Shown piece after piece: positions 1 through 64,000 of a DNA stretch of 64,000 bases. The position numbers were made by a program, and so were the translations under genes. Below the pieces are notes generated by a model. That model saw only the letters and a list, made by a program, of their open reading frames with translations, made no database searches and had not been told where the DNA came from. This DNA is from an uncultured Hyphomicrobiales bacterium. GTDB lineage: Bacteria > Pseudomonadota > Alphaproteobacteria > Rhizobiales > Beijerinckiaceae. The DNA lies in the NCBI GenBank assembly GCA_903902915.1, contig CAIUWR010000045.1, forward strand, positions 62,001-126,000. The letters are read 5' to 3'. Each line of letters opens with the position of its first letter. Within the stretch, counting starts at the first letter, position 1.

Positions 1-35
1 CGGGATGATGTGGGATAACATGGGATTTTATGGGC
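1..35 (+). promoter_or_regulatory. MraZ-like operator: four TGGG-type direct repeats
   Basis: Four pentamers start exactly 10 bp apart at 1, 11, 21 and 31: CGGGA, TGGGA, TGGGA and TGGGC. MraZ, the regulator of the division and cell-wall cluster, is known to bind TGGGN direct repeats separated by 5 bp. No mraZ-like reading frame follows; the next gene is the OpgC-like gene at 246. The repeat array is seen directly, while binding by MraZ is inferred. Confidence 0.5.
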
Positions 36-245
36 GTCAACGCATTGATGAGTCGAAACGGGACAGGCCCGCGCTGTCGACGATTAGAGATTGTTAGTGT
101 TAAGGAATGGTTCAGATCTGGGGCCGCGGGCAGAATATCCCCTGCGCTGACAAGGAAATGACAGCGTTCGGTTGCCTCTCGCCCGCACCATGATAGGTCT
201 GGGGCCCATACGGCTCGAACCCTCACGCTGGGACCAGAATCAGAC
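36..245. other. Intergenic stretch without a recognised gene
   Basis: This stretch lies between the TGGG repeat array and the OpgC-like gene. It contains an AT-richer patch near 85-115, which may be promoter DNA. A 37-codon open frame from the ATG at 49 resembles nothing I know. No RNA gene is visible. Confidence 0.4.
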
Positions 246-1328
246 ATGCGCGGCCCGAACGAAATTGATTTCTGGCGGGGATTCGCGCTCCTCACGATCT
301 TCATTGATCATGTCCCCGGGCTTTTCTTCGAAAATTACACGATGCGGCACTTTGGCGTTTCGGACGCCGCCGAACTCTTCGTCTTTCTGGCTGGCTGGTC
401 CATGCGGTTGCTCGTGGACAGCAAAAAGGGGCGGATGGGCCTGCCCAACGCCATCATGCGGCTTGAAACCCGCGCCCTGACGATCTTCTTCGCCCAGCTC
501 ATCATTACCCAGATGGCGCTCGCCCTTACGGCGGCGGGAGCGATTCTGCTCGAAAACCCGCTTTTCCTCGAATGGAACAACGCCGCCGCCGCTTTCGAGG
601 ATCCCCTTGAGACGCAAGTGGCCATCGTCATGCTGAGCCATCAGCTCGGCTTCTTCGATATCCTGCCCCTCTATGTCGTCATCATAGCGGGGGCGCCGCT
701 GTGGGTGATCAGCGACCGCATCTGGAAATGGTTGCCGCTCCTCCTGTCGATGACCCTTTACGCCACAGTCCTGTGGACCGGCATCAATTTGCCGACCTGG
801 CCGGTGGAAGGGCGCTGGTATTTCAATCCCTTGGCCTGGCAGGCCGTGTTTGTGCTGGGCTTCATGCTGGCCGACTCCAAAGGGCCTGCAGCCGCGCTGC
901 GCCGCCACAGGGGCAAGCTGCGCTGGCTGGGGCTCGCAGGCGTGGCGGCGGGGGTGGCCGTGGGCGTGAGCGACTACTCTCCCGATCCGCTGATGGTCCC
1001 GGACCCCAAGCTCTTCTTCATGTTCGACAAAACCTTCGTGACGCCTGCCCGGATCTTCCATCTGCTGGCGCTGGTGGCTCTCTTCAATGGTCTCTATCGC
1101 CACATCCATTACTGGATGCGCCCTGCGGCGCTGTTCCTGTCCATGCTCGGGCGCAACTCGCTCTATGTCTTTTGCGTCGGCTCGCTGGTGGCGCTGACCT
1201 CTCAATTCGGTCGCTACGTCATGGAGGGGAGTATCCTCGTCGACACAGCAGTGGTACTGATGGGGGCGACATGCATGGGCGTCACCGCCTGGGTCGTCGA
1301 GTGGAGGGGGCGTAGCCGCGCATCATGA
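246..1328 (+). CDS. OpgC-like multi-pass membrane protein
   Basis: The protein has 360 residues and about ten hydrophobic segments along its length. The N-terminus (FWRGFALLTIFIDHVPG, about residues 10-26) and the block DAAELFVFLAGWSMRLL (about 40-56) match the OpgC family. OpgC proteins are inner-membrane acyltransferase-like enzymes; some succinylate periplasmic glucans. The stop overlaps the start of the SGNH hydrolase gene by four bases (ATGA), so the two are probably translationally coupled. A membrane acyl carrier paired with a secreted esterase-type hydrolase suggests acylation and deacylation of a periplasmic or surface glycan. That pairing is inference; the family call is firm, the substrate unknown. 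Confidence 0.85.
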   Translation: MRGPNEIDFWRGFALLTIFIDHVPGLFFENYTMRHFGVSDAAELFVFLAGWSMRLLVDSKKGRMGLPNAIMRLETRALTIFFAQLIITQMALALTAAGAILLENPLFLEWNNAAAAFEDPLETQVAIVMLSHQLGFFDILPLYVVIIAGAPLWVISDRIWKWLPLLLSMTLYATVLWTGINLPTWPVEGRWYFNPLAWQAVFVLGFMLADSKGPAAALRRHRGKLRWLGLAGVAAGVAVGVSDYSPDPLMVPDPKLFFMFDKTFVTPARIFHLLALVALFNGLYRHIHYWMRPAALFLSMLGRNSLYVFCVGSLVALTSQFGRYVMEGSILVDTAVVLMGATCMGVTAWVVEWRGRSRAS

Positions 1329-2134
1329 GGAGCTTCGCAGCCACCTTGCTGATGGTGATCGCTTGCTGGCCCGCAAGCGCTCAGACCGGACCGCCGCCAC
1401 TGAGCCCGCAATGCGAGGCGCCCGGCGCCGACATCTCGACGACGGCCCCCCTGCCCCATCTCGCCGAAAGGCTCGAGAAGGGCGGCAGCCTGCGCATCCT
1501 GGCGATCGGATCCTCCTCGACCTATGGCGTTGGCGCGTCCTCGCGGCGCAAGGCCTATCCCGCCCAGCTGCGCGGCATCCTCGAAGCGACCTTGAAGGGG
1601 ACGGAAGCGGTCATCACCAACAGGGGCGTATCGGGAGAGGTGGCGCAAACCACAGCGGACCGTCTGCGCACCGAAGTGGCGCTGGAAAAGCCGGACGTCG
1701 TCCTCTGGCAGCTCGGCACCAATGACGCGCTGTCCCGCGTCAAGCCCGAAGACTTCGAGCGGACGGTCAGCTCCACCCTTGAATGGCTGAAGAGCAACAA
1801 CATCGACGTGGTGCTCGTCGGCCTCCAATACACGCCGCAATTCGCCCGCGATGATAACTATTTCGCGATTCGGGAGGCCCTGCGGCGCGTCGCCGCCGCA
1901 CAGAACGTGCTTTATGTGCGCCGCTACGACGCCATGCAGTTCATCGCCCGCACGAATCCCAACGCGGTCGAAATGGCGACGGACGGGCTGCACCTGAACG
2001 ACATGGGCTATCAGTGCATGGCCGAGCATATCGCCCATGCGGTGATCGCCAACCTTTTCGTCCGCAAGAAGGACTTGCCCAAGGGCGAGGCCCCGAAGCT
2101 GGATGCGCCCAAGGTCGAGACGCCCGGCAAATAG
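1325..2134 (+). CDS. Secreted SGNH/GDSL-family hydrolase
   Basis: This 269-residue protein begins with a signal peptide (MRSFAATLLMVIACWPASAQ). SGNH motifs follow in order: block I IGSSSTYG near residue 61, with the nucleophile serine in a GSSS variant of GDSL; a glycine/asparagine block near residue 100; GTNDA near 136; and DGLHLND near 220, carrying the Asp and His of the triad. The family comprises esterases and acylhydrolases acting on lipids, acylated sugars or peptidoglycan. The C-terminal 20 residues are lysine/proline-rich and probably disordered. The ATG overlaps the OpgC-like stop, implying joint action on a glycan or acyl group in the periplasm. The exact substrate cannot be read from the sequence. 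Confidence 0.85.
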   Translation: MRSFAATLLMVIACWPASAQTGPPPLSPQCEAPGADISTTAPLPHLAERLEKGGSLRILAIGSSSTYGVGASSRRKAYPAQLRGILEATLKGTEAVITNRGVSGEVAQTTADRLRTEVALEKPDVVLWQLGTNDALSRVKPEDFERTVSSTLEWLKSNNIDVVLVGLQYTPQFARDDNYFAIREALRRVAAAQNVLYVRRYDAMQFIARTNPNAVEMATDGLHLNDMGYQCMAEHIAHAVIANLFVRKKDLPKGEAPKLDAPKVETPGK

Positions 2135-2225
2135 CCCGGCTCAGCCGCCGATGATGCTGGACCCCCGCGCGGCGCGTCGGTAAAAGAGGGCAACGACTTT
2201 CTCCTTTTTCAGGATTCATCAGCCT

Positions 2226-3878
2226 ATGGCGCGGCAATTCATCTACCACATGCAAGGCCTCTCCAAGACCTGGCCCGGCGGCAAGAAGGTGCTGGAGAAT
2301 GTCCACCTCTCCTTCTACCCCGACGCCAAGATCGGCGTGCTCGGCGTCAACGGCTCGGGCAAATCCACCTTGCTGAAGATCATGGCCGGCATGGATGCCG
2401 AATATAACGGCGAGTGCTGGGCGGCCGACGGCGCGCGCGTGGGCTACCTGCCCCAGGAGCCCCAACTCGACAACAGCCTCGACGTGCGCGGCAATGTCAT
2501 GCTCGGCGTGAAGCCGAAGAAGGACATTCTCGATCGTTACAACGACCTCGCCATGAACTATTCGGACGAGACGGCGGACGAGATGACCAGCCTGCAAGAC
2601 GAGATCGAGGCGCAGGGCCTGTGGGATCTGGACAGCCAGGTCGATCAGGCCATGGAGGCGCTCGGCTGCCCGCCCGACGACTGGGCCGTGGATCGGCTGT
2701 CCGGCGGCGAAAAGCGCCGCGTCGCCCTGTGCAAGCTTCTGCTGGAACAGCCCGAACTGCTGCTGCTCGACGAGCCCACCAACCATCTCGACGCCGAGAC
2801 CGTGAACTGGCTGGAAGGCCATCTGCGCAACTATCCGGGCGCGATCCTGATCGTGACCCATGATCGCTACTTCCTCGACAATGTGACGAGCTGGATTCTC
2901 GAGCTGGATCGCGGCCGCGGCATCCCCTATGAGGGCAATTACTCCTCGTGGTTGCAGCAGAAGCAGAAGCGCCTCGCCCAGGAAGGCCGCGAGGACGAGG
3001 CCCGCCAGCGCGCGCTGGAGGCGGAAAGCGAGTGGATCTCCTCCTCGCCCAAGGCCCGCCAGGCCAAGTCGAAAGCGCGCATCCAGCGCTACGAGGACCT
3101 GGTCGCCAAGCAGAACGACAAGGCGCCCACCTCGGCGCAGATCATCATCCCCGTGGCCGAGCGCCTCGGTCAGAATGTCATCGACTTCACCCATCTGTCC
3201 AAGGGCTTCAATGACAAGCTGCTGATCGACGATCTGTCCTTCAAGCTGCCGCCCGGCGGCATCGTGGGCGTGATCGGACCGAACGGCGCGGGCAAGACCA
3301 CCCTGTTCCGCATGATCACCAAGCAGGAGACCCCGGATTCCGGCGAAATCGCCATCGGCGAGAGCGTGCATCTGGGCTATGTGGACCAGTCGCGCGACGC
3401 GCTGGACGACAAGAAGAATGTCTGGGAGGAAATCTCCGGCGGCTATGACGTGATCTATCTGGGCAAGCGCGAGATCAATTCACGCGGCTATTGCAGCGCC
3501 TTCAACTTCAAAGGCGCGGACCAGCAGAAGAAGGTGGGCATGCTGTCGGGCGGCGAGCGCAACCGCGTTCATCTGGCCAAGATGCTGAAAAGCGGCGCCA
3601 ATCTGCTGCTGCTCGATGAGCCCACCAACGATCTGGACGTGGACACCCTGCGCGCGCTGGAAGACGCCTTGACCGATTTCGCGGGCTGCGCGGTCATCAT
3701 CTCCCATGATCGCTTCTTCCTTGACCGCATCGCCACCCATATCCTCGCCTTCGAGGGCGACAGCCATGTGGAATGGTTCGAGGGCAACTTCGCCGATTAC
3801 GAGGAAGATAAGAAGCGGCGTCTGGGCGTCGACAGCGTCATCCCGCATCGGTTGAAGTACAAGAAGTTCAGCCGGTAA
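2226..3878 (+). CDS. ettA: Energy-dependent translational throttle protein EttA (ABC-F)
   Basis: This is a cytosolic ABC-F ATPase of 550 residues, the usual EttA length, with two ABC domains and no membrane segment. Domain 1 has Walker [10 protein letters not shown] (about 40-48), signature LSGGEKRR (about 158) and [11 protein letters not shown] (about 179). Domain 2 has Walker [10 protein letters not shown] (about 351), signature LSGGERNR (about 440) and [11 protein letters not shown] (about 461). The charged helical linker at about 240-310 is the P-site tRNA-interacting motif. The C-terminus [11 protein letters not shown] is typical of EttA. EttA binds the ribosomal E site and gates entry into elongation according to the ATP/ADP ratio. 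The gene appears monocistronic, with a strong hairpin about 50 bp downstream. Confidence 0.96.
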
Positions 3879-3930
3879 AACAAAGACTGCCCGCCCCCGA
3901 ACAGGGAGCGGGCCAGCAAGACGCCAGATG

Positions 3931-3957
3931 CGCCGGGCCCCCTCAGGAGGCCCGGCG
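3931..3957. terminator. Rho-independent terminator, probably bidirectional
   Basis: A perfect 9-bp stem (CGCCGGGCC at 3931-3939 with GGCCCGGCG at 3949-3957) encloses a 9-base loop and is followed on the plus strand by TTTTCGTTT. It lies between ettA and the convergent gene ending at 3971, so it can end both transcripts. Confidence 0.8.
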
Positions 3958-3970
3958 TTTTCGTTTCCGC

Positions 3971-4645
3971 CTATTCGGCCGTCTCGGCGGCAGGCTCGGA
4001 CGTGGCCGGTTTGGGGGCGGACGATTTGGGCGCAGGCTTGGCCGCGGCGGTCGTTCCCTTGGCGGCGGGCTTCGTCTCGACGGCTTTCGTGGGCGCGGGC
4101 GCCGCCGGGGCGGCGGCCTGCGGCGCTGGCTGCACGAGACCGACCGAGATCCCGAACAAAAGCCATTGGCCGCTCTGCTGGGTAAAGAACAGGTCGAAGG
4201 AAACAGGGACCGGCTTCACCTCGAAATAGCCCGCCATATGGATCATGCCCGAGGCCTCGATCTGCGGATCCACAGTCCAGCGGGGCTCCAGGATCGCCGC
4301 ATAGGCCAGATTCAGCCCCTCACGGCGCTGGGCAGCGAAAATCTCCGACAATTTCGCAGTGGTGTTGACCTGAAAGGCGGCGCTGGCGATGGAGCGGAAG
4401 ACGGCGTATTCATTGGTCTTGTTGGCCTGATCGAGCGCGATCAACGCATTGCGCATCAACAGAAACGCGCCGTTGCGGTCGATGGGGCCGGTCTGGATTT
4501 GCGGTGCGGGCTGGGGCGCGGGCTGAGCTTGCGCGGGCGGGGCCGCCGGTGGCTGTTGAGGCGGCGCAGTCTGCGCGCAAGCGGCGCTGGCGCTCAACAG
4601 GACGGCCAGAAGCAAGGGGGAAAAAAGCCCGTTGTAACGCTTCAT
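3971..4645 (-). CDS. Secreted protein of unknown function with Pro/Ala- and Lys/Ala-rich flanks
   Basis: I do not recognise this family. The 224-residue product has an N-terminal signal peptide ending near SAACAQ. It then has a Pro/Ala/Gln-rich linker to about residue 50 and a folded core at about 55-165 that includes NGAFLLMRNALIALDQANKT and the pattern DLFFTQQSGQWLLFGISVGL. The C-terminal tail of about 60 residues is rich in Ala, Pro and Lys. The core resembles small secreted alphaproteobacterial proteins predicted to adopt an NTF2-like or cystatin-like fold, but I would not assign a function. The ATG at 4645 is preferred over an in-frame TTG three bases upstream. The cysteine near the cleavage site lacks a clear lipobox leucine. 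The gene lies just beyond the RNase P RNA on the same strand. Confidence 0.7.
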   Translation of the reverse strand: MKRYNGLFSPLLLAVLLSASAACAQTAPPQQPPAAPPAQAQPAPQPAPQIQTGPIDRNGAFLLMRNALIALDQANKTNEYAVFRSIASAAFQVNTTAKLSEIFAAQRREGLNLAYAAILEPRWTVDPQIEASGMIHMAGYFEVKPVPVSFDLFFTQQSGQWLLFGISVGLVQPAPQAAAPAAPAPTKAVETKPAAKGTTAAAKPAPKSSAPKPATSEPAAETAE

Positions 4646-4811
4646 CAAAATTCGATTCCTTGTCGCTCATCGCCAAAAGCTTGGAGACTTCACGAGGGAA
4701 CCTTAGCAAAGAGATAAGCCACGGTCACGGTAGCCATGCCAAAAATGCAAGGAACGTCGAAACGCAGCAAAGCCTGCGTCGCCAGGCCGAGAACCCTCAG
4801 CCTGCTAAAAC

Positions 4812-5216
<405 letters not shown>

Positions 5217-5274
5217 CCTCACATAGGGGCAGGCGGGACTCACCGTCAATGACTTAACCGCCGAAACGGCGAGG

Positions 5275-5298
5275 AGCGGAATCCTTTCGGACTCCGCC
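5275..5298 (-). terminator. Hairpin downstream of the lytic transglycosylase
   Basis: On the minus strand CGGAGTCC-GAAA-GGATTCCG can fold into an 8-bp stem with one G-U pair and a GAAA tetraloop. It lies between the end of the lytic transglycosylase and rnpB. There is no clear U-tract, so it may be only a weak terminator or a processing site. Confidence 0.4.
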
Positions 5299-5324
5299 CC
5301 CGCAGTTCAAACCGTTCAAGCCGT

Positions 5325-5873
5325 TCAGTTGCTGGCCATCAGGCCTCGCGCCTTGGCGCAATAGCTGTGGTCGGCCGCCGACATGTGATGGGCGCCATGG
5401 CCGGACTGATAGCGCATGACCGTGCCGCACAGATCGCCGCCGGACATGCGATAGGCCGTCGCCAGATAGCGCATGGCGAAGCGGATGTTGGTTTCGGGGT
5501 TCAAGAGCCCGGCAGGCCCGCCCGAAAAGCCCTCGCCCCGCGCCGTCTGGGTCTTGATCTGCATGAGGCCCATGGCGCCGCTGCGGTTGGTGGCGTGGGG
5601 ATTGTAATTGCTCTCCACCTTCACGACCGCATCGGCCAGAGCGAAGGGCACGCCGTTTTCAGCGGCATGGCGAGCCACCATGGCGCGCAGCCCGCCACGG
5701 TCGGCGCTCTGGCCAAGGGAGGGCTGCGCATCGATCACGCTGGCCAAGGTGCGGGCGTGCTGGCGATTGGCATGACGATGGTGGGGCCGCGCTTGCGCGG
5801 GGACAGAGGAAACAGCGGAGAGGGCGAGAATGGCCGCAACGGAAAGGCTAGCGGCAAAAGTCTTTTTCATCAT
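5325..5873 (-). CDS. Periplasmic lytic transglycosylase (SLT domain)
   Basis: The product has 182 residues with a signal peptide (MKKTFAASLSVAAILALSA, cleaved near PAQA) and a short histidine-rich stretch (RPHHRHANRQHAR). The SLT fold spans about residues 70-180. It contains VKVESNYNPHATN with the catalytic glutamate, then SGAMGLMQIKTQTAR, the classic GLMQ motif, and MRYLATAYRMSGGD. Such enzymes cleave the MurNAc-GlcNAc bond of peptidoglycan with 1,6-anhydro ring formation. The protein is short, essentially a lone catalytic domain, as in assembly-associated or housekeeping transglycosylases. No secretion-system genes are nearby. Confidence 0.9.
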   Translation of the reverse strand: MMKKTFAASLSVAAILALSAVSSVPAQARPHHRHANRQHARTLASVIDAQPSLGQSADRGGLRAMVARHAAENGVPFALADAVVKVESNYNPHATNRSGAMGLMQIKTQTARGEGFSGGPAGLLNPETNIRFAMRYLATAYRMSGGDLCGTVMRYQSGHGAHHMSAADHSYCAKARGLMASN

Positions 5874-6243
5874 CCAGAAAGGTTCCTGCGTTTTGATTGA
5901 TTGTCAGCAAGCGCAAAATACCGGATATTGAGGCCATAACCGGGCGATGAATGGCCCATAATTGGAATTCTAAAATGTGATCTACTTCGATCCATTTCTG
6001 TAAAACATCATTTCACGAAATATATTGGCTGCGATGACATTTTATTTAATCTTGTTACGATCCGTGAACATGCTTAAGCTTTGATGGTTTTCATCAGAAA
6101 AAATTAAAAAACATCAACTGTGTCCGTCGCGCTCATAGACGGCCAAGCCCGCCCATGGTTTGATCGGACAGCTTTACGATACGTCATCGCGACGAAATCT
6201 TGAGGAAAGACCGACCCGGTGGGCGGCGATGTGGAGATGCGTT
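5874..6243. other. AT-rich divergent intergenic region
   Basis: This 370-bp stretch separates the divergent lytic transglycosylase and glycine-zipper lipoprotein genes. From about 5920 to 6120 it is far richer in A and T than its surroundings. It includes the run AAAAAATTAAAAAACATC near 6100 and TTGATGG/CATCA repeats near 6080. No coding frame with a ribosome binding site, and no RNA fold that I recognise, is present. It probably holds both promoters. Confidence 0.5.
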
Positions 6244-6546
6244 ATGAAAAGAACCTTGCTTTTGACCCTCGCCCTGACCTCGGCCCTGGCCCTGGGCGGC
6301 TGCGGGCAGACGCGGGACGACCGGGCCGTCAATGGCGCCCTGGTGGGCGGCGCAGCGGGCGCCATCATCGGCGGCGCGGCCTCGGGCCGGGCGGGCGGCG
6401 CGCTTGCGGGCGGCATCATCGGGGCGGCGGCTGGCGGCATCCTCGGCGCCAATTCGGAACCCGCCCCGCCCCGTCGCTGCATCACCTTCCGCTATGATTA
6501 TGACGGCAACCGCTATTGCGCCCGCTTCGCGCGCGACGCCTACTGA
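6244..6546 (+). CDS. Small glycine-zipper lipoprotein
   Basis: This 100-residue protein starts MKRTLLLTLALTSALALGGC, a lipoprotein signal peptide with lipobox LGGC. Mature residues 30-70 form a glycine-zipper helix pair (ALVGGAAGAIIGGAASGRAG and a second copy), as in the 17-kDa/SlyB and YMGG-like outer-membrane lipoproteins. The C-terminus CITFRYDYDGNRYCARF carries two cysteines and tyrosines. The start is set by GGAG at 6232 and the signal peptide; an in-frame ATG at 6160 would place the signal peptide internally. It is likely an outer-membrane-anchored envelope protein of unknown role. Confidence 0.85.
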   Translation: MKRTLLLTLALTSALALGGCGQTRDDRAVNGALVGGAAGAIIGGAASGRAGGALAGGIIGAAAGGILGANSEPAPPRRCITFRYDYDGNRYCARFARDAY

Positions 6547-6611
6547 ATGCGCAAGGTCCGGCTCAAAGCCGGGCCTTCATTTTGGGGCGCGGGCGGGATA
6601 GAGCAATCGGC

Positions 6612-7379
6612 ATGAGCAACTTCCGCCCCGATCATCCTGCCGCCAGCGTCCACCCCTCGCCCAACCATGGCGAGCGGCGCGAGGGCAGGACGCCGGACTG
6701 CATCCTGCTCCATTATACTGGCATGCCCACCGGCGAGGGGGCGCTGGCGCGGCTTTGCGATCCCGCAGCCGAGGTCTCCTCCCATTATCTCATCTTCGAA
6801 AATGGCCGCATCCTGCAACTCGTCCCCGAGGCGCGGCGCGCCTGGCATGCGGGGGCGGGCCGCTGGAAGGAGGATGCGGACCTCAATTCCAGCTCCATCG
6901 GCGTCGAAATCGTGAATCCCGGCCACGACGGCGCCCTGCCGCCCTACCCTGACGGCCAGATCGAGGCCGTCGCGGCCCTCTGCCGCGACATCGCCGCCCG
7001 CCACAACATAGCCCCCGAGCGGGTGCTGGCCCATTCCGACATAGCGCCCGGCCGCAAGCGCGATCCGGGCGAGCATTTTCCCTGGGCCGCGCTACACGCC
7101 ATGGGAGTCGGCCATTGGGTCGCCCCAGCGCCCATCGCCGGAGGGCGCTTCCTGTCGCCCGGCGAGCAAGGGCGACCCGTTGAGGCCCTGCAAGCCATGC
7201 TGGCGCTCTATGGCTATCCCTGCCCCCAGACCGGCCTCTATGACCCGCAGACCGAGGCGGTGGTGGCCGCCTTCCAGCGCCATTATCGGCCGGCTCTCGT
7301 GGATGGAATCGCCGACGCCTCCACCATCGTGACCCTGCGCGACCTGATCGCGGCGCTGCCCGCTATTCCACAGGGTTGA
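6612..7379 (+). CDS. N-acetylmuramoyl-L-alanine amidase, AmiD type
   Basis: The enzyme has 255 residues. The amidase_2 domain (about 1-165) contains ILLHYTGM with a zinc-ligand histidine near residue 34, SSHYLIFENGRILQLVPE, the AWHAG motif near 77, and LAHSDIAPGRKRDPG near 140, which supplies the last zinc ligand and the catalytic Asp/Lys region. A C-terminal peptidoglycan-binding domain (about 180-250; VEALQAMLALYGYP, YDPQTEAVVAAFQRHYRP) matches the AmiD layout. No obvious signal peptide is seen from this ATG. AmiD hydrolyses the amide between MurNAc or anhydroMurNAc and L-alanine in cell-wall recycling. The 3' end overlaps the convergent gene by 17 bp. Confidence 0.92.
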   Translation: MSNFRPDHPAASVHPSPNHGERREGRTPDCILLHYTGMPTGEGALARLCDPAAEVSSHYLIFENGRILQLVPEARRAWHAGAGRWKEDADLNSSSIGVEIVNPGHDGALPPYPDGQIEAVAALCRDIAARHNIAPERVLAHSDIAPGRKRDPGEHFPWAALHAMGVGHWVAPAPIAGGRFLSPGEQGRPVEALQAMLALYGYPCPQTGLYDPQTEAVVAAFQRHYRPALVDGIADASTIVTLRDLIAALPAIPQG

Positions 7380-8331
7380 TCTTCGCGTCCTTGACCACCT
7401 TGCTCCACAGCACGGTCTCCTCGGCGATGAATTTGGCGGAGGCCGCCGGCGTCATGGCGGCGGGATCGACGCTGAGGGCCTTCAGCCGCTCCAGAAACGC
7501 CGGATCGGCGAAGATGGCGGCCACATCCTTCTGGATCTTGTCCACGATGGGCTTGGGCGTGCGCTCCGGCGCCATCAGGCCGAACCATGTCACCGAGCGG
7601 AAACCCGGCAGGCCCGCCTCGGCCATGGTCGGCACATCCGGCAGGATCGGCGAGCGCCTGTCGTCGGCCACCGCGATGATGCGGGTCGCGCCCGCCTTGT
7701 ACTGGGGCGTGGCGGTGCCCAGATTGTCGAACATCATATCGAGCCGCCCGCCCGTCAGATCAATGATCGCCGCCGGGCTGCCCCGGTAGGGCACATGGAT
7801 CATGCCCGCCCCGAGCCGCTCGGACAGCAGGCTGCCCGCCAGATGGGTGGTCGTGCCGACGCCTTGCGATCCATAGGTCACCTTGCCCGGATTGGCCTTG
7901 GCGTAGGCGATGAACTCGGCCAGCGTGTTGATCCCCAGCGCCTTGCTGACCACCAGCACATTGGGAAAGGTGATGAGGACCGAGATCGGGGCCACCTTGG
8001 CGGGGTCATAGGCCATGGACTTGAACAGCAGCCCGTTGATGGTCAGCGGCCCGGGATGGCTCACCAACAGCGTATAGCCGTCCGGCTCCGCCCGCAGGGC
8101 CTGCGCCGCCCCGATATTGCCGCCCGCCCCCGTCACATCGTCCACAATGACGGATTGCGACCAGCGACGGGACAATTCGTCAGCCAGAAGGCGGGTGGTC
8201 GCGTCCGCCGTTCCGCCCGCCTGCGAATTGACGATGAGGCGCACCATGCGGGTGGGATAATCCTGCCCACGCGCCAAAGTGGGCAAGGCGAGCGCGACGG
8301 CCAGAGCGGCGGCGGCGATATAGCGGCGCAT
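7363..8331 (-). CDS. TTT-family (Bug) periplasmic solute-binding protein
   Basis: The product has 322 residues with a signal peptide (MRRYIAAAALAVALALPTLA). The mature part follows the tctC/Bug family: QDYPTRMVRLIVNSQAGGTAD, then GAGGNIGAAQALRAEPDGYT, VTYGSQGVGTTTHLAG and HVPYRGSPAAIIDLTGG. The family captures carboxylates such as citrate, tricarballylate or aromatic acids for TctAB-type permeases. The start at 8331 is chosen because GGGAGG lies just upstream and the signal peptide begins there; an in-frame ATG 66 bases upstream is less likely. A second, unlike TTT receptor is transcribed divergently 93 bp away. No TctA or TctB is in the window. Confidence 0.92.
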   Translation of the reverse strand: MRRYIAAAALAVALALPTLARGQDYPTRMVRLIVNSQAGGTADATTRLLADELSRRWSQSVIVDDVTGAGGNIGAAQALRAEPDGYTLLVSHPGPLTINGLLFKSMAYDPAKVAPISVLITFPNVLVVSKALGINTLAEFIAYAKANPGKVTYGSQGVGTTTHLAGSLLSERLGAGMIHVPYRGSPAAIIDLTGGRLDMMFDNLGTATPQYKAGATRIIAVADDRRSPILPDVPTMAEAGLPGFRSVTWFGLMAPERTPKPIVDKIQKDVAAIFADPAFLERLKALSVDPAAMTPAASAKFIAEETVLWSKVVKDAKINPVE

Positions 8332-8424
8332 AACGGTCCTCCCGAATATTTTCAGTTTGTTGTAAAGCATCATGCAGGCAGACGGGTTGCGAGGCAACGC
8401 TGTCCAGGAAGGGAGATTTTATCG

Positions 8425-9471
8425 ATGGGTTCAAGGATTTTACGGGGCGGGCTGGCGGCGGTCGCCCTCATGCTGGGCGCGGCCACGAGCGCCATGGCGC
8501 TGGACGACGAGGCGCTGGCGAAATTCTACAAGGACAAGACCGTGACCATCGCGGTCGGCTCATCGCCCGGCGGCGGGCTCGACACCTTCGGGCGCCTGCT
8601 GTCGCGCCACATGGGCAATCACATTCCCGGCCATCCCGCGGTTGTGGTCTCCAATGTTCCGGGCGCGGGCGGCAACGTGCTCGCCAACAATCTCTATACG
8701 CTGGCCCCGAAAGACGGGACTTACATGGGCATCACCTTTCCCAGCGTGATCATCGACCCCCTGCTCAGCGGGGACCATCGCGGTTATGATCCGACGAAGT
8801 TCAACTATATGGGCAACGCCAACGCTGAAGTGCTTGTGTGCCTGCTGCGCCGCGACGCAGGCGTGAAGAGCCTCGAAGATTTCCTCAAGGCCGACCTCAT
8901 CATCGGCGCCACCGCGCCTGGCAGCACGACGTCCGACTTCCCGATGATCGTGAAAGGCCTGCTCGGCGCGAAGTTCCGCCTCGTGACCGGCTATCAGGGC
9001 TCGCGCGAAGTCACCCTCGCTGTTGAGAAGAACGAGGTGCAAGGCATCTGCGGCCTCGGCTGGTCCACCGTGAAGGTGCAATATGCGGACATTCTGAAAG
9101 GCGACATGTTCGCCACCGTCTTCGCGCAGGAAGACCTGAAGGGTCACCCCGAACTCAACGCGCAGAATGTGCCGCTCATCTATTCGCTCGCCAAGACCGA
9201 GGAGGACAAACAGGCCTTGCAGATGTTCTACACGCAGAACGCCTTCAGCCGCCCCTTCATCCTGCCCCCTGGCGTGCCTGCGGACCGCGTGGAGGCCCTG
9301 CGCAAGATCTTCCTCGAAACCATCGCAGACCCCGAGCTTCAGGCCGACGCGCGCAAGATGAACATCGAGGCCGTGCCGACCTCGGGCGCGGAATTGCAGC
9401 AGATCATCGCCGACATGTACGCCACGCCGCCCGCCGTCGTGGCGCGGGTGAAGCAGGGCATGGGACGATAG
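8425..9471 (+). CDS. TTT-family periplasmic solute-binding protein, second type
   Basis: This 348-residue protein has a signal peptide ending near ATSAMA. It belongs to the tripartite tricarboxylate transporter receptor superfamily but to a branch distinct from its neighbour. It begins DEALAKFYKDKTVTIAVGSS with PGGGLDTFGRLL, and has VVVSNVPGAGGNVLANNLY and LIIGATAPGSTTSDFP. The start has AGGAAGGGA about 10 bases upstream. No membrane subunits are adjacent, so it must use permeases encoded elsewhere, as is common in this family. The ligand is unknown. Confidence 0.88.
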   Translation: MGSRILRGGLAAVALMLGAATSAMALDDEALAKFYKDKTVTIAVGSSPGGGLDTFGRLLSRHMGNHIPGHPAVVVSNVPGAGGNVLANNLYTLAPKDGTYMGITFPSVIIDPLLSGDHRGYDPTKFNYMGNANAEVLVCLLRRDAGVKSLEDFLKADLIIGATAPGSTTSDFPMIVKGLLGAKFRLVTGYQGSREVTLAVEKNEVQGICGLGWSTVKVQYADILKGDMFATVFAQEDLKGHPELNAQNVPLIYSLAKTEEDKQALQMFYTQNAFSRPFILPPGVPADRVEALRKIFLETIADPELQADARKMNIEAVPTSGAELQQIIADMYATPPAVVARVKQGMGR

Positions 9472-9479
9472 AACAAAGC

Positions 9480-9504
9480 GGCGGCGGAGCCCTATTCCGC
9501 CGCC
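9480..9504. terminator. Hairpin between convergent TTT receptor and metH
   Basis: A perfect 9-bp stem, GGCGGCGGA (9480-9488) with TCCGCCGCC (9496-9504), has a 7-base loop that contains the metH stop codon. Neither strand has a clear U-tract, so termination strength is uncertain. Confidence 0.5.
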
Positions 9505-12500
9505 ACATTCATGCGCGCCGGATCATAATTCAGCACTGGCGCCAGCCAGCGTTCGACCTCAAGAATGCTCATGCCCTTGCGGGCTGCATAATCCTCCACC
9601 TGATCGCGCTCCACTTTCGCCACGCCGAAATAATGCGCTTCGGGATGCGAGAAATAGAGGCCGCTGACGGATGAGCCCGGCCACATGGCGAAGCTTTCCG
9701 TCAGCGTGACGCCTGTGCGGCGCTCTGCGCCCAGCAGATCGAAAATCGTGCGCTTCTCCGTATGGTCGGGCTGCGCGGGATAGCCGGGCGCGGGGCGAAT
9801 GCCGCGATAGGCTTCGGAAATGACTTCCTCCGGCGTCAGCGCCTCCTCCGCCGCATAGGCCCAGAATTCGCGGCGCACGCGCTCGTGCATCCGCTCGGCC
9901 AGAGCCTCGGCGATGCGGTCGGCGAGCGCCTTCACCATGATCGAGCCATAGTCGTCATTGGCCTGCGCGAAGCGGGCGGAGATCTTTTCCTCCTCCGCGC
10001 CCGCCGTCACCACGAAGGCGCCGACCCAATCGGCGGGCCCGCCGATGGGCGCGACGAAATCGGACAGAGCGATATTGGGCCGCCCATCCCGCCGCAGCAA
10101 TTGCTGACGCAATGTGTGCAACGTGGCGAGCCCGTCGCTGCGCGATTCGCCCGTGTAAAGCTGGATGTCGTCGCCATCGGCCTGCGCGGGCCAGAAGCCG
10201 ATCACCGCCTTGGGATTGAACCAGCGTTCATCCACGATGCGCTTCAACATCTGCTGCGCATCATCGAACAACTGCCGCGCCGCCTCGCCTTGCCGGGGAT
10301 CGTCGAGCAGCGCGGGATAACGGCCCTTCAGCTCCCAGGTCTGGAAGAACGGCGTCCAGTCGATATAGGGAACCAGCTCCGCCACATCATAAGTACGGAA
10401 GGTGCGCGTGCCCGTGAACAGGGGCTTTGGCGGCTGATAGGCCGCCCAATCCGTGCGCATGGCGTTGGCGCGGGCGCGGGCCAGCGGCAGACGCTGCTTG
10501 TCGCTTTCCGCGCGCGCATGGGCGTCCGCCACCTTGCGATATTCGGCGCGCAATGTTTCCACATAACTCACGCGCGTGTCGGGCGAGAGCAGAGCGGAAA
10601 CGACGCCCACCGCGCGGCTCGCGTCGGTGACATAGACGGACTGTCCACGCTCGTAGTTGGGATGGATCTTCACCGCCGTGTGCACGCGGCTCGTGGTCGC
10701 GCCGCCGATGAGCAGCGGCACATCGAAACCCTCGCGCTCCATCTCGCTCGCCACGAAACACATTTCATCGAGCGAAGGGGTGATGAGGCCGGACAGACCG
10801 ATCACATCGACCTTTTCGCGCTTCGCCGTCTCCAGAATCCTGGACGCGGGAACCATCACGCCCAGATCAATGATCTCGTAATTGTTGCAGGCGAGCACCA
10901 CGCCCACGATGTTCTTGCCGATGTCATGCACATCGCCCTTCACCGTCGCCATGAGGATCTTGCCAGCGCTGGAGCGGCCCGCGCCGCCCGCCGCCTTCTC
11001 GGCCTCCATGTAAGGCATCAGCACGGCCACAGCCTGCTTCATCACACGCGCGGATTTCACCACTTGCGGCAGGAACATCTTGCCCGCGCCAAACAGATCG
11101 CCCACCACATTCATGCCAGCCATGAGCGGACCTTCAATAACGTCGAGCGGACGGATCGACGCGAGCCGCGCCTCCTCCACATCCGCATCGACGAATTCGG
11201 TGACGCCATTCACCAGCGCATATTCGAGCCGCTTGTCGATGGGCTGTTCGCGCCAGGCGAGATCCTTCTCCTTGGCTTCTACGCCCTTGCCCTTGAAACG
11301 GTCGGCGATGGCGAGCAACCGCTCGGTGGAATCGGCGCGGCGGTTCAGCACAACGTCTTCGCAGGCCTCGCGCAGTTCGGGCGGAATCTTCTCATAGACC
11401 TGAAGCGCGCCCGCATTGACGATGCCCATGTCCATCCCCGCGCTGATGGCGTGGAACAAAAACACAGAATGCATCGCCTCGCGCACAGGATCGTTGCCGC
11501 GAAACGAGAAGGAGAGATTCGAGACGCCGCCCGACACATGGGCATGGGGCAGACGGGCGCGAATGGCGCGCGCGGCCTCGATGAAATCGACGCCGTAATT
11601 GTCATGCTCCTCGATGCCTGTCGCGACCGCAAAAATGTTGGGATCGAAGATGATGTCCTCGGGCGGGAACCCCACCTCTTCCGTCAGCGCCTTGTAGGCG
11701 CGCGCGCAGATGTCGACCTTGCGCGTGAACGTGTCGGCCTGCCCCTGCTCATCGAATGCCATGACCACCACGGCGGCGCCATAGCGGCGCACGAGGCGCG
11801 CTTGTTGAATGAACTTATCTTCGCCCTCCTTGAGCGAAATGGAATTCACAACCGCCTTGCCCTGAATGCATTTCAGGCCCGCTTCGATCACCTCGAATTT
11901 CGAGGAATCGACCATGATGGGCGCGCGCGCGATGTCCGGCTCGGCGGCCACCAGATGCAGAAAATCAACCATGGCGCGCTGCGAATCCAGCAGGCCTTCA
12001 TCCATGTTGATGTCGATGATCTGCGCGCCATTCGCCACCTGTTCGCGCGCCACATCGAGCGCGGCGGAGAGTTCGCCGTTCTTGATGAGTTTGCGAAAAC
12101 GCGCGGAGCCCGTGACATTGGTGCGCTCGCCCACATTCACGAAGCGAAAGTCCTTCGTCAGGGTGAACGGCTCAAGCCCTGACAGGCGCAGCATGGGCTC
12201 GACCTTGGGCGGACGGCGCGGGCTCAGGCCCTTCACGCGCGCGCTGAACGCGGCCACATGGGCGGGCGTGGTGCCGCAGCAGCCGCCGATGATGTTGACG
12301 AGACCGCTTTCGGCGAATTCGCCGAGCATGTTCGCCATATATTCGGGGCTCTCGTCATAGAGGCCGAATTCATTGGGAAGGCCCGCGTTGGGATAGGCGA
12401 GGGTGAATGTGTCGGCGATGCGCGAAATCTCCGCCACATGCTGGCGCAATTCGCGCGCGCCAAGCGCGCAGTTGAAGCCGACGGCGAAGGGTTCGGCATG

Positions 12501-13232
12501 GCGCAGCGAATGCCAGAACGCTGCGGGCGTCTGGCCCGACAGCGTGCGCCCTGAAAGATCGGTGATGGTGCCCGACAGCAGAATCGGCAACCGCACGCCC
12601 AGCGCGTCAAAGGCCTCCCAAACGCCGAAAAGTGCGGCCTTGGCGTTCAATGTGTCGAAGATCGTCTCCAGCAAAATGACGTCGCTGCCGCCTTCGATCA
12701 GCGCATGGGCCGCCTGGCCATAGGAGAGGCGCAGCTCGTCGAAAGTCACCGCGCGAAAGCCCGGATCATTCACATCGGGCGAAAGCGACGCTGTGCGATT
12801 GGTGGGGCCGATGGCGCCGCAGACAAAGCGCCGGCGCCCATCCTGCGCCTCGGCTAGCTGGGCCGCCTCGCGCGCCAGACGCGCGCCGGAGCGGTTAAGT
12901 TCGACCACTTGCGCTTCGAGCCCATAATCTGCTTGCGCGATGCTGGTGGACGAAAACGTGTTCGTCTCCACCATATCCGCGCCCGCCAGAAAATAGCTGA
13001 GATGAATGTCGCGGATCGCGTCGGGCTGGGTGAGATTCAGAAGGTCGTTATTACCCTTCAGGTCGCGCTCCGCATCCTTGAACAGGGCGCCGCGAAAAGC
13101 GGCTTCATCGAGGCGCAGATCCTGAATCATCGTGCCCATGGCGCCGTCGAGCACGAGGATGCGCTCACGCGCAGCTTGCGTCAGCGCGGCCCGCACCGCC
13201 TTGCCGTCGGCCAGTTTGAAACGCGTCATCAT
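9492..13232 (-). CDS. metH: Methionine synthase, cobalamin-dependent
   Basis: The enzyme has 1246 residues, close to the 1227 of E. coli MetH, with all four modules. The homocysteine domain (about 1-340) starts [16 protein letters not shown] and ends with the zinc motif [10 protein letters not shown]; the other zinc cysteine lies in VGFNCALG. The folate (pterin) domain includes [13 protein letters not shown] and [11 protein letters not shown]. The cobalamin domain carries the axial-ligand motif GDVHDIGKN. The C-terminal activation domain contains [15 protein letters not shown], which binds AdoMet for reactivation. It transfers methyl from 5-methyl-THF to homocysteine. The start overlaps the metF stop (ATGA); a second in-frame ATG follows at once. 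No cobalamin riboswitch precedes it, since it is the third gene of the operon. Confidence 0.98.
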
Positions 13233-14134
13233 GCGGCCCTCTTGGTCAATTGCGGACGCAATCCCAGCAAATGGCAGATCGCATAAACAAGATCGGCCTT
13301 GTTCATGGTGTAAAAATGGAAATCGGTGACGCCGTGATCGACGAGGTCGAGCACCTGCTCCGCAGCGACGGCGGCGGCGATCAGGCGGCGCGTGGCGGGA
13401 TCGTCGTCGAGACCCTCGAAGCGGTCGGCGAGCCATTGCGGCACGCTGGCGCCGGTCTTTTTGGCGAAGCTCGCGGTCTGGCGAAAATTCTGCACGGGCA
13501 CGATGCCCGGCACGATCGGGATGTTGATTCCGCGCGCCCGCACGCGCTCCACATAGCGCAGGTAATGCACGTTATCGAAGAAGAACTGCGTGATGGCGCG
13601 CGTGGCGCCCGCATCCACCTTGGCCTTCAGCACGTCGATGTCAGCGTCAAGCGTGGCGCTTTCGGGATGTTTTTCGGGATAACCGGAAACCGTCACCTCG
13701 AAATCGCCCAGTCGCCGAATGCCCGCGATCAGGGCGGTGGAGGTGGCGTAGCCGCCGGGATGGGGCTCGTAAACGCTGCCAGGCCCCGTCGCCGGATCCC
13801 CCCGCAGCGCCACGATATGGCGCACGCCCGCATCATGGTAAGAGCGCACGACGTCATCGACCTCCTCGCGCGTGGCGGCGACGCAGGTGAGATGAGCGGC
13901 GGGCTTCAAGTTGGTTTCGCGCACCATGCGCGCGAGGGTCGCGTGGGTGCGCTCGCGCGTGGAGCCGCCCGCGCCATAGGTCACCGAAACAAAGCTGGGA
14001 TCGAGCGGCGCGAGACGGGTGATGGACTCCCACAGCGCGCTCTCCATCTCCGCAGTCCTCGGCGGAAAGAATTCGAAGGAGACGCGGATATCGGCGAGGC
14101 GCGAGCGACTGGCGCGCGAAAAATCATGAACCAT
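13229..14134 (-). CDS. metF: Methylenetetrahydrofolate reductase
   Basis: The product has 301 residues, normal for bacterial MetF (TIM barrel, FAD). Signatures are [14 protein letters not shown] near the N-terminus with the catalytic glutamate, [28 protein letters not shown], and [13 protein letters not shown], which contacts FAD. It reduces 5,10-methylene-THF to 5-methyl-THF, the methyl donor used by MetH encoded immediately downstream. The ATG at 14134 shares a base with the stop of the upstream regulator (TGATG), and its own stop overlaps metH. The three genes therefore form one translationally coupled unit. Confidence 0.96.
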
Positions 14135-15129
14135 CACGCCAACTCCATCAGCTGCATCTCGTCGGCGATCATGCGAGGATCGCGCGCGACCCAAAGCGAG
14201 ACCGTGAGCTTGTCGCCGGCGCCGGGGCCAAGATCGCGGCGGGCGAAATCCACCAGCCCCGCCTCCGCCATGAAACCCGCGATCTCCTCGCCGGAAAAAC
14301 CGAGGCGGCGATGGGCGTGCTGCTCGCGCAGAAATTCATGGGCGTGCGGCGCGAAGTCGATGATCAGCAGGCGTCCGCCCGGCCGCAGCGCATGGGCGGC
14401 CTCGCGCACCGCGCGGCCCGGATCGTCGAGATAATGCAACACCTGATGGACGACCACGAGGTCATAGCCGTTGCGCTCCACCGGCAACGCATAAAGATCG
14501 CCCTGGCGCACCTGCACATGGCGCAGGCCCGCCTGCTCAAGATTGGTGCGCGCCACGTTCAGCATGGCGGGGCTCTGGTCCACGCCCACGGCGCGCTCGG
14601 CCAGCGGGGCCAGCAACTCCAGCATGCGGCCCGTGCCGGTGCCAAGGTCGAGCACGGCGTGGAGGGGCTTGTCGCCCACGATATCGCGCACGGCCGCCTC
14701 AACGACGTCCTCGGCGATATGCAGCGAACGGATGCGGTCCCAATTGCGCGCCTGTTCGGCGAAATAGCGCTGCGCCTGTTCAGCGCGGGCGCGGCGCACC
14801 TCGGAGAGGCGCGAGCGGTCGCTGGAAAGCACGGGATCGTTCTCGTCCATGCCGTTGAGGACGGAGCGCAGGATGACGGCGGCGGCGCCGTGATCGGAGA
14901 CCCGAAAGAACGCCCAGGCGCCCTCACGCCGCCGATCCACCAGCCCCGCCTCCACCAGCAGGCGCAGATGGCGCGAGATGCGCGGCTGGGACTGGCCCAG
15001 AATGGTCATGAGCTCGGAGACGGTCAGCTCGGCGTCGGCCAGCAGCGCCAGAAGGCGCAAGCGCGTGATCTCGCCAGCGGCCTCCAGCGCATCGAGGGTC
15101 ATGGCGAAAGAGGCGGAGAGCTTGTTCAT
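14134..15129 (-). CDS. ArsR-family regulator fused to a SAM-dependent methyltransferase
   Basis: The protein has 331 residues. An N-terminal winged helix (about 10-95) of the ArsR/SmtB type contains LRLLALLADAELTVSELMTI and the recognition region GQSQPRISRHLRLLVEAGLV. It lacks the ELCVCDL-type cysteine metal box. A class I methyltransferase domain (about 140-300) follows, with motif I VLDLGTGTGRMLELLA, the acidic block VGVDQSPAML and GGRLLIIDFAPH. ArsR regulators of the SahR/SamR type control methionine and SAM recycling genes in proteobacteria and sense SAM-related ligands. Here the methyltransferase half could be the ligand sensor; this is inference. The gene leads metF and metH, and a palindrome about 20 bp upstream suggests autoregulation. 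Confidence 0.88.
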   Translation of the reverse strand: MNKLSASFAMTLDALEAAGEITRLRLLALLADAELTVSELMTILGQSQPRISRHLRLLVEAGLVDRRREGAWAFFRVSDHGAAAVILRSVLNGMDENDPVLSSDRSRLSEVRRARAEQAQRYFAEQARNWDRIRSLHIAEDVVEAAVRDIVGDKPLHAVLDLGTGTGRMLELLAPLAERAVGVDQSPAMLNVARTNLEQAGLRHVQVRQGDLYALPVERNGYDLVVVHQVLHYLDDPGRAVREAAHALRPGGRLLIIDFAPHAHEFLREQHAHRRLGFSGEEIAGFMAEAGLVDFARRDLGPGAGDKLTVSLWVARDPRMIADEMQLMELA

Positions 15130-15146
15130 TCGGATCTTCCAAGGTA

Positions 15147-15168
15147 GATATAAAGATATGTTTATCTC
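15147..15168. promoter_or_regulatory. Palindromic operator of the ArsR-metF-metH operon
   Basis: ATAAAGATATGTTTAT at 15150-15165 is a dyad with 14 of 16 positions symmetric, and the outer GA (15147-15148) and TC (15167-15168) also pair. It ends about 20 bp before the regulator's ATG. The size, AT-richness and position fit an ArsR-family operator. It is likely the autoregulatory site for the whole met operon. Confidence 0.65.
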
Positions 15169-15437
15169 GTTTTCAAACCAAAGGTCAAGTGGGCGAATGT
15201 TGGGAATTCGCCTACAATCCCACGAAGCCCCGGCCGGCCGCCGTCTCAGGGTAGAACGTGCATGGTCCAGACACGTTTCGTGGGACAGTCTCGCCATCGC
15301 GCGGGGCGGTCTTCCTCGAAATGGGGAGGCCAAGCCTCAACAAGCTGGATTGTCGCCGCCGTTGGCGCTCATAATCTCCCCGTTGATTCCCGGAGGCTCC
15401 ACAGGCCGCATCCGGAAAACCAGCCGGGAGAGACAGC

Positions 15438-17396
15438 GTGGATCAGATGACGGCGCCCCTCAAGCAGACCGCCCCGCCAGACAGGCGGACGCCCCTGTTT
15501 CATGCAGATGCGCCAGCGGCGCCCTCCCTCGCGCGCCATCGCGCCCTTGATCTTCTCGCCGAACTCGCCGTGCATGATCAGGCGCAGACCCCTTTCACCA
15601 TCGGTCTCTTCGGCGCCCCTGGGGCGGGCAAGAGCCATGCCCTGCAAGTCATCGCCAAGCGCGCGCGGGGACTGGCGGAGGCCGCAGGCGCGGACAGCCC
15701 GTTTCTGGATCATGTCATCGCCATCGAGGTGGACGCGCAAAGCTTGCTGGCGGACGCCGAACGCGGCCTCGCGGTCGCGCTGCGCGAAGGGCTTCTCGCC
15801 CGTGGGTCCAAAAGTCTGGCCGCCAGGCTCGACGCCAGAGCCCTCGACGCGGCGAGCGACCCGCACGCCGCTGCCCAGGACGCCAACCAGCAATTGGAAG
15901 ACACCCGCCAGCGGCTCGCAACCGAACAGCGCAGTCTGGAGGATCTGAAGGCGCGCCGGGGGCGCCTCAATGACGCTGTGCTCTTTGAGGCGACCAACAC
16001 GCAGGTGGATGACTTCGTCCGCCGCAATCGCAAACAGATCGAAGGCAGACTGAGCGACTTCGGCTTCGCTGGCGATGCGAAAACGGTCTTCAAGACCCTC
16101 GTAGGCGACCTGGCTGACCGTCCTGGGCCGCTGCCACGCCTGTCCGCCTTCCTGAGCAGCGTCTGGACCCATGGGGGGCAGGCGCGGCTGCTGATCTGGG
16201 CGGGCGGCTGCTTCCTCCTCGCCTATCTCCTCGACCTCGCGGAGCGCACACGCGGCGACTGGCTGACCGGTCTGCGCAATGCGGCGGAAGGCGCGAAGGA
16301 GCCCGCAAACTGGCTGGAGGGACATGCCAGCTGGCTAACCTTCCTGGGGCACGCGGCGTTCACCATCGGTCTGCTCTGCCTCGCCCTCAACATCTGGCGC
16401 GCGGCGCGCTTCACCATTCCGCTCTTGCAGGGCGCGCGCCTGCTCAAGGGGGAGGTCGAAAAGCGCGGCCAGGAACTTGATGGCCACATCGCATGGCAAG
16501 AGCAAAAGGTCGCGCAGCTCGCCAGCGAGATGGAGACGCAGACCGAACGCGCCCAGACCGCCGAGCGGAGGGCGCTTGAACGAACCGCGTCTGGCGCCAC
16601 GCCAGCGCCCGACCTCTTCGCCGGGGCCCGAACTGACGTCGGCGCATCGGCGCGCGCCCTCAGCCCAAGCGCCTATATCGACGCTATCGAGGCCGGCCTT
16701 GGGACGAGCGGGGCTCCGCAACGGATTCTCGTTTTCCTCGACGGTCTGGAGGCCCTGCCCGCTCAACAAGCCGCCGCCGTCGTCGATGTGGCGCATCGAC
16801 GCCTTGACCGGCCCGGCTTCGTGCTGACGATGGCCGCAGATCCCGAACGGCTGGCGGCGGGCTGGGGCGGCGGCGGCGAGGCGGCCACGCGGATGGAGCG
16901 CTATGTGCAGGCGCCGTTCACCGTGCGGATGCTCCGCGATGAGCAGGCCAGCATAGCCTATGCCCATCAAATTCTCGGCGCGGCGCCCGACGTTGCGGAG
17001 CTTCCGCCCGACGCGTCAAGCTCCGCCCTCGATTATCCGATCAAGCCGGTGGAAACACATCTTCTGGGCAAGCTGGCGCGTTTTGCGGGCGACACGCCGC
17101 GCGCCGTGAAGCGCTATCTCAACACTTGGCGCCTGGCGCGGCCCCTGACGGAGGATGGCGGCGCGCTGGCGCTCATGCTGGCCCTCGATCATGGCGCGAC
17201 CGCTGGCGAACTTGCGGCCATGGGCGCAGCGATGGATCTGGAGGCGCCCGACGCGCCCCTCGTCATTCACCCCGGCGAGCCGCGCCTCGCGGCAGCGCTA
17301 ACCGCCGTGAACGCCTTGCGCCAGTCGCCGCTGACCAATGGACAGGCGCATGCCGCATGGGTGGTGGCGCGGGATTTTGGCGTTCCCACAACCTGA
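15438..17396 (+). CDS. KAP-family membrane P-loop NTPase
   Basis: The product has 652 residues. Walker A is GLFGAPGAGKS at about 56-66. A coiled-coil stretch (about 135-185) follows. Two transmembrane segments lie at about 250-272 (LLIWAGGCFLLAYLLDLA) and 298-325 (FTIGLLCLALNIWRAARF). A second coiled coil precedes Walker B ILVFLDGLEALP at about 430. Insertion of paired membrane helices between Walker A and B is the hallmark of the KAP family (Kidins220, ARMS, PifA), to which phage-exclusion PifA belongs. The start is a GTG with GGGAG 8 bases upstream. No partner gene is adjacent and a terminator follows, so it seems a one-gene unit. A membrane-signalling or defence role is possible but unproven. 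Confidence 0.8.
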   Translation: MDQMTAPLKQTAPPDRRTPLFHADAPAAPSLARHRALDLLAELAVHDQAQTPFTIGLFGAPGAGKSHALQVIAKRARGLAEAAGADSPFLDHVIAIEVDAQSLLADAERGLAVALREGLLARGSKSLAARLDARALDAASDPHAAAQDANQQLEDTRQRLATEQRSLEDLKARRGRLNDAVLFEATNTQVDDFVRRNRKQIEGRLSDFGFAGDAKTVFKTLVGDLADRPGPLPRLSAFLSSVWTHGGQARLLIWAGGCFLLAYLLDLAERTRGDWLTGLRNAAEGAKEPANWLEGHASWLTFLGHAAFTIGLLCLALNIWRAARFTIPLLQGARLLKGEVEKRGQELDGHIAWQEQKVAQLASEMETQTERAQTAERRALERTASGATPAPDLFAGARTDVGASARALSPSAYIDAIEAGLGTSGAPQRILVFLDGLEALPAQQAAAVVDVAHRRLDRPGFVLTMAADPERLAAGWGGGGEAATRMERYVQAPFTVRMLRDEQASIAYAHQILGAAPDVAELPPDASSSALDYPIKPVETHLLGKLARFAGDTPRAVKRYLNTWRLARPLTEDGGALALMLALDHGATAGELAAMGAAMDLEAPDAPLVIHPGEPRLAAALTAVNALRQSPLTNGQAHAAWVVARDFGVPTT

Positions 17397-17414
17397 CAGC
17401 GGCCCCAATCAAAA

Positions 17415-17442
17415 GCCGCCGCGCCCCGAAAAGCGCGGCGGC
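17415..17442 (-). terminator. Terminator of the fds/oxlT transcript
   Basis: A perfect 10-bp stem GCCGCCGCGC/GCGCGGCGGC encloses an 8-base loop, and on the minus strand it is followed by TTTT. It lies 16 bp past the end of the MFS carrier gene and also faces the end of the KAP gene. Confidence 0.75.
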
Positions 17443-17457
17443 CTCCATCTTCCACCA

Positions 17458-19116
17458 TCAGCCGAAGATGCGTTGCGCCGTCTGCAGAGTGATCCAGACG
17501 CCCCAGGCCAGGGGCACGCAGACGGCGAGCCAGGCCAGCGCGGCGCTGGCGTCCAGCCCGCCAAGGCCGATGCCGTGCGAGCCAATGGGGCCGGAGGGAT
17601 TCGCCACCGCTTTCGCCTGCAACGCTGCGACCTCGTCCTCCGCCATGAACCACTTCTTGTCGACGGGCTTGATCATCCAGTTGCAAATGAAGCCCACAAC
17701 CAGCATGCCTGCGAGAATATAGATCGTCACGTCATAGAGCCGGTCGGCCGGGACGCCCGCGTTCTTGTTGAACTCGCGAATGTAGTTGACGGCCACCGGC
17801 CCGATGATGCCGGCAGTCGACCAGGCCGTCAGCAAGCGCCCATGAATGGCGCCCACGAACTGCGTGCCGAACATATCCGCCAGATAGGCGGGCACAGTGG
17901 CGAAGCCGCCGCCATACATGGACAGAATGACGCCCAACGCCAGCACGAAGAGCATCTTGGAGCCCATATGCGCGAAGGTGGGCGCCGAGGCGTAGAGCAA
18001 CACGCCAAGACCGAAGAAGACATAATAAGTCATCTTGCGGCCCATCTTGTCCGACAGCGAGGCCCAGAAAAATCGGCCGACAATGTTGAACAGAGACAGA
18101 AGCCCCGCAAAGCCCGCCGCGATGCCTGCGATAGCGGTCTTCTGGGATGCGTCAAGCTGGGCGAAGCCCAGTTCCGGCTTGCCGATCAGCGACCCGCCAA
18201 AGATCTCCTGCAACATGGGAGAGGCCATGCCGAGAATTCCGATGCCTGCGGAAACGTTGAGGCATAGCACCGCCCAGATCAACCAGAACTGTGGCGTCTT
18301 GTGCACGTCTCGAACATGCACATGGCCGGACGTGATCATGGCGTTGTTCACCTCCCGGGGCGTCCAGCCGTCCGGGCGCCAGCCAGCGGGCGGCACGCGA
18401 TAGCCGAAAGCGCCCGCCATCATGAAGGCGAAATAAACCACCGCCATGACGACGAAAGTCTCCCACACGCCGACCGAGGTCGGGGTTTTGAAATGGTTCA
18501 TGAGCATATTGGCCAAAGGCGACCCAATCATCGCGCCGCCGCCAAAACCCATGATGGCCATGCCGGTCGCCATGCCGCGCCTGTCGGGGAACCACTTCAC
18601 CAAAGTCGAGACAGGCGAGATGTAGCCAAGCCCGAGGCCAACGCCGCCAATGACCCCAGAACCAAGCCACAACATCCAGAGCTGATGGGCATAGACGCCA
18701 AGGGCGGAAAACAGCAGGCCGCCGCACCAGCAGAGCGCCGCCACGAAACCGGCCTTGCGCGGGCCCGCGCGCTCGAGCCAGCCGCCCCAGATGGCGGCGG
18801 AAGAGCCGAGCAACACGAAGAAAAGCGTGAACATCCAACCCAGATCGGCCACTTTCCAGTCGCAACTCGTCGTGACCAGCGCGCCGAAAATCGTCATGTC
18901 CGACGGGCAGGCGACGGATTTTGAAATGCCAATGGATTGGCTGAGCGGCAGCCAGAAAACGCTGAACCCATAGGCCATGCCAATACACAGATGAATGGCC
19001 AGCGCGGCTGGCGGAACCAGCCACCGATTGAAGCCAGGTTTGGCGATGATGCGTTCTCGGTCAAGCAAACCGTGGCCTGCGGAACGCTCCGCAGACTCAT
19101 GCGTGATACTGGCCAT
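17458..19116 (-). CDS. Oxalate/formate antiporter-type MFS transporter (OFA family)
   Basis: The protein has 552 residues with 12 or more membrane segments. OFA-type features include the N-terminal PAALAIHLCIGMAYGFSVFW, the loop sequence VSTLVKWFPDRRGMATGMAI, and the cytoplasmic block GWRPDGWTPREVNNAMIT followed by HKTPQFWLIWAVLCLNVSAG. A long loop in the first half (SVACPSDMTIFGALVTTSCD) has two cysteines. The C-terminus carries an extra hydrophobic helix (about 515-545). A ribosome site GGGAGG precedes the ATG. It lies 55 bp downstream of fdsD on the same strand, so formate, oxalate or a related carboxylate is the likely substrate. No formyl-CoA transferase or oxalyl-CoA decarboxylase is nearby, so oxalate use is not shown. 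Confidence 0.88.
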   Translation of the reverse strand: MASITHESAERSAGHGLLDRERIIAKPGFNRWLVPPAALAIHLCIGMAYGFSVFWLPLSQSIGISKSVACPSDMTIFGALVTTSCDWKVADLGWMFTLFFVLLGSSAAIWGGWLERAGPRKAGFVAALCWCGGLLFSALGVYAHQLWMLWLGSGVIGGVGLGLGYISPVSTLVKWFPDRRGMATGMAIMGFGGGAMIGSPLANMLMNHFKTPTSVGVWETFVVMAVVYFAFMMAGAFGYRVPPAGWRPDGWTPREVNNAMITSGHVHVRDVHKTPQFWLIWAVLCLNVSAGIGILGMASPMLQEIFGGSLIGKPELGFAQLDASQKTAIAGIAAGFAGLLSLFNIVGRFFWASLSDKMGRKMTYYVFFGLGVLLYASAPTFAHMGSKMLFVLALGVILSMYGGGFATVPAYLADMFGTQFVGAIHGRLLTAWSTAGIIGPVAVNYIREFNKNAGVPADRLYDVTIYILAGMLVVGFICNWMIKPVDKKWFMAEDEVAALQAKAVANPSGPIGSHGIGLGGLDASAALAWLAVCVPLAWGVWITLQTAQRIFG

Positions 19117-19171
19117 AATTGCCTCCCACTCCGCCCTTTGCGGGCTATTGAATTCGCCAGAATGTCTGGCC

Positions 19172-19399
19172 TTAAATATCCGTCAGTCTGGCGACGGCCT
19201 CCTTGGTCAACGGGTCGAAACTCTGACCACCCGCCGCCAAATATTCAGCGATCTGTCGGCGCATCTTCGGCGTCCAGAAAGAGCGCAAATGATCCATAAT
19301 GCTGGCAACCGCCTCGTCATGGGGCTGCGACTTGAAAAATTGGGCGATTTGATTGGCCATGCTGACGAGCTTCTCCGCATGGGTCGCTGCATCGCTCAT
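19172..19399 (-). CDS. fdsD: Formate dehydrogenase delta subunit
   Basis: This 75-residue acidic/helical protein (EKLVSMANQIAQFFKSQPHD, then SIMDHLRSFWTPKMRRQIAE) matches the FdsD family. FdsD subunits are small and lack cofactors; they are found in soluble NAD-dependent molybdenum formate dehydrogenases and are needed for assembly or stability. Its start overlaps the end of fdhD by four bases (ATGA), so it is part of the same operon. Confidence 0.92.
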   Translation of the reverse strand: MSDAATHAEKLVSMANQIAQFFKSQPHDEAVASIMDHLRSFWTPKMRRQIAEYLAAGGQSFDPLTKEAVARLTDI

Positions 19400-20238
19400 G
19401 CGGAGAGCCTTTCTTCAGTCTGCAAATCATCGGTCACGAATGCGGGATCCGTGAAGCAAATGGCGCCATCGGCGCGCCCCAGCGCCAGCAAGGTCATGGC
19501 GTTGGCCTGTGCGCGTTCAATGGCGAAAGTGGTGGGTGCGGAGACGGCCACCAGCGCGCGCGCGCCAAAGACCGCCGCCTTCTCCACCATTTCGTAAGAG
19601 CAGCGGCTGGTGATGACGACGAAGCCGGAAAGCGGATCGACGCCGGCGCGCAACAAGGCGCCAATCAATTTGTCGAGGGCGTTGTGGCGGCCGACATCCT
19701 CGCGCACCACAAGCAACTCGCCTGCATGATCCGCCCAGGCGGCGCCATGCACCGCGCGCGTGACGCGATTGAGCGTCTGCCGATCATCCAGCGCCGTGAG
19801 CGCACGGCGCACGCTGGAAAGTCGGAGGCGGCCCGGCCCATGCGCGGGCGGCCGCGCCACGGGCAGCGCGCCCAGATCATCCACGCCGCAAAGGCCGCAA
19901 CCCGTGCGGCCCGCCAGATTGCGATTGCGCGCGAGATGGCGTTGCAGCTTGTCGGAGGCGAGCGTCACCACAAGGCGCAAACCTTTATCCGCCTCCTCCA
20001 CGACGATGGAGCGAATATCGGCGGGGCGATCTATGACGCCTTCGCTCACGCTGAAGCCGAGCGCGAAATCGTCCAGATCCTGCGGCGTCGCCATCATCAC
20101 CGCATAGGGCACGGGCGCATAGACGATGTTGACGGGGACTTCCACCGCGCAGGCGCGCTCCCCCTGCTCCCGCGCTTCCCCGAAGGTGAAGCGCGTGATG
20201 GGGCGCGGGAGCGCGGCGGGGGCCTTACTCGGCAGCAT
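19396..20238 (-). CDS. fdhD: Formate dehydrogenase accessory sulfurtransferase FdhD
   Basis: The product has 280 residues. FdhD features include VPVNIVYAPVPYAVMMATPQ near the N-terminus, FALGFSVSEGVI, the cysteine pair GRTGCGLCGVDD that carries sulfur, VREDVGRHNALDKLIGALL, and SRCSYEMVEKAAVFGARALV. FdhD (FdsC) passes sulfur from a cysteine desulfurase to the molybdenum cofactor so that FdsA becomes active. The ATG at 20238 overlaps the end of fdsA by 14 bp and has GAGG just upstream. An earlier in-frame start at 20283 would run deeper into fdsA and adds residues that look unrelated. Confidence 0.95.
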   Translation of the reverse strand: MLPSKAPAALPRPITRFTFGEAREQGERACAVEVPVNIVYAPVPYAVMMATPQDLDDFALGFSVSEGVIDRPADIRSIVVEEADKGLRLVVTLASDKLQRHLARNRNLAGRTGCGLCGVDDLGALPVARPPAHGPGRLRLSSVRRALTALDDRQTLNRVTRAVHGAAWADHAGELLVVREDVGRHNALDKLIGALLRAGVDPLSGFVVITSRCSYEMVEKAAVFGARALVAVSAPTTFAIERAQANAMTLLALGRADGAICFTDPAFVTDDLQTEERLSA

Positions 20239-23071
20239 CAGCGGCCTCGCGCGCGATGCGGCGAAGCGACACGCCGGTTTCACGATCCTGCTCCTGCCAA
20301 TCGGAGACCTGGTTCGTGCGGCGCGCCTGCACGGCGGTGACTTTATATTCAGGACAATTGGTGGCCCAATCGGAATTGTCGGTGGTCACGACATTGGCGC
20401 CGGAATTGGGATGATGGAACGTGGTGTAGACCACGCCCGGCTGCATGCGGTCGCTGATGCTGGCGCGCAGCGACACTTCGCCGATGCGGCTCGCCAGCGC
20501 GACCAGATCGCCGTCGCGAATGCCACGGCTTTCGGCGTCGAAGGGATGGATTTCGAGCACGTCTTCCTCATGCCAGACATTGTTGAGCGTGCGCCGTGTC
20601 TGCGCGCCGACATTGTACTGGCTGAGAATGCGCCCCGTGGTGAGCAGCAGCGGAAAGCGCGGCCCGGTGCGCTCCTCGGTGGCGACGAATTGCGTGATCA
20701 TGAAGCGGCCCTTGCCGCGCACGAAATGATCCACATGCATGATCGGCGTGCCAAGCGGCGCCTCCTCATTGCAAGGCCATTGCACGGAGCCAAGCTCATC
20801 CAGCCGCGCATAGGACACGCCGCGGAAGCCGGGCGTCAGCTGCGCGACCTCGTCCATGATCTCACTGGGATGAGCATAGGCCATCTCGAAGCCCAGCGCC
20901 TTGGCGAAGCCCAGCGTCACTTCCCAATCGGCCAGGCCAGCCATGGGCGTCATGACCCTGCGCACCCGATTGATGCGCCGCTCGGCATTGGTGAAGGTGC
21001 CGTCCTTTTCAAGGAACGACGCGCCGGGGAAGAACACATGGGCGTATTTCGCGGTCTCGTTCAGGAACAGATCCTGCACGATCACGCATTCCATGCCTTC
21101 AAGTCCCGCCACCACATGTTTGGTGTCGGGATCCGACTGGGCGATATCCTCGCCCTGCACATAAAGCCCCTTGAAGTCGCCGCTGACGGCCTCGTCGAGC
21201 ATGTTGGGAATGCGCAGGCCCGGCTCATGATCGAGCTTCACGCCCCACAGGGATTCGAACATCTCGCGGGTGGCCTCGTCCGACACATGGCGGTAGCCGG
21301 AGAGCTCGTGGGGGAAGGAGCCCATATCGCAGGCGCCCTGCACATTGTTCTGCCCGCGCAGCGGATTCACGCCCACGCCGTCGCGCCCCAGATTGCCCGT
21401 CGCCATGGCGAGATTGGCCATGCCCATGACCATGGTCGAACCCTGGCTATGTTCGGTCACGCCCAACCCGTAATAGATGGCGCCATTGCCGCCCGTGGCG
21501 AAGAGCCGCGCGGCGGCGCGCACGTCTGCGGGCTTGACGCCGGTGATTGGCTCGACAGCTTCAGGTGAGTTTTCCTCGCCCGCGATGAAGCGCGCCCAGC
21601 TTTCGAAATCCGCCAGATCGCAGCGCTCGCGCACGAAGGCTTCATCCACGAGGCCTTCGGTCACGATGACATGGGCCAGCGCATTGATCATCGCCACGTT
21701 GGATCCTGGCAGCAGCGGCAGATGATAATCCGCATGCACATGGGGCGATTTGACGAGGTCGATGCGGCGCGGGTCAGCCACGATGAGTCTGGCGCCCGCG
21801 CGCAGCCGCTTCTTCATGCGCGAGGCGAAGACGGGATGGGCGTCGGTGGGATTGGCGCCGATCACCAGAATGACGTCCGACTTCTCGACCGATTTGAAAT
21901 CCTGCGTGCCCGCCGACGTACCGAAAGTCATCTTCAACCCATAGCCGGTCGGCGAATGGCAGACGCGGGCGCAGGTGTCGACATTGTTGTTGCCGAAGCC
22001 CGCGCGCACCAGTTTCTGCATGACGAAGACTTCTTCGTTGGTGCAGCGCGAGGAGGTGATGGCGCCCACGGAATCGCGGCCATATTTGGCCTGAATGCGC
22101 TTGAATTCGGAGGCGGCGTAAGCGAAGGCCTCGTCCCACGAAACCTCGCGCCATGGATCGGTGATCGCCGCGCGGATCATCGGCTTGGTGATGCGGTCTT
22201 TCGAGGTGGCGTAACCATAGGCGAAGCGGCCCTTGACGCAGCTATGGCCCTCATTGGCCTTGCCATCCTTGTAGGGAACCATGCGCACCACGCGCTCGCC
22301 CTGCATCTCGGCCTTGAAGGAGCAGCCAACGCCGCAATAGGCGCAGGTCGTGACCTTCGAATGCTCGGGCTGGCCCATTTCGATGATGGATTTCTCGGTC
22401 AGCGTCGCCGTCGGGCAGGCCTGCACGCAGGCGCCGCAGGAGACGCATTCGGAGGAAAGGAAATCGACGCCGCCGGACGCCACTTTCGAGTCGAAGCCGC
22501 GCCCCTGAATGGTCAGCGCGAACGTGCCCTGCACCTCTTCACACGCGCGCACGCAGCGCGAGCAGACGATGCATTTGGATTCATCGAAGGTGAAATAGGG
22601 ATTGCTCTCGTCCTTGGCGCCATCGAGGTGGTTGGCGCCTTTGTAGCCATAGCGCACGTCGCGCAGGCCCACCGCGCCCGCCATGTCCTGCAATTCGCAA
22701 TCGCCATTGGCGGGACAGGTGAGGCAATCGAGCGGGTGATCGGAGATGTAGAGCTCCATCACGCCCTTGCGCAATTTGGCGAGGCGCGCGTTTTGCGTAT
22801 GCACCACCATGCCGTTTTCAGCGGGCGTGGTGCAGGACGCGGGCGTGCCGCGCCGCCCCTCGATCTCGACGAGGCACAGGCGGCAGGAGCCGAAGGCGTC
22901 CAGCATGTCGGTGGCGCAGAGCTTTGGGATCTGCGTGCCCATGCTCATGGCCGCCGCCATGACGGAGGTTCCCTGCGCCACGGTGACGCGCTCGCCATCT
23001 ATGGTGAGCGTGACCGTGGCGGCGCCGGCGGCCAGCTTCGTTCCGTAATCCACTTCCTTGATGAGGCTCAT
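20225..23071 (-). CDS. fdsA: NAD-dependent formate dehydrogenase alpha subunit
   Basis: The catalytic subunit has 948 residues. In order it shows a 2Fe-2S ferredoxin domain with GSCRLCLVEIEG and SCTTPAENGM; the His-Cys3 4Fe-4S motif HPLDCLTCPANGDCELQ; two 4Fe-4S clusters CIVCSRCVRACEE and CVSCGACVQACPT; the cluster CAYCGVGCS before the bis-MGD domain; and the metal-binding CARVCHSPTGYG, where cysteine rather than selenocysteine binds molybdenum. The C-terminal MopB domain ends with NPEY-like TNCPEYKVTAVQ. It oxidises formate to CO2 and passes electrons through FdsG/FdsB to NAD. The ATG at 23071 gives the family-typical MSLIKEVDYGTK; a GTG nine bases upstream is possible. It sits 9 bp after fdsB. 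Confidence 0.97.
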   Translation of the reverse strand: MSLIKEVDYGTKLAAGAATVTLTIDGERVTVAQGTSVMAAAMSMGTQIPKLCATDMLDAFGSCRLCLVEIEGRRGTPASCTTPAENGMVVHTQNARLAKLRKGVMELYISDHPLDCLTCPANGDCELQDMAGAVGLRDVRYGYKGANHLDGAKDESNPYFTFDESKCIVCSRCVRACEEVQGTFALTIQGRGFDSKVASGGVDFLSSECVSCGACVQACPTATLTEKSIIEMGQPEHSKVTTCAYCGVGCSFKAEMQGERVVRMVPYKDGKANEGHSCVKGRFAYGYATSKDRITKPMIRAAITDPWREVSWDEAFAYAASEFKRIQAKYGRDSVGAITSSRCTNEEVFVMQKLVRAGFGNNNVDTCARVCHSPTGYGLKMTFGTSAGTQDFKSVEKSDVILVIGANPTDAHPVFASRMKKRLRAGARLIVADPRRIDLVKSPHVHADYHLPLLPGSNVAMINALAHVIVTEGLVDEAFVRERCDLADFESWARFIAGEENSPEAVEPITGVKPADVRAAARLFATGGNGAIYYGLGVTEHSQGSTMVMGMANLAMATGNLGRDGVGVNPLRGQNNVQGACDMGSFPHELSGYRHVSDEATREMFESLWGVKLDHEPGLRIPNMLDEAVSGDFKGLYVQGEDIAQSDPDTKHVVAGLEGMECVIVQDLFLNETAKYAHVFFPGASFLEKDGTFTNAERRINRVRRVMTPMAGLADWEVTLGFAKALGFEMAYAHPSEIMDEVAQLTPGFRGVSYARLDELGSVQWPCNEEAPLGTPIMHVDHFVRGKGRFMITQFVATEERTGPRFPLLLTTGRILSQYNVGAQTRRTLNNVWHEEDVLEIHPFDAESRGIRDGDLVALASRIGEVSLRASISDRMQPGVVYTTFHHPNSGANVVTTDNSDWATNCPEYKVTAVQARRTNQVSDWQEQDRETGVSLRRIAREAADAAE

Positions 23072-23080
23072 GACGGACAC

Positions 23081-24640
23081 CTATTCAGCGGCGTGGCGAG
23101 CGCCTGCGGGGCGCTCGAAATCCTGGGGGAAATGGGTCAGCGCGCTCAGCACGGGCATGGGCGTGAGCCCGCCCAGCGCGCAAAGCGACCCATCGGTCAT
23201 GGTCTCGCAAAGATCGTGCAGCAAAGTCGTGTTCTGCTCGGGCGCCACGCCGGCGATGATCTTGTCGATCACCTCGACGCCGCGCGTGGAGCCGATGCGG
23301 CAGGGCGTGCATTTGCCGCAACTCTCGATGGCGCAGAACTGCATGGCGAAGCGGGCCTGCTTCGCCAGATCCACGCTATCGTCGAAGGCAACCAGACCGC
23401 CATGGCCGAGCATACCCTTGACGGCGAGCATGGCTTCGTAATCGAGCGGCGTGTCGAGCAAGGCGTCGGGGAAATAGGCGCCCAGAGGCCCGCCCACCTG
23501 CACCGCGCGCAGCTTGCGCCCGCTGGCCGTGCCGCCGCCGAAATCCTCCACCAGTTGGCGGATCGTCACGCCGAAGGCCAGCTCCACCAAGCCGCCGCGC
23601 TTCACATTGCCCGCGATCTGGAAGGGCTGCGTGCCGCGCGAGCGGCCCATGCCGAAGGCCGCATAGGCGGGTGCGCCATGGGCCATGATCCACGGCACGC
23701 TGGCCAGCGAGAGCACATTGTTGATGGCGGTCGGCTTGCCGAACAGGCCATGGATGGCTGGCAGCGGCGGCTTGGCGCGCACCTGTCCGCGACGCCCCTC
23801 CAGGCTCTCCAGCAACGAGGTCTCCTCGCCGCAGATATAAGCGCCGGCGCCCAGCCGCGCCTCCATGTCGAAAGCGCAGCCGGAGCCAGCCACATCTGCG
23901 CCGAGCCAACCGCCCGCGCGCGCAATCTCGATGGCGCGCCGCATGGTGCGGAAGGCGTGCGGATATTCGGAGCGGATATAGACGAAGCCCTTCGTGGCGC
24001 CTGTCGCGATGCCCGCGATGGTCATGCCCTCGATGAGGGTGAAAGGGTCGCCCTCCATCAACATGCGATCCGCGAACGTGCCGCTATCGCCCTCGTCCGC
24101 ATTGCAGACGATATATTTCCGATCGCTCTGCGCGGCGGCCACCGTGCGCCATTTGATCCCGGTTGGAAAACCCGCCCCGCCGCGTCCGCGCAGGCCCGAG
24201 GCGACGACTTCCTCGACCACAGCGCTCGACGTCATGGCAAGCGCGCGCGTCAGGCCCTCATAGCCCCCGTGGGCGCGGTAATGGCTGAGCGACAGGGGAT
24301 CTATCACGCCGCAGCGGGCGAAGGTCAGACGCTGCTGGGCGTGCATCCAGTCGAGATCATCGACCTTGCCGACGCGCGCGGCGTGTTCGCCTCCTTGCAG
24401 GAAGCCCGCTTCGAAAAGGGCGGGCACGTCACGGGCGCTCACGCGCCCATAGCCGACGCGGCCCTCCGGCGTCTCCACCTCGACCAGGGGCTCCAGCCAG
24501 ACCATGCCGCGCGAGCCGTTGCGGATGATGGCGACATCGGCCCCGCGCATGCTGGCCTCATTCGCGATGGCCCGCGCGACGGCTTCAGCGCCCACGGCGA
24601 GGGCGGATGAATCGATGGGAACGAAGATGCGCACCGTCAT
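23081..24640 (-). CDS. fdsB: NAD-dependent formate dehydrogenase beta subunit
   Basis: This 519-residue protein is NuoF-like. The N-terminal 120 residues form a thioredoxin-like part without iron-sulfur cysteines (MTVRIFVPIDSSALAVGA). Next comes the FMN/NADH-binding core with SGLRGRGGAGFPTGIKW, VCNADEGDSGTFADRML and GAGAYICGEETSLLESLEG. The C-terminal 4Fe-4S motif is ESCGKCTPCRIG. It accepts electrons from FdsA and reduces NAD at FMN. The ATG at 24640 overlaps the stop of fdsG by four bases. Confidence 0.96.
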   Translation of the reverse strand: MTVRIFVPIDSSALAVGAEAVARAIANEASMRGADVAIIRNGSRGMVWLEPLVEVETPEGRVGYGRVSARDVPALFEAGFLQGGEHAARVGKVDDLDWMHAQQRLTFARCGVIDPLSLSHYRAHGGYEGLTRALAMTSSAVVEEVVASGLRGRGGAGFPTGIKWRTVAAAQSDRKYIVCNADEGDSGTFADRMLMEGDPFTLIEGMTIAGIATGATKGFVYIRSEYPHAFRTMRRAIEIARAGGWLGADVAGSGCAFDMEARLGAGAYICGEETSLLESLEGRRGQVRAKPPLPAIHGLFGKPTAINNVLSLASVPWIMAHGAPAYAAFGMGRSRGTQPFQIAGNVKRGGLVELAFGVTIRQLVEDFGGGTASGRKLRAVQVGGPLGAYFPDALLDTPLDYEAMLAVKGMLGHGGLVAFDDSVDLAKQARFAMQFCAIESCGKCTPCRIGSTRGVEVIDKIIAGVAPEQNTTLLHDLCETMTDGSLCALGGLTPMPVLSALTHFPQDFERPAGARHAAE

Positions 24641-25134
24641 GCCCGCGCTCCCGTCAATTCCAGAACCAGCGCGTCGAGCCGCGTCTCGTCCAGCCGCCCG
24701 ATGGGCTCGTCGTCCAGCAAGGCTGCGGGGGACAGCGCGCATTGGCCGAGGCAATAGACATTTTCGATGGTCAGGGCGCCGTTGCCGCTCGTCTGGCCCG
24801 GCTCCAGCCGATGCGCCATGCGCAGACGCTCCACCAGATGTTCGACGCCCATGGACTGACAGGATTCCGCCCGGCAGATCTTCAGCACATGGCGCCCGGC
24901 GGGAGCGTCGCGGAAATCATGGTAAAAACTGATGACCCCATGCACTTCGGCGCGCGAGACGTTCAGCGCGTCGGCGAGAAGCGGAACCACGCGCGGGTCG
25001 ATGCAGCCGAAAGCCTCCTGCAAGGCGTGCAGAATGGGCAGCATGGCGCCTTCCAGATGCGCCAGTCCCGCGATGATGCGGACCGCTCGTCCTTCATCGA
25101 ATGAGTCCGAAAGTTCCTGCCCCTGCATCGTCAT
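24637..25134 (-). CDS. fdsG: NAD-dependent formate dehydrogenase gamma subunit
   Basis: This 165-residue NuoE-like subunit has an N-terminal helical bundle with LHALQEAFGCIDPRVVPLLA and HGVISFYHDFRDAP, then the thioredoxin-like 2Fe-2S site with cysteines in CRAESCQSMG and CLGQCALSPA. It is the first structural gene of the operon. The start at 25134 is preceded by GAGGTTGAG. A LysR-type inverted repeat lies about 52 bp upstream. Confidence 0.95.
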   Translation of the reverse strand: MTMQGQELSDSFDEGRAVRIIAGLAHLEGAMLPILHALQEAFGCIDPRVVPLLADALNVSRAEVHGVISFYHDFRDAPAGRHVLKICRAESCQSMGVEHLVERLRMAHRLEPGQTSGNGALTIENVYCLGQCALSPAALLDDEPIGRLDETRLDALVLELTGARA

Positions 25135-25185
25135 ATCTCAACCTCGACCTCACCTTTAAGTCAAGATCGTGTTGCCGATCGAAAA

Positions 25186-25201
25186 TCAAATCAATATTTG
25201 A
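25186..25201. promoter_or_regulatory. Candidate LysR-type site upstream of fdsG
   Basis: TCAAAT (25186-25191) and ATTTGA (25196-25201) form a perfect inverted repeat with a 4-base centre. It lies 52-67 bp upstream of the fdsG ATG, in the short AT-rich gap between lysR and the formate dehydrogenase genes. The position suits activation by the adjacent LysR regulator; binding is inferred. Confidence 0.5.
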
Positions 25202-25224
25202 AAACACCCAATAGAAAAAAACTA

Positions 25225-26160
25225 TCACTTCGCAGATGCAGCAGACGTAAATTGCGTCGGCGGGTTTAAAACCTGCGCCGGATCGATCGGTTGCACGAGA
25301 TTAAAAAACGAGAGGGCCAAAGGCGATGGAGGATCCTGACTGGACATGATCAAGCCGATGGTTCGGCTGGCGTCAGGCTCGATCAGGGGCACAGCTATGG
25401 TGCGCTGCGGGATGCCAAAAAAATGCAGGAGCGGGCGCGGAACGATGCTCGACCAGGGGCCGGATGCGGGATGCGAGCAAAGATTGAAGATGGAATTGGT
25501 TTCGACCACGGGCTTGGGCTCCTTGCCGACGGATCGAAATATGCCGTCTATGACCCGGCGATTCTGCATGTCAGGCGTCAGCAGGCAAAGCGAGGCCTCC
25601 GCAGCCTGCGACCAGCTGATCGAGTCCAGCGCGGCATAGGGGCCGGGCCGAGGCGTGAGAAAGACATATTCCTCGACATAGACGGGTTTGGATCGAACCG
25701 CAGGCAGGGCTTCATTGTCGAGATAGGTCAGTGCGGCCTCCAGCTCGAAGTCTTCAAGGCCGCGGATGATGTCGGACGACGTCATGGACATGATGGTGAG
25801 CGTCACATCCGGGTAGCGCGCGCAAAATGGGCCGGTCAGATGGGACACCACCGGAAGCGCGGTAGGCACGACCCCCAGCCTTAATCGTCCAGTCAGGCCC
25901 TTGCCCATTTGGTCGAGTTCTTGCCGCATGGACGCGCAGTCGGCCAGCACGCGCCGGGCGTGCTCAAGCACCACCAACCCCTCACGCGTCAATCCATTGA
26001 ACTTGTGGCCCCGTTCGACGATGGGCACGCCGAATTCTTCCTCAAGGTTGCGAATGGCCGCCGATAACGTGGGCTGGGACACATGCGCGCTCTGCGCCGC
26101 CCGCCCGAAATGCTGTTCGCGGGCGAGGGCGACCAGATAAACGAACTGCTTGATCACCAT
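25225..26160 (-). CDS. LysR-type transcriptional regulator, probably of the fds operon
   Basis: The protein has 311 residues. The N-terminal winged helix (1-60; LALAREQHFGRAAQSAHVSQ, then PTLSAAIRNLEEEFG) is typical of LysR. The effector domain (about 90-300) begins GRLRLGVVPTALPVVSHL. Unusually for a LysR regulator it is encoded on the same strand as, and directly before, its presumed target: fdsG starts 91 bp after its stop. LysR genes are commonly found next to fds operons and respond to formate, which fits here, though the ligand is not visible. Confidence 0.88.
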   Translation of the reverse strand: MVIKQFVYLVALAREQHFGRAAQSAHVSQPTLSAAIRNLEEEFGVPIVERGHKFNGLTREGLVVLEHARRVLADCASMRQELDQMGKGLTGRLRLGVVPTALPVVSHLTGPFCARYPDVTLTIMSMTSSDIIRGLEDFELEAALTYLDNEALPAVRSKPVYVEEYVFLTPRPGPYAALDSISWSQAAEASLCLLTPDMQNRRVIDGIFRSVGKEPKPVVETNSIFNLCSHPASGPWSSIVPRPLLHFFGIPQRTIAVPLIEPDASRTIGLIMSSQDPPSPLALSFFNLVQPIDPAQVLNPPTQFTSAASAK

Positions 26161-26196
26161 GACGAACCCCGGAACGAAACGCTTGCCCTGCCAACC

Positions 26197-26982
26197 CTAC
26201 ATCCGTCGCCAGAAGGCGACCAGCGCGCCGCTTTCCTGACGGGCGTTCTGTCCGGCGAGCGTCCGGAAAACCCCCGCCTGCAACGACCAGGCGCGACCCG
26301 GATTGAGCAACAAGCTGAGCTGAACTTTATGGGACTGACCTCGCGGGGCGAGGACCGTGGGCGCCGTGTAGACATGGAAACTCTGCGCGACGGCCTGAAG
26401 CAGATCGAAAATGGAAACGCCCACTCCAAATTCGAGACGTCTTTCGTCTGGCTCCAATCCGCCCTTTTTGCGCAAGCCAGCCTCCGCCGACCAGAAGCCT
26501 GGCAACTCGTTCAGTTCGAAGGATCCGCCCATCATGAGGCGCGCATCGGCCTCGGTCTGCGCAATGCCAGCGGCGGCGGAGCCGGGCGTTCGCGCGCCCG
26601 GCAAGCGCAGCAAGGCCTGGGCGGAGAAGACGAGATCCTCCTCCATCGCGCGGCCAAGTTCGACCCTAGCGCCCAACTCGGACATGCCAGGCCCCCTGTA
26701 ATGGAAGCCGGGCGGACCCTGATCATCATCGCTCACAGCTTCCATGCGCCCGAGCAGGGTCAGCCAGTCCAGCGCGCCATATTCCAGCGCCGTGTCGAGC
26801 GTGAACGCCTGATAGGACGAAACCGGCATCAGCCGCCCCTTGTTGTCGAAGGCCCGAAGCGAGCCGGAGAAACTGGCCTCATGAATCGCAAGCAACATCT
26901 CTTCGGGCTGCACGAAGGCCCCCGCCCGCGCAGGATGCGCCGTCAGGCAGAACGCCAACGCGAAAAACAAGCGACGCAACAT
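26197..26982 (-). CDS. Predicted outer-membrane beta-barrel protein
   Basis: The product has 261 residues with a signal peptide (MLRRLFFALAFCLTAHPARA). The mature part is a series of alternating amphipathic strands (for example AFTLDTALEYGALDWLTLLG, GARVELGRAMEEDLVFSAQA, ARLMMGGSFELNELPGFW, KVQLSLLLNPGRAWSLQAGV) and ends in a C-terminal aromatic segment ALVAFWRRM. This fits a small outer-membrane barrel, but I cannot name a family. The start is chosen at the signal peptide; upstream in-frame codons are not needed. It follows lysR on the minus strand, but no link is clear. Confidence 0.65.
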   Translation of the reverse strand: MLRRLFFALAFCLTAHPARAGAFVQPEEMLLAIHEASFSGSLRAFDNKGRLMPVSSYQAFTLDTALEYGALDWLTLLGRMEAVSDDDQGPPGFHYRGPGMSELGARVELGRAMEEDLVFSAQALLRLPGARTPGSAAAGIAQTEADARLMMGGSFELNELPGFWSAEAGLRKKGGLEPDERRLEFGVGVSIFDLLQAVAQSFHVYTAPTVLAPRGQSHKVQLSLLLNPGRAWSLQAGVFRTLAGQNARQESGALVAFWRRM

Positions 26983-27158
26983 CCGCACCCACGCATGATC
27001 CGACCTTGGGCAACGTCTGCGAGAGTGGGCCTCAAGCGTCGCCATGGCAATAGCAAAGCTTACGCCGGAAAGTTGCAAACAAGGCCGCTCTGGTTCAGTG
27101 TGCGGGCGCTTTGACCCTGGCAGTCCCGGCCCCAGCCCGAAAAACGCAAGACAGGCCC

Positions 27159-27788
27159 ATGACCTACCTCGATTTCGACGCCCTCGACCGCAAGCCGCTG
27201 GAATGCGACCCCTACGATCATCTGGTGATCGAGAACTTCATCTTGGCGGATGCATTCAAGAAAGTGTCGGCGGACTTTCCGACCGTGCCGGGCCCCGGCT
27301 CCCATCCGCCCTCCGAACTTGAAATAAAAGGCGATTTCAACGGCATGATGGAGGAGCTCAACGGAGAGCGCTTCCGCAAGGCCATGGAGGCGAAGTTTGG
27401 CGTCGACCTCACGGGGCGGCCCACCATGTATACGGTGCGCGGCTTCGTGCGGGAAAAGGACGGCGAGATCCATACGGATTCGAAGACCAAGATCCTGACG
27501 ATCCTGCTTTACATGAACGAGGGTTGGGAATCGGACGGTGGGCGCCTGCGCATCCTGCGCTCGGGAACCGATCTTGAGCAATTCTCCTCGGAAGTGCCGC
27601 CCTATGGGGGCACCTTGCTGGCGTTCCGACGCTCCGAAAACTCCTGGCACGGCCACAAGCCCCATTCCGGCCCGCGCCGCGCCATCCAGATGAACTGGGT
27701 CACAACGCAGGACGTGGTGGACCGGGAGCAGCAGCGCCATCGCTTCTCGACCCGCGTGAAGAAGCTCAAGAGCGCCATTTTCGGCTGA
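27159..27788 (+). CDS. 2-oxoglutarate/Fe(II)-dependent oxygenase (prolyl 4-hydroxylase-like)
   Basis: This is a 209-residue single-domain protein. The double-stranded beta-helix iron site is visible: HTDSKTKILTILLYMNEGW supplies the HxD pair near residue 107, and SWHGHKPHSGPRRAIQMNW supplies the distal histidine and the 2-oxoglutarate-binding arginine near 165-175. It belongs to the 2OG-Fe(II) oxygenase superfamily; many such proteins modify surface sugars or peptides. The ATG at 27159 is preferred to a TTG at 27111. It ends 2 bp before the convergent MFS gene. The substrate is unknown. Confidence 0.8.
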   Translation: MTYLDFDALDRKPLECDPYDHLVIENFILADAFKKVSADFPTVPGPGSHPPSELEIKGDFNGMMEELNGERFRKAMEAKFGVDLTGRPTMYTVRGFVREKDGEIHTDSKTKILTILLYMNEGWESDGGRLRILRSGTDLEQFSSEVPPYGGTLLAFRRSENSWHGHKPHSGPRRAIQMNWVTTQDVVDREQQRHRFSTRVKKLKSAIFG

Positions 27789-27790
27789 AT

Positions 27791-29083
27791 TCAACGAGAC
27801 TCCAGCCGCTCTCCCCGGCTGCCGACCGCAAACACGAGCGCCGCCGCGCCCAGCAGCGCGATGTTCAACGACACCCCGGCCAGATGCGCGCCCCCTGTGA
27901 AATCGCTGAGGGCGCCGACGACGACCGGACCGAAAACGAAGCCCACGTCGCCAAAGGTGCGCTGCATGCCCATGCCCGGCCCGAAGCGCTCGCGCGGCAG
28001 CGCCGAGATGGTGAAGGCGCTGAGGGCGGGATAATTGACCCCCGTGGCGGCGCCCAGCATCACGACCGCCAACCAGAACCCGATCTGCGAGCTGGACAGA
28101 TAGAGCGTCGCCAGCGCCACCGCTGTGGCCAGCGTCGACCAGAGCACATTGGCGCGGGGGCCGAAATGTTCGATCAGCGGTGTGGTGATCGGCAACATGG
28201 CGAAATTCATGAAGGCGCTGAGGGTGACCGCAAGGCCGATCGCCCCCAGATCGAGGCCGAATGTCTCCGCGCCAAGAATCGGGATCAACTGGAACAGGGT
28301 CGCGGTGCGCGTGAAGAAAACCACACAGGAAAGAATGCAGACCGCCGTGAAGGGCGCCGTCATCAAGCCGCGTCTGCTGACCGATGACGGAAGCGGCTTG
28401 CGCGCCTCCGTCTTGTTGAGCGTATCCTCGAAGGAAAACACAGCCGCCGCCGAGGCGAGCAGGGCGACCCCGGCGTAAAACCAGAAGACCGACGCAAAAC
28501 CAAAGTAATGCGCGGCATAGCCGCCAACTGCGGGCCCAACGCTCGCGCCCAGTTGCAGCGACGACTGATAGAGCGCCATGTTCCGCGCCCGCCGGTTGGG
28601 CGGGCTGATGTCCGCCATGGCGGCCAGGGAGGCGGTGAGATAGACGCCCGAGCCCACGCCTTGCAAAAACCGCCAGACCAGCAGCGCGGTGAAATCCCCC
28701 GCCAGCGCGGCGCCGACTGAGGCCGCCGCCACGATCAACGGGCCGCCGACCAGCAAGGGGCGGCGCCCGTAGCGCTGGGACAGATAGCCCGAGGGCAGAT
28801 TGGCCAGAAGGCGGCCAATGCCGAACACGGTGATCAGCGTGCCCACCAGCGCGCCCGCCACACCAAAGGTCTGGGCGTAGAGCGAGAGAATCGGCGCCAC
28901 CAGGCCGCTGCCCATCATGATGCAGGCGATCATGACAAGGAGCGGCGCCAGTCGCTTTTCCTGCCGCAGTGGTTCGAGAAAACGCAAGATGCCCATGGGC
29001 GTCAGTTGTGCAGCCAATCCGGCCCTGCGGCAAGCGGGCGCGCTCTGGACAAAATCGGGCGGTGAGGCGATTGTCCCGCTCAT
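27791..29083 (-). CDS. MFS transporter (drug/metabolite efflux type)
   Basis: The product has about 430 residues and 12 predicted helices. The loop GRLLANLPSGYLSQRYGRRP near residue 90 is the MFS motif A region, and GVGSGVYLTASLAAMADISP is motif B/C-like. It resembles proton-driven multidrug exporters of the DHA1 type. The start is uncertain: ATG 29083 is used, but ATG 28996 (MGILRFLEPLRQEKRL) also fits and neither has a strong ribosome site. The gene is divergent from the class II aldolase gene, separated by about 40 bp. Confidence 0.8.
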   Translation of the reverse strand: MSGTIASPPDFVQSAPACRRAGLAAQLTPMGILRFLEPLRQEKRLAPLLVMIACIMMGSGLVAPILSLYAQTFGVAGALVGTLITVFGIGRLLANLPSGYLSQRYGRRPLLVGGPLIVAAASVGAALAGDFTALLVWRFLQGVGSGVYLTASLAAMADISPPNRRARNMALYQSSLQLGASVGPAVGGYAAHYFGFASVFWFYAGVALLASAAAVFSFEDTLNKTEARKPLPSSVSRRGLMTAPFTAVCILSCVVFFTRTATLFQLIPILGAETFGLDLGAIGLAVTLSAFMNFAMLPITTPLIEHFGPRANVLWSTLATAVALATLYLSSSQIGFWLAVVMLGAATGVNYPALSAFTISALPRERFGPGMGMQRTFGDVGFVFGPVVVGALSDFTGGAHLAGVSLNIALLGAAALVFAVGSRGERLESR

Positions 29084-29123
29084 CAGGCGATAACGCCTTG
29101 TAAAAACGTTTGGGAGAACCCCC

Positions 29124-29870
29124 TTGAACGAAGCCGAACAAAGCGCGCTCGACGCCGAATATGTGCTGCGCATGAAGGTCGCCGCCTGCACCCTGATGCT
29201 GGTGAACGAGAAATGCATGAACTATTCGGGCCATGTGAGCGGCCGCCTGCCCGGCGGCGACACATTCCTGATCCAGCCCATCGATGTGCCACGGTCTGGC
29301 CTGCGTCCCGACGATCTGCTCGTCTGCGACCTTGATGGCCAGGTGGTGCGCGGCAGGGCCGGCTCCAAGGCCCCGGCGGAAGTGGCGCTGCACGCCGAAA
29401 TTCTGCGCGCTCGCCCCGATGTGAACTCCGTCGCGCATTTCCATCACGACCAAACCAATTCCTTCACTCTGGTCGAGGACATGCCCCTGCGCATCGTCAA
29501 GAACCACGCGATCCGCTGGCGCAGCGGCATGCCCGTCCATGCCGATCCCGCCCATGTGGCGACCCCGGAACTGGGCCGGGCCGTGGCCCATACGCTTGGC
29601 CCCCACCACGCCTTGCAGATCCGCGCCCATGGGCAGGTCATCACCGCCGAATCGGTGGAGGCGGTGCTCACCGATTCCATCCATTTCGTGGAAAACGCCC
29701 AGGCCATGCACAACGCCTGCGTGCTGGGGCGCCTCGTCCCCTTAAGCGAGGACGACATGGAATCCTTCGCCAAATATTTCAAGCGCGACCGGCATGTGGA
29801 CAAGCTCTGGCGCTATTACGTCGAGAGCTGGCAGACGGCGGGCGTGGTCCCGACCGAGTGGCAGATCTGA
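29124..29870 (+). CDS. Class II aldolase/adducin-family protein
   Basis: The protein has 248 residues. It shows the class II aldolase fold with metal-binding histidines in VALHAEILRARPD and VNSVAHFHHDQTNSF, and a third in the C-terminal half (IRAHGQVITAESVEAVL). Family members are sugar-phosphate aldolases, dehydratases or decarboxylases, including some dihydroxyphthalate decarboxylases. The start is a TTG preceded by GGGAG seven bases upstream; the next ATG would remove conserved N-terminal residues. It lies directly upstream of the phthalate-type cluster, separated by a hairpin and an operator, so it may or may not belong to it. Confidence 0.8.
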   Translation: MNEAEQSALDAEYVLRMKVAACTLMLVNEKCMNYSGHVSGRLPGGDTFLIQPIDVPRSGLRPDDLLVCDLDGQVVRGRAGSKAPAEVALHAEILRARPDVNSVAHFHHDQTNSFTLVEDMPLRIVKNHAIRWRSGMPVHADPAHVATPELGRAVAHTLGPHHALQIRAHGQVITAESVEAVLTDSIHFVENAQAMHNACVLGRLVPLSEDDMESFAKYFKRDRHVDKLWRYYVESWQTAGVVPTEWQI

Positions 29871-29889
29871 CAGGAACCGGGGCTGCGCC

Positions 29890-29905
29890 CGCCTGAAAAC
29901 AGGCG
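29890..29905 (+). terminator. GC hairpin after the aldolase gene
   Basis: CGCCTG-AAAA-CAGGCG forms a 6-bp stem with a tetraloop, and flanking GGGGC/GCCCC can extend it. No U-tract follows, so it may be a weak terminator separating the aldolase gene from the next unit. Confidence 0.4.
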
Positions 29906-29941
29906 CGGCCCCGTAGACAAGCGGACCCTCGCCCGCTAGAA

Positions 29942-29955
29942 CTTAGAGACCTAAT
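29942..29955. promoter_or_regulatory. MarR-type operator copy 1 (CTTAG-N4-CTAAT)
   Basis: CTTAGAGACCTAAT matches the two palindromes at 36103 and 36204 in half-sites and spacing. It lies 85 bp upstream of the chosen EutA-like start. Assignment to the MarR regulator encoded at 38478 is inference from the shared motif. Confidence 0.6.
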
Positions 29956-30039
29956 CGAAAGCCGTGCGGGATCCTCCGGCGCGTAAAATATATGGTTAAG
30001 GAGCGATCATCGAATCGGCTCCAACCAAGGGTGGAACGG

Positions 30040-31545
30040 ATGCACGACATCGATTTCGAACACGAGCACGCCCAGCTGAGCGAGGCTGACAAGGCCGAGA
30101 TGGCCAAGTTCATCTGGAGTCAGGAAAGCGTCGAGCTGAACACGGTCGGCATCGACATCGGCAGCTCGACCTCCCACCTGCTCTTCGCCAAGGTGACGCT
30201 CCAGCGCCAGTCGCAAGGCCTTTCGAGCCGCTTCGTCGTCACCAACCGCGAGGTGATCTGGCGCTCGCCGATCATGCTGACGCCCTTCGTCACCGACGGC
30301 TCCATCGACGCCCACGCGCTCGATCATTTCATCCACGACGCCTACCAACAGGCGGGCGTGCGGCGCGGCGACATCGACAGCGGCGCGGTGATCCTCACCG
30401 GCGAGGCGATCAAGCGCAAGAACGCCCGCGCCATCGACGAACTCTTCGCGACGGAGGCCGGCAAATTCGTCTGCGCCACCGCAGGCCACAAGCTGGAATG
30501 CACGCTGGCCGCCCATGGCTCGGGCGCCGTCGCCCTCTCGCGCGAGCGCCAGTGCACCGTGCTGCATGTGGACATCGGCGGCGGCACCACCAAGCTCGCC
30601 CAGATCGAGAAGGGCGTCATCAAGAGCGTCTCGGCTTTCGCCGTGGGCGGTCGCCTGCTCGCCGCCGACACCAACGGCGACTGGACCCGCGTCGATCAAT
30701 CCGCATGGCTCGTCGCGCGCGACCTTGGCCTTGGCACGGACGCCCGCACCCTCAGCGACCCGGCCAATCGCCAGCGCATCGCCACAAGGCTGGCGGAACT
30801 CGCCGTGGACCAGATCACCGGCGCCGAACTCGACGCTTTGGGCCGGGAACTGCAACTAACGGAGCCGCTGGCGCGTCGTCTGCCCCCGGACGCGATCACC
30901 TTCTCTGGCGGCGTGTCGGAATATATTTTCGAGACCGAGACGCGCGATTTCGGCGACATCGCCAAGGGGCTCGCCATGGAGACGCGCCGTCTGCTCGGCG
31001 CGCGCAGCAAGGTGGCCGTGGTGGACCCGGGCAACCGCATCCGCGCCACCGTGATCGGCGCCTCGCAATTCACCGTGCAGGTCAGCGGCAAGACGATCTT
31101 TCTGTCGAAGGGCGACGCCCTGCCCGTGCATAACGTTCCCGTGGCGCCCATCGGCCTCGACCTGTCCGGCGAGATCGATTCCGCCGCCATCGCGCAGGCG
31201 ATCCGCGAGAAGGCCGAGCAGCTCGACATTGCGCCGGGCGGACGCATGGCGGTGTCCTTCACCTTCGCGGGCGATCCCGAATACAAGCGCCTCTTCGCGC
31301 TCGCCAAGGGCATCATGGATGGCGCGGCGCCTGGCGGCAAACGCCATGACCTCTTGCTGCTGATGATCGACGGCGACGTGGGCAAGAGCATGGGCAATCT
31401 GCTCGTGAAGGAACTCGACTTCCCCGGCGACCTTGTCTCCATCGACGGCGTTCAGCTTCAGGAACTCGACTATGTCGATGTTGGGGAGCTGATCACGCCT
31501 CCGGGCGTCGTGCCCGTCGTGATCAAGTCACTGCTGTTTTCATAA
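30040..31545 (+). CDS. EutA-like reactivating factor (orphan)
   Basis: The product has 501 residues and is an ASKHA-fold ATPase. Motifs are VGIDIGSSTSHLLFAKVTLQ (phosphate 1), a conserved block SGAVILTGEAIKRKNARAI, VLHVDIGGGTTKLAQIEKG (phosphate 2) and ITFSGGVSEYIFE (adenosine), ending VVPVVIKSLLFS. The pattern closely follows EutA, which reactivates B12-dependent ethanolamine ammonia-lyase by exchanging damaged cobalamin. No EutB/EutC or other B12 enzyme of that type is in the window; instead it heads a phthalate-type cluster with a bicupin. ATG 30040 follows AGGGTGGA; ATG 29992 is possible but has no ribosome site. Its role here is unknown; a cofactor-repair or chaperone role for a neighbour is a guess. 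Confidence 0.85.
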   Translation: MHDIDFEHEHAQLSEADKAEMAKFIWSQESVELNTVGIDIGSSTSHLLFAKVTLQRQSQGLSSRFVVTNREVIWRSPIMLTPFVTDGSIDAHALDHFIHDAYQQAGVRRGDIDSGAVILTGEAIKRKNARAIDELFATEAGKFVCATAGHKLECTLAAHGSGAVALSRERQCTVLHVDIGGGTTKLAQIEKGVIKSVSAFAVGGRLLAADTNGDWTRVDQSAWLVARDLGLGTDARTLSDPANRQRIATRLAELAVDQITGAELDALGRELQLTEPLARRLPPDAITFSGGVSEYIFETETRDFGDIAKGLAMETRRLLGARSKVAVVDPGNRIRATVIGASQFTVQVSGKTIFLSKGDALPVHNVPVAPIGLDLSGEIDSAAIAQAIREKAEQLDIAPGGRMAVSFTFAGDPEYKRLFALAKGIMDGAAPGGKRHDLLLLMIDGDVGKSMGNLLVKELDFPGDLVSIDGVQLQELDYVDVGELITPPGVVPVVIKSLLFS

Positions 31546-31561
31546 AAACGAGGAAACAACC

Positions 31562-32671
31562 ATGAGCGACGAGACCCCCGCCCGTTACGGCATAGACCCC
31601 TATCTCGACTGGATCGCGAAAGAAGGTCTGCCGGTCACCGAGGATTACGGGATCGACCTCTTCACGGTCGAAACCAAGCTGTGGCCGCGCATTGGCGCCA
31701 AGGGCGCCGCCGTGCATCTCAAGGGCCGCGGCGACTTCTGCAACATGTTCCTCGTCGAACTGGCGCCGGGCGGCTCGACGGAGCCCCAGCGCCATCTCTA
31801 TGAGGACGTCTATTACGTGCTGGAGGGGTCCGGCTCGACGCAGGTCGAAATGGCGGACGGCGCGAAGCGCAGCTTCGAATGGGGGCCGAGGAGCCTCTTC
31901 GCGATTCCGCTGAACGCCAAGCATCGCCACTTCAACTCAAGCGGCCGCGAGCGCGCCCTGCTGGTCACCACCACCGACCTGCCGTTGGTGATGAACACGT
32001 TCCACAATGAAAAATTCATCTTCGACACGACCTTCGACTTCACCGAGCGCGCAGGCAAGAGCGGCTATTACAGCGGCGAAGGCGATCTCATCACGGTGCG
32101 TCCGGGCAACCATATGTGGGAGACGAATTTCGTCCCCGATCTGGCGGCCATCGAGCTGAAGACCTGGGGCGACCGGGGCGCTGGCGGCACCAACATCATG
32201 TTCGTGCTGGCGGACGGCACCATGCACGCCCATATCTCGGAAATGCCGGTCGGCACCTACAAGAAGGGCCATCGCCATGGCCCCGGCTTCCACGTCATGT
32301 GCGTGACCGGCCACGGCTATTCGCTCCTCTGGTTCGACAAGGATCAGGACTATCTGCGCATCGACTGGAAGCATGGCGTCGTATTCCCGCCCGCAGATCA
32401 GCAGTTCCACCAGCATTTCAACACCAGCCCCGAGCCCGCCCGCTATCTGGCGACCGGCGTGGGGGGCTTGCGTTACCCGCTGACGGTGCAGCAGCGCCGC
32501 TCCCTGCTGGGCCTGAAGCCCGGCGAAAAGGGCGCGGTCTCGACCAGCATCAAGGAAGGCGGCGACCAGTACGAATATGAGGATCAGGATCCCCGCATCC
32601 AGCAGATCTGGGTCGAGGAGACGAAGAAGTACGGCGTCGAGCAGAAGATGGACAAATTCTTCGCCAAGTGA
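31562..32671 (+). CDS. Bicupin protein
   Basis: This 369-residue protein contains two cupin folds. The first (about 60-150) has MFLVELAPGGSTEPQRHLYE with metal-type His/Glu ligands, then DVYYVLEGSGSTQVEM and LNAKHRHFNSSG. The second (about 210-300) has MPVGTYKKGHRHGPGFHVMC and ends near HQHFNTSP. Bicupins include dioxygenases and isomerases such as gentisate dioxygenase-like and ureidoglycolate-type enzymes. It begins 17 bp after the EutA-like gene with AGGA upstream, so the two are co-transcribed. A ring-cleaving or isomerase role is plausible but not demonstrated. Confidence 0.75.
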   Translation: MSDETPARYGIDPYLDWIAKEGLPVTEDYGIDLFTVETKLWPRIGAKGAAVHLKGRGDFCNMFLVELAPGGSTEPQRHLYEDVYYVLEGSGSTQVEMADGAKRSFEWGPRSLFAIPLNAKHRHFNSSGRERALLVTTTDLPLVMNTFHNEKFIFDTTFDFTERAGKSGYYSGEGDLITVRPGNHMWETNFVPDLAAIELKTWGDRGAGGTNIMFVLADGTMHAHISEMPVGTYKKGHRHGPGFHVMCVTGHGYSLLWFDKDQDYLRIDWKHGVVFPPADQQFHQHFNTSPEPARYLATGVGGLRYPLTVQQRRSLLGLKPGEKGAVSTSIKEGGDQYEYEDQDPRIQQIWVEETKKYGVEQKMDKFFAK

Positions 32672-32801
32672 GACCCGGACCTCCCAAACTGGCTCCCCTC
32701 CCCCCGAGGGGAGCCTTGTTCGTTCAAGAAACCTGTTGAACCGCTTGCCCGAGCCTGTATCCAGGCGCTAACACATGCGGCGTTGATCCAAGGGGACACT
32801 C

Positions 32802-33785
32802 ATGCCGAATATCCAGCTGACGCTCGCCTGCGGCGATTATGAGATCGTTCGCGCGCTCAAGGAAGGCGCCGTGAAAGTGGATGGCGTCGATCTGACCGTC
32901 CTCACCGACATCGATTCCAGCACCCGCCACTGGCGCTTCCTGCGCAACCGCGAGTTCGACGTGGCGGAGGTCTCGGCCTCGTCCTATCTGCTGGCGCGCG
33001 ATGCGGGCATGGAGATCGAAGGAATCCCGGTCTTCCTGCATCGCCGCTTCCGCCACGAATTCGTCTTCGTGAACACGAAGAAGGGCATCAAGAGCCCGAA
33101 AGACCTCATCGGCAAGAAGGTCGGCGTGAAGTCCTTCCAGGTCAGCGCAATCTTGTGGATGCGCGGCATTCTGGAACATGAATATGGCGTGCCCCACAAG
33201 TCGATCCATTGGCATTCGGAGATCGACGAAGACGTGGAATTCACCCCCGCGCCAGATCTGCAATGGACGCGCCTCAACGACGACCAGACGCTGGAAGCCA
33301 TGCTGGTGTCGGGCGAGCTCGACGCGGTGATCCATTCCGACATCATCGAGCCCTATGAGAAGGGCGACCCGAATGTCGCGCGCCTGTTCGACGACTACAA
33401 GGGCGAGGAAGAACGCTACTTCAAGAAGACCGGCGTCTTCCCGATCATGCATGTGATGGGGATCAAGCGCGACATCGTGGAGCGTTATCCCTGGATCCCG
33501 GTCAATCTCTACAAGGCCTTCGACAAGGCCAAGGCGATCGGCATGAAGCGCATGTACAATCCGCGCATCGCCCCGCTGGCCTGGTATCGCCACGCCCTTG
33601 AAGAGCAGCGCAAGCTGCTGGGCGAAGACCCCTGGGAATACGGCCTCTCCGACAGCAACCGGAACAATCTCGACACGCTCGTCGGCTATAGCCACGAGCA
33701 AGGCATGCTGAAGCGCCGCTGGCCGCTGGAGGAGCTGTTCCTCAACATGTCCCAGGGCCGCAAGCGCGGCGGCTTCCGCGTCTGA
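32802..33785 (+). CDS. 4,5-dihydroxyphthalate decarboxylase-like protein
   Basis: The product has 327 residues and no signal peptide. It has the periplasmic-binding-protein fold used by the Pht5/OphC decarboxylases: LTLACGDYEIVRALKEGAVK, FDVAEVSASSYLLARDAG, RHEFVFVNTKKGIKSPKDLI, GELDAVIHSDIIEPYE and FPIMHVMGIKRDIVERYPW. Pht5 converts 4,5-dihydroxyphthalate to protocatechuate. With the Rieske oxygenase, reductase and dihydrodiol dehydrogenase nearby, the full phthalate sequence is represented. An ABC-type binding protein is the main alternative, but the absence of a secretion signal favours an enzyme. AAGGGGA precedes the ATG. Confidence 0.8.
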   Translation: MPNIQLTLACGDYEIVRALKEGAVKVDGVDLTVLTDIDSSTRHWRFLRNREFDVAEVSASSYLLARDAGMEIEGIPVFLHRRFRHEFVFVNTKKGIKSPKDLIGKKVGVKSFQVSAILWMRGILEHEYGVPHKSIHWHSEIDEDVEFTPAPDLQWTRLNDDQTLEAMLVSGELDAVIHSDIIEPYEKGDPNVARLFDDYKGEEERYFKKTGVFPIMHVMGIKRDIVERYPWIPVNLYKAFDKAKAIGMKRMYNPRIAPLAWYRHALEEQRKLLGEDPWEYGLSDSNRNNLDTLVGYSHEQGMLKRRWPLEELFLNMSQGRKRGGFRV

Positions 33786-33812
33786 TTTTCCTTACCGCCC
33801 GGAGAAACCCTC

Positions 33813-34670
33813 ATGGCCATGTCCTTCTTCAATCCGATCTATCTCGAAAACGCCGTGCGCGCCGCCCTTGACGAAGACCTCGGCCGCGCGGGCGACATCA
33901 CCACGCTGGCGACGATCCCGGCGGGCAAGCAGGCCACCGCCGTGCTCGCCGTGCGCAAGCCGGGCGTGGTCTGCGGCCTGCCCGTCGCGGAGGCCGTCTT
34001 CCGCCTGATCGACCCCAGCGTGCGCTTCGAAGCGCTGGTGGAAGATGGCGCGAGCGTGGCGGGAAACCGCACGCCGGTGGCGCGCGTGGCGGGCGACGCA
34101 AGGGCGATCCTCACAGCCGAGCGCACCGCGCTGAACTTCATGTCGCGCATGTCGGGCGTGGCGACCCTGACGGCGCAATATGTGGCGCTGGTGGCCCATA
34201 CCAACGCCAATATCTGCTGCACCCGCAAAACGACGCCGGGCCTGCGCGCCTTCGAGAAATATGCCGTGCGCTGCGGCGGCGCCATGAACCACCGCTTCGG
34301 CCTCGACGACGCCGTGCTCATCAAGGACAACCATATCGCGGTCTGCGGCGGCGTCCGCGAGGCACTGCGCGCGGCGAAGGCCGCCGTGGGCCATCTGGTG
34401 AAGGTGGAGATCGAGGTCGATACGCTTGAGCAATTGCAGGAGGTGCTCGACGAGGGCGCGGACTTCTGCCTGCTCGACAATATGAGCGCCGACATGATGC
34501 GCGAAGCGGTGAAAATGTCCGCTGGCCGCGTGAAGCTGGAAGCCTCGGGCGGCGTCCATCTCGATACGGTGAAGGCCATCGCCGAGACGGGCGTTGATCT
34601 GGTGTCGTCAGGCGCGCTGACCCATTCGGCGCCGATTCTGGACTTGGGGCTGGATATCGTGATCGCCTGA
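33813..34670 (+). CDS. nadC: Nicotinate-nucleotide pyrophosphorylase (carboxylating)
   Basis: The product has 285 residues, the normal QPRTase length. Motifs: [18 protein letters not shown] at the N-terminus; [58 protein letters not shown]; and [20 protein letters not shown] with [11 protein letters not shown]. It converts quinolinate and PRPP to nicotinate mononucleotide in de novo NAD synthesis. It lies 27 bp after the decarboxylase-like gene and is probably co-transcribed. NadA and NadB are not in the window. Its setting in a catabolic cluster may be chance, or may reflect action on a pyridine dicarboxylate. Confidence 0.9.
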
Positions 34671-34692
34671 TCGCGGAGGCGAAGACACAAGC

Positions 34693-34722
34693 GAAAGCCC
34701 CGGCTTTGCGGTCGGGGCTTTC
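34693..34722. terminator. Bidirectional terminator between nadC and the Rieske oxygenase gene
   Basis: GAAAGCCCCG (34693-34702) pairs perfectly with CGGGGCTTTC (34713-34722), with a 10-base loop. Stem-internal A/T runs on both sides and TATTTAT downstream suit termination in both directions between two convergent genes. Confidence 0.8.
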
Positions 34723-34742
34723 GTATTTATAGGCTGCGCCGC

Positions 34743-36056
34743 TTACTCCGCCGCACTCGCCTCAGCTTGCTGCGCCGCATTCCAAGCCAGCTCCTCAGCC
34801 GAGCAACCCAGCGTGCGCCAGTCGTAGCCCTTGGCCACGATTCCCTCGAAGGACTGCAGCTTGCCATGGGGCACGCGGCCCTCGTGGGCGCCGATGGCCT
34901 TGCCGGTCTGCGCGAAGTCCTTGGCCGCCTCCACCATCTGGCGGCGGAACTCGACGATGGCGAGATCGCTCGCGCCCAGAATTTCGTCATCGCGATCAGC
35001 GATTGGCCCAATCGTCTCCCACATGACGATATCCTGATTGGGAATGCCCGGAACGCCGGTGAAATTGCCCAGCTTCATCGCCTGCCGGTCTTGCAGATAA
35101 TTGTTGGCGCGGGTGCGCACCTTGCGGAAGCTCTTGTCCACATCAATGCCCACCTGCCCATGCAGGAACTTGCGCCAGCTTTCCGTGCTGGGCGTGTTCA
35201 CGCCGCCCCAGGCGATGAAATGGAAGGCCGTATGGGTGTCGTCGATGGGCACATGCAGAATGGCGATATTGTACATGTTGTTCGACGGGATCTGCACCGT
35301 ATAGGGCGCAATGAAGAGCGTCGTGCGCACGTAATCATGGGTGGCGGCGTTGTTGATGGGACGCCGGATCGCCGAATAGCGGAAGCCGAAGGCGGTGCGG
35401 TCCACGAAGAGGCGCGGCGCCTTGTCGGTGGAGGGGCGCAGCCAGTTGCTGTCATTCGCCTTCGCGCCATCGACGCGGGCGGGCACCATGTCGGAGGAAT
35501 GCAGGGTCGAGGAATGGGCGGAGTCGATGGCGCCTTCCAGGATCTGCGCCCAGTTGCAATCCACGATCACCTTGGAAATGGCGATGCGCGTATCGGGGGT
35601 GGGCTGGAACACCGGCGGATCGAAGGCGGGCCTCTCATTGGCCGGGCCCATATAGACCCAGATGAAGCCCGCCGCCTCATGGGTCGGATAGGCCTTTTGC
35701 CTCACCTTCTCCTTCAGCGCGCTTTCGCCGGGCTCCGAGGACATGTCGACGCAATTGCCCTCCACGTCGAATTTCCAGCCATGGTAGAGGCAGCGCAGCC
35801 CGCATTCCTCGTTGCGGCCAAAGACCAGCGACGCCTTGCGGTGCGGACACATCTCATCCAGCACGCCCACGCGGCCGTCTGAGTCGCGGAAGGCCACGAG
35901 ATTCTCGCCCAGCAGCCGGATCTTGACCGGATCGCAGTCAGGCTCGGCGACCTCCTCGGACAGGCAGGCGGGCAGCCAATGAGCGCGCATCACGCCGCCC
36001 ATGGGAGCGTCGCCAGTGACGCGGGTCAGGATGACATTGTCCTCTTTGGTCAGCAT
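34743..36056 (-). CDS. Rieske aromatic-ring oxygenase (phthalate 4,5-dioxygenase-like)
   Basis: The oxygenase component has 437 residues. The Rieske 2Fe-2S motif is CPHRKASLVFGRNEECGLRC followed by LYHGW near residue 65-90. The catalytic iron region NWAQILEGAIDSAHSSTLHS (about residues 170-190) supplies the His/His ligands with the bridging Asp. The N-terminus MRAHWLPACLSEEVAEPDCD matches phthalate-dioxygenase oxygenases of the single-component-alpha type. With its reductase, encoded divergently, it would add O2 to phthalate or a similar carboxylated aromatic. A strong site GGAGGAG precedes the ATG and an operator copy lies 47 bp upstream. The true substrate is not fixed by sequence. Confidence 0.88.
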   Translation of the reverse strand: MLTKEDNVILTRVTGDAPMGGVMRAHWLPACLSEEVAEPDCDPVKIRLLGENLVAFRDSDGRVGVLDEMCPHRKASLVFGRNEECGLRCLYHGWKFDVEGNCVDMSSEPGESALKEKVRQKAYPTHEAAGFIWVYMGPANERPAFDPPVFQPTPDTRIAISKVIVDCNWAQILEGAIDSAHSSTLHSSDMVPARVDGAKANDSNWLRPSTDKAPRLFVDRTAFGFRYSAIRRPINNAATHDYVRTTLFIAPYTVQIPSNNMYNIAILHVPIDDTHTAFHFIAWGGVNTPSTESWRKFLHGQVGIDVDKSFRKVRTRANNYLQDRQAMKLGNFTGVPGIPNQDIVMWETIGPIADRDDEILGASDLAIVEFRRQMVEAAKDFAQTGKAIGAHEGRVPHGKLQSFEGIVAKGYDWRTLGCSAEELAWNAAQQAEASAAE

Positions 36057-36102
36057 GGGCTCCTCCGGGGCATGCGCCCGCGCACTTTGTGCGCCGCAAC
36101 AT

Positions 36103-36116
36103 CTTAGGGCTCTAAG
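36103..36116. promoter_or_regulatory. MarR-type operator copy 2 (CTTAG-N4-CTAAG)
   Basis: CTTAGGGCTCTAAG is a palindrome in both 5-base arms with a 4-base centre. It lies 47 bp upstream of the Rieske oxygenase ATG in the divergent promoter region shared with the reductase. Confidence 0.7.
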
Positions 36117-36203
36117 ACAAGTTACCACGCGCCAATCCGCCTGTCGATATGGGCGCCGACCGCCGCGCGCATTTTTGCGCAGGATTCCCCTTGAACAGGA
36201 CGA

Positions 36204-36217
36204 ATTAGACTTCTAAG
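36204..36217. promoter_or_regulatory. MarR-type operator copy 3 (ATTAG-N4-CTAAG)
   Basis: ATTAGACTTCTAAG has the same arms and spacing as the copy at 36103 and lies 53 bp upstream of the reductase ATG. A possible -35 (TTGAAC, 36191-36196) and -10 (TAAGTT, 36214-36219) with a 17-bp spacer overlap it, as expected for repression. Confidence 0.7.
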
Positions 36218-36269
36218 TTCCGCGTCCGGACAACGGCTTGAAAAGCCGGTTCCACCGCTGGAGCGCCCC

Positions 36270-37241
36270 ATGTCGAGCCCCGCCTTCGAGACCGCCACGC
36301 TGCCGCTGCGCATCGTCGCAAAGCAGGAAATCGCGCGCGATATCTTCCGCTTCGAACTGGCGCGCGCCGATGGCGCCGATCTGCCGGAATTCACGGCGGG
36401 CGCCCATGTGAGCCTGCGCACCCCCAATGGACTGATCCGCAAATATTCGCTCTGCAACGATCCGCAGGACCGCGACCGTTACGCCATCGCCGTGAAGCGC
36501 GAAGACCCGGGCGCAGGCGGCTCCCTGTCCTTCACGCGCGACGCGCAAGTGGGCGATGTGGTGGAAGTGGGCGAACCGCGCAATGACTTCCCATTGGCGG
36601 CCAATATCCCCAATCACCTCTTCATCGCGGGCGGCATCGGCATCACGCCGATCTGGTCCATGATGCAGCATTTGAAAAGCACGGGCGCGGGGCGCTTCAA
36701 GCTCTATTACCTCACGCGCTCGCCCGAACTGACGGCCTTCCGCGAAGAGCTGAAAGCGTCCGCCTATGCGGGACAAGTCGTCATCCACCACGATCATGGC
36801 GACCTCGAAAAGTCGCTGGACCTTTGGCCCATCCTCGAAAAGCCGCAGGGGCGCCACCTCTACTGCTGCGGCCCGCGCCCCCTGATGGAGGCTGTACGCG
36901 ACATGAGCGGCCATTGGTCGAGCGCCGCCGTGCATTTCGAAGATTTCGGCGCCTCCAAACCCGCCCACAAGGCCGATGACAAGCCCTTCACCGTGCGCCT
37001 CGCCCGCTCGGGACGCAGCGTCGAAATCCCTGCGGACGTATCAATCCTCGACGCCCTGCGCGCCGAGGGCGTCAACGTTTCCAGCTCTTGCGAGAGCGGC
37101 ACTTGCGGCTCCTGCCGCACGAAGCTGCTGGAAGGCGAGGCGGAGCATCGCGATCTCGTGCTGACCGAGCGCGAACACGCTTCCAACATCATGATTTGCG
37201 TGTCCCGCGCCAAATCCGACGAACTCGTCCTCGATCTCTAG
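36270..37241 (+). CDS. Phthalate dioxygenase reductase-type flavoprotein
   Basis: This electron-transfer partner has 323 residues. The N-terminal flavin domain carries RKYSLCND (about 54-61). The NAD-binding domain contains FIAGGIGITPIWSMMQHL near 115-132 and CCGPRPLM near 208. The C-terminal plant-type 2Fe-2S domain has CESGTCGSCRTKLLEG and a final cysteine in NIMICVSRA. This flavin-NAD-ferredoxin order is the phthalate dioxygenase reductase layout. It is divergent from the oxygenase gene and the first gene of a run including the dihydrodiol dehydrogenase and the MarR regulator. Confidence 0.92.
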   Translation: MSSPAFETATLPLRIVAKQEIARDIFRFELARADGADLPEFTAGAHVSLRTPNGLIRKYSLCNDPQDRDRYAIAVKREDPGAGGSLSFTRDAQVGDVVEVGEPRNDFPLAANIPNHLFIAGGIGITPIWSMMQHLKSTGAGRFKLYYLTRSPELTAFREELKASAYAGQVVIHHDHGDLEKSLDLWPILEKPQGRHLYCCGPRPLMEAVRDMSGHWSSAAVHFEDFGASKPAHKADDKPFTVRLARSGRSVEIPADVSILDALRAEGVNVSSSCESGTCGSCRTKLLEGEAEHRDLVLTEREHASNIMICVSRAKSDELVLDL

Positions 37242-37255
37242 GCAAGGCGACGCCC

Positions 37256-38455
37256 ATGCAACAGCAAGTGCTCCGTCTGGGGATTGCAGGCCTTGGCCGC
37301 GCCTTCAGCCTCATGCTGCCGACGCTCGCGGGCGACGAGCGCATCCAGATCGTCGCCGGCGCCGATCCTCGCATGGAGGCGCGCGCGCAGTTCGAGCGCG
37401 ACTTCGCCGGGCGTAGTTTCGACAGCGTCGAGGCCATGTGCGCGAGCGCCGACATCGACGCGGTCTATATCTCCACGCCGCACCAGTTCCACCGCGCCAA
37501 TGTCGAGGCGGCGGCGCGCCATGGCAAACATGTGCTGGTGGAAAAACCGATGGCGCTGAGCGTGGAGGATTGCGCCGCCATGATCGAGGCCGCCCAGCGC
37601 GGCGGCGTGCATATGGTGGTTGGCCACAGCCACAGTTTCGACCGCCCCATCGCCCGCGCGCGCGAGATCGTGGCGTCTGGCGAGATCGGGCGCCTGCGCA
37701 TGATCAACGCCATGCAGTTCACCGATTTCCTCTACCGCCCGAGGCGCCCCGAGGAGCTGCAAACCGATCAGGGCGGCGGCGTGATTTTCAATCAGGCGCC
37801 CCATCAGGTGGACAATGTGCGGCTGATCGCTGGCGGGCGGACTTTGAGCGTGCGCGCTTCGGCTGGCGTGTGGGATCCGGCGCGCCCCACCGAGGGCGCC
37901 TATCAGGCCTTCCTGACCTTCGAAAACGACGTCACCGCCGCGATTTCCTACAGCGGCTACGGCCATTTCGACACGGATGAATTCTGCGGCTGGATCGCCG
38001 AAAGCGGCCAGCGCAAGGATCCCGAGCGCTATGGCGCCGCCCGCGCCGCCCTGAACGGCGTCGATCCGCAGGCCGAATTCGCCCTGAAGCAGCAACTCAA
38101 CTACGGCGGCGAGAAATATACGCCGCCCCATGGCGTGAGCTCCGCGACCCGCTGGCATCAGCATTTCGGCCTGCTGGTCGCCTCCTGCGAGCGGGGCGAT
38201 TTGCGTCCGCAGCCCCATGGCGTCATGATCTATGGCGATTCCGCGCGCCGCTTCGAGGCGCTGGATCCGCCGCGCGTGCCGCGCAGCGAGGTGATGGACG
38301 AACTCTGCGCCGCTGTCTTCGAAGATAAGGCGCCGTTGCATGGGGGCCCATGGGCCATGGCCACCATGGAGGTCTGCTTCGCCATTCTGGACTCGGCGCG
38401 GCGGGGGATCGAGGTCAAGCTGTTCCACCAATGCAGGCTGGACGCAGGCGCATGA
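37256..38455 (+). CDS. Gfo/Idh/MocA dehydrogenase (phthalate cis-dihydrodiol dehydrogenase-like)
   Basis: The product has 399 residues. The N-terminal Rossmann domain starts LRLGIAGLGRAFSLMLPTL and includes DAVYISTPHQFHRANVEAAA and VLVEKPMALS, the EKP motif of the family. The C-terminal beta-sheet domain contains DQGGGVIFNQAPHQVDNVRL. In phthalate degradation Pht4/OphB oxidises the cis-4,5-dihydrodiol to 4,5-dihydroxyphthalate with NAD; this is the best fit given the adjacent oxygenase reductase. The ATG at 37256 is 15 bp after the reductase stop. Other Gfo/Idh substrates cannot be excluded. Confidence 0.83.
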   Translation: MQQQVLRLGIAGLGRAFSLMLPTLAGDERIQIVAGADPRMEARAQFERDFAGRSFDSVEAMCASADIDAVYISTPHQFHRANVEAAARHGKHVLVEKPMALSVEDCAAMIEAAQRGGVHMVVGHSHSFDRPIARAREIVASGEIGRLRMINAMQFTDFLYRPRRPEELQTDQGGGVIFNQAPHQVDNVRLIAGGRTLSVRASAGVWDPARPTEGAYQAFLTFENDVTAAISYSGYGHFDTDEFCGWIAESGQRKDPERYGAARAALNGVDPQAEFALKQQLNYGGEKYTPPHGVSSATRWHQHFGLLVASCERGDLRPQPHGVMIYGDSARRFEALDPPRVPRSEVMDELCAAVFEDKAPLHGGPWAMATMEVCFAILDSARRGIEVKLFHQCRLDAGA

Positions 38456-38477
38456 GGCCCGCAAAGGAGTTGGCGGC

Positions 38478-39092
38478 GTGAGCGAAGGCAAGAACAAGGT
38501 CAAGGACGCCGGCCTCATCCTGCGCCACTGGCGCGAAGCTGTGCCTGACGACCGCTTCGCGCATCTCGTCAAGGACGCCGGTCGCGGCCTGACCCGCGCC
38601 TTGCAGATGCGCCTGACCGAACATTCCGTCTCCTTCGGCCACTGGACCTTTCTGCGCATTCTGTGGGTCGAGGACGGCCTGACGCAACGCGAACTCAGCG
38701 AACGCGCAGGGCTCATGGAGCCCACCACGTTCTCCGCGCTGAAGGCCATGGAGCAACTGGGTTACGTGGCGCGCCGCCAGCAACCCGACAGCCGCAAGAA
38801 GGTCTATGTGTTCCTCACCGACACGGGCCGGGCTTTGCGCGACAAGCTCGTGCCGCTGGCCGAGGAGGTGAACCAGATCGCGCTGGAAGGCATTGACCCC
38901 GCCACCATCGCCGCCACGCGCGACATGCTGCTGGCGATGATCCAGAATCTGGCGGCGGACGAAGAAAAGCAATCGCGCGAAGAGCGACGCATGCCCTCCA
39001 CGCGGCAGATCTCCAGCCTGCTCGACCGCGCCCGCACGCCCGCCAAGACGACGGCGGAGAGCAAGCCGCGCGCGGTCAGCAAGCGCGGCTGA
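38478..39092 (+). CDS. MarR-family transcriptional regulator
   Basis: The protein has 204 residues. The winged-helix core (about 30-145) contains HWTFLRILWVEDGLTQRELS, MEPTTFSALKAMEQLGYVAR and the wing QPDSRKKVYVFLTDTGRALR. The C-terminal 40 residues are basic and probably disordered. The start is GTG, with AAGGAG 9 bases upstream. MarR proteins bind aromatic ligands and repress degradation or efflux genes. Encoded after the dihydrodiol dehydrogenase gene, it is the natural candidate for the three CTTAG-type palindromes in this region. Confidence 0.88.
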   Translation: MSEGKNKVKDAGLILRHWREAVPDDRFAHLVKDAGRGLTRALQMRLTEHSVSFGHWTFLRILWVEDGLTQRELSERAGLMEPTTFSALKAMEQLGYVARRQQPDSRKKVYVFLTDTGRALRDKLVPLAEEVNQIALEGIDPATIAATRDMLLAMIQNLAADEEKQSREERRMPSTRQISSLLDRARTPAKTTAESKPRAVSKRG

Positions 39093-39148
39093 ACAATATA
39101 CAACGCTTAAACAGCGCCCGAACGGCGCAGACTTTCAAGGGGAAACAG

Positions 39149-40783
39149 ATGGCGATGCAGCGAAGCTATGATTACGTGATCGTGGGCGCGGGTTCGGCGG
39201 GCTGCGTGCTCGCCAACCGGCTGAGCGAAGACGAAGGCGCCACGGTTCTGCTGATCGAGGCGGGCGGGCGCGACATTGATCCCCTGATCCATATTCCACT
39301 GGGCATGGGCAAGATTCACGAGCATGGCCTGCATAACTGGGGCTATCACACCGAGCCGGAACCCAATCTGAACAACCGCACCATCGAGGCCTCGCGCGGC
39401 AAGGTGCTGGGCGGCTCGTCCTCGATCAATGTCATGGCCTATACGCGCGGCCATCGCGGCGACTATGACCGCTGGGCGCAAAAGGGCTGCAAGGGCTGGT
39501 CCTATGCGGACGTTCTGCCCTATTTCAAACGCGGCGAAACCTTCGCCGAAGGCGGCGACACCTGGCGCGGCGGCGGCGGCCCCTTGCAGGTGCAATTCGC
39601 CTCCACGCGCGATCCACTGTTCGACGCCTGGATCGAGGCCGCGCGCGCCACGGGCCTGCCGGTGACCGACGATTATAACGGCCAGCAGAACGAGGGCTTC
39701 GGGCGCAGCCAATATACGATCGGCGCCGGCAAGCGCTCCTCCTCCGCCGTCGCCTATCTGCATCCCGCCCGCAAGCGCGGCAACCTTACCGTGGATGTGC
39801 GCGCGCAGGTGACGCGCGTGATGATGCGCGGCACGCATGCGACGGGCGTCGAATATGTGAAGGACAGCTTGATCGTTCAGGCCGAAGCGCGCAAGGAAGT
39901 GATCCTCGCCAGCGGCACGTTCAACACGCCGCAATTGTTGATGCTGTCAGGCATCGGCCCGGCTGCGCATCTGCGCGAAATGGGCGTGGCGCCGGTGGTC
40001 GATCTGCCGGTGGGCGAGAATTTGCAGGACCATCTGGCGGTGCTGATCATGTTCACGCGCCCGACCAACCCCAGCGCCTTCCGCGACAACATGCGCTTCG
40101 ACCGCATGGCCTTCAACATGCTGCGCGCCCACTTTACCGGCAAGGGCCCCGGCACGGTTGTGCCCGGCGGTTTGCACGCCTTCATCAAGACCAATCCGGA
40201 ACTGGCGGTTCCCGACATCGAATTCATGTTCCGCGGTCTGCCCACCAATGCGCATATGTGGTTCCCGATGCTGCGCCCGGCCTATGAGGACGGCTATGGC
40301 ATCCGCCCCGCCCTGCTGCATCCCGACAGTCGGGGCAAGATTCTGCTGCGCTCGTCCGACCCGCTCGACACCCCGCGCATCATGTACAATTTCTTCTCCG
40401 CGCCCACCGATCTGCCCAAGCTGCGCGAAGGCTTCAAGCTCGCGCGCGAGGTGGCCTATAGCAAGCCGCTGGAGCCCTATCGCGGCGTCGAGAAAACGCC
40501 CGGCGAGACAGTGAAGACAGACGCCGAGATCGACGCCTGGATCCGCAAGACCGTGATCACCGCCCATCATCCCGCCGGAACCTGCGCCATGGGCATCGGC
40601 CCCGACAGCGTGCTTGATCCCACCCTGCGCGTGCGCGGCGTGGAAGGACTGCGCGTCGTCGACGCCTCGGCCATGCCCGACATGGTGGGCGCCCACATCA
40701 ACGCCTGCGTGCTGATGATGGCGGAAAAGGCGGCGGACATGATCCGTGGGCAAGCGCCGCTTCCCGCGCTTGAACAGGCCTGA
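39149..40783 (+). CDS. GMC-family FAD oxidoreductase (choline/alcohol dehydrogenase-like)
   Basis: The product has 544 residues, the usual length. It opens with the FAD motif [20 protein letters not shown], followed by [18 protein letters not shown] (GMC signature 1) and [18 protein letters not shown] (signature 2). The C-terminal catalytic histidine region is [12 protein letters not shown], ending near [20 protein letters not shown]. Members oxidise alcohols such as choline, polyethylene glycol or aryl alcohols. It is in the same direction as the MarR gene with its own ribosome site (AAGGGGA). An alcohol side chain on the cluster's substrate is a possible target. Confidence 0.88.
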
Positions 40784-40864
40784 TCAGGCGACGACAAGGG
40801 GCGCTGGACATCGGCGCCCCGATGTTTTCTGATATCGAGACAAACAAAAGCCCGGGAGGCGCCC

Positions 40865-41272
40865 ATGTTGAGACTGAGCAAACTCGTTCATTTCACGATT
40901 CCGGTGAAGGATCTCGACCGTTCGGAACAGTTCTATGTGACGCTGCTCGGCCTGGAGCGGGTGCGACGCACGGGGCATATGCTGTTCATGCGCTGCGGCG
41001 AAACGAGTTTCGTCCTCACCCTCTCGGAAAATCCCATCGACCCCAACAAGGGAGACCGGCACGAGATTCACACGGCCTTCCTCGTCACGGGCGCGGATTA
41101 TGACCGCGCCAAGCAGGTTCTGGCGCAGCACAATGTGCGCATCTTCAAGGAAGAGGACCGCAGGACCGGCACATTCCAGGGCCGCAGCGCCTATTTCCAC
41201 GACCCCGACCGCAACGTGATCGAGATCATCGACCTTGAAAAAGGCCCCGTCTACGAGACGCAAGAGCCCTGA
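40865..41272 (+). CDS. VOC-family (glyoxalase/extradiol-like) protein
   Basis: This 135-residue protein has the vicinal-oxygen-chelate fold: KLVHFTIPVKDLDRSEQFYV with a metal-type histidine at the start, and YFHDPDRNVIEIID near the C-terminus with the glutamate ligand. VOC proteins include glyoxalases, extradiol dioxygenases and resistance proteins. A GGGAGG ribosome site lies just upstream. Within this cluster a small ring-cleavage or isomerase role is conceivable, but the fold alone does not say. Confidence 0.8.
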   Translation: MLRLSKLVHFTIPVKDLDRSEQFYVTLLGLERVRRTGHMLFMRCGETSFVLTLSENPIDPNKGDRHEIHTAFLVTGADYDRAKQVLAQHNVRIFKEEDRRTGTFQGRSAYFHDPDRNVIEIIDLEKGPVYETQEP

Positions 41273-41362
41273 CCATGCGGACAGACCGCTTGCGATGGCG
41301 ACGCCAAACCACTATCGACGGTCGGCGTTTGCAAACAATGGCCGTTTAATTCCGGAGGAAAC

Positions 41363-42094
41363 ATGAGCGAGGACATTCTCGTCAGTCTGACTGGCGACGT
41401 TCTGGAGATCACCCTGAACCGTCCCGAGCGTGGCAACGCCATGTCCGACCAGATGATCCGCGATCTCGGCGACATCGTGGAGCGCGAGCACGAGAAGGTG
41501 CGGCTGATCGTGCTGCGGGGACATGGCGACGATTTCTGCGCTGGCCGCTTCAACACCGGCGGCGCCCGCGCCACGGCGCCCGAAGCGCTGGAGGTGCGCG
41601 ACTTCTCCGATCACGTGTTCCGCTGCTATGGCCTGCTGCGGGCCTCCAAGGCGCCTGTCATCGCGCAGGTGCAGGGCCGTGCGCTGGGCTTCGGCTTCGC
41701 GCTCGCCGCAGCCGCCGACATCACCATCTGCGCCGACACCGCGCAATTCCAGGTGCCCGAGTTCAACCACAACATCATGCCGACCATGGTCATGTCGTCC
41801 ATGATCGACCGGGTGCCCCTGAAGGCGCTGATGTACAATGTCTGGACGAGCCAGATGATCAGCCCCGAGCGGGCGCTGGCCATCGGCGCCGTCAGCGACA
41901 TCGCGCCCGCCGCAGAGCTTGCGGACAAGGTGAGCGCGCTGGTCAAGCGCCTCGCGGATTCCGCAAAGCCCGCCGTTCTTGCGGTGAAGGAATATGGCGT
42001 CAACGCGCAGCCCATCGACATGCCCAAGGCCGTCCACTTCGCCCGCAGCCTCCATGCGCTGGTGAATTCATCGAGCCAGCTCAAGCGCAAATAG
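41363..42094 (+). CDS. Enoyl-CoA hydratase/isomerase-family protein
   Basis: The product has 243 residues. Crotonase features are EITLNRPERGNAMSDQMIRD, LRGHGDDFCAGRFNTGG (first oxyanion-hole element) and QGRALGFGFALAAAADITIC (second). The catalytic glutamates of true hydratases are not clearly placed: the usual second Glu position is occupied by PEFNHNIMP. It may be an isomerase, hydrolase or decarboxylase of the crotonase fold. A good site, GGAGG, precedes the ATG. No acyl-CoA ligase is adjacent. Confidence 0.82.
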   Translation: MSEDILVSLTGDVLEITLNRPERGNAMSDQMIRDLGDIVEREHEKVRLIVLRGHGDDFCAGRFNTGGARATAPEALEVRDFSDHVFRCYGLLRASKAPVIAQVQGRALGFGFALAAAADITICADTAQFQVPEFNHNIMPTMVMSSMIDRVPLKALMYNVWTSQMISPERALAIGAVSDIAPAAELADKVSALVKRLADSAKPAVLAVKEYGVNAQPIDMPKAVHFARSLHALVNSSSQLKRK

Positions 42095-42130
42095 ACCTAT
42101 GTTCGTCGATCCAATGTCTGGTGAAGCCCC

Positions 42131-43252
42131 ATGAAATTCAATTTCTTCCATCTGATGCCCTGGCCCTATTGCGAGGAGCCGCCGACCAGCTGGCCGGTGC
42201 CCAACGCAAGCTTCGACGCCGTGAAGGCGAAGGCGCTTTATGAGACCTATATCGACGCCATGGCCTATGCGGAGGACTGCGGCTTTGATTGGGTCGGCTG
42301 CAACGAACATCATTTCAGCCCCTATGGGCTGATGTCGAATTGCAATCTGATCGGCGCGGCGCTCGTCGCCCGCACCAAGAAGATCAAGCTTGGCATGCTC
42401 GGCAATCTCGTGCCGCTGCTCAATCCCGTGCGCGTGGCCGAAGAATACGCCATGATCGACGTGATGAGCGGCGGACGCCTGATCGCGGGCATGATGCGCG
42501 GCATTCCGCACGAATATTATTCCTACAACATCAACCCCGACGAATCCCTCGGGCGGCTTGATGAAGCCGTGCGGCTCATCATGAAATGCTGGACTTCGAC
42601 GGAGCCCTTCCGCTGGGAGGGAACCTATTACAACTATCCCTCCGTCTCGATCTGGCCGCGCCCGATGCAGAATCCCCCGCCGATCCTCATGTCCGCGTCC
42701 AATCCCGAAGCGGCGGAATTCGCCGCGCGGCACAAGGCCATCATGGGCATGACGTTGATCGCCGATCTTGATGTGGCGCGCCAGAACATGGACCACTATG
42801 TCAAATCCGCCCACGCTTACGGATGGGAGCCGACCGTCCAACACAGGCTCAGCGGCCATCAGACGGTGATCGCCGAGACCGACGAAGAGGCCCGCGAAAT
42901 CATGAGCAATGGCCTCAAATATTTCCATCAGGTGCTGATGCGCCCGCAGCGCGAAGCGCAGACGAAGGTGCTCACGCAGTCGAATTATTACGCCAACGAC
43001 GCGGCGAAGCAATATTTCGACAAGCGTCTGGCGACCCTGCGCGAGCGCACGCTGGAAGAGCAGATCGAGGCTGGCACCGTGCTGTGCGGCAGCCCCGAAA
43101 GCGTGGTGAAGCAGATGAAGAACATCCACAAGGCGCTGGGCCATGGCGTGTTCAACATGACCATGAAGATCGGCGACATGCCCGACGCAGCGGTCACGCG
43201 CGGCATGGAGCTGTTCCGGGATCGCGTGGCGCCGCATGTGCGCCATCTGTGA
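42131..43252 (+). CDS. LLM-class flavin-dependent monooxygenase
   Basis: The protein has 373 residues with a luciferase-like TIM barrel. Typical stretches are GFDWVGCNEHHFSPYGLMSN, KLGMLGNLVPLLNPVRVAEE, YAMIDVMSGGRLIAGMMRGI, and GTVLCGSPESVVKQMKNIHK near the C-terminus. Such enzymes use reduced FMN, usually from a separate reductase, to oxidise aldehydes, sulfonates, amines or aromatics. None of the neighbours is an obvious flavin reductase. It is the last gene before a strong terminator, closing the cluster. Confidence 0.85.
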   Translation: MKFNFFHLMPWPYCEEPPTSWPVPNASFDAVKAKALYETYIDAMAYAEDCGFDWVGCNEHHFSPYGLMSNCNLIGAALVARTKKIKLGMLGNLVPLLNPVRVAEEYAMIDVMSGGRLIAGMMRGIPHEYYSYNINPDESLGRLDEAVRLIMKCWTSTEPFRWEGTYYNYPSVSIWPRPMQNPPPILMSASNPEAAEFAARHKAIMGMTLIADLDVARQNMDHYVKSAHAYGWEPTVQHRLSGHQTVIAETDEEAREIMSNGLKYFHQVLMRPQREAQTKVLTQSNYYANDAAKQYFDKRLATLRERTLEEQIEAGTVLCGSPESVVKQMKNIHKALGHGVFNMTMKIGDMPDAAVTRGMELFRDRVAPHVRHL

Positions 43253-43305
43253 GGCAGGCGCCTGAGCGGCGTCATTAGCCTCTCGCAGGGTCCCCTGTCC
43301 AAACA

Positions 43306-43331
43306 CCCCGTCGAATCAAGGTTCGGCGGGG
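43306..43331 (+). terminator. Rho-independent terminator closing the phthalate-type cluster
   Basis: CCCCGTCGAA (43306-43315) pairs with TTCGGCGGGG (43322-43331) with one G-T wobble, followed by TTTTT. It lies about 55 bp after the LLM gene. Confidence 0.85.
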
Positions 43332-43533
43332 GTTTTTCTCGCCTGCAAGAGGGCTTGGCATGCGTGCGGTCGCGGCCTCCGCAGGGGCAACCGCGCCAAA
43401 AGCCCCGTGAAACCGGGACTTCGAGACCAAAGAAGCCTGTTTTATTCCAGTTTATTGGGCTTTTGGGACTTAAATTGATATCCGCCCCGTTGTATCGTTC
43501 GGCAGGTTCATTGATTCTCTGGAGGAGATCGAC
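43332..43533. other. Leader and promoter region of the HU-like gene
   Basis: About 200 bp with no convincing gene. It includes an AT-richer patch, TTTTATTCCAGTTTATTGGG (43440-43459), that may hold a promoter, and ends with TGGAGGAGA as the ribosome site of the following gene. Confidence 0.4.
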
Positions 43534-43977
43534 ATGGCTAAAGCCGCCGCGAAAACCGCCGCAAAACCCGCAGCGAAAGCTGCCGCCAAACCTGCGGCGA
43601 AGGCTGCAGCAAAACCCAAGGCCGAGCCTAAGGTGAAGGCGGAAGCCAAGCCGAAGGCCAAGGCCGCAGAGGCGAAGGCCGAGCCCGCCAAGGTGAAGGT
43701 CGAGACCATCACCCTGCGCCAGCTCGCGACGGCTCTCGCCGAGTCGCATGAGCTTTCGAAGAAGGCGGCCAACGCCATTCTCGACGACCTCGTCGTCAAC
43801 GTGACGAAGCACCTGAAGAAGGGCGCTCGCGTGCGCATCGGCGGCCTCGGCATCTTGCAGGTGCGCAAGCGCGCCGCCCGCATGGGCCGCAACCCCGCCA
43901 CCGGCGAGGCCATCAAGATCAAGGCCAGCAAGAAAGTGGCGTTCCGCGCCGCCAAGGAACTCAAGGAAGCCGTCTGA
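43534..43977 (+). CDS. HU-family DNA-binding protein with an N-terminal Lys/Ala-rich tail
   Basis: The product has 147 residues. Residues 1-58 are an intrinsically disordered tail made of AAK-type repeats (KAAAKTAAKPAAKAAAKPAA and so on, with KAEPKVKAEAKPK), like the H1-like tails of some bacterial nucleoid proteins. Residues 60-147 form an HU/IHF fold: LRQLATALAESHELSKKAAN, GARVRIGGLGILQVRKRAAR and GRNPATGEAIKIKASKKVAF. HU coats and bends DNA. The tail probably adds non-specific DNA binding or condensing power. A strong ribosome site (GGAGGAG) and downstream terminator frame a single-gene unit. Confidence 0.92.
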   Translation: MAKAAAKTAAKPAAKAAAKPAAKAAAKPKAEPKVKAEAKPKAKAAEAKAEPAKVKVETITLRQLATALAESHELSKKAANAILDDLVVNVTKHLKKGARVRIGGLGILQVRKRAARMGRNPATGEAIKIKASKKVAFRAAKELKEAV

Positions 43978-44000
43978 TTTTTCAGACCTCTGACGAAAAG

Positions 44001-44022
44001 GGGCGCATCGAAAGGTGCGCCC
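44001..44022 (+). terminator. Terminator after the HU-like gene
   Basis: GGGCGCA (44001-44007) pairs with TGCGCCC (44016-44022), followed by TTTTT; upstream AAAA extends the stem. Confidence 0.85.
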
Positions 44023-44122
44023 TTTTTCATGCGAGCGACAACTTTCCCCATCAGGCAACCCGTTCCCATGCGGCATCGTTGTATTGTCGCCCTCAGAGGG
44101 CGAACAACGCATGGAGGCTCTC

Positions 44123-44653
44123 ATGCCAATGAACCGTTACACCCTGGCCCTGGCAGGCCTTGCCTTGACCAGCCTTCCCGCTTTGGCGCAAGCGCCCTCT
44201 GGCGCAACCAATGCGCCACCCGCCAGCGCCCCGGCGGTCAATACGCGAGCCTTTATGACAGAAATGAGAGCCGGCATGTGGCGCGCCTCGAAGCTGGACG
44301 GCGTGAATGTGTATAACAACGGCAACGACAAAATCGGTGACGTCAGCGAGCTCATTCTCGACCAATCGGGGAAAATCGAAGCCGTCGTCATCGGCGTAGG
44401 CGGCTTCCTGGGGATGGGCGAACACAATGTGGCGGTGCCCTTCGACCAGATCCGGTGGAGCAATGAGCCGGTGCGCAGCGCAAGATCTTCGACGACGACG
44501 CCTGCCGAGGACGTCACGGGCACCATCGGCTCCACGGCCAGCGACATGGCGACGCGCGGATACCCCGACCACGCCCTGCTCAACATGACCAAGGAGCAAC
44601 TGAGGGCGGCGCCGGAATTCAAATATTCAATGGGGTCCTCCACCAACCGCTGA
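44123..44653 (+). CDS. Secreted PRC-barrel domain protein
   Basis: This 176-residue protein has a signal peptide (MPMNRYTLALAGLALTSLPA, cleaved near ALA-Q). A PRC-barrel domain at about 60-120 contains KLDGVNVYNNGNDKIGDVSE, SGKIEAVVIGVGGFLGMGEH and NVAVPFDQIRW. The C-terminus is Ser/Thr-rich, then carries NMTKEQLRAAPEFKYS, often seen in these alphaproteobacterial secreted PRC proteins. Its role is unknown. The ATG at 44123 is 6 bases after GGAGG; an ATG at 44111 overlaps that site and is unlikely. Confidence 0.82.
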   Translation: MPMNRYTLALAGLALTSLPALAQAPSGATNAPPASAPAVNTRAFMTEMRAGMWRASKLDGVNVYNNGNDKIGDVSELILDQSGKIEAVVIGVGGFLGMGEHNVAVPFDQIRWSNEPVRSARSSTTTPAEDVTGTIGSTASDMATRGYPDHALLNMTKEQLRAAPEFKYSMGSSTNR

Positions 44654-44833
44654 CCGGCGGCGTCGATCGCTTCTGTGGACATGTCCTGAACGCCTGGGCG
44701 CCGCCGTGAAGCCGCTCCCAGGCGACCCCTTGAGGCCCTTGCGGCGGCCGGTTTACGCTGGTTGACCAAAAGGTAGCTTCCAACCACATTCGATGATATT
44801 TTGAGTTCAGCCATTAGCGATTGGAGGGTTTTC

Positions 44834-44847
44834 CTCCAAATTTGGAG
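44834..44847. promoter_or_regulatory. Palindrome at the start of the ParA-like gene
   Basis: CTCCAAATTTGGAG is a perfect 14-bp palindrome that includes the GGAG ribosome site of the next gene. It overlaps a second hairpin, TTGGAGG (44821-44827) with CCTCCAA (44833-44839). It could be an operator or a translational switch; both are inference. Confidence 0.5.
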
Positions 44848-44855
44848 TAAACCTT

Positions 44856-45599
44856 ATGAATCCAACCGTTATTTTGGTCGGTGCCGACAAGGGCGGCGTT
44901 GGCAAGACGACTGTTTCGCGCGTTCTGCTGGATCATCTTGGGGCTCTCAAGATCAGCGCGCGCGCCTTCGACACCGAATATCCCCGGGGAACCCTCAAGA
45001 GATTTCATCCGTCGGTGACCGAGATTGTGGACGTCACAAGTTCGTCCGACCAGATGAAGATCCTCGACACTTTGTCGAACGCGGGTCCATCGGTCTCGAT
45101 CATCGACGTCCGCGCGGGGCAGCTCAGCCTCACGTTGCGGATGCTGGAGGAAGTCGGCTTCCTGGACGCGGTCGTGGCCGGACAGTTCAACTTCCTCGTA
45201 TTCCATGTCATCGGACCTTCGATTTCGTCACTGGATGAAATCGCCGACATCGCGCCCTACGCCTCGGACGCCAATTACTTTCTGGTGAAGAACTTCATCA
45301 ACGACACAACCTTTTTCGAATGGGATCCGCGCACGTCGGCCGCCTATTTCAAAAAGATCAAACGTTTGGGCGACATCACGATCCCCAAATTGAACGAGAT
45401 GGCCTACGAGCAGGTGGAATTGGCGGGCGTGCCCTTCGCCTCCTTCGTGAACAACAAGAACGCCGCTGGCGGCAACGCGGATTTCTCTTTTGTCCTTCGC
45501 GGTTATGTACGCACATGGCTACGCAACATCGCTGCGGATTTCGACCGGGTCGGGTTGCTGAACGCCATGGGGGTGACGCTCTCGAAACGTTCCCGCTAG
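44856..45599 (+). CDS. ParA/MobD-like P-loop ATPase
   Basis: The product has 247 residues. It starts with VILVGADKGGVGKTTVSRVL, a deviant Walker A motif with both lysines (DKGGVGKT), as in ParA/MinD ATPases. FDTEYPRGTLKRFHP follows as a switch-like region, and SIIDVRAGQLSLTLR as a Walker B-like strand. The rest is unlike partition ParA proteins and more like ParA relatives such as MobD. No ParB or centromere sites are seen. It is followed, 119 bp on, by a second ParA-like gene on the same strand. Confidence 0.78.
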   Translation: MNPTVILVGADKGGVGKTTVSRVLLDHLGALKISARAFDTEYPRGTLKRFHPSVTEIVDVTSSSDQMKILDTLSNAGPSVSIIDVRAGQLSLTLRMLEEVGFLDAVVAGQFNFLVFHVIGPSISSLDEIADIAPYASDANYFLVKNFINDTTFFEWDPRTSAAYFKKIKRLGDITIPKLNEMAYEQVELAGVPFASFVNNKNAAGGNADFSFVLRGYVRTWLRNIAADFDRVGLLNAMGVTLSKRSR

Positions 45600-45717
45600 C
45601 CATACCCCACATGCAATCGACCATGGCTTTGCGCAACGATCAAAGCCATGATTTCCCTGTTGTCAGCGGCCCCTTCAGGAGCGGTCGGTTGAGCGTTGTC
45701 GCCTCGGGAGCATTGCC

Positions 45718-46428
45718 GTGAGACCGGGACACAATGTTTTTATCGTCTGCGCGCCGCACCCGCGCGCCGGCGTGACGACCACGGCGATCCTGTTGACGGA
45801 ATATCTGACCTGGCGCGGTCTGCAGCCCGAGGGCTTCGACACGGACCCCTACGAGAGCGCTTTCGCGAACCGGTTTGCCGGACAGGCCCGGGTAACGGAC
45901 ATTTCGACGACGCAGGGCCAGATTTCGCTCTTTGATCAGCTTCTTGTTTGCGATGGACGGCCGAAGGTCGTCGATGTCTGGAATCGCTCGTTTCAGAAGT
46001 TTTACACGATCCTGCAAGAGACCGGCTTTGTTGAGGAAGCGAAACGCCTGTCCATCGACGTCGTCATTCTTTACTGCGCCGACGAGTTGCCCGCGAGCCT
46101 GGTGACGGCGCGACAGATATCGCAACTTTGGCCGGACGCGCCGATGATCGCCGCCGTGAATGAGGGCGCAGCCGAATTTCAGGGGGACGTCCATCGCCTC
46201 ATGGCCGACTTTCCAACACGGCTGAATTTACATATTCGCGAACTCGATGCTCAGGTATCTCGAACGATAAACAAAGAGACCTTTTCCTATACTGATTTTC
46301 TGAACGATCCGCCCTTCGACATGTCGATCCTCGCCAGGTCTGCGCTGCGCAAATGGCTTGTGCATATTTTTAAACAATTTCAATATCTTGAACAGAACGG
46401 CGTGATAAACGGAACTGACTTGCGATGA
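45718..46428 (+). CDS. ParA-like protein with a degenerate Walker A
   Basis: The product has 236 residues. Its N-terminus HNVFIVCAPHPRAGVTTTAI lines up with a deviant Walker A, but both lysines are replaced (PHPRAGVTT instead of DKGGVGKTT). FDTDPYESAFANRF matches the DTEYPRG region of its neighbour, and VVDVWNRSFQKFY the Walker B strand. It is therefore a probable ATPase-dead partner or a divergent P-loop family. The start is GTG with GGGAG about 7 bases upstream. Pairing with the intact ATPase upstream suggests a heteromeric system; its task is unknown. Confidence 0.72.
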   Translation: MRPGHNVFIVCAPHPRAGVTTTAILLTEYLTWRGLQPEGFDTDPYESAFANRFAGQARVTDISTTQGQISLFDQLLVCDGRPKVVDVWNRSFQKFYTILQETGFVEEAKRLSIDVVILYCADELPASLVTARQISQLWPDAPMIAAVNEGAAEFQGDVHRLMADFPTRLNLHIRELDAQVSRTINKETFSYTDFLNDPPFDMSILARSALRKWLVHIFKQFQYLEQNGVINGTDLR

Positions 46429-46542
46429 TCGAGCAGGCGCGACGGCCCCGTTAAGGTCAGCTCAGGTTGCATGACTTTGGCGGCTCAATTATCGTGGCGC
46501 AACCGAAACATCATGTTCCGCTAAAATATAGGTGACGAAATC

Positions 46543-47499
46543 ATGAGGAAACTGCCCGTCCCGCTGCTGGCGCTCGTCGCTTGCTTGATCGCCGCCCCGT
46601 CCATCGCTCAGGAAAAGCTGAAACTGGCGGTCGGCCAGCGTGGCAATTGGGATACGGCCATTCCTGAATTGGGGATGCAAAAGGGCATCTTCCAAAAGCA
46701 TGGCCTCGATCTTGAGGTGCTTTACACGCAAGGCAGCGGCGAGACGATCCAGGCCGTTATTTCCGGCTCCGTGGACATGGGCCTGGCCGCAGGCCTCACC
46801 GGCGTCATGGGCGCCTTCGAAAAGGGCGCGCCCGTGCGGCCCGTCAGCAATTCGATGACCGGCGCCGACGACCTCTACTGGTATGTTCCTGCGGACTCGC
46901 CGATCAAGACCATCAAGGACGCGGTGGGCAAAACAATCTCCTATTCCACGCGCGGATCCTCGACCCATATCGCCGTGCTCGGCTTCATCAACTATTTCAA
47001 GGTCGACATGAAGCCGACTCCGGTGGGCGGCCCCTCCGCCTCCTTCGCCCAGACCATGTCGAACCAGGTCGACATTGGCTGGTCCTCAGCGCCGCTGCAA
47101 TTGAAGGATCTGAAGGAAGGCCGCATTCGCATGCTGGTGCGCGAAAGCGAAGTGCCGAAATTCCAGAACATGACGGTGCGCGTCAACATCTCAAATCTGG
47201 ACACCATCGCCAGACGCAAGGGCGCCATCGACAAATTCCTGGCCGCCTATAACGAAACGCTCGACTGGATGTATTCGGACCCCGACGCCATCAAGCGCTG
47301 GGCGGACTGGACGCAGACGCCACTCGATGTGGCGCAGGGCATGCGAGACGAATATTTCCCGAAGAAGAACATGCTGCTGGAGCGGCTCTCTGGCGTCGAA
47401 GACGCCATGACCGACGCTGTCGAAATGAAGATGATGCAGAAGCCGCTCAGCAAAGAGCAGCTGGATGATCTGTTCAAGGATTATTATAAAAAGCAGTAA
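46543..47499 (+). CDS. ABC transporter solute-binding protein (NMT1/SsuA-like)
   Basis: This 318-residue secreted protein has a signal peptide (MRKLPVPLLALVACLIAAPS, cleaved near SIA-Q). The fold is of the SsuA/TauA/NMT1 group: GMQKGIFQKHGLDLEVLYTQ, GSGETIQAVISGSVDMGLAA, then KTISYSTRGSSTHIAVLGFI, and WSSAPLQLKDLKEGRIRML. These proteins bind sulfonates, nitriles, thiamine precursors or aromatic acids. No ABC permease or ATPase is adjacent in the window. A short hairpin with TTTTTT follows. Confidence 0.85.
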   Translation: MRKLPVPLLALVACLIAAPSIAQEKLKLAVGQRGNWDTAIPELGMQKGIFQKHGLDLEVLYTQGSGETIQAVISGSVDMGLAAGLTGVMGAFEKGAPVRPVSNSMTGADDLYWYVPADSPIKTIKDAVGKTISYSTRGSSTHIAVLGFINYFKVDMKPTPVGGPSASFAQTMSNQVDIGWSSAPLQLKDLKEGRIRMLVRESEVPKFQNMTVRVNISNLDTIARRKGAIDKFLAAYNETLDWMYSDPDAIKRWADWTQTPLDVAQGMRDEYFPKKNMLLERLSGVEDAMTDAVEMKMMQKPLSKEQLDDLFKDYYKKQ

Positions 47500-47584
47500 G
47501 CGGACAGGCGCTTCGTCCCGCTCACGCCAAACCGTCCTTCGCAGAAGCGATGCGCCATGCGTATCGCCCTGCAAGGGCGAAACA

Positions 47585-47601
47585 TGAAGCCGCCGCCTTC
47601 A
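47585..47601 (+). terminator. Terminator after the solute-binding protein gene
   Basis: TGAAG-CCGCCGC-CTTCA is followed by six T residues. The arm overlaps the stop codon of the convergent acyltransferase gene. Confidence 0.55.
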
Positions 47602-48648
47602 TTTTTTGAGCGTGGTTCTCGCAAAGCCCAGATTCATTCGCTGGAGCGGCCTTTCTATATATTGATACACAAGAAGGCTTGCGCCGCAGGCGGTTGCTGT
47701 CGCCGCGCCAACGAGCAATAAAGCCGTCATGTCGCCAGGCTTGAGGACATTGAATATTTTTATTGCAAACTCGGTCACGAAAATATGCGTGAGATAAAGC
47801 GAGTAACTCGCGGCCCCCAGCAGCAAGGCCAATTTCGACGTGATGCGCCAATTCCATTTTTCCAGCGCGATGGCGGTCCCCACGACCAATAAAGCGGGTG
47901 ATCCGGAAAGGAACGCTCGGGCGACATCCCGCCAAAACACAGGGATGAAAATGACAAGGAACACCCCGAGGCTTGCAAGCGCCAGGACCGCGCATTTGAC
48001 CGCATGGGAAACATCGCGGGGAATCCGATCATGAATGATCGCCAAACCCATGCCGAAACAAAATTCAAACATGATCGGGTCCGTGTAGAATTTGGCCAAG
48101 GGTGAATTTAGGTCAAAGATCCAGCCTGCGGCGATCAACGCGGTTATGCTCAGCATCGTGAATTGAAGGCCAAGCCGCCTTGGCAGCAGCAAGCCAGTCG
48201 CGAATATGAGGTAGAAGAGCATTTCATAATTGAGTGTCCAGCCCAGAAAAAGGACCGGCCCGGCCAGCGCGCCATCTCTGGTGAATGAGATGAAGAAGAG
48301 CGACTGGAGGAGTTCCGTCCAGGATGTGTGGACGCTCTTCATCAACCCGGTCGTCATGAGAGCCAGGCAGAAAAAAAATAATGTGATCAGCCAGTACAAG
48401 GGCACGATTCGTCGGATGCGGTTCTTGAAGAACGCCGCGCCGCTGATGGAATCCGCGTTATTCGTATAAGCCATCAGGAACCCGCTTATGACGAAAAAAA
48501 CATCGACGCCGCCGCCGCCAAATTGCGGAACGCCCAGCGGCTCATAGATGGGGCCGAGATGAAACAGCACCACGAGCAAGGCCGAAAAGCCCCGCAGGAA
48601 CTGGATGTTCTGGATAGCGCCCCGATTAGCGTCGGACATCGGCATCAT
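47599..48648 (-). CDS. Acyltransferase-3 (OafA-type) membrane protein
   Basis: The product has 349 residues and about ten transmembrane segments. Family signatures include FLRGFSALLVVLFHLGPIYE near the N-terminus and GGVDVFFVISGFLMAYTN, then FFKNRIRRIVPLYWLITLFF. These proteins transfer acetyl or succinyl groups to surface polysaccharides. It lies just before the exopolysaccharide operon, but divergent from it, so it may acylate that product. Several start codons (48648, 48645, 48639) are in frame; GGGAA upstream suits either of the first two. Confidence 0.9.
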   Translation of the reverse strand: MMPMSDANRGAIQNIQFLRGFSALLVVLFHLGPIYEPLGVPQFGGGGVDVFFVISGFLMAYTNNADSISGAAFFKNRIRRIVPLYWLITLFFFCLALMTTGLMKSVHTSWTELLQSLFFISFTRDGALAGPVLFLGWTLNYEMLFYLIFATGLLLPRRLGLQFTMLSITALIAAGWIFDLNSPLAKFYTDPIMFEFCFGMGLAIIHDRIPRDVSHAVKCAVLALASLGVFLVIFIPVFWRDVARAFLSGSPALLVVGTAIALEKWNWRITSKLALLLGAASYSLYLTHIFVTEFAIKIFNVLKPGDMTALLLVGAATATACGASLLVYQYIERPLQRMNLGFARTTLKK

Positions 48649-49226
48649 TTCCCAAGCAGCTTCTGAGGCGGGTCAACGAGCAGCTCATTTACAAGCCCCG
48701 ATAACTGAAACATCACGGAAGGGAAGAGCCGCCCGCCACAGACGCGAATTGCAGGCTGGAGCTGAACGAGCGAATGATTGTTTCAAGCAAACAGCGAAGC
48801 TGACAGGTCGGTTCCACAACCAGAATCATGTCCGCTCATTTATCATCTAAAACATATCTTAAGTTGCAAATTTGCTGATCTCTTCATTGAATGGGGCTTT
48901 CCAGGACATCGGTTCTTTTCGAGAAGATGTATTTTACCACTTTTGATCGGCGCCGCGCCGCCATTGATGCATGGCGCCGCGCCGCATCGCCCGACAGGAT
49001 GACATCCCGAATAAAGACATCATGCATAAGAAGTAAATGGACGCTGCGTCAGCTGGGGCCAGGTTCGACTTCGCGGCGTCGTCCCTATTGAAGAAGGCGA
49101 CATACCGCAGGCTGTCTGAAGAAAGTCAGGGAACATACGCCAGCGTTCCGGGTTTCATAGTGCAGCGTCAAACGGTGCGCCCACCATTTCACGACGCAAG
49201 CTTTCCAAAAAACGGGAGCGATCAAC
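48649..49226. other. Long regulatory region between the acyltransferase and the polysaccharide operon
   Basis: This stretch of about 580 bp contains no convincing gene. It is AT-richer around 48830-48945 and carries a direct repeat, GGCGCCGCGCCGC, at 48949-48961 and 48973-48985 (24 bp apart). The polysaccharide operon's ribosome site (GGGAG) is at its right end. Promoters of both flanking units are expected here. Confidence 0.45.
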
Positions 49227-49895
49227 ATGCAAAGTGAAATTGCAAACGATTGCCTTGTCGGCCATGCGGCCGTTCGACGAACGCCGCTCGGCGCTGTCGC
49301 CAAACGGACCACGGACGTCATCCTCGTGATTTTAGGCCTGCTGGTTTTATGGCCCCTTTTCCTCCTGATCGCGACCCTCGTCGCCACTGACGGCGGCCCT
49401 GTCCTTTACCGTCATCGCAGGATCGGAATGGATGGCGCGCCGTTTGATTGCCTGAAATTTCGCACGATGATCCTGGGCGCGGGGGAGTGCCTTGACGAAT
49501 ATCTGGCCTATCATCCCGCCGAGCGGGAGGAATGGGAGAGCGCGCGCAAGCTGACCTTCGATCCACGCACCACTGCGGTGGGACGCCTGCTTCGCCGGAC
49601 CAGCCTTGATGAGCTCCCGCAGCTTTTCAACGTGCTTGCCGGCGACATGAGCCTTGTCGGGCCGCGCCCGGTCACGAGCCCTGAACTCACTTACTATGGC
49701 GACAGCGCCGGGCTTTATCGTGCGGTGCGCCCCGGCATTACGGGACTGTGGCAGATCAGCGGCCGCAACGACTTGTCCTATGAGCAGCGTGTGGATCTGG
49801 ATGCACGTTACGTCAAGGAGCAGGGCTTCTGGCGCGACATCGGCATTTTGCTGAAAACCCCGCAGGTCGTCCTGTCCCGGACCGGCGCCCGATGA
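49227..49895 (+). CDS. Undecaprenyl-phosphate sugar transferase (ExoY/WbaP family)
   Basis: The product has 222 residues with one N-terminal transmembrane helix (VILVILGLLVLWPLFLLIAT) and the bacterial sugar transferase domain: GPVLYRHRRIGMDGAPFDCL, KFRTM, RRTSLDELPQLFNVLAGDMS and LVGPRP, ending in GITGLWQISGRNDLSYEQRV. It loads the first sugar phosphate onto undecaprenyl phosphate at the inner membrane, starting repeat-unit assembly. It is the short, catalytic-only form, like ExoY. It is the first gene of a tightly overlapping operon that runs to 59293. Confidence 0.93.
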   Translation: MQSEIANDCLVGHAAVRRTPLGAVAKRTTDVILVILGLLVLWPLFLLIATLVATDGGPVLYRHRRIGMDGAPFDCLKFRTMILGAGECLDEYLAYHPAEREEWESARKLTFDPRTTAVGRLLRRTSLDELPQLFNVLAGDMSLVGPRPVTSPELTYYGDSAGLYRAVRPGITGLWQISGRNDLSYEQRVDLDARYVKEQGFWRDIGILLKTPQVVLSRTGAR

Positions 49896-50746
49896 GCCCG
49901 CAAAATCCCCCGGCGACAAAGTCCGCAGCGCCCACGGTAAGCGCGCTCATGTCGACTTACGCCGCAGAGAAGGCGTCCAATCTGGCGCAGTCGCTGGAAA
50001 GCGTTTTCGCTCAGACACGCCCACCAGAGCAGCTCGTTCTGGTCGTCGACGGGCCGATTCCGCCAGCCCAGGACTTCGTGATCAAAAGCTTTTATGGCGA
50101 CCCGCGCGTGGCTGACTTCACGGTGCTTCATCTGCCCGATCAAGGCGGGCTCGCCGCCGCCATGAACGCTGGGCTGAAGGCCTGCGTCGGAACTTATGTC
50201 ATGCGGATGGACTCCGACGACATCTGCACGCCGGACCGGCTCGAACTCCAGATGCGCTATGCGCTGGCCAACCTGAACGTGGATATCGTCTCCTCCTGGA
50301 GCGAGGAATTTTTCGACGATGGACACGCTCCGCAGATCAAGGTGTCGCCGGTCGCTCACGAACACATCACAACCGCCCTGCGCTGGCGCAACGTCCTCGT
50401 GCACCCGACGATTCTGGTGAAATCCAGCGCCTTGCGCGAGGTCGGCGGCTACCGCAGCGAATTTGGCCAGCTCGAGGATTATGACCTGTTCGTGCGCCTC
50501 GCCGTGAAAGGGTTTCGCTTCCATGTCATCCCGAAAACCCTTGTCCGCGTTCGCTCCAGCATCGAGCAACGCAGCCGCCGCGGCGGCTGGCGCTATGGCC
50601 TGAAAGAAATGGCCTTCCGTTGGGAATGCAAGCGGGCGGGCTTCCTTCGCCTGCACCAATTCGCCGCCACCGCCGGTCTCTACCTGCTCTTCCGGCTCAC
50701 ATCTGGCGCCATGCGCAAGCGTTTGTACGCCATGGCAAGGTCTTGA
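49892..50746 (+). CDS. Glycosyltransferase family 2
   Basis: The product has 284 residues. The GT-A fold appears as VSALMSTYAAEKASNLAQSL, then PEQLVLVVDGPIPPAQ, and the acidic motif MRMDSDDICTPDRLELQ near residue 107-115 that binds the nucleotide sugar and metal. It lacks a transmembrane region until a hydrophobic C-terminus. It extends the lipid-linked repeat unit. The ATG overlaps the stop of the sugar transferase gene (ATGA). Confidence 0.9.
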   Translation: MSPQNPPATKSAAPTVSALMSTYAAEKASNLAQSLESVFAQTRPPEQLVLVVDGPIPPAQDFVIKSFYGDPRVADFTVLHLPDQGGLAAAMNAGLKACVGTYVMRMDSDDICTPDRLELQMRYALANLNVDIVSSWSEEFFDDGHAPQIKVSPVAHEHITTALRWRNVLVHPTILVKSSALREVGGYRSEFGQLEDYDLFVRLAVKGFRFHVIPKTLVRVRSSIEQRSRRGGWRYGLKEMAFRWECKRAGFLRLHQFAATAGLYLLFRLTSGAMRKRLYAMARS

Positions 50747-50751
50747 AAGAA

Positions 50752-52158
50752 ATGCTCGTGACCGATCCAGCCAAATTGTCTTCCGTCCAAGCCGCATCTT
50801 TTCGGACGCCGTCTGGCGCCGACGAAACACGCGCTTATGTCGCCTCCGCAGGGCGTGAACGCGTCTTGCGCTTTCTCATTGGTTTTGGTGCGGTAGTGGC
50901 GACAGCGCTGCTGGTCTGGCCTCTGCTGCCCCGGCGTTATGAAGCCTCGTCTTCCGTGATTTTGCATGCGTCCGAACAGGACGAGGCGCAGACGGGCCTC
51001 AAGCAAGGCATTCTGGACGACGGCGCCATTCAGTCGGAAATGGATCGCATGTCGTCGCCCGTGATCGTCGATCTGGCCATGGCCCGTATCGGGCTTGGCG
51101 CAGACCCAGAGTTCGCCGGCGCAGGCCTCGTCTCGCTCGTTCTCTCCCATGTGGTCCCGGGCTGGCGACCATCCGCAGTGGACCTCGCCAAATTGCGCGA
51201 CACATTGCGTGACCGCATTTCCGTCGTCCGCGAGCGTCGCTCCTACACCTTGAAAGTAGCGGTCTGGGACCGCGACGCGGACCGCGCCGCCGCCATCGCC
51301 AATGCGCTGGTCGAGGTCTACATTCAGGACCAGATCAGCCGCAAGCGGGAGGCTATCGAAGCCCAGAGCCTGCGCCTCGAACGGCGCGTCGCCTCGCTGC
51401 GGGGCAGCCATCAGAGCGCGCAGGAGGCCGTGCGCGCCTTCATGTCGCAAACCGGCATCAGCGACCATGGCGACGGATCCGAACTGCAAAGCGAGCTGAC
51501 CACGCTGAGCGGCGAACTGGCGCAATCACGCGCAAGGGCCATCGAGGCCCGGGTTCGTTTCGAGGGGCTTTCGCGCATGCAGCGCTCAGGCGCCTTGCTC
51601 AATGCGCCCGAGGTCGTGTCCTCGCCCTCCGTGCAAAGGGCGCGCGACATGTATGCGACCGCAAGGGCCAAGCCCGCCAGTCTCGCCGCCGAGACCAATG
51701 GTCTGCAAGCGCAGGTGGAGGAAGAAGCGCAGCGCGTGGTCTATGCCGCCGAACAGGACGCCGCAGGCTGGCGCGCGCGCGAGGACATGTTGCGCGACGA
51801 AGTCGCCAGCGTGCGCAGCGAAATGGTGCGTCGGCGCCTCGACGAATTGCGTCTCGACGAATTGCGCCGGGAGGCGACCTCGGACGAAACGGCGCTGACT
51901 GACGCCCTGACCAAACTGAAGGGTCAGCTTGGCCGCACACAGGCCATCCAGCCCGACGCCGATCTCGTGGCCCGCGCCGAACGCCCGCGCGCCGCCGCCT
52001 TCCCCAACTTCGTCCTGGCCGCGCTGGGAACCCTGTTGCTGGCTGGCCTCGCCGGAGTCCTCGCCGCCGCGCGGCCGGGCGCCCTCGAACGGGCGGTCCA
52101 ATCGGTCCGCCAGTGGGCCGAGTTCTTGCGGGGACCGAAGCCTGGAGCCTCCGCATGA
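50752..52158 (+). CDS. Wzz/GumC-like chain-length determinant without kinase domain
   Basis: The product has 468 residues. One transmembrane helix lies near 38-62 (FLIGFGAVVATALLVWPLLP) and a second near 423-445 (FVLAALGTLLLAGLAGVLAA), with a large periplasmic, mainly coiled-coil region between. The Wzz motif YEASSSVILHASEQDEAQTG follows the first helix. No C-terminal tyrosine-kinase domain is present, so it is a polysaccharide co-polymerase without its BY-kinase part. A 15-bp tandem duplication (51838-51867) encodes LDELR twice. The ribosome site is weak (GAAAGAA). Confidence 0.85.
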   Translation: MLVTDPAKLSSVQAASFRTPSGADETRAYVASAGRERVLRFLIGFGAVVATALLVWPLLPRRYEASSSVILHASEQDEAQTGLKQGILDDGAIQSEMDRMSSPVIVDLAMARIGLGADPEFAGAGLVSLVLSHVVPGWRPSAVDLAKLRDTLRDRISVVRERRSYTLKVAVWDRDADRAAAIANALVEVYIQDQISRKREAIEAQSLRLERRVASLRGSHQSAQEAVRAFMSQTGISDHGDGSELQSELTTLSGELAQSRARAIEARVRFEGLSRMQRSGALLNAPEVVSSPSVQRARDMYATARAKPASLAAETNGLQAQVEEEAQRVVYAAEQDAAGWRAREDMLRDEVASVRSEMVRRRLDELRLDELRREATSDETALTDALTKLKGQLGRTQAIQPDADLVARAERPRAAAFPNFVLAALGTLLLAGLAGVLAAARPGALERAVQSVRQWAEFLRGPKPGASA

Positions 52159-53387
52159 CCGAAGTCTCTCTCCTCACCTCTCCCCTCGCCGCGCCGCAGG
52201 CTTCGGCCACCGCGCAGGCGGCGCCGTTGCGGGTGCTGTTCTGGCACTGGGGCCGAGGCGGCGCCGGATCGAAGTTCACCTTCGAACTGGTGCGCGCGGT
52301 CGCGTCCAGCGGGGCGGCCCAGCCCTTTGTTTCGGCGGTGAAGAACTGCGAATTGGCGGGGCTAATCCAGGGCTTGCCTCTGGCGGCGCCGGTCTGCGAA
52401 ATCGAGACCTTCTCCGGCGCCAAGGACACGCTGGCCGGAAAGCTGGCCGCGGCGCGCGGGCTCGCCGGCCTGCTGCGGATTGGCCGCCAGTTCGAGGCCT
52501 TCATCAAGGACAACCAGATCGACGTGGTGGTTTGCACCATGCTGTCGATCTGGGACATCGCCGTCCTGTCGGCGCTGCGGCGCCTGCGGACGCCCTTCGT
52601 GCTTGTGCTGCACGACGCCAATCCGCACCCCGGAGACAGCTACCCGTTTCGACGTCTCGCCATGAGGCGCGAAATTGCGGCGGCCAACGGCGTTGTGGTC
52701 TTGACGGATCATATCCGCCAGCAAGCCATCCAATGCCATGGCTTGGCCAATGACCGGATCTGGACCATCCCGCACGGATCGTTCGACTTCGGCGTGAGCG
52801 GCCTGCGGAGCCTGCCGCAGGACCGTCCGCCACGCCTGCTCTTCTTCGGGCGCATCCTCGCCTACAAGGGGCTGAGCCTGCTGCTGGACGCCTACCGCCT
52901 GCTCCGGGAGGATGGCCTGCGCGTCGAGCTGGACATCATGGGCTCCGGCGACATCAGCCCCTATGCAGCGAAACTGGCCCGTCTGGACGGCGTCCGCCTC
53001 ACCAACCGCTGGATGGACGATGCGGAGATCGGCCCCGCGCTCGCCAATACCGATATCATGGTGCTGCCTTATATCGAGGCGAGCCAGTCGGGGGTCGCGG
53101 CGGCGGCGGCCTCCTGCGGAATGCCGACTGTGGCGACCCCGGTCGGCGGTCTGGCGGAGCAGGTCCGACACGAGGAAACGGGACTGATCGCCGCGCAGAC
53201 GACTGCGTCCGGCCTCGCTCACGCGATCCGCCGTCTCCTCGAGGATCCCGCCCTCTATGAAAGGTGCTCGGCTGGCGCTTTGGCCCATGCGCGGGAGGAT
53301 CTCGGCTGGGACAGCATCGCCAGCCGAATGGTGGAGGCGGCCAGAGACGTCGTCCTTCGCCACACAAGCCTGAAGGAGACGGCTTGA
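52155..53387 (+). CDS. Glycosyltransferase family 4
   Basis: The product has 410 residues with GT-B architecture. The N-terminal domain includes HWGRGGAGSKFTFELVRAVA and the C-terminal domain contains PPRLLFFGRILAYKGLSLLL, then EASQSGVAAAAASCGMPTVA and TPVGGLAEQV, the donor-binding glutamate region. It probably adds an internal sugar of the repeat unit. ATGA overlap with the gene upstream and TGATG overlap with the gene downstream show tight coupling. Confidence 0.9.
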   Translation: MTEVSLLTSPLAAPQASATAQAAPLRVLFWHWGRGGAGSKFTFELVRAVASSGAAQPFVSAVKNCELAGLIQGLPLAAPVCEIETFSGAKDTLAGKLAAARGLAGLLRIGRQFEAFIKDNQIDVVVCTMLSIWDIAVLSALRRLRTPFVLVLHDANPHPGDSYPFRRLAMRREIAAANGVVVLTDHIRQQAIQCHGLANDRIWTIPHGSFDFGVSGLRSLPQDRPPRLLFFGRILAYKGLSLLLDAYRLLREDGLRVELDIMGSGDISPYAAKLARLDGVRLTNRWMDDAEIGPALANTDIMVLPYIEASQSGVAAAAASCGMPTVATPVGGLAEQVRHEETGLIAAQTTASGLAHAIRRLLEDPALYERCSAGALAHAREDLGWDSIASRMVEAARDVVLRHTSLKETA

Positions 53388-55495
53388 TGGCGGCGCAGGA
53401 CCAGCTTGAGCGGCAGGCGCCGCTGCGCCACCCCGCTGTCGCCTGGATGGAGAATCCGGTGGCTTTCAGCGCGCTCGTGCCTGTGCTCACCCTCGCTGGC
53501 GCCGGGACGACCCTGCTTGCGCCCATGCTGCTCGACCCGGTCGCCTTCGGCGCTTTCGCCCTGCTCTCCATCCTGTTCCAATATACGGCGGCGGCCGACC
53601 TTGGCCTGTCCCAGCTGGCGGATCGCCTCGCCGCGCGCCGCACCGACAATGCGGCTGCGATCTTGCGCGCGCGCTGGCGCATGTCCCTGCTGATCGCGGG
53701 CGTCGGCGCCCCCGCCGCCGCCGGATTCGCGTGGTGGTCGGGATCCCTGCCCGTGGTCGCGACCGGGCTTGCGATCCTCGCCGGCGCCGCGTTCATGGCC
53801 GCCAATGGCCCGGTCTCCATTCATCGGGCGGCCGCGCGCATCGGCCGCTTCACGCTCGCGGCTCTGGTCCTCCAGTTCGGCATGACCCTGCCGCGTCTGG
53901 CCGGGCTGAGCCTTGGCGGCGTCACCGGCTGTTTCGCCGCGCTTGCGCTCTGGTATGTCGGCGTGGCGCTGCTGCTCGCCCGGCCGCCGCGCGGACCGAC
54001 GGCCAGCGTCGGCTCCTTGCTGGGGGAATCCCTGCCGCTTTTCGCCTTTTACGGCGCATGGCTGCTGTTCATTTCGGCGAACCGCTGGATCTCCTGGTTC
54101 GTGTCGCGCACGGAAACTGATTTCGGCCTCTTCGCCTTCGGCGCAGGTTTTCTATTGGTGGGGGTCGGCGTCGTTTCCAACATCAGCCAGGTCCGCTATC
54201 CCCGCATTGTCGCGCAAGTGGCCGTTTCGCCAGAAGCGGGCGCCCGGCTGTTGGCGGGCGACCTCACGCGCCTCGCCTTGGCCACCGCGCTCTGCGTCGC
54301 CGCGGCGATACCCTTGGCCGACCATGTCGTCGGCCGCCTGTTCCCGCGCTATGTGGCCGCGACGCCGTCGGCGCTGGCGCTGGCGACCTCGGCCATCCCC
54401 CTCGCCATGGTCGCCTGGAGCCTGCCGGTGTCGATCAGCCTGTCACGTCATCCCTGGCGCGACGCGCTGGCGGTTTTCGCCCTGCCGCTTGCGCTGCTGG
54501 GTCCGGCCATGTGGCTTGGCGAGAGGTTCGATGGACTGCGCGGACAGGCCTGGGCCTGCGCTTTTGTGAGCGCCCTGCTCGCTGGCCTCCAACTCGACCG
54601 GCTGCGCCGCGCGGGCGCGCTGACCCTGCCTGGCGCGGGTCGTTGCCTGACGCTCATGGGCGGCCTTTCGCTCGCGCTGTGGGCCACGATTTCGGTCGCC
54701 ACGGCGAACGAGCGCACGCCCTATCAAAAGCCGCCAGCCAGCGCCCTGGCGTTCGAGGACTCCTTCAGCGATCTGCGCCTATGGAACGGCAAATCGGGCG
54801 TCTGGCAGCCCAGCCTCCCTTGGGGCGGACGCACCATCCCGACCAACCGCGAGCGTCAATTCTATGTGGACGCGCGCATCGACCCACCCAGCATCGCCCG
54901 CCTCGCGCCATTTTCGCTGGATAGCGGACTGGTCATCACGGCCCGTCCAATCCCCGCCGACGCCCGCGCGCTGACCGCAGGCCTGTCCTACGCCTCCGGC
55001 TTGCTGACCACCGCCCGCTCATTCTCCCAAACCTATGGCTATTTCGAAATCCGCGCGAAGGTCCCGAGGGGCCGCGGCCTCTGGCCGGCTTTCTGGCTGG
55101 CGCCGGCTGACCGTTCATGGCCGCCGGAAATAGACGTCATGGAAGCCCACGGACATCTGGTCGACGGCTATTGGGCGACCATTCATTGGCGCGAAGCAGG
55201 CGGAGCCCCGCAAGAACAGGGGTTCAGGATCAGCACGCCGGACCTGAGCGAGGATTTTCACGACTACGGCGTGGAATGGGGCCCCGAGCTCATTCTGTGG
55301 ACCTTCGACGGCGAAGTGGTGGCGCGCGCGCAAACCCCGCAGTCCATGCGCAAGCCCATGTACATGCTCGTGAACCTCGCCGTCGGCGGCAAATGGCCGG
55401 GCGACCCGGACAGCACGACCACCTTTCCCGCCACCTTTCATGTGCAACGCGTTCAGGCCTACCGGCTGGACGCCACCACGGAGACTTCGCGATGA
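53387..55495 (+). CDS. Flippase-like membrane domain fused to a GH16 glycanase
   Basis: The product has 702 residues. Residues 1-440 form about 12 transmembrane helices of the polysaccharide-transporter (Wzx/MVF-like) type; typical is SALVPVLTLAGAGTTLLAPM, then LLDPVAFGAFALLSILFQYT. After a final helix (about 415-437) comes a GH16 domain (about 455-695): AFEDSFSDLRLWNGKSGVWQ, YGYFEIRAKVPRGRGLWPAF, the catalytic PEIDVMEAHG (ExDxxE, about 581-586) and MYMLVNLAVGGKW. Wzx proteins flip lipid-linked repeat units across the inner membrane; GH16 enzymes cut or transglycosylate beta-glucans and galactans. As placed, the glycanase should face the periplasm. The frame is continuous with no stop, so this is a true single-gene fusion in this sequence. 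The start ATG overlaps the upstream stop. Confidence 0.85.
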   Translation: MAAQDQLERQAPLRHPAVAWMENPVAFSALVPVLTLAGAGTTLLAPMLLDPVAFGAFALLSILFQYTAAADLGLSQLADRLAARRTDNAAAILRARWRMSLLIAGVGAPAAAGFAWWSGSLPVVATGLAILAGAAFMAANGPVSIHRAAARIGRFTLAALVLQFGMTLPRLAGLSLGGVTGCFAALALWYVGVALLLARPPRGPTASVGSLLGESLPLFAFYGAWLLFISANRWISWFVSRTETDFGLFAFGAGFLLVGVGVVSNISQVRYPRIVAQVAVSPEAGARLLAGDLTRLALATALCVAAAIPLADHVVGRLFPRYVAATPSALALATSAIPLAMVAWSLPVSISLSRHPWRDALAVFALPLALLGPAMWLGERFDGLRGQAWACAFVSALLAGLQLDRLRRAGALTLPGAGRCLTLMGGLSLALWATISVATANERTPYQKPPASALAFEDSFSDLRLWNGKSGVWQPSLPWGGRTIPTNRERQFYVDARIDPPSIARLAPFSLDSGLVITARPIPADARALTAGLSYASGLLTTARSFSQTYGYFEIRAKVPRGRGLWPAFWLAPADRSWPPEIDVMEAHGHLVDGYWATIHWREAGGAPQEQGFRISTPDLSEDFHDYGVEWGPELILWTFDGEVVARAQTPQSMRKPMYMLVNLAVGGKWPGDPDSTTTFPATFHVQRVQAYRLDATTETSR

Positions 55496-56712
55496 TCTCT
55501 CGCCCCATGCGCGGCCTGCGCCTTGCGGTTTTATGCGCCGCCTTGTCCTCGTCCTGGTCGGCCTGGGCGGCGAACACGGCCTACAAGCTCGATACCGGCG
55601 ACATCGTGGAAATCGACATTTTCGGCATGCCCGACTTCAAGCGCCGCGTCACCGTGGACATCGACGGCGAGGTGGCGATCCCCTTCGTTGGCGGCCTGCA
55701 CGCCTCCGGGCTTTCGCTGGCCGAGCTGCGGTCTTCCATCGGTGCGGGCCTCGTTGGCGTCGGCGCCATGCAAAGTCCGCAGGTGACCGTGGAGATCGCC
55801 GAACATCGGCCATTCTATATCAGCGGAGACGTGTCGCGCCCCGGCGCCATCGCCTATCGCAAGGGCCTGACGGTGCGCCATGCCATCGCTCTGTCCGGCG
55901 GCTTCGACGCGCTCCGCTTTCGCTCTGAAAATCCGCTGATGGCGGCGCCGGAATTGCGCAGCAAGAACCAGGCCCTGCTGCTGGACCTCGCGCGGGCCGA
56001 AGCCCGCATCGCGAGCGTGCAGGCCGAGATCGACAATCGCGCCGATTTCCAGATCGCGCCCTCCACGGTCCAGCAAGCCGCCTCACCCAAAGTGTTGGAG
56101 GAAATCGCCAAAGCGGAGCGCCAGTCCCTCGCCGCCCGCCTTCAGGAGTGGAGCAAACAATTTGAATTCCAGCGCCTCAAGGTGGAGCAGGCGCGCGAAC
56201 AGGTCGCCGCGTTGAGCGGCAGTCTGGAACAGCAAAGCGAGGCGGCGAAATATCAGAAAGCGGCCTTGGAGCGCACGACGGCGAATGTCCTGAAGGGGGT
56301 GACCGCCATCAATCGCGGCGATGAGGAGCGCCGCAGTCTGGCGCAGATGAAGGCTACAGAAACGGACACGCGGTCGCGGCTCGCCAGCGCCAACACAGAC
56401 CTCGCGAGCGCCGTGCGCGAACTGGAGCGGATGACCAGCGACAGGGCGGCCGGCCTGCAAAAGGCCTATGAATCCGTCTCGGTCGAGCGTGAGAAAATCA
56501 AGTTCGACCTGCGCGCATCGGCGGAAAAACTTCTCTACGCCGGGGCGCTCAAAGCGCAGATCGGACGCGCCGCCGCGCCCGACATCGTGATCCACAGGGT
56601 TGTCGATGGTGAGAAAACGTCCTTTGCCGCCGATCAGGATAGCGAAATCCTTCCCGGCGATCTCATCGAAGTCATGATCGACCCATTGGCGGCGGCCGCC
56701 GCCGCCCGATAG
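55492..56712 (+). CDS. Polysaccharide export protein (Wza/ExoF-like)
   Basis: The product has 406 residues with a signal peptide ending near SAWA. A Poly_export domain (about 30-110) contains YKLDTGDIVEIDIFGMPDFK and DGEVAIPFVGGLHASGLSLA. An SLBB-type segment follows (FYISGDVSRPGAIAYRKGLT). A coiled-coil region covers about 165-350, and the C-terminus resembles a second SLBB (SEILPGDLIEVMID). This ExoF-like layout, with a coiled-coil insert and no lipobox, forms the periplasmic/outer-membrane export channel. ATGA overlap with the fusion gene upstream. Confidence 0.88.
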   Translation: MISRPMRGLRLAVLCAALSSSWSAWAANTAYKLDTGDIVEIDIFGMPDFKRRVTVDIDGEVAIPFVGGLHASGLSLAELRSSIGAGLVGVGAMQSPQVTVEIAEHRPFYISGDVSRPGAIAYRKGLTVRHAIALSGGFDALRFRSENPLMAAPELRSKNQALLLDLARAEARIASVQAEIDNRADFQIAPSTVQQAASPKVLEEIAKAERQSLAARLQEWSKQFEFQRLKVEQAREQVAALSGSLEQQSEAAKYQKAALERTTANVLKGVTAINRGDEERRSLAQMKATETDTRSRLASANTDLASAVRELERMTSDRAAGLQKAYESVSVEREKIKFDLRASAEKLLYAGALKAQIGRAAAPDIVIHRVVDGEKTSFAADQDSEILPGDLIEVMIDPLAAAAAAR

Positions 56713-56738
56713 GCGCGAAAAGCAACGAGGCCCATGGA

Positions 56739-58124
56739 ATGACGACCGCCGAGCCGCTCGCACAGACGCCGCAAAGCCTGACGTCGCCCATCGCCCTTTC
56801 GGCGCTGATCGCGCTCGTCTGGTTGGCAGTCCTGTCGGCTGTCGGCCCTGCCGGTTATCTTGCGCCCTTCGCTCTGCTGATCGCCGCAGGGGGCGTCTGG
56901 ATCGTCGCTTGCGCTGCGCGCGGAAAGTCCTGGGCGCTGGCGGGCATGCTGGGTTTCGCGATGGTGGTTCCCAACATCTACTTCCAGCGACAAGAGCTTC
57001 ACGAGACCGTCAGCTTCAACGCGCAGAACGGTCTGAAGCTTGTGCTCTGGGCTGCGATGGGCTTGGTCGGGCTCGCCCGCCTGCCGCGATTTTGGCCGCT
57101 CTTGAACGACCGCGCGCTCATGGCCGTCGGCCTGTTCGCGCTCATCGCCATAGCCTCGGCGCTGTGGTCGCCCGTGCCCGTTTATTCGGCCATTGGCGCC
57201 ATGGGATTCCTCGCCGCCCTGCTGTTCGCCTGCGCGGTGGCGACGGAGCTTTCCGAAGGCGTGGTCTATCGCACCATCGTCATCTCCTTCGTGATTTACC
57301 TGGCGTTGAACATCGCGGCGGCCTTCGCCTTGCCCGACATCGCCTGGCTCGCGTCCTATGGCGAAAGCGACTCCCAGCGGCTCCAGGGCATATCGAGCCA
57401 TCCCAACATTCTGGGCAAGGAAATAGCCTCGTTCATCTGCCTCTTCCTGCCGCTCGCCCTCGCCTATGGAAAACGGCGGACCGCCCTTGCGCTCGTCTCG
57501 CTGGGCTTTGGCGTCATTCTCGCGACCCAGAGCCGGACCTCGCTCGGGGCGCTTGCAATAGCTCTCGTCCTGCCCTTCCTGATCCGCCCGCAGGTGGCGC
57601 GGCCCCTCGGGTGGGCGCTCGTAGCGGTGATCGGCGCGGCGTCGTTGGCCATCGCGATCGGCTTCGTGCCCGACTTGCGGCCTCTGCTGGACGGCGCCAG
57701 CCGATCCAGCGACGCCAGCGAGATTCTCACCCTGACCGGTCGGACGGAATTATGGGGTTTTGTCTGGGACAAGATCCTCGAAGCGCCAGTTCTCGGCCAC
57801 GGCTTTGGCGCCGCCGACGCCGTCCTGAGCCCACAATGGTGGGGCGCGCCGGACGCCAGCGTCGGCGCCCACAACACCTGGCTGCAATCCCTGCTCATCG
57901 TTGGCGTGGTTGGAACGATTCCCTTCGTCTGCTTCCACGTGGAACTGATCCGGCGATGCTTCACCGACAGGCGCTCGCTCACCCGCATGCTTGCGAGCTA
58001 TCTGATCATCCTGGGCTTCACGGAAGTGGAAATTGCGGCCCATCCCGTCATGCTGACGCTCACAACATTCCTGATCGTCGCCCTCGACGCTCAACGCAAC
58101 CGGAAGGCGGCCGAACGCTCATGA
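56739..58124 (+). CDS. O-antigen ligase/polymerase-like protein (Wzy-like)
   Basis: The product has 461 residues and about 12 transmembrane helices. The Wzy_C-type region includes SSHPNILGKEIASFICLFLP, QSRTSLGALAIALVLPFLI, TGRTELWGFVWDKILEAPVL and GHGFGAADAVL, then HNTWLQSLLIVGVVGTIPFV. Such proteins join repeat units on the periplasmic side of the membrane. Together with the flippase half, the co-polymerase and the export protein, it completes a Wzx/Wzy-dependent pathway. Confidence 0.88.
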   Translation: MTTAEPLAQTPQSLTSPIALSALIALVWLAVLSAVGPAGYLAPFALLIAAGGVWIVACAARGKSWALAGMLGFAMVVPNIYFQRQELHETVSFNAQNGLKLVLWAAMGLVGLARLPRFWPLLNDRALMAVGLFALIAIASALWSPVPVYSAIGAMGFLAALLFACAVATELSEGVVYRTIVISFVIYLALNIAAAFALPDIAWLASYGESDSQRLQGISSHPNILGKEIASFICLFLPLALAYGKRRTALALVSLGFGVILATQSRTSLGALAIALVLPFLIRPQVARPLGWALVAVIGAASLAIAIGFVPDLRPLLDGASRSSDASEILTLTGRTELWGFVWDKILEAPVLGHGFGAADAVLSPQWWGAPDASVGAHNTWLQSLLIVGVVGTIPFVCFHVELIRRCFTDRRSLTRMLASYLIILGFTEVEIAAHPVMLTLTTFLIVALDAQRNRKAAERS

Positions 58125-59293
58125 GCCAGCTTCTTCATCGCGCCGCCAGCACAGCCAGGATCGCAGCGATCAGATCCAGCCTGAGCCTGCTCGGCTTGCG
58201 GGGCGTTCGCCAACTGGCGCGCGGTTCCATGGATCATGTCGGCATGATCCTGATGTTTCATCATGTGGCGCCGCCACGCAGCGGGAGATTGTCGATCAAT
58301 CGGGGATTAGAGGTCACGCCCGAAACGCTGGATCGGGTCGTGTCCAGCCTGATGGCGCAGGATTACGACATCGTCCCGATGGACGCTGTGCCCGAGCGCC
58401 TGGCGCAAGCATCTGCGGGGAGACGGCGCTTCGCCGCCCTGACGTTCGACGACGGCTGTCGCGACACGCTCCTCCATGCCGCGCCCGTGCTCGTGCGTCA
58501 CGGCGTCCCCTTCACCATCTATGTCACCACCGGCTTCGCTTCAGGCCATGTCGCGCCGTGGTGGCATGTGGTGGAGCGGGCGGCGCTCGCCGCCACGTCC
58601 CTCACGGTCGAGACCAACGCCGGACGCCAATGGTTCGACACCGCGAGCCCGTTTAAAAAAAAGCGAGCCGCAGAGGCTCTGCAAGGCATCTTGTGGCGCG
58701 CCTGCGAACCGATGCGCGCGCAGCAGACTGCGGCGCTGGCGGCGCAGGCGGGGCTTGATCTGCACGCTCTCACCCGTGAATTATACATGGACTGGCGGGA
58801 ACTGGTCGAAATCGCCGCGCTGCCGGGCTGCGCCATTGGCGCGCATACGGAAAGCCACGCCAGGCTCGCGGACCTCGACGAAGCGGCCGTCATGCAGGAG
58901 ATAGGCGAACCGCGTGACGTCATTCGCAAGCGTCTGGGGATCGAAGCCAGGCATTTCTCCTATCCCTATGGCGTCGCCGGAGCCTGCGAACAGCGCGAAT
59001 TCACGCTGGCGCGAACGGCGGGCTTCGCCACTGCCGTCACCACACGCAGGGGCGTTTTGACCCAGACCGACATTGCCGGATTGACCAGTCTTCCGCGCGT
59101 GCCGATCAACGGGCACTACCAGCGGCAAGCCATGATCGACGCACTTGTATGCGGCCTGCCGATGGTTCTGGCGGCGCAAACGAGAGCCCTGCTGGGCGCC
59201 ATGCGGGACGGCGCGCGCCACCAAAGGACTCTTCAGACGGACCGTGCGGCGATTTCAAGCCGAAGGCAATTCCATTCGCCCGAACGTTTGTAA
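58121..59293 (+). CDS. Polysaccharide deacetylase (NodB-like)
   Basis: The product has 390 residues. The NodB fold has LTFDDGCRDT with the catalytic and metal Asp residues near 106-110, GAHTESHARLADLDEA with the HxxxH metal histidines near 243, and FSYPYG near 278. The N-terminal 40 residues are amphipathic and may associate with the membrane; no clear signal peptide. It would remove acetyl groups from the exopolysaccharide or from its lipid-linked precursor. ATGA overlap with the Wzy-like gene. The last 61 bases overlap the convergent RsbW-like gene. Confidence 0.87.
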   Translation: MSQLLHRAASTARIAAIRSSLSLLGLRGVRQLARGSMDHVGMILMFHHVAPPRSGRLSINRGLEVTPETLDRVVSSLMAQDYDIVPMDAVPERLAQASAGRRRFAALTFDDGCRDTLLHAAPVLVRHGVPFTIYVTTGFASGHVAPWWHVVERAALAATSLTVETNAGRQWFDTASPFKKKRAAEALQGILWRACEPMRAQQTAALAAQAGLDLHALTRELYMDWRELVEIAALPGCAIGAHTESHARLADLDEAAVMQEIGEPRDVIRKRLGIEARHFSYPYGVAGACEQREFTLARTAGFATAVTTRRGVLTQTDIAGLTSLPRVPINGHYQRQAMIDALVCGLPMVLAAQTRALLGAMRDGARHQRTLQTDRAAISSRRQFHSPERL

Positions 59294-59655
59294 GACATCG
59301 CGCTCGTCAATTGGCGGACGATCCGCACCCCGCGTCCGCCCGGATATGCGGAGGCCAGATCAGTGTCGGCCCGCACCGGCGTGTCCGTGAGCGGATCAAA
59401 AGGCTGGCCGTCGTCTTCGATCAAAACGGCGATCTGTCCAGCTGCAAATTGCAAGCAAACCTTGACTGTCGGATTGCCGCTTTTGCGCCGGGCGTGCAGC
59501 GCGACATTGCTGACGAGTTCATGCAGACACACCAGCATGACATTGATCGTCTCGGGCGCCAGATCGGCATGATCCAGCGCCGCCCCCTCCGCCCAGCCGG
59601 CAAATTCCAGCATCGCCTCGATGGTGGCCGACATCTCATATTGATAGGAATTCAT
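59233..59655 (-). CDS. RsbW-like HATPase (anti-sigma/switch kinase)
   Basis: The product has 140 residues. It is a GHKL ATPase of the HATPase_c_2 type with the N-box NVMLVCLHELVSNVALHA, the D-box IEDDGQPFDP and YPGGRGVRIVRQLTSAM as the lid/G2 region. No transmembrane or dimerisation domain is present. Such kinases phosphorylate STAS proteins and bind anti-anti-sigma partners. ATG 59655 is used; a TTG at 59682 is possible. Encoded 37 bp after the STAS gene and overlapping the end of the deacetylase gene. Confidence 0.85.
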   Translation of the reverse strand: MNSYQYEMSATIEAMLEFAGWAEGAALDHADLAPETINVMLVCLHELVSNVALHARRKSGNPTVKVCLQFAAGQIAVLIEDDGQPFDPLTDTPVRADTDLASAYPGGRGVRIVRQLTSAMSYKRSGEWNCLRLEIAARSV

Positions 59656-59692
59656 CCGCCGCTTCCGATCAGGCCTGAGCAACAGGCTGCGA

Positions 59693-60031
59693 TTATGAAT
59701 GTACGGCGGCTATAGCCTCCGCCCGGTTGCGACAAATCGGCATCAACGTTGAGGCGCCGCTTGCCGTGAGCACCGCCAAAACTTCCTTGCTCGGCGCCAT
59801 CAGAACCAGCCGCCCACATTTCAACTGCACCATTTGCGCGCATTTTATGAGGGATCTCAAACCCATCGAGTAAAGGTAATCGAGCCCGCTCAGATCGATG
59901 ATGACGGCGCGATGACCCTTCACGAGCGCTCTCAAGCTTTGTTCGAATTCCTGAATGTCCTTCAGATTCATTCGGCCATCCAAGGAGATGAGCAGGATCC
60001 CATTGTCCAGGACTTCGCTCTCTATTTCCAC
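59693..60031 (-). CDS. STAS-domain anti-sigma factor antagonist
   Basis: The product has 112 residues and is a single STAS domain. The phosphorylation loop reads VIIDLSGLDYLYSMGLRSLI; the serine in YSMGLR is the only candidate phospho-acceptor, since the usual second serine of D-S-S-G is Met. The start is GTG 60031, 7 bases after AAGGAGG; the TTG at 60037 is too near that site. It lies between the histidine kinase and the RsbW-like kinase, as expected for a partner switch. Confidence 0.85.
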   Translation of the reverse strand: MEIESEVLDNGILLISLDGRMNLKDIQEFEQSLRALVKGHRAVIIDLSGLDYLYSMGLRSLIKCAQMVQLKCGRLVLMAPSKEVLAVLTASGASTLMPICRNRAEAIAAVHS

Positions 60032-60159
60032 AATCAAACCTCCTTCAACGCAATTTCGAGCCTTGCTGCGACAACAATCTTATCCGCTATCCAACTTGTA
60101 TACATTTTGTTTGACGCATTGGTAAAGCCGAAACCGGGACGCCGCGAGCGCATGAGCCA

Positions 60160-61791
60160 TCATAGAGGTAAGCAAATGCGGAATTTGGTGAATTGATTTT
60201 CGCGCGACTCCACCTCGATGTTTCCGCCGTGCCCGTTGACGATGATGTCGTAGCTCAACGAAAGGCCAAGGCCCGTCCCCTCGCCCGTTGGCTTGGTCGT
60301 GAAGAATGGAATGAAAATGTTGGCGCACATGTCGGCGGGAATGCCGATCCCATTATCGCGCAGGCAGATTTCCACTACGCCCTCAAGGCGGCGGCTCGAT
60401 ATGGAAATGGTCGGTTGATAGTCGTTTTCCAAAGCAAGGCGACGCTTCTTCAGCGCATAGAACGCATTGCTCAAAAGGTTAACGAACACGCGCGAAATTT
60501 GCTGCGGCACGAGGTTTATTTCGCCAACTGTGGCGTCAAGGTCGCGCGTGATGGCGACGTTGAATTGAGGATCCTGAGCGCGCGCCGCATGATAGGCGAA
60601 GTCCACGGATTCTGTGAGGAGCGTGTTCAAATCGCAAGTTTGAGCATCGCCGGCGTCGCCACGCGAATGCTGCAACATATTGCGCACGATGCTGTCGGCG
60701 CGCTTTCCATGCAAGGTGATCTTGTCGAGATTGGACCGCAGCATGACAAAGAGATATCCGACTTCCTTACGTGTTTCGACGTCGAGTTTCTCGATCGTCT
60801 CATCAATGATCTCCCTGATCTCTCCAACCAGCTCGCTCGACAGCTCCGAAAAATTGTTGATGAAATTCAGGGGATTCTGGATTTCATGGGCGACGCCCGC
60901 CGTCAGTTGGCCAAGGGACGCCAGCTTCTCGCGCATGATCAGCTGTTGCTGCGTCTCATGCAGTTTCCTGAGCGACTCGTCCAGAAGGCCGCGCTGCCGC
61001 TCGATTTCCGCCGTGCGTTCGGTGACGAGCCGTTCCACCTCGGCGATGCGGTCGCGGTTCTGCTCACGGTCACGCTCGATCAATAAGTGGCGCGCCAGAT
61101 AGGCGCCGAAGAACCCGCTGATGGCGCTGACGGTTTCAAGATTGCTTTCTTCGAGTGGCGGGGAGAACGGGCGCTGTTCGCGCATGCGGCCTGTGACGAT
61201 GACGGCCATGACATGATCGTCGACCAGGACTGGTATGGCCATGAAGTAGCGTATGTCGAGGGGGCCGAAAGCCCGCCTGTCCTCGTCCTCAAGACGTTCG
61301 CGTGTGGAGACGGCGCGGTGCTCCGCAGTGACATGCTTGGGCAGATCAAGGCTGAGACTCGCCAGTCGTTCCCGGTCCGCATCCGCATAACCTGCCGAAC
61401 TCAGAACGTTGAACCGGACGCTTTGCGGGTCGCGCATCAGCACGACCGTGCGGTTCATGTTGAGCATGCTGTTGAGATGGCCCGCCAGAATCCGCGCCAT
61501 GACAGGCGGCTCCTCGGTCGCGGAGGCGTCCGAGGTCAGGCGCGCCAAAAGCGAGAAGCCACGTATTTTCTGTTCGAGCCTCTGCCTGTTCTTCGAGGCG
61601 CTGGTCTCCGCGACCAGCAGCCGCGCGCCGTTCTTGTCCGCAACATCACGAAAATAGGCGGCCATCCGGCGCAGTTCGACGATATCGTCGATCTCGCCGA
61701 ATGGCGTTGCTGCTTCAGGCAGTTTGTTCGTTTGCTCGTTCAAGCGGCGCCCAGGCTCCGGTCGCAGAAAACTCAGCTCGCCCGCGCTCAC
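60160..61791 (-). CDS. GAF-domain sensor histidine kinase
   Basis: The product has 543 residues and no transmembrane segments. A GAF domain (about 85-240) is followed by a coiled coil (about 240-290). The phospho-acceptor helix has [20 protein letters not shown] with the catalytic His near 305. The ATP domain has the N-box [19 protein letters not shown] and [18 protein letters not shown]. This is a cytosolic sensor kinase. No response regulator is adjacent. The GTG start overlaps the stop of the OsmC-like gene by four bases. Confidence 0.92.
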
Positions 61792-62336
61792 ACGACCTGC
61801 GTGACGATTTCGATCGTATTGGCGAGGGTGTTTCTGACTGGCGATTTGCCATCAATGATCTGCTTCGATTTAAGGAGCGCGGCTGGATCCTCGCCGTTCA
61901 GCCTGACGGTGTAGGTGATGCGGTTGCAGTGCGAGGGAACGCTGCGGTCGAGCCCGAAGAGGCCGAGCACATTGATATCCGCATCAACGGTCACCTCCAG
62001 CAGCTCGACCTTCGCCCCGAACATCGCGGCGTTGGTGACAATGCCCGCCGTGATGCAGCCACAAAGGCCTGCGGCAAGATATTCGACCGGGTTGGGCGCC
62101 GTGTCCTGTCCGCCCAAAGCGGCAGGCTCGTCCACGACAAGCTTGAAGCTGCGCTCGGCCGGCGCCGCATTGACGCCGCCAGCGGAAAACTGGTCGATCG
62201 TGACCTCGGTCCGCGTGCCGCCGGTCCAGCTCGACTTCGCGGTGAAGCGGATCTCGGGCGACACCGCGCCGGTCTTCACCGCATCGACGAATCCGCCGAG
62301 CGCCTCAAGGTTTACGCCATTCACAATATTCGTCAT
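61788..62336 (-). CDS. OsmC/Ohr-family protein
   Basis: The product has 182 residues. The OsmC fold has LAAGLCGCITAGIVTNAAMF, with cysteines on the central helix, and an N-terminal strand region TRTEVTIDQFSAGG. It has cysteine pairing like thiol peroxidases of the family, but the second reactive cysteine (SVPSHCNRITYTVRL) is placed as in OsmC. These proteins reduce organic peroxides or bind small ligands. A strong site AGGAGAGGTG precedes the ATG. It is unusual in the middle of a signalling operon, between FIST and histidine kinase genes. Confidence 0.85.
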   Translation of the reverse strand: MTNIVNGVNLEALGGFVDAVKTGAVSPEIRFTAKSSWTGGTRTEVTIDQFSAGGVNAAPAERSFKLVVDEPAALGGQDTAPNPVEYLAAGLCGCITAGIVTNAAMFGAKVELLEVTVDADINVLGLFGLDRSVPSHCNRITYTVRLNGEDPAALLKSKQIIDGKSPVRNTLANTIEIVTQVV

Positions 62337-62359
62337 TTCACCTCTCCTCATGGGAGTCG

Positions 62360-63577
62360 TCAGGATTTCTTTGTGGTGAACAGGCACAGCAGGCCGGTCC
62401 AATCCATGGGCTTGGCCTCGCCCCGGATCGGCCCGATTTCAATGCCGCTGTAAAAGCCCAGCAACGGCGCCCGTCCGTCGATGGCGTTCTGCACGAAGCG
62501 CGCATCTTCGTCATCAATGCCTGCATAGACGCCGGCCCGACCGGCGCAGTTGATATAGAGCGCGAAGAAGGGCTCCTCGTCGCCGATCTGCGTGAAAAGA
62601 TCGTTCACCTTGCACGCGATATAACCAAAGTCATGGTTGCGGCTCATGAGCTGGAACCGCGTGCCGGTGACGAGCTCCGGCTCGAACATGATCAGGTGAT
62701 TGCGCTTCAGATCCGTGCGCAAACACATGCAGTTACTGTAGTTCTCCTCTTCATAGGGCGCCCAGGCGTCGCCTTGGTTGACGCCAAGCATGACGTAGAA
62801 AGCGAATTCGGACGGATCTCTCGAACCGCCGAGAAGCTCGGAAATCACGTCCACTGCGGGGCGTCCGTCAATCTCCATGACGGCGGCGCCCTCCGCCTGC
62901 GTCACAGTATGATAGCCGCCGACCGGCGAGGCGCCGCGCAGAACGGCCGTATGCATCCCGATCTGTGGAGAAAAGGTGAGGGCGATGGCGGACTGCTGGC
63001 TGATATCGTCATCAAACCATTGGAACGTCGGCTGCCCCGCCATGTCGCCGACAAGGCCCGCCCCCACAAGATTGCTGAGCTGGGGGATCGCATCGCGGAT
63101 GCCGGCGAGCAGCGGCGTCGCCATATTCAGCTTCGTGCGCCCTGAAAGCCGATTGACGCTGTCGTAAAGGAGGAGCTTGGGAATGTCTGCGCCGTCCGCT
63201 CCAGCGGCCACGAGTTGCTTGCCGAGCGCCTCGCCAACATCGGCCTCGTGGTCAGCAAGACCGTCCGCCCGAAACAGCGAGAAATCCGACGATGCAATCG
63301 AGAAGCACGCGATGCCGCTCTGAAAACCGCCGTAGCCCAACTGCTCGTTGGACATTGTGCCGACAGCCCATCCGCCCGCCAGCCGTGCGTCAGGCCCGAT
63401 CACCGAGCGCACGCCGTCGCGCAACGCCTGGGGCTGATGTTGGCAAGTCGAGAACAGCAGCGCCAGATCGCAACTGTCGACGCCGCCTTGCGCCATGGCC
63501 ACGCGCGCCATCTCCTGGCCGGCCGCGAAACTGTCTTCGATCTCGCTGTAACCTACGCCGAGCTTCGGGGTCACCAT
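62360..63577 (-). CDS. FIST N- and C-domain sensory protein
   Basis: The product has 405 residues. The FIST N region includes LGVGYSEIEDSFAAGQEMAR and LALLFSTCQHQPQALRDGVR; the FIST C region includes FYVMLGVNQGDAW and FFALYINCAGRAGVYAGIDD, with a conserved GFYSGIEIGPIRGEAKPMDW at the end. FIST proteins are thought to sense small ligands such as amino acids, and usually sit next to signalling proteins. ATG 63577 is preferred, with GGGAG 9 bases upstream; ATG 63586 abuts that site. Confidence 0.87.
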   Translation of the reverse strand: MVTPKLGVGYSEIEDSFAAGQEMARVAMAQGGVDSCDLALLFSTCQHQPQALRDGVRSVIGPDARLAGGWAVGTMSNEQLGYGGFQSGIACFSIASSDFSLFRADGLADHEADVGEALGKQLVAAGADGADIPKLLLYDSVNRLSGRTKLNMATPLLAGIRDAIPQLSNLVGAGLVGDMAGQPTFQWFDDDISQQSAIALTFSPQIGMHTAVLRGASPVGGYHTVTQAEGAAVMEIDGRPAVDVISELLGGSRDPSEFAFYVMLGVNQGDAWAPYEEENYSNCMCLRTDLKRNHLIMFEPELVTGTRFQLMSRNHDFGYIACKVNDLFTQIGDEEPFFALYINCAGRAGVYAGIDDEDARFVQNAIDGRAPLLGFYSGIEIGPIRGEAKPMDWTGLLCLFTTKKS

Positions 63578-63627
63578 GGCCGCCATCTCCCAATCAAACC
63601 TGCGCAATGTCACTGCAAATATTTTTG

Positions 63628-64000
63628 TCAGCGTATGTCTGAGAGAGCTGTCGCCTCCGCATGGCCGCGACCATGCCAATCGAGCATGAGGCAGGTCATG
63701 TCGTCCGACGCCTGCTCGCTTCCGGTGAATTCATCAATGGCGACGATCAATTTTCGCATCAGCTCGCCAGGCGCCTCATGGGCCAACGCCTGCAGGTTTT
63801 GGCTGAGGCGTTCTTCGCCGTAATGTTCGCCGGAGGCGCCCACCGCTTCGGTCAAACCATCAGTGAAGAGGAAAAGCCGCTCGCCGGGCTTCAGCGCCAC
63901 GGTCATGGTCGACCAGTTCGCCTTGTTGGTAATTCCCACCGGTATGCTGATCGTCCCGGTCAGGGGAGAGACCACGCCCTCGCTATTCACCATCAGCGGC
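63628..64000 (-). CDS. SpoIIE-type PP2C phosphatase, C-terminal part
   Basis: The gene runs off the right window edge, so only about 124 C-terminal residues are seen. Motifs are PVGITNKANWSTMTVALKPG, FLFTDGLTEAVGASGEHYG and the metal-binding SDDMTCLMLDWHG, all typical of the SpoIIE/RsbU phosphatase fold. These enzymes dephosphorylate STAS proteins in partner-switch systems. It is the first gene visible of the signalling operon reading leftward. Its sensor domain must lie outside the window. Confidence 0.87.
   Translation of the reverse strand, partial: PLMVNSEGVVSPLTGTISIPVGITNKANWSTMTVALKPGERLFLFTDGLTEAVGASGEHYGEERLSQNLQALAHEAPGELMRKLIVAIDEFTGSEQASDDMTCLMLDWHGRGHAEATALSDIR

Follow-up and report, generated by a model that had tools for sequence, protein, structure and literature searches.

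A 64,000-nucleotide stretch of DNA from an uncultured Hyphomicrobiales bacterium (contig CAIUWR010000045.1; hereafter the window) contains a single gene in which a polysaccharide flippase-like membrane domain is followed by a GH16 domain, raising the question of whether the fusion is genuine and, if so, what a glycanase would do on the end of a Wzx-type flippase. The control of chain length in Wzx/Wzy exopolysaccharide pathways, and the part played by the glycanases found in several such clusters, are poorly understood. Among the matches listed from one open-access library, no Wzx-GH16 fusion was described, nor any family of such fusions to which a role had been assigned. The sequence-only reading likewise named no described enzyme with this order of domains.

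The frame itself, previously described as uninterrupted, translates without a stop over its 702 residues and is also present at full length in related genomes. Of 199 sampled genomes belonging to the family, 11 carry it intact (counting the genome of the window itself), as do 2 of 121 genomes from another family of the same order, and no internal stops were found in the fusion frames of relatives in these two samples. The 19 distinct fusion sequences that we collected, whose records include Methylocapsa aurea, Microvirga alba and M. terricola, share the same architecture throughout. Because the intact full-length frame recurs across the sampled genomes, and the 19 distinct fusions come from independent genomes, a frameshift, chimera or assembly error, which was looked for in the related genomes and not found, can be ruled out with near certainty.

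The fusion gene overlaps its neighbours at both ends: the TGA stop of the GT4 gene and the fusion ATG have one base in common (TGATG), and the ATG of the Wza-type gene overlaps the fusion stop (ATGA). The proposed Wzx/Wzy operon setting was borne out, with a Wzz co-polymerase (which has no Pfam match at E ≤ 0.01), a Wza export protein and a Wzy polymerase all present in the window operon. At the other fused loci examined (n = 16), Wzy and Wzz were nearby in every case (16/16 each), a polysaccharide deacetylase in 13/16 and Wza in 7/16.

Table 1. Features of the fusion gene and its operon (window positions; residues refer to the fusion protein).
Feature	Coordinates	Strand	Evidence
Initiating sugar-phosphate transferase, catalytic domain only	49227..49895	+	PF02397 1.6e-58; WbaP-like 298.1 bits, under cut-off 403
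GT2 glycosyltransferase, overlaps preceding gene	49892..50746	+	PF00535 4e-19
Wzz/EpsF-type co-polymerase, start chosen by us	50752..52158	+	TIGR03017 4.8e-18, 65 bits, under cut-off 423
GT4 glycosyltransferase	52155..53387	+	PF13692 8.3e-26
Wzx-GH16 fusion gene, 702 aa	53387..55495	+	Frame translation; full-length relatives
12-helix MOP/Wzx-type flippase core, ~residues 24-408	53456..54610	+	AlphaFold2 models, WzxE best match
13th transmembrane helix, ~residues 414-440, predicted to lead to periplasm	54626..54706	+	Model helix; K/R-rich loop before
A-T-A at end of helix 13, residues 438-440, putative signal peptidase I site	54698..54706	+	Motif
GH16 domain, ~residues 454-695	54746..55471	+	PF00722 E 4.1e-23; laminarinase folds
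ExDxxE catalytic motif EIDVME, residues 581-586	55127..55144	+	E, D, E conserved across fusions
Wza-type export protein	55492..56712	+	PF02563 9.6e-18, SLBB
Wzy/O-antigen ligase-type polymerase	56739..58124	+	PF04932 4.9e-17
Polysaccharide deacetylase, CE4-type	58121..59293	+	PF01522 4.2e-16

No Pfam model matches the N-terminal part, even at E ≤ 1; the homologous flippase part of one relative (L040) passes PF01943, at 32.1 bits versus a cut-off of 28.2. When the flippase profile was compared with the sequences of solved structures, no relative emerged (best E 0.23), whereas a fold search did find relatives. The AlphaFold2 model of this part (pLDDT 88.1, pTM 0.87) aligned best with WzxE, which flips lipid III (Z 29.3 and rmsd 3.1 over 381 residues; Foldseek E 1.5e-5), and the 23 Foldseek matches at E ≤ 0.001 were without exception WzxE, MurJ or MATE proteins. 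The likeness to WzxE (PDB 9g9n) extends over model residues 24-414, although the identity is 13%, the alignment ends before helix 13, and the fusion adds both that helix and the GH16 domain. Judged by its modelled fold, the N-terminal part is therefore a Wzx/MurJ-fold flippase, as the earlier description of a Wzx-type membrane domain had it; its flippase activity is presumed, and its Wzx/Wzy role is suggested by gene context. The model shows a MOP fold whose core has 12 transmembrane helices (our own reading, with two long helices split into two spans each), followed by one more; the earlier estimate of about 12 helices is thereby corrected to 13.

The C-terminal half was recognised by PF00722 over residues 535-678 (82.2 bits versus a cut-off of 22) and is the sole match to this family in the window's genome. 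It adopts a beta-jelly-roll fold resembling laminarinase 3azx (Foldseek E 6.9e-14, TMt 0.74), and E581, D583 and E586 are conserved in 19/19 fusions; the full GH16 domain with its EIDVME motif is thus confirmed. We infer that this part is an endoglycanase that would hydrolyse beta-linkages. The best NCBIfam match of the GH16 part is the EglC model NF052454 (239.1 bits, model positions 219-459), of which the C-terminal half alone is matched, far below the equivalog cut-off of 700; against the ExoK model NF052392 the window protein scores 18 bits, below an equivalog cut-off of 350.

The location of the GH16 domain was predicted from the topology of the membrane part. In 14 fused sequences, with loop limits that we set from the model, the mean number of lysines and arginines was 19.1 over the 7 inner loops, 3.1 over the 6 outer loops and 1.4 in the tail after helix 13; the window protein's own counts (19, 6 and 2, respectively) are less clean than the family mean. 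The extra 13th helix would place the C-terminus outside, and the GH16 part is accordingly predicted to lie on the periplasmic side, in keeping with the sequence-only reading; a cytoplasmic GH16 is disfavoured by this prediction from the charge pattern and the count of 13 helices.

How the two halves came together can be approached through their relatives. The unfused outgroup flippases, five of which belong to a single genus and one to another family, terminate in a helix like helix 13 in 6/6 cases, so that GH16 was probably added onto a pre-existing periplasmic flippase tail; the same observation disfavours helix 13 being the leftover signal peptide of an ancestral GH16. Across the 19 fusions, flippase and GH16 distances are correlated (r 0.91; 0/2000 permutations as high), and the halves have long been co-inherited. 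Both halves are, by their dN/dS ratios against three relatives (0.13-0.17 for the flippase, 0.09-0.20 for GH16), under purifying selection. The fusion is nevertheless patchy, being without a match in 9/9 other genomes of the genus, among those listed. Outside this fusion family, GH16 frames carry at most one hydropathy-predicted helix before GH16, and thus no other multi-helix-GH16 chain was found, in 110 loci collected by similarity to the fusion protein with 24/104 relatives left out and by a crude helix rule that yields 9-11 helices in the fusions; an unrelated fusion may exist elsewhere. In a search of 72,556 plasmid records, 281 had a match and 0 covered 80% of the fusion protein.

In Methylobacterium oryzihabitans, the flippase and GH16 are separate genes of one cluster, and the GH16 has an export-signal-like, twin-arginine-like start of its own. 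Trees were built for the flippase (27 rows from 49 frames, matches <330 positions and duplicates left out) and for GH16 (79 rows from 149 frames, leaving out matches <185 positions, duplicates and unfused frames beyond the 60 best); a contig-cut piece (L039) was excluded from the unfused count. The split row falls inside the fused rows in the flippase tree, and also in the GH16 tree (97/94). In AU tests, for which the groups were chosen after the trees had been seen, grouping the fused rows together was rejected for the flippase (p 0.027) and not rejected for GH16 (p 0.456). The M. oryzihabitans arrangement is probably a later split of a fused gene, as far as the trees indicate. Since the halves are separate in this species, their covalent linkage is not indispensable and the tether is dispensable there; through this natural split, the linked and unlinked arrangements can be compared directly.

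Comparable systems with separately encoded proteins are known. The promonan cluster of Sphingomonas sp. LM7 likewise combines a Wzx (PrmI) and a GH16 (PrmQ) in one Wzx/Wzy exopolysaccharide cluster, but as two separate genes on opposite strands; deletion of prmQ gives rugose colonies, and the authors of that study expect PrmQ to hydrolyse promonan while it is being secreted (PMC11340318). ExoK and ExsH of Sinorhizobium meliloti are also glycanases of an exopolysaccharide pathway, needed for low-molecular-weight succinoglycan (PMC4916376), but are separate proteins. Plasmid exsH genes show ~42% identity to the GH16 part, over ~40% of the query and at its GH16 end only. The alginate lyase AlgL of Pseudomonas aeruginosa is similarly a periplasmic polymer degrader in a polymer-exporting system, but it is a lyase and, per its authors (PMC5099689), a free periplasmic protein with no transporter fusion.

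On this basis we favour, with a probability of roughly 0.55, the reading that the fusion anchors an endoglycanase to the inner membrane, where it cuts the nascent polymer made by the Wzx/Wzy pathway to which it belongs. The sequence-only reading, in which tethering the hydrolase to the flippase would let chains be trimmed, released or transglycosylated as they emerge, is thereby supported in part: for the flippase fold, the intact GH16 catalytic residues, the predicted periplasmic side and the operon context. The N-terminal flippase would move the lipid-linked repeat unit of the exopolysaccharide that the operon makes across the membrane, where flipped units would be joined by Wzy/Wzz; the laminarinase-like GH16, held after helix 13 at the periplasmic face of the inner membrane and near the assembly site, would cut beta-linkages in the nascent chain before its exit through Wza, and cutting would lower or set chain length, or clear stalled polymer. 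This assumes a beta-linkage in the native polymer that GH16 can cut, and that the proximity of GH16 to the assembly site matters. That such an enzyme acts on its own pathway's polymer is already the model for ExoK/ExsH and PrmQ, which are encoded separately. Covalent linkage, if conserved, would additionally identify the partner (the flippase) and the site (the inner membrane), and the conserved fusion suggests that in some bacteria the slime polymer is trimmed at the place of its assembly. We are more doubtful of the stronger version, a one-protein flip-and-cut module in which fixing the endoglycanase to the flippase couples repeat-unit supply to chain cleavage. If true, the endoglycanase would presumably adjoin Wzy, and the module would represent a chain-length control that differs both from Wzz and from glycanases that are free or secreted.

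The covalent link might instead be incidental, neighbouring operon genes having merged and tethering bringing hardly more than equal dosage and free export to what would be an ordinary periplasmic ExoK-like enzyme. We regard this as a real possibility, but well short of even odds: the halves are separate in M. oryzihabitans, where GH16 has its own export start; the linker evolves fast (dN/dS 0.28-0.52 over 41 codons); and at two loci (L034 and L122) a single open frame holds both GT2 and Wzz, indicating that gene mergers recur in the operon. The fusion nonetheless persists despite deep divergence (mean flippase distance 0.56, n = 19), with one split seen. A further reading is that the fusion is a polyprotein that signal peptidase I cleaves after helix 13, so that GH16 becomes free in the periplasm and the flippase keeps its 13 helices. 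A precedent is FbcH of Bradyrhizobium, which signal peptidase cleaves; a search of one open-access library for such precedents returned no paper. An A-x-A follows helix 13 in the window protein and near relatives (ATA-N, ASA-D, AMA-Q, AVA-E, ARA-E), and also in L129 (ARA-E) and L119 (ARA-Q); the near relative L034 has ART-E. However, the strict motif occurs in 12/19 fusions against 9/18, 10, 5, 1, 6 and 12 of 19 at other outgoing helices, and is thus not above controls, while the 7/19 without it include L125, L126 and L038, which have 40-residue linkers (a looser motif, in 18/19 fusions versus 12 to 19 of 18-19 in controls, is uninformative). Helix 13 is, moreover, probably of flippase origin. 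Release by signal peptidase is therefore not supported as a general rule, and we keep the polyprotein reading as an unlikely rival.

The chemistry could also differ from the hydrolysis that we favour. Transglycosylases do occur in GH16, a retaining family, and a membrane-held enzyme could hand a chain from its lipid carrier to an acceptor, moving or joining chains; but the closest solved relatives of this GH16 part are laminarinases and beta-glucanases, in which the motif typically has the ExDxxE form, making a transglycosylase quite improbable. The laminarinase-like fold would also suit digestion of external beta-glucans for nutrition or defence, apart from the operon polymer. We think this very improbable, given that GH16 is joined to an exopolysaccharide flippase, and inherited together with it, within an overlapping Wzx/Wzy operon, and that its predicted inner-membrane location would be poorly reachable by polymer from outside. 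As for the flippase half, it may be non-essential to its pathway, since a second flippase gene is present elsewhere in the window's genome and deleting prmI, which encodes the Wzx of the promonan pathway, was without effect (PMC11340318).

The fusion gene reads as one frame without a stop over 702 residues. A search of its genome gave no other GH16 gene (one match to PF00722 at E<=0.01) and no second copy of the fusion. Residues 535-678 match PF00722 (E 4.1e-23), and a sequence comparison with solved structures placed laminarinases and beta-glucanases nearest (best 3azx, E 2.1e-29); these were again the top matches for the GH16 part in a fold search with the full-length model (pLDDT 83.6, pTM 0.65; alignment of 13 sequences). 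Because the pTM of this model is modest, it does not predict the relative placing of the flippase and GH16 parts. In all 19 distinct fusions collected, one of which (locus L033) is truncated by a contig end, the GH16 catalytic residues are unchanged, as are R147, R170, R233 and D71 of the flippase part.

At E<=1 neither Pfam nor NCBIfam gave a match to the N-terminal part of the window protein; the cut-off of PF01943 is passed by a relative (locus L040). Folded alone, this part gave a confident model (pLDDT 88.1, pTM 0.87; 10 sequences), which WzxE matches best in structure (Foldseek E 1.5e-5; VIA-align Z 29.3, 381 residues aligned within model 24-414). With several MurJ structures the alignment reaches residue 442 and thus includes helix 13, the transmembrane helix that follows the 12-helix core. 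The count of 13 depends on our dividing each of two long helical stretches (152-197 and 356-408 of the full model) in two. Lysines and arginines, averaged over 14 fused sequences, number 1.8 to 3.5 per predicted inner loop and 0.07 to 1.0 per predicted outer loop, with 3.3 in the loop preceding helix 13 and 1.4 in the tail after it; the window protein alone has a total of 19 in its inner loops, 6 in its outer loops and 2 in the tail. From this pattern the GH16 part is predicted to lie on the periplasmic side, joined by a linker of 19-40 residues (helix 13 hydrophobic core to first GH16 phenylalanine).

Our best reading is that the GH16 part would be a periplasmic endoglycanase tethered to the flippase, where it would act on the nascent chain of the operon's own polymer. 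ExoK and ExsH are reportedly, by the title of a 1998 paper of York and Walker, enzymes that act on nascent chains. In one report, low-molecular-weight succinoglycan was not detected without ExoK and ExsH (PMC4916376), and in another, deletion of prmQ, from the promonan cluster of Sphingomonas sp. LM7, gave rugose colonies (PMC11340318). ExoK, ExsH and PrmQ are separate proteins, whereas the GH16 domain here is covalently joined to the flippase. Each of the two domains is already known, as is their working together in a single pathway. No description of a Wzx-GH16 fusion was found among the matches listed in the open-access literature, a range outside which most subscription journals lie; within the reach of these searches, neither the conserved covalent link nor its anatomy of 13 helices nor its history has been described.

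The trees fit a single origin of the fusion. All fused rows and one unfused row share a branch (99/100) of the GH16 tree, which was built from 79 rows (the 19 fused plus the best 60 of the unfused). The flippase tree has 27 rows, of which 26 differ, and in it one branch (97/98) separates all fused rows and the Methylobacterium oryzihabitans flippase from six outgroup rows. M. oryzihabitans (locus L041) is the sole unfused member in both; a locus of genome G108 has an identical flippase frame (L128). In M. oryzihabitans the flippase gene ends about 20 residues past helix 13, and a GH16 gene, whose N-terminus to our eye resembles a twin-arginine signal peptide, lies downstream in the same cluster, beyond Wza and Wzy; at the opposite end is another GH16 gene, with GGxGxD repeats. 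A constraint of the fused rows to one group was rejected for the flippase tree (p 0.027), whereas the GH16 tree did not reject it (p 0.456); separation of the halves after fusion is therefore the likelier, though not the sole, reading. In each of the six unfused outgroup flippases, of which five come from one genus, the C-terminus lies within 2-4 residues of a helix that aligns with helix 13, and no GH16 match was found in 16-19 kb around two of them (L117, L118). In the simplest history, a 13-helix flippase whose tail was already outside acquired a GH16 domain there.

Full-length matches occur in 11 of 199 sampled genomes of the window's family, its own included. With the flippase profile, matches came from 4 of 397 sampled genomes of the order (the window's, a fused one of the same family, the split G108, and a fused one, G508, of another family, in which 2 of 121 genomes carry the fusion) and from 3 of 385 sampled genomes of the class, namely the window's and two unfused relatives; these counts are lower bounds, as only the best first-look candidates were scored. 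Named carriers are Methylocapsa aurea, Beijerinckia sp. L45, Microvirga alba, M. terricola and M. flavescens, alongside metagenome-assembled Beijerinckiaceae and Hyphomicrobiales. The locus is patchy, since nine other listed genomes of the window's genus gave no match.

Against three near relatives, at high dS (0.6-1.5), dN/dS is 0.13-0.17 for the flippase part, 0.09-0.20 for the GH16 part and 0.28-0.52 for helix 13 and the linker (41 codons). Over the 19 fusions, distances between flippase parts correlate with those between GH16 parts (r 0.91; none of 2000 permutations as high), as expected of a single inherited unit.

The covalent link itself possibly has no special role: the halves are separate in M. 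oryzihabitans, the operon of loci L034 and L122 contains another merged gene (GT2-Wzz), and a signal peptidase could conceivably release the GH16 part after helix 13. An A-x-A signature compatible with such release is clean in the window protein and its near relatives, but over all fusions it occurs in 12 of 19, not above controls (9 of 18, and 10, 5, 1, 6 and 12 of 19). The window's flippase may, moreover, be redundant, given that its genome encodes another PF01943 flippase at a separate locus (L146) and that prmI deletion was silent in the promonan work (PMC11340318).

The operon runs sugar-phosphate transferase, GT2, Wzz, GT4, Wzx-GH16, Wza, Wzy, deacetylase. One base is common to the stop of the GT4 gene and the start of the fusion gene (TGATG), whose end overlaps the next start (ATGA). 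Near 16 other fused loci (window proteins as blastp queries, E<=1e-4; L033 and L129 left out), Wzz and Wzy were each found at all 16, the sugar-phosphate transferase and GT2 at 14 each, the deacetylase at 13, GT4 at 10 and Wza at 7, all lower bounds because several loci end at a contig end or at the limit of the fetched stretch. The window's acyltransferase was found near none of the 16 at this threshold.

Coordinates of the fusion gene and of associated features
Feature	Locus	Coordinates	Strand
Wzx-GH16 fusion gene	window	53387-55495	+
Two consecutive genes upstream of operon	window	44856-46428	
Acyltransferase	window	47599-48648	-
Sugar-phosphate transferase	window	49227-49895	
CE4-type polysaccharide deacetylase	window	58121-59293	
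Second PF01943 flippase	L146	G000:C40:121110-121862	
GT2 and Wzz in one open frame	L034	2211-4712	
GT2 and Wzz in one open frame	L122	11488-13977	
Second GH16 gene with GGxGxD repeats	L040	9693-11234	
Second GH16 gene with GGxGxD repeats	L044	7642-9177	
Second GH16 gene with GGxGxD repeats	L121	11199-12719	
Second GH16 gene with GGxGxD repeats	L107	7411-8910	

The initiating sugar-phosphate transferase has only 222 residues; it matches positions 256-456 of the 456-position WbaP model and lacks a counterpart to the model's N-terminal region. The presence of the deacetylase near 13 of the 16 loci and its weak similarity to the HfsH and PgaB models, under their cut-offs, are a hint that the polymer contains an N-acetylated sugar. 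The first of the two genes upstream encodes a KGGVGKTT P-loop with sub-cut-off Pfam matches only (LacI, CbiA, ParA), and the second has no Pfam match; no tyrosine-kinase family match was found among the scanned operon genes. The GT2-Wzz frame, in the window's sister clade, is a second gene merger within the same operon. In Microvirga-type relatives and at locus L121, a separate second GH16 gene with GGxGxD repeats (1-3 matches each) adjoins the operon; it is ExsH-like, its product is perhaps secreted, and together with the fusion it resembles the S. meliloti glycanase pair.
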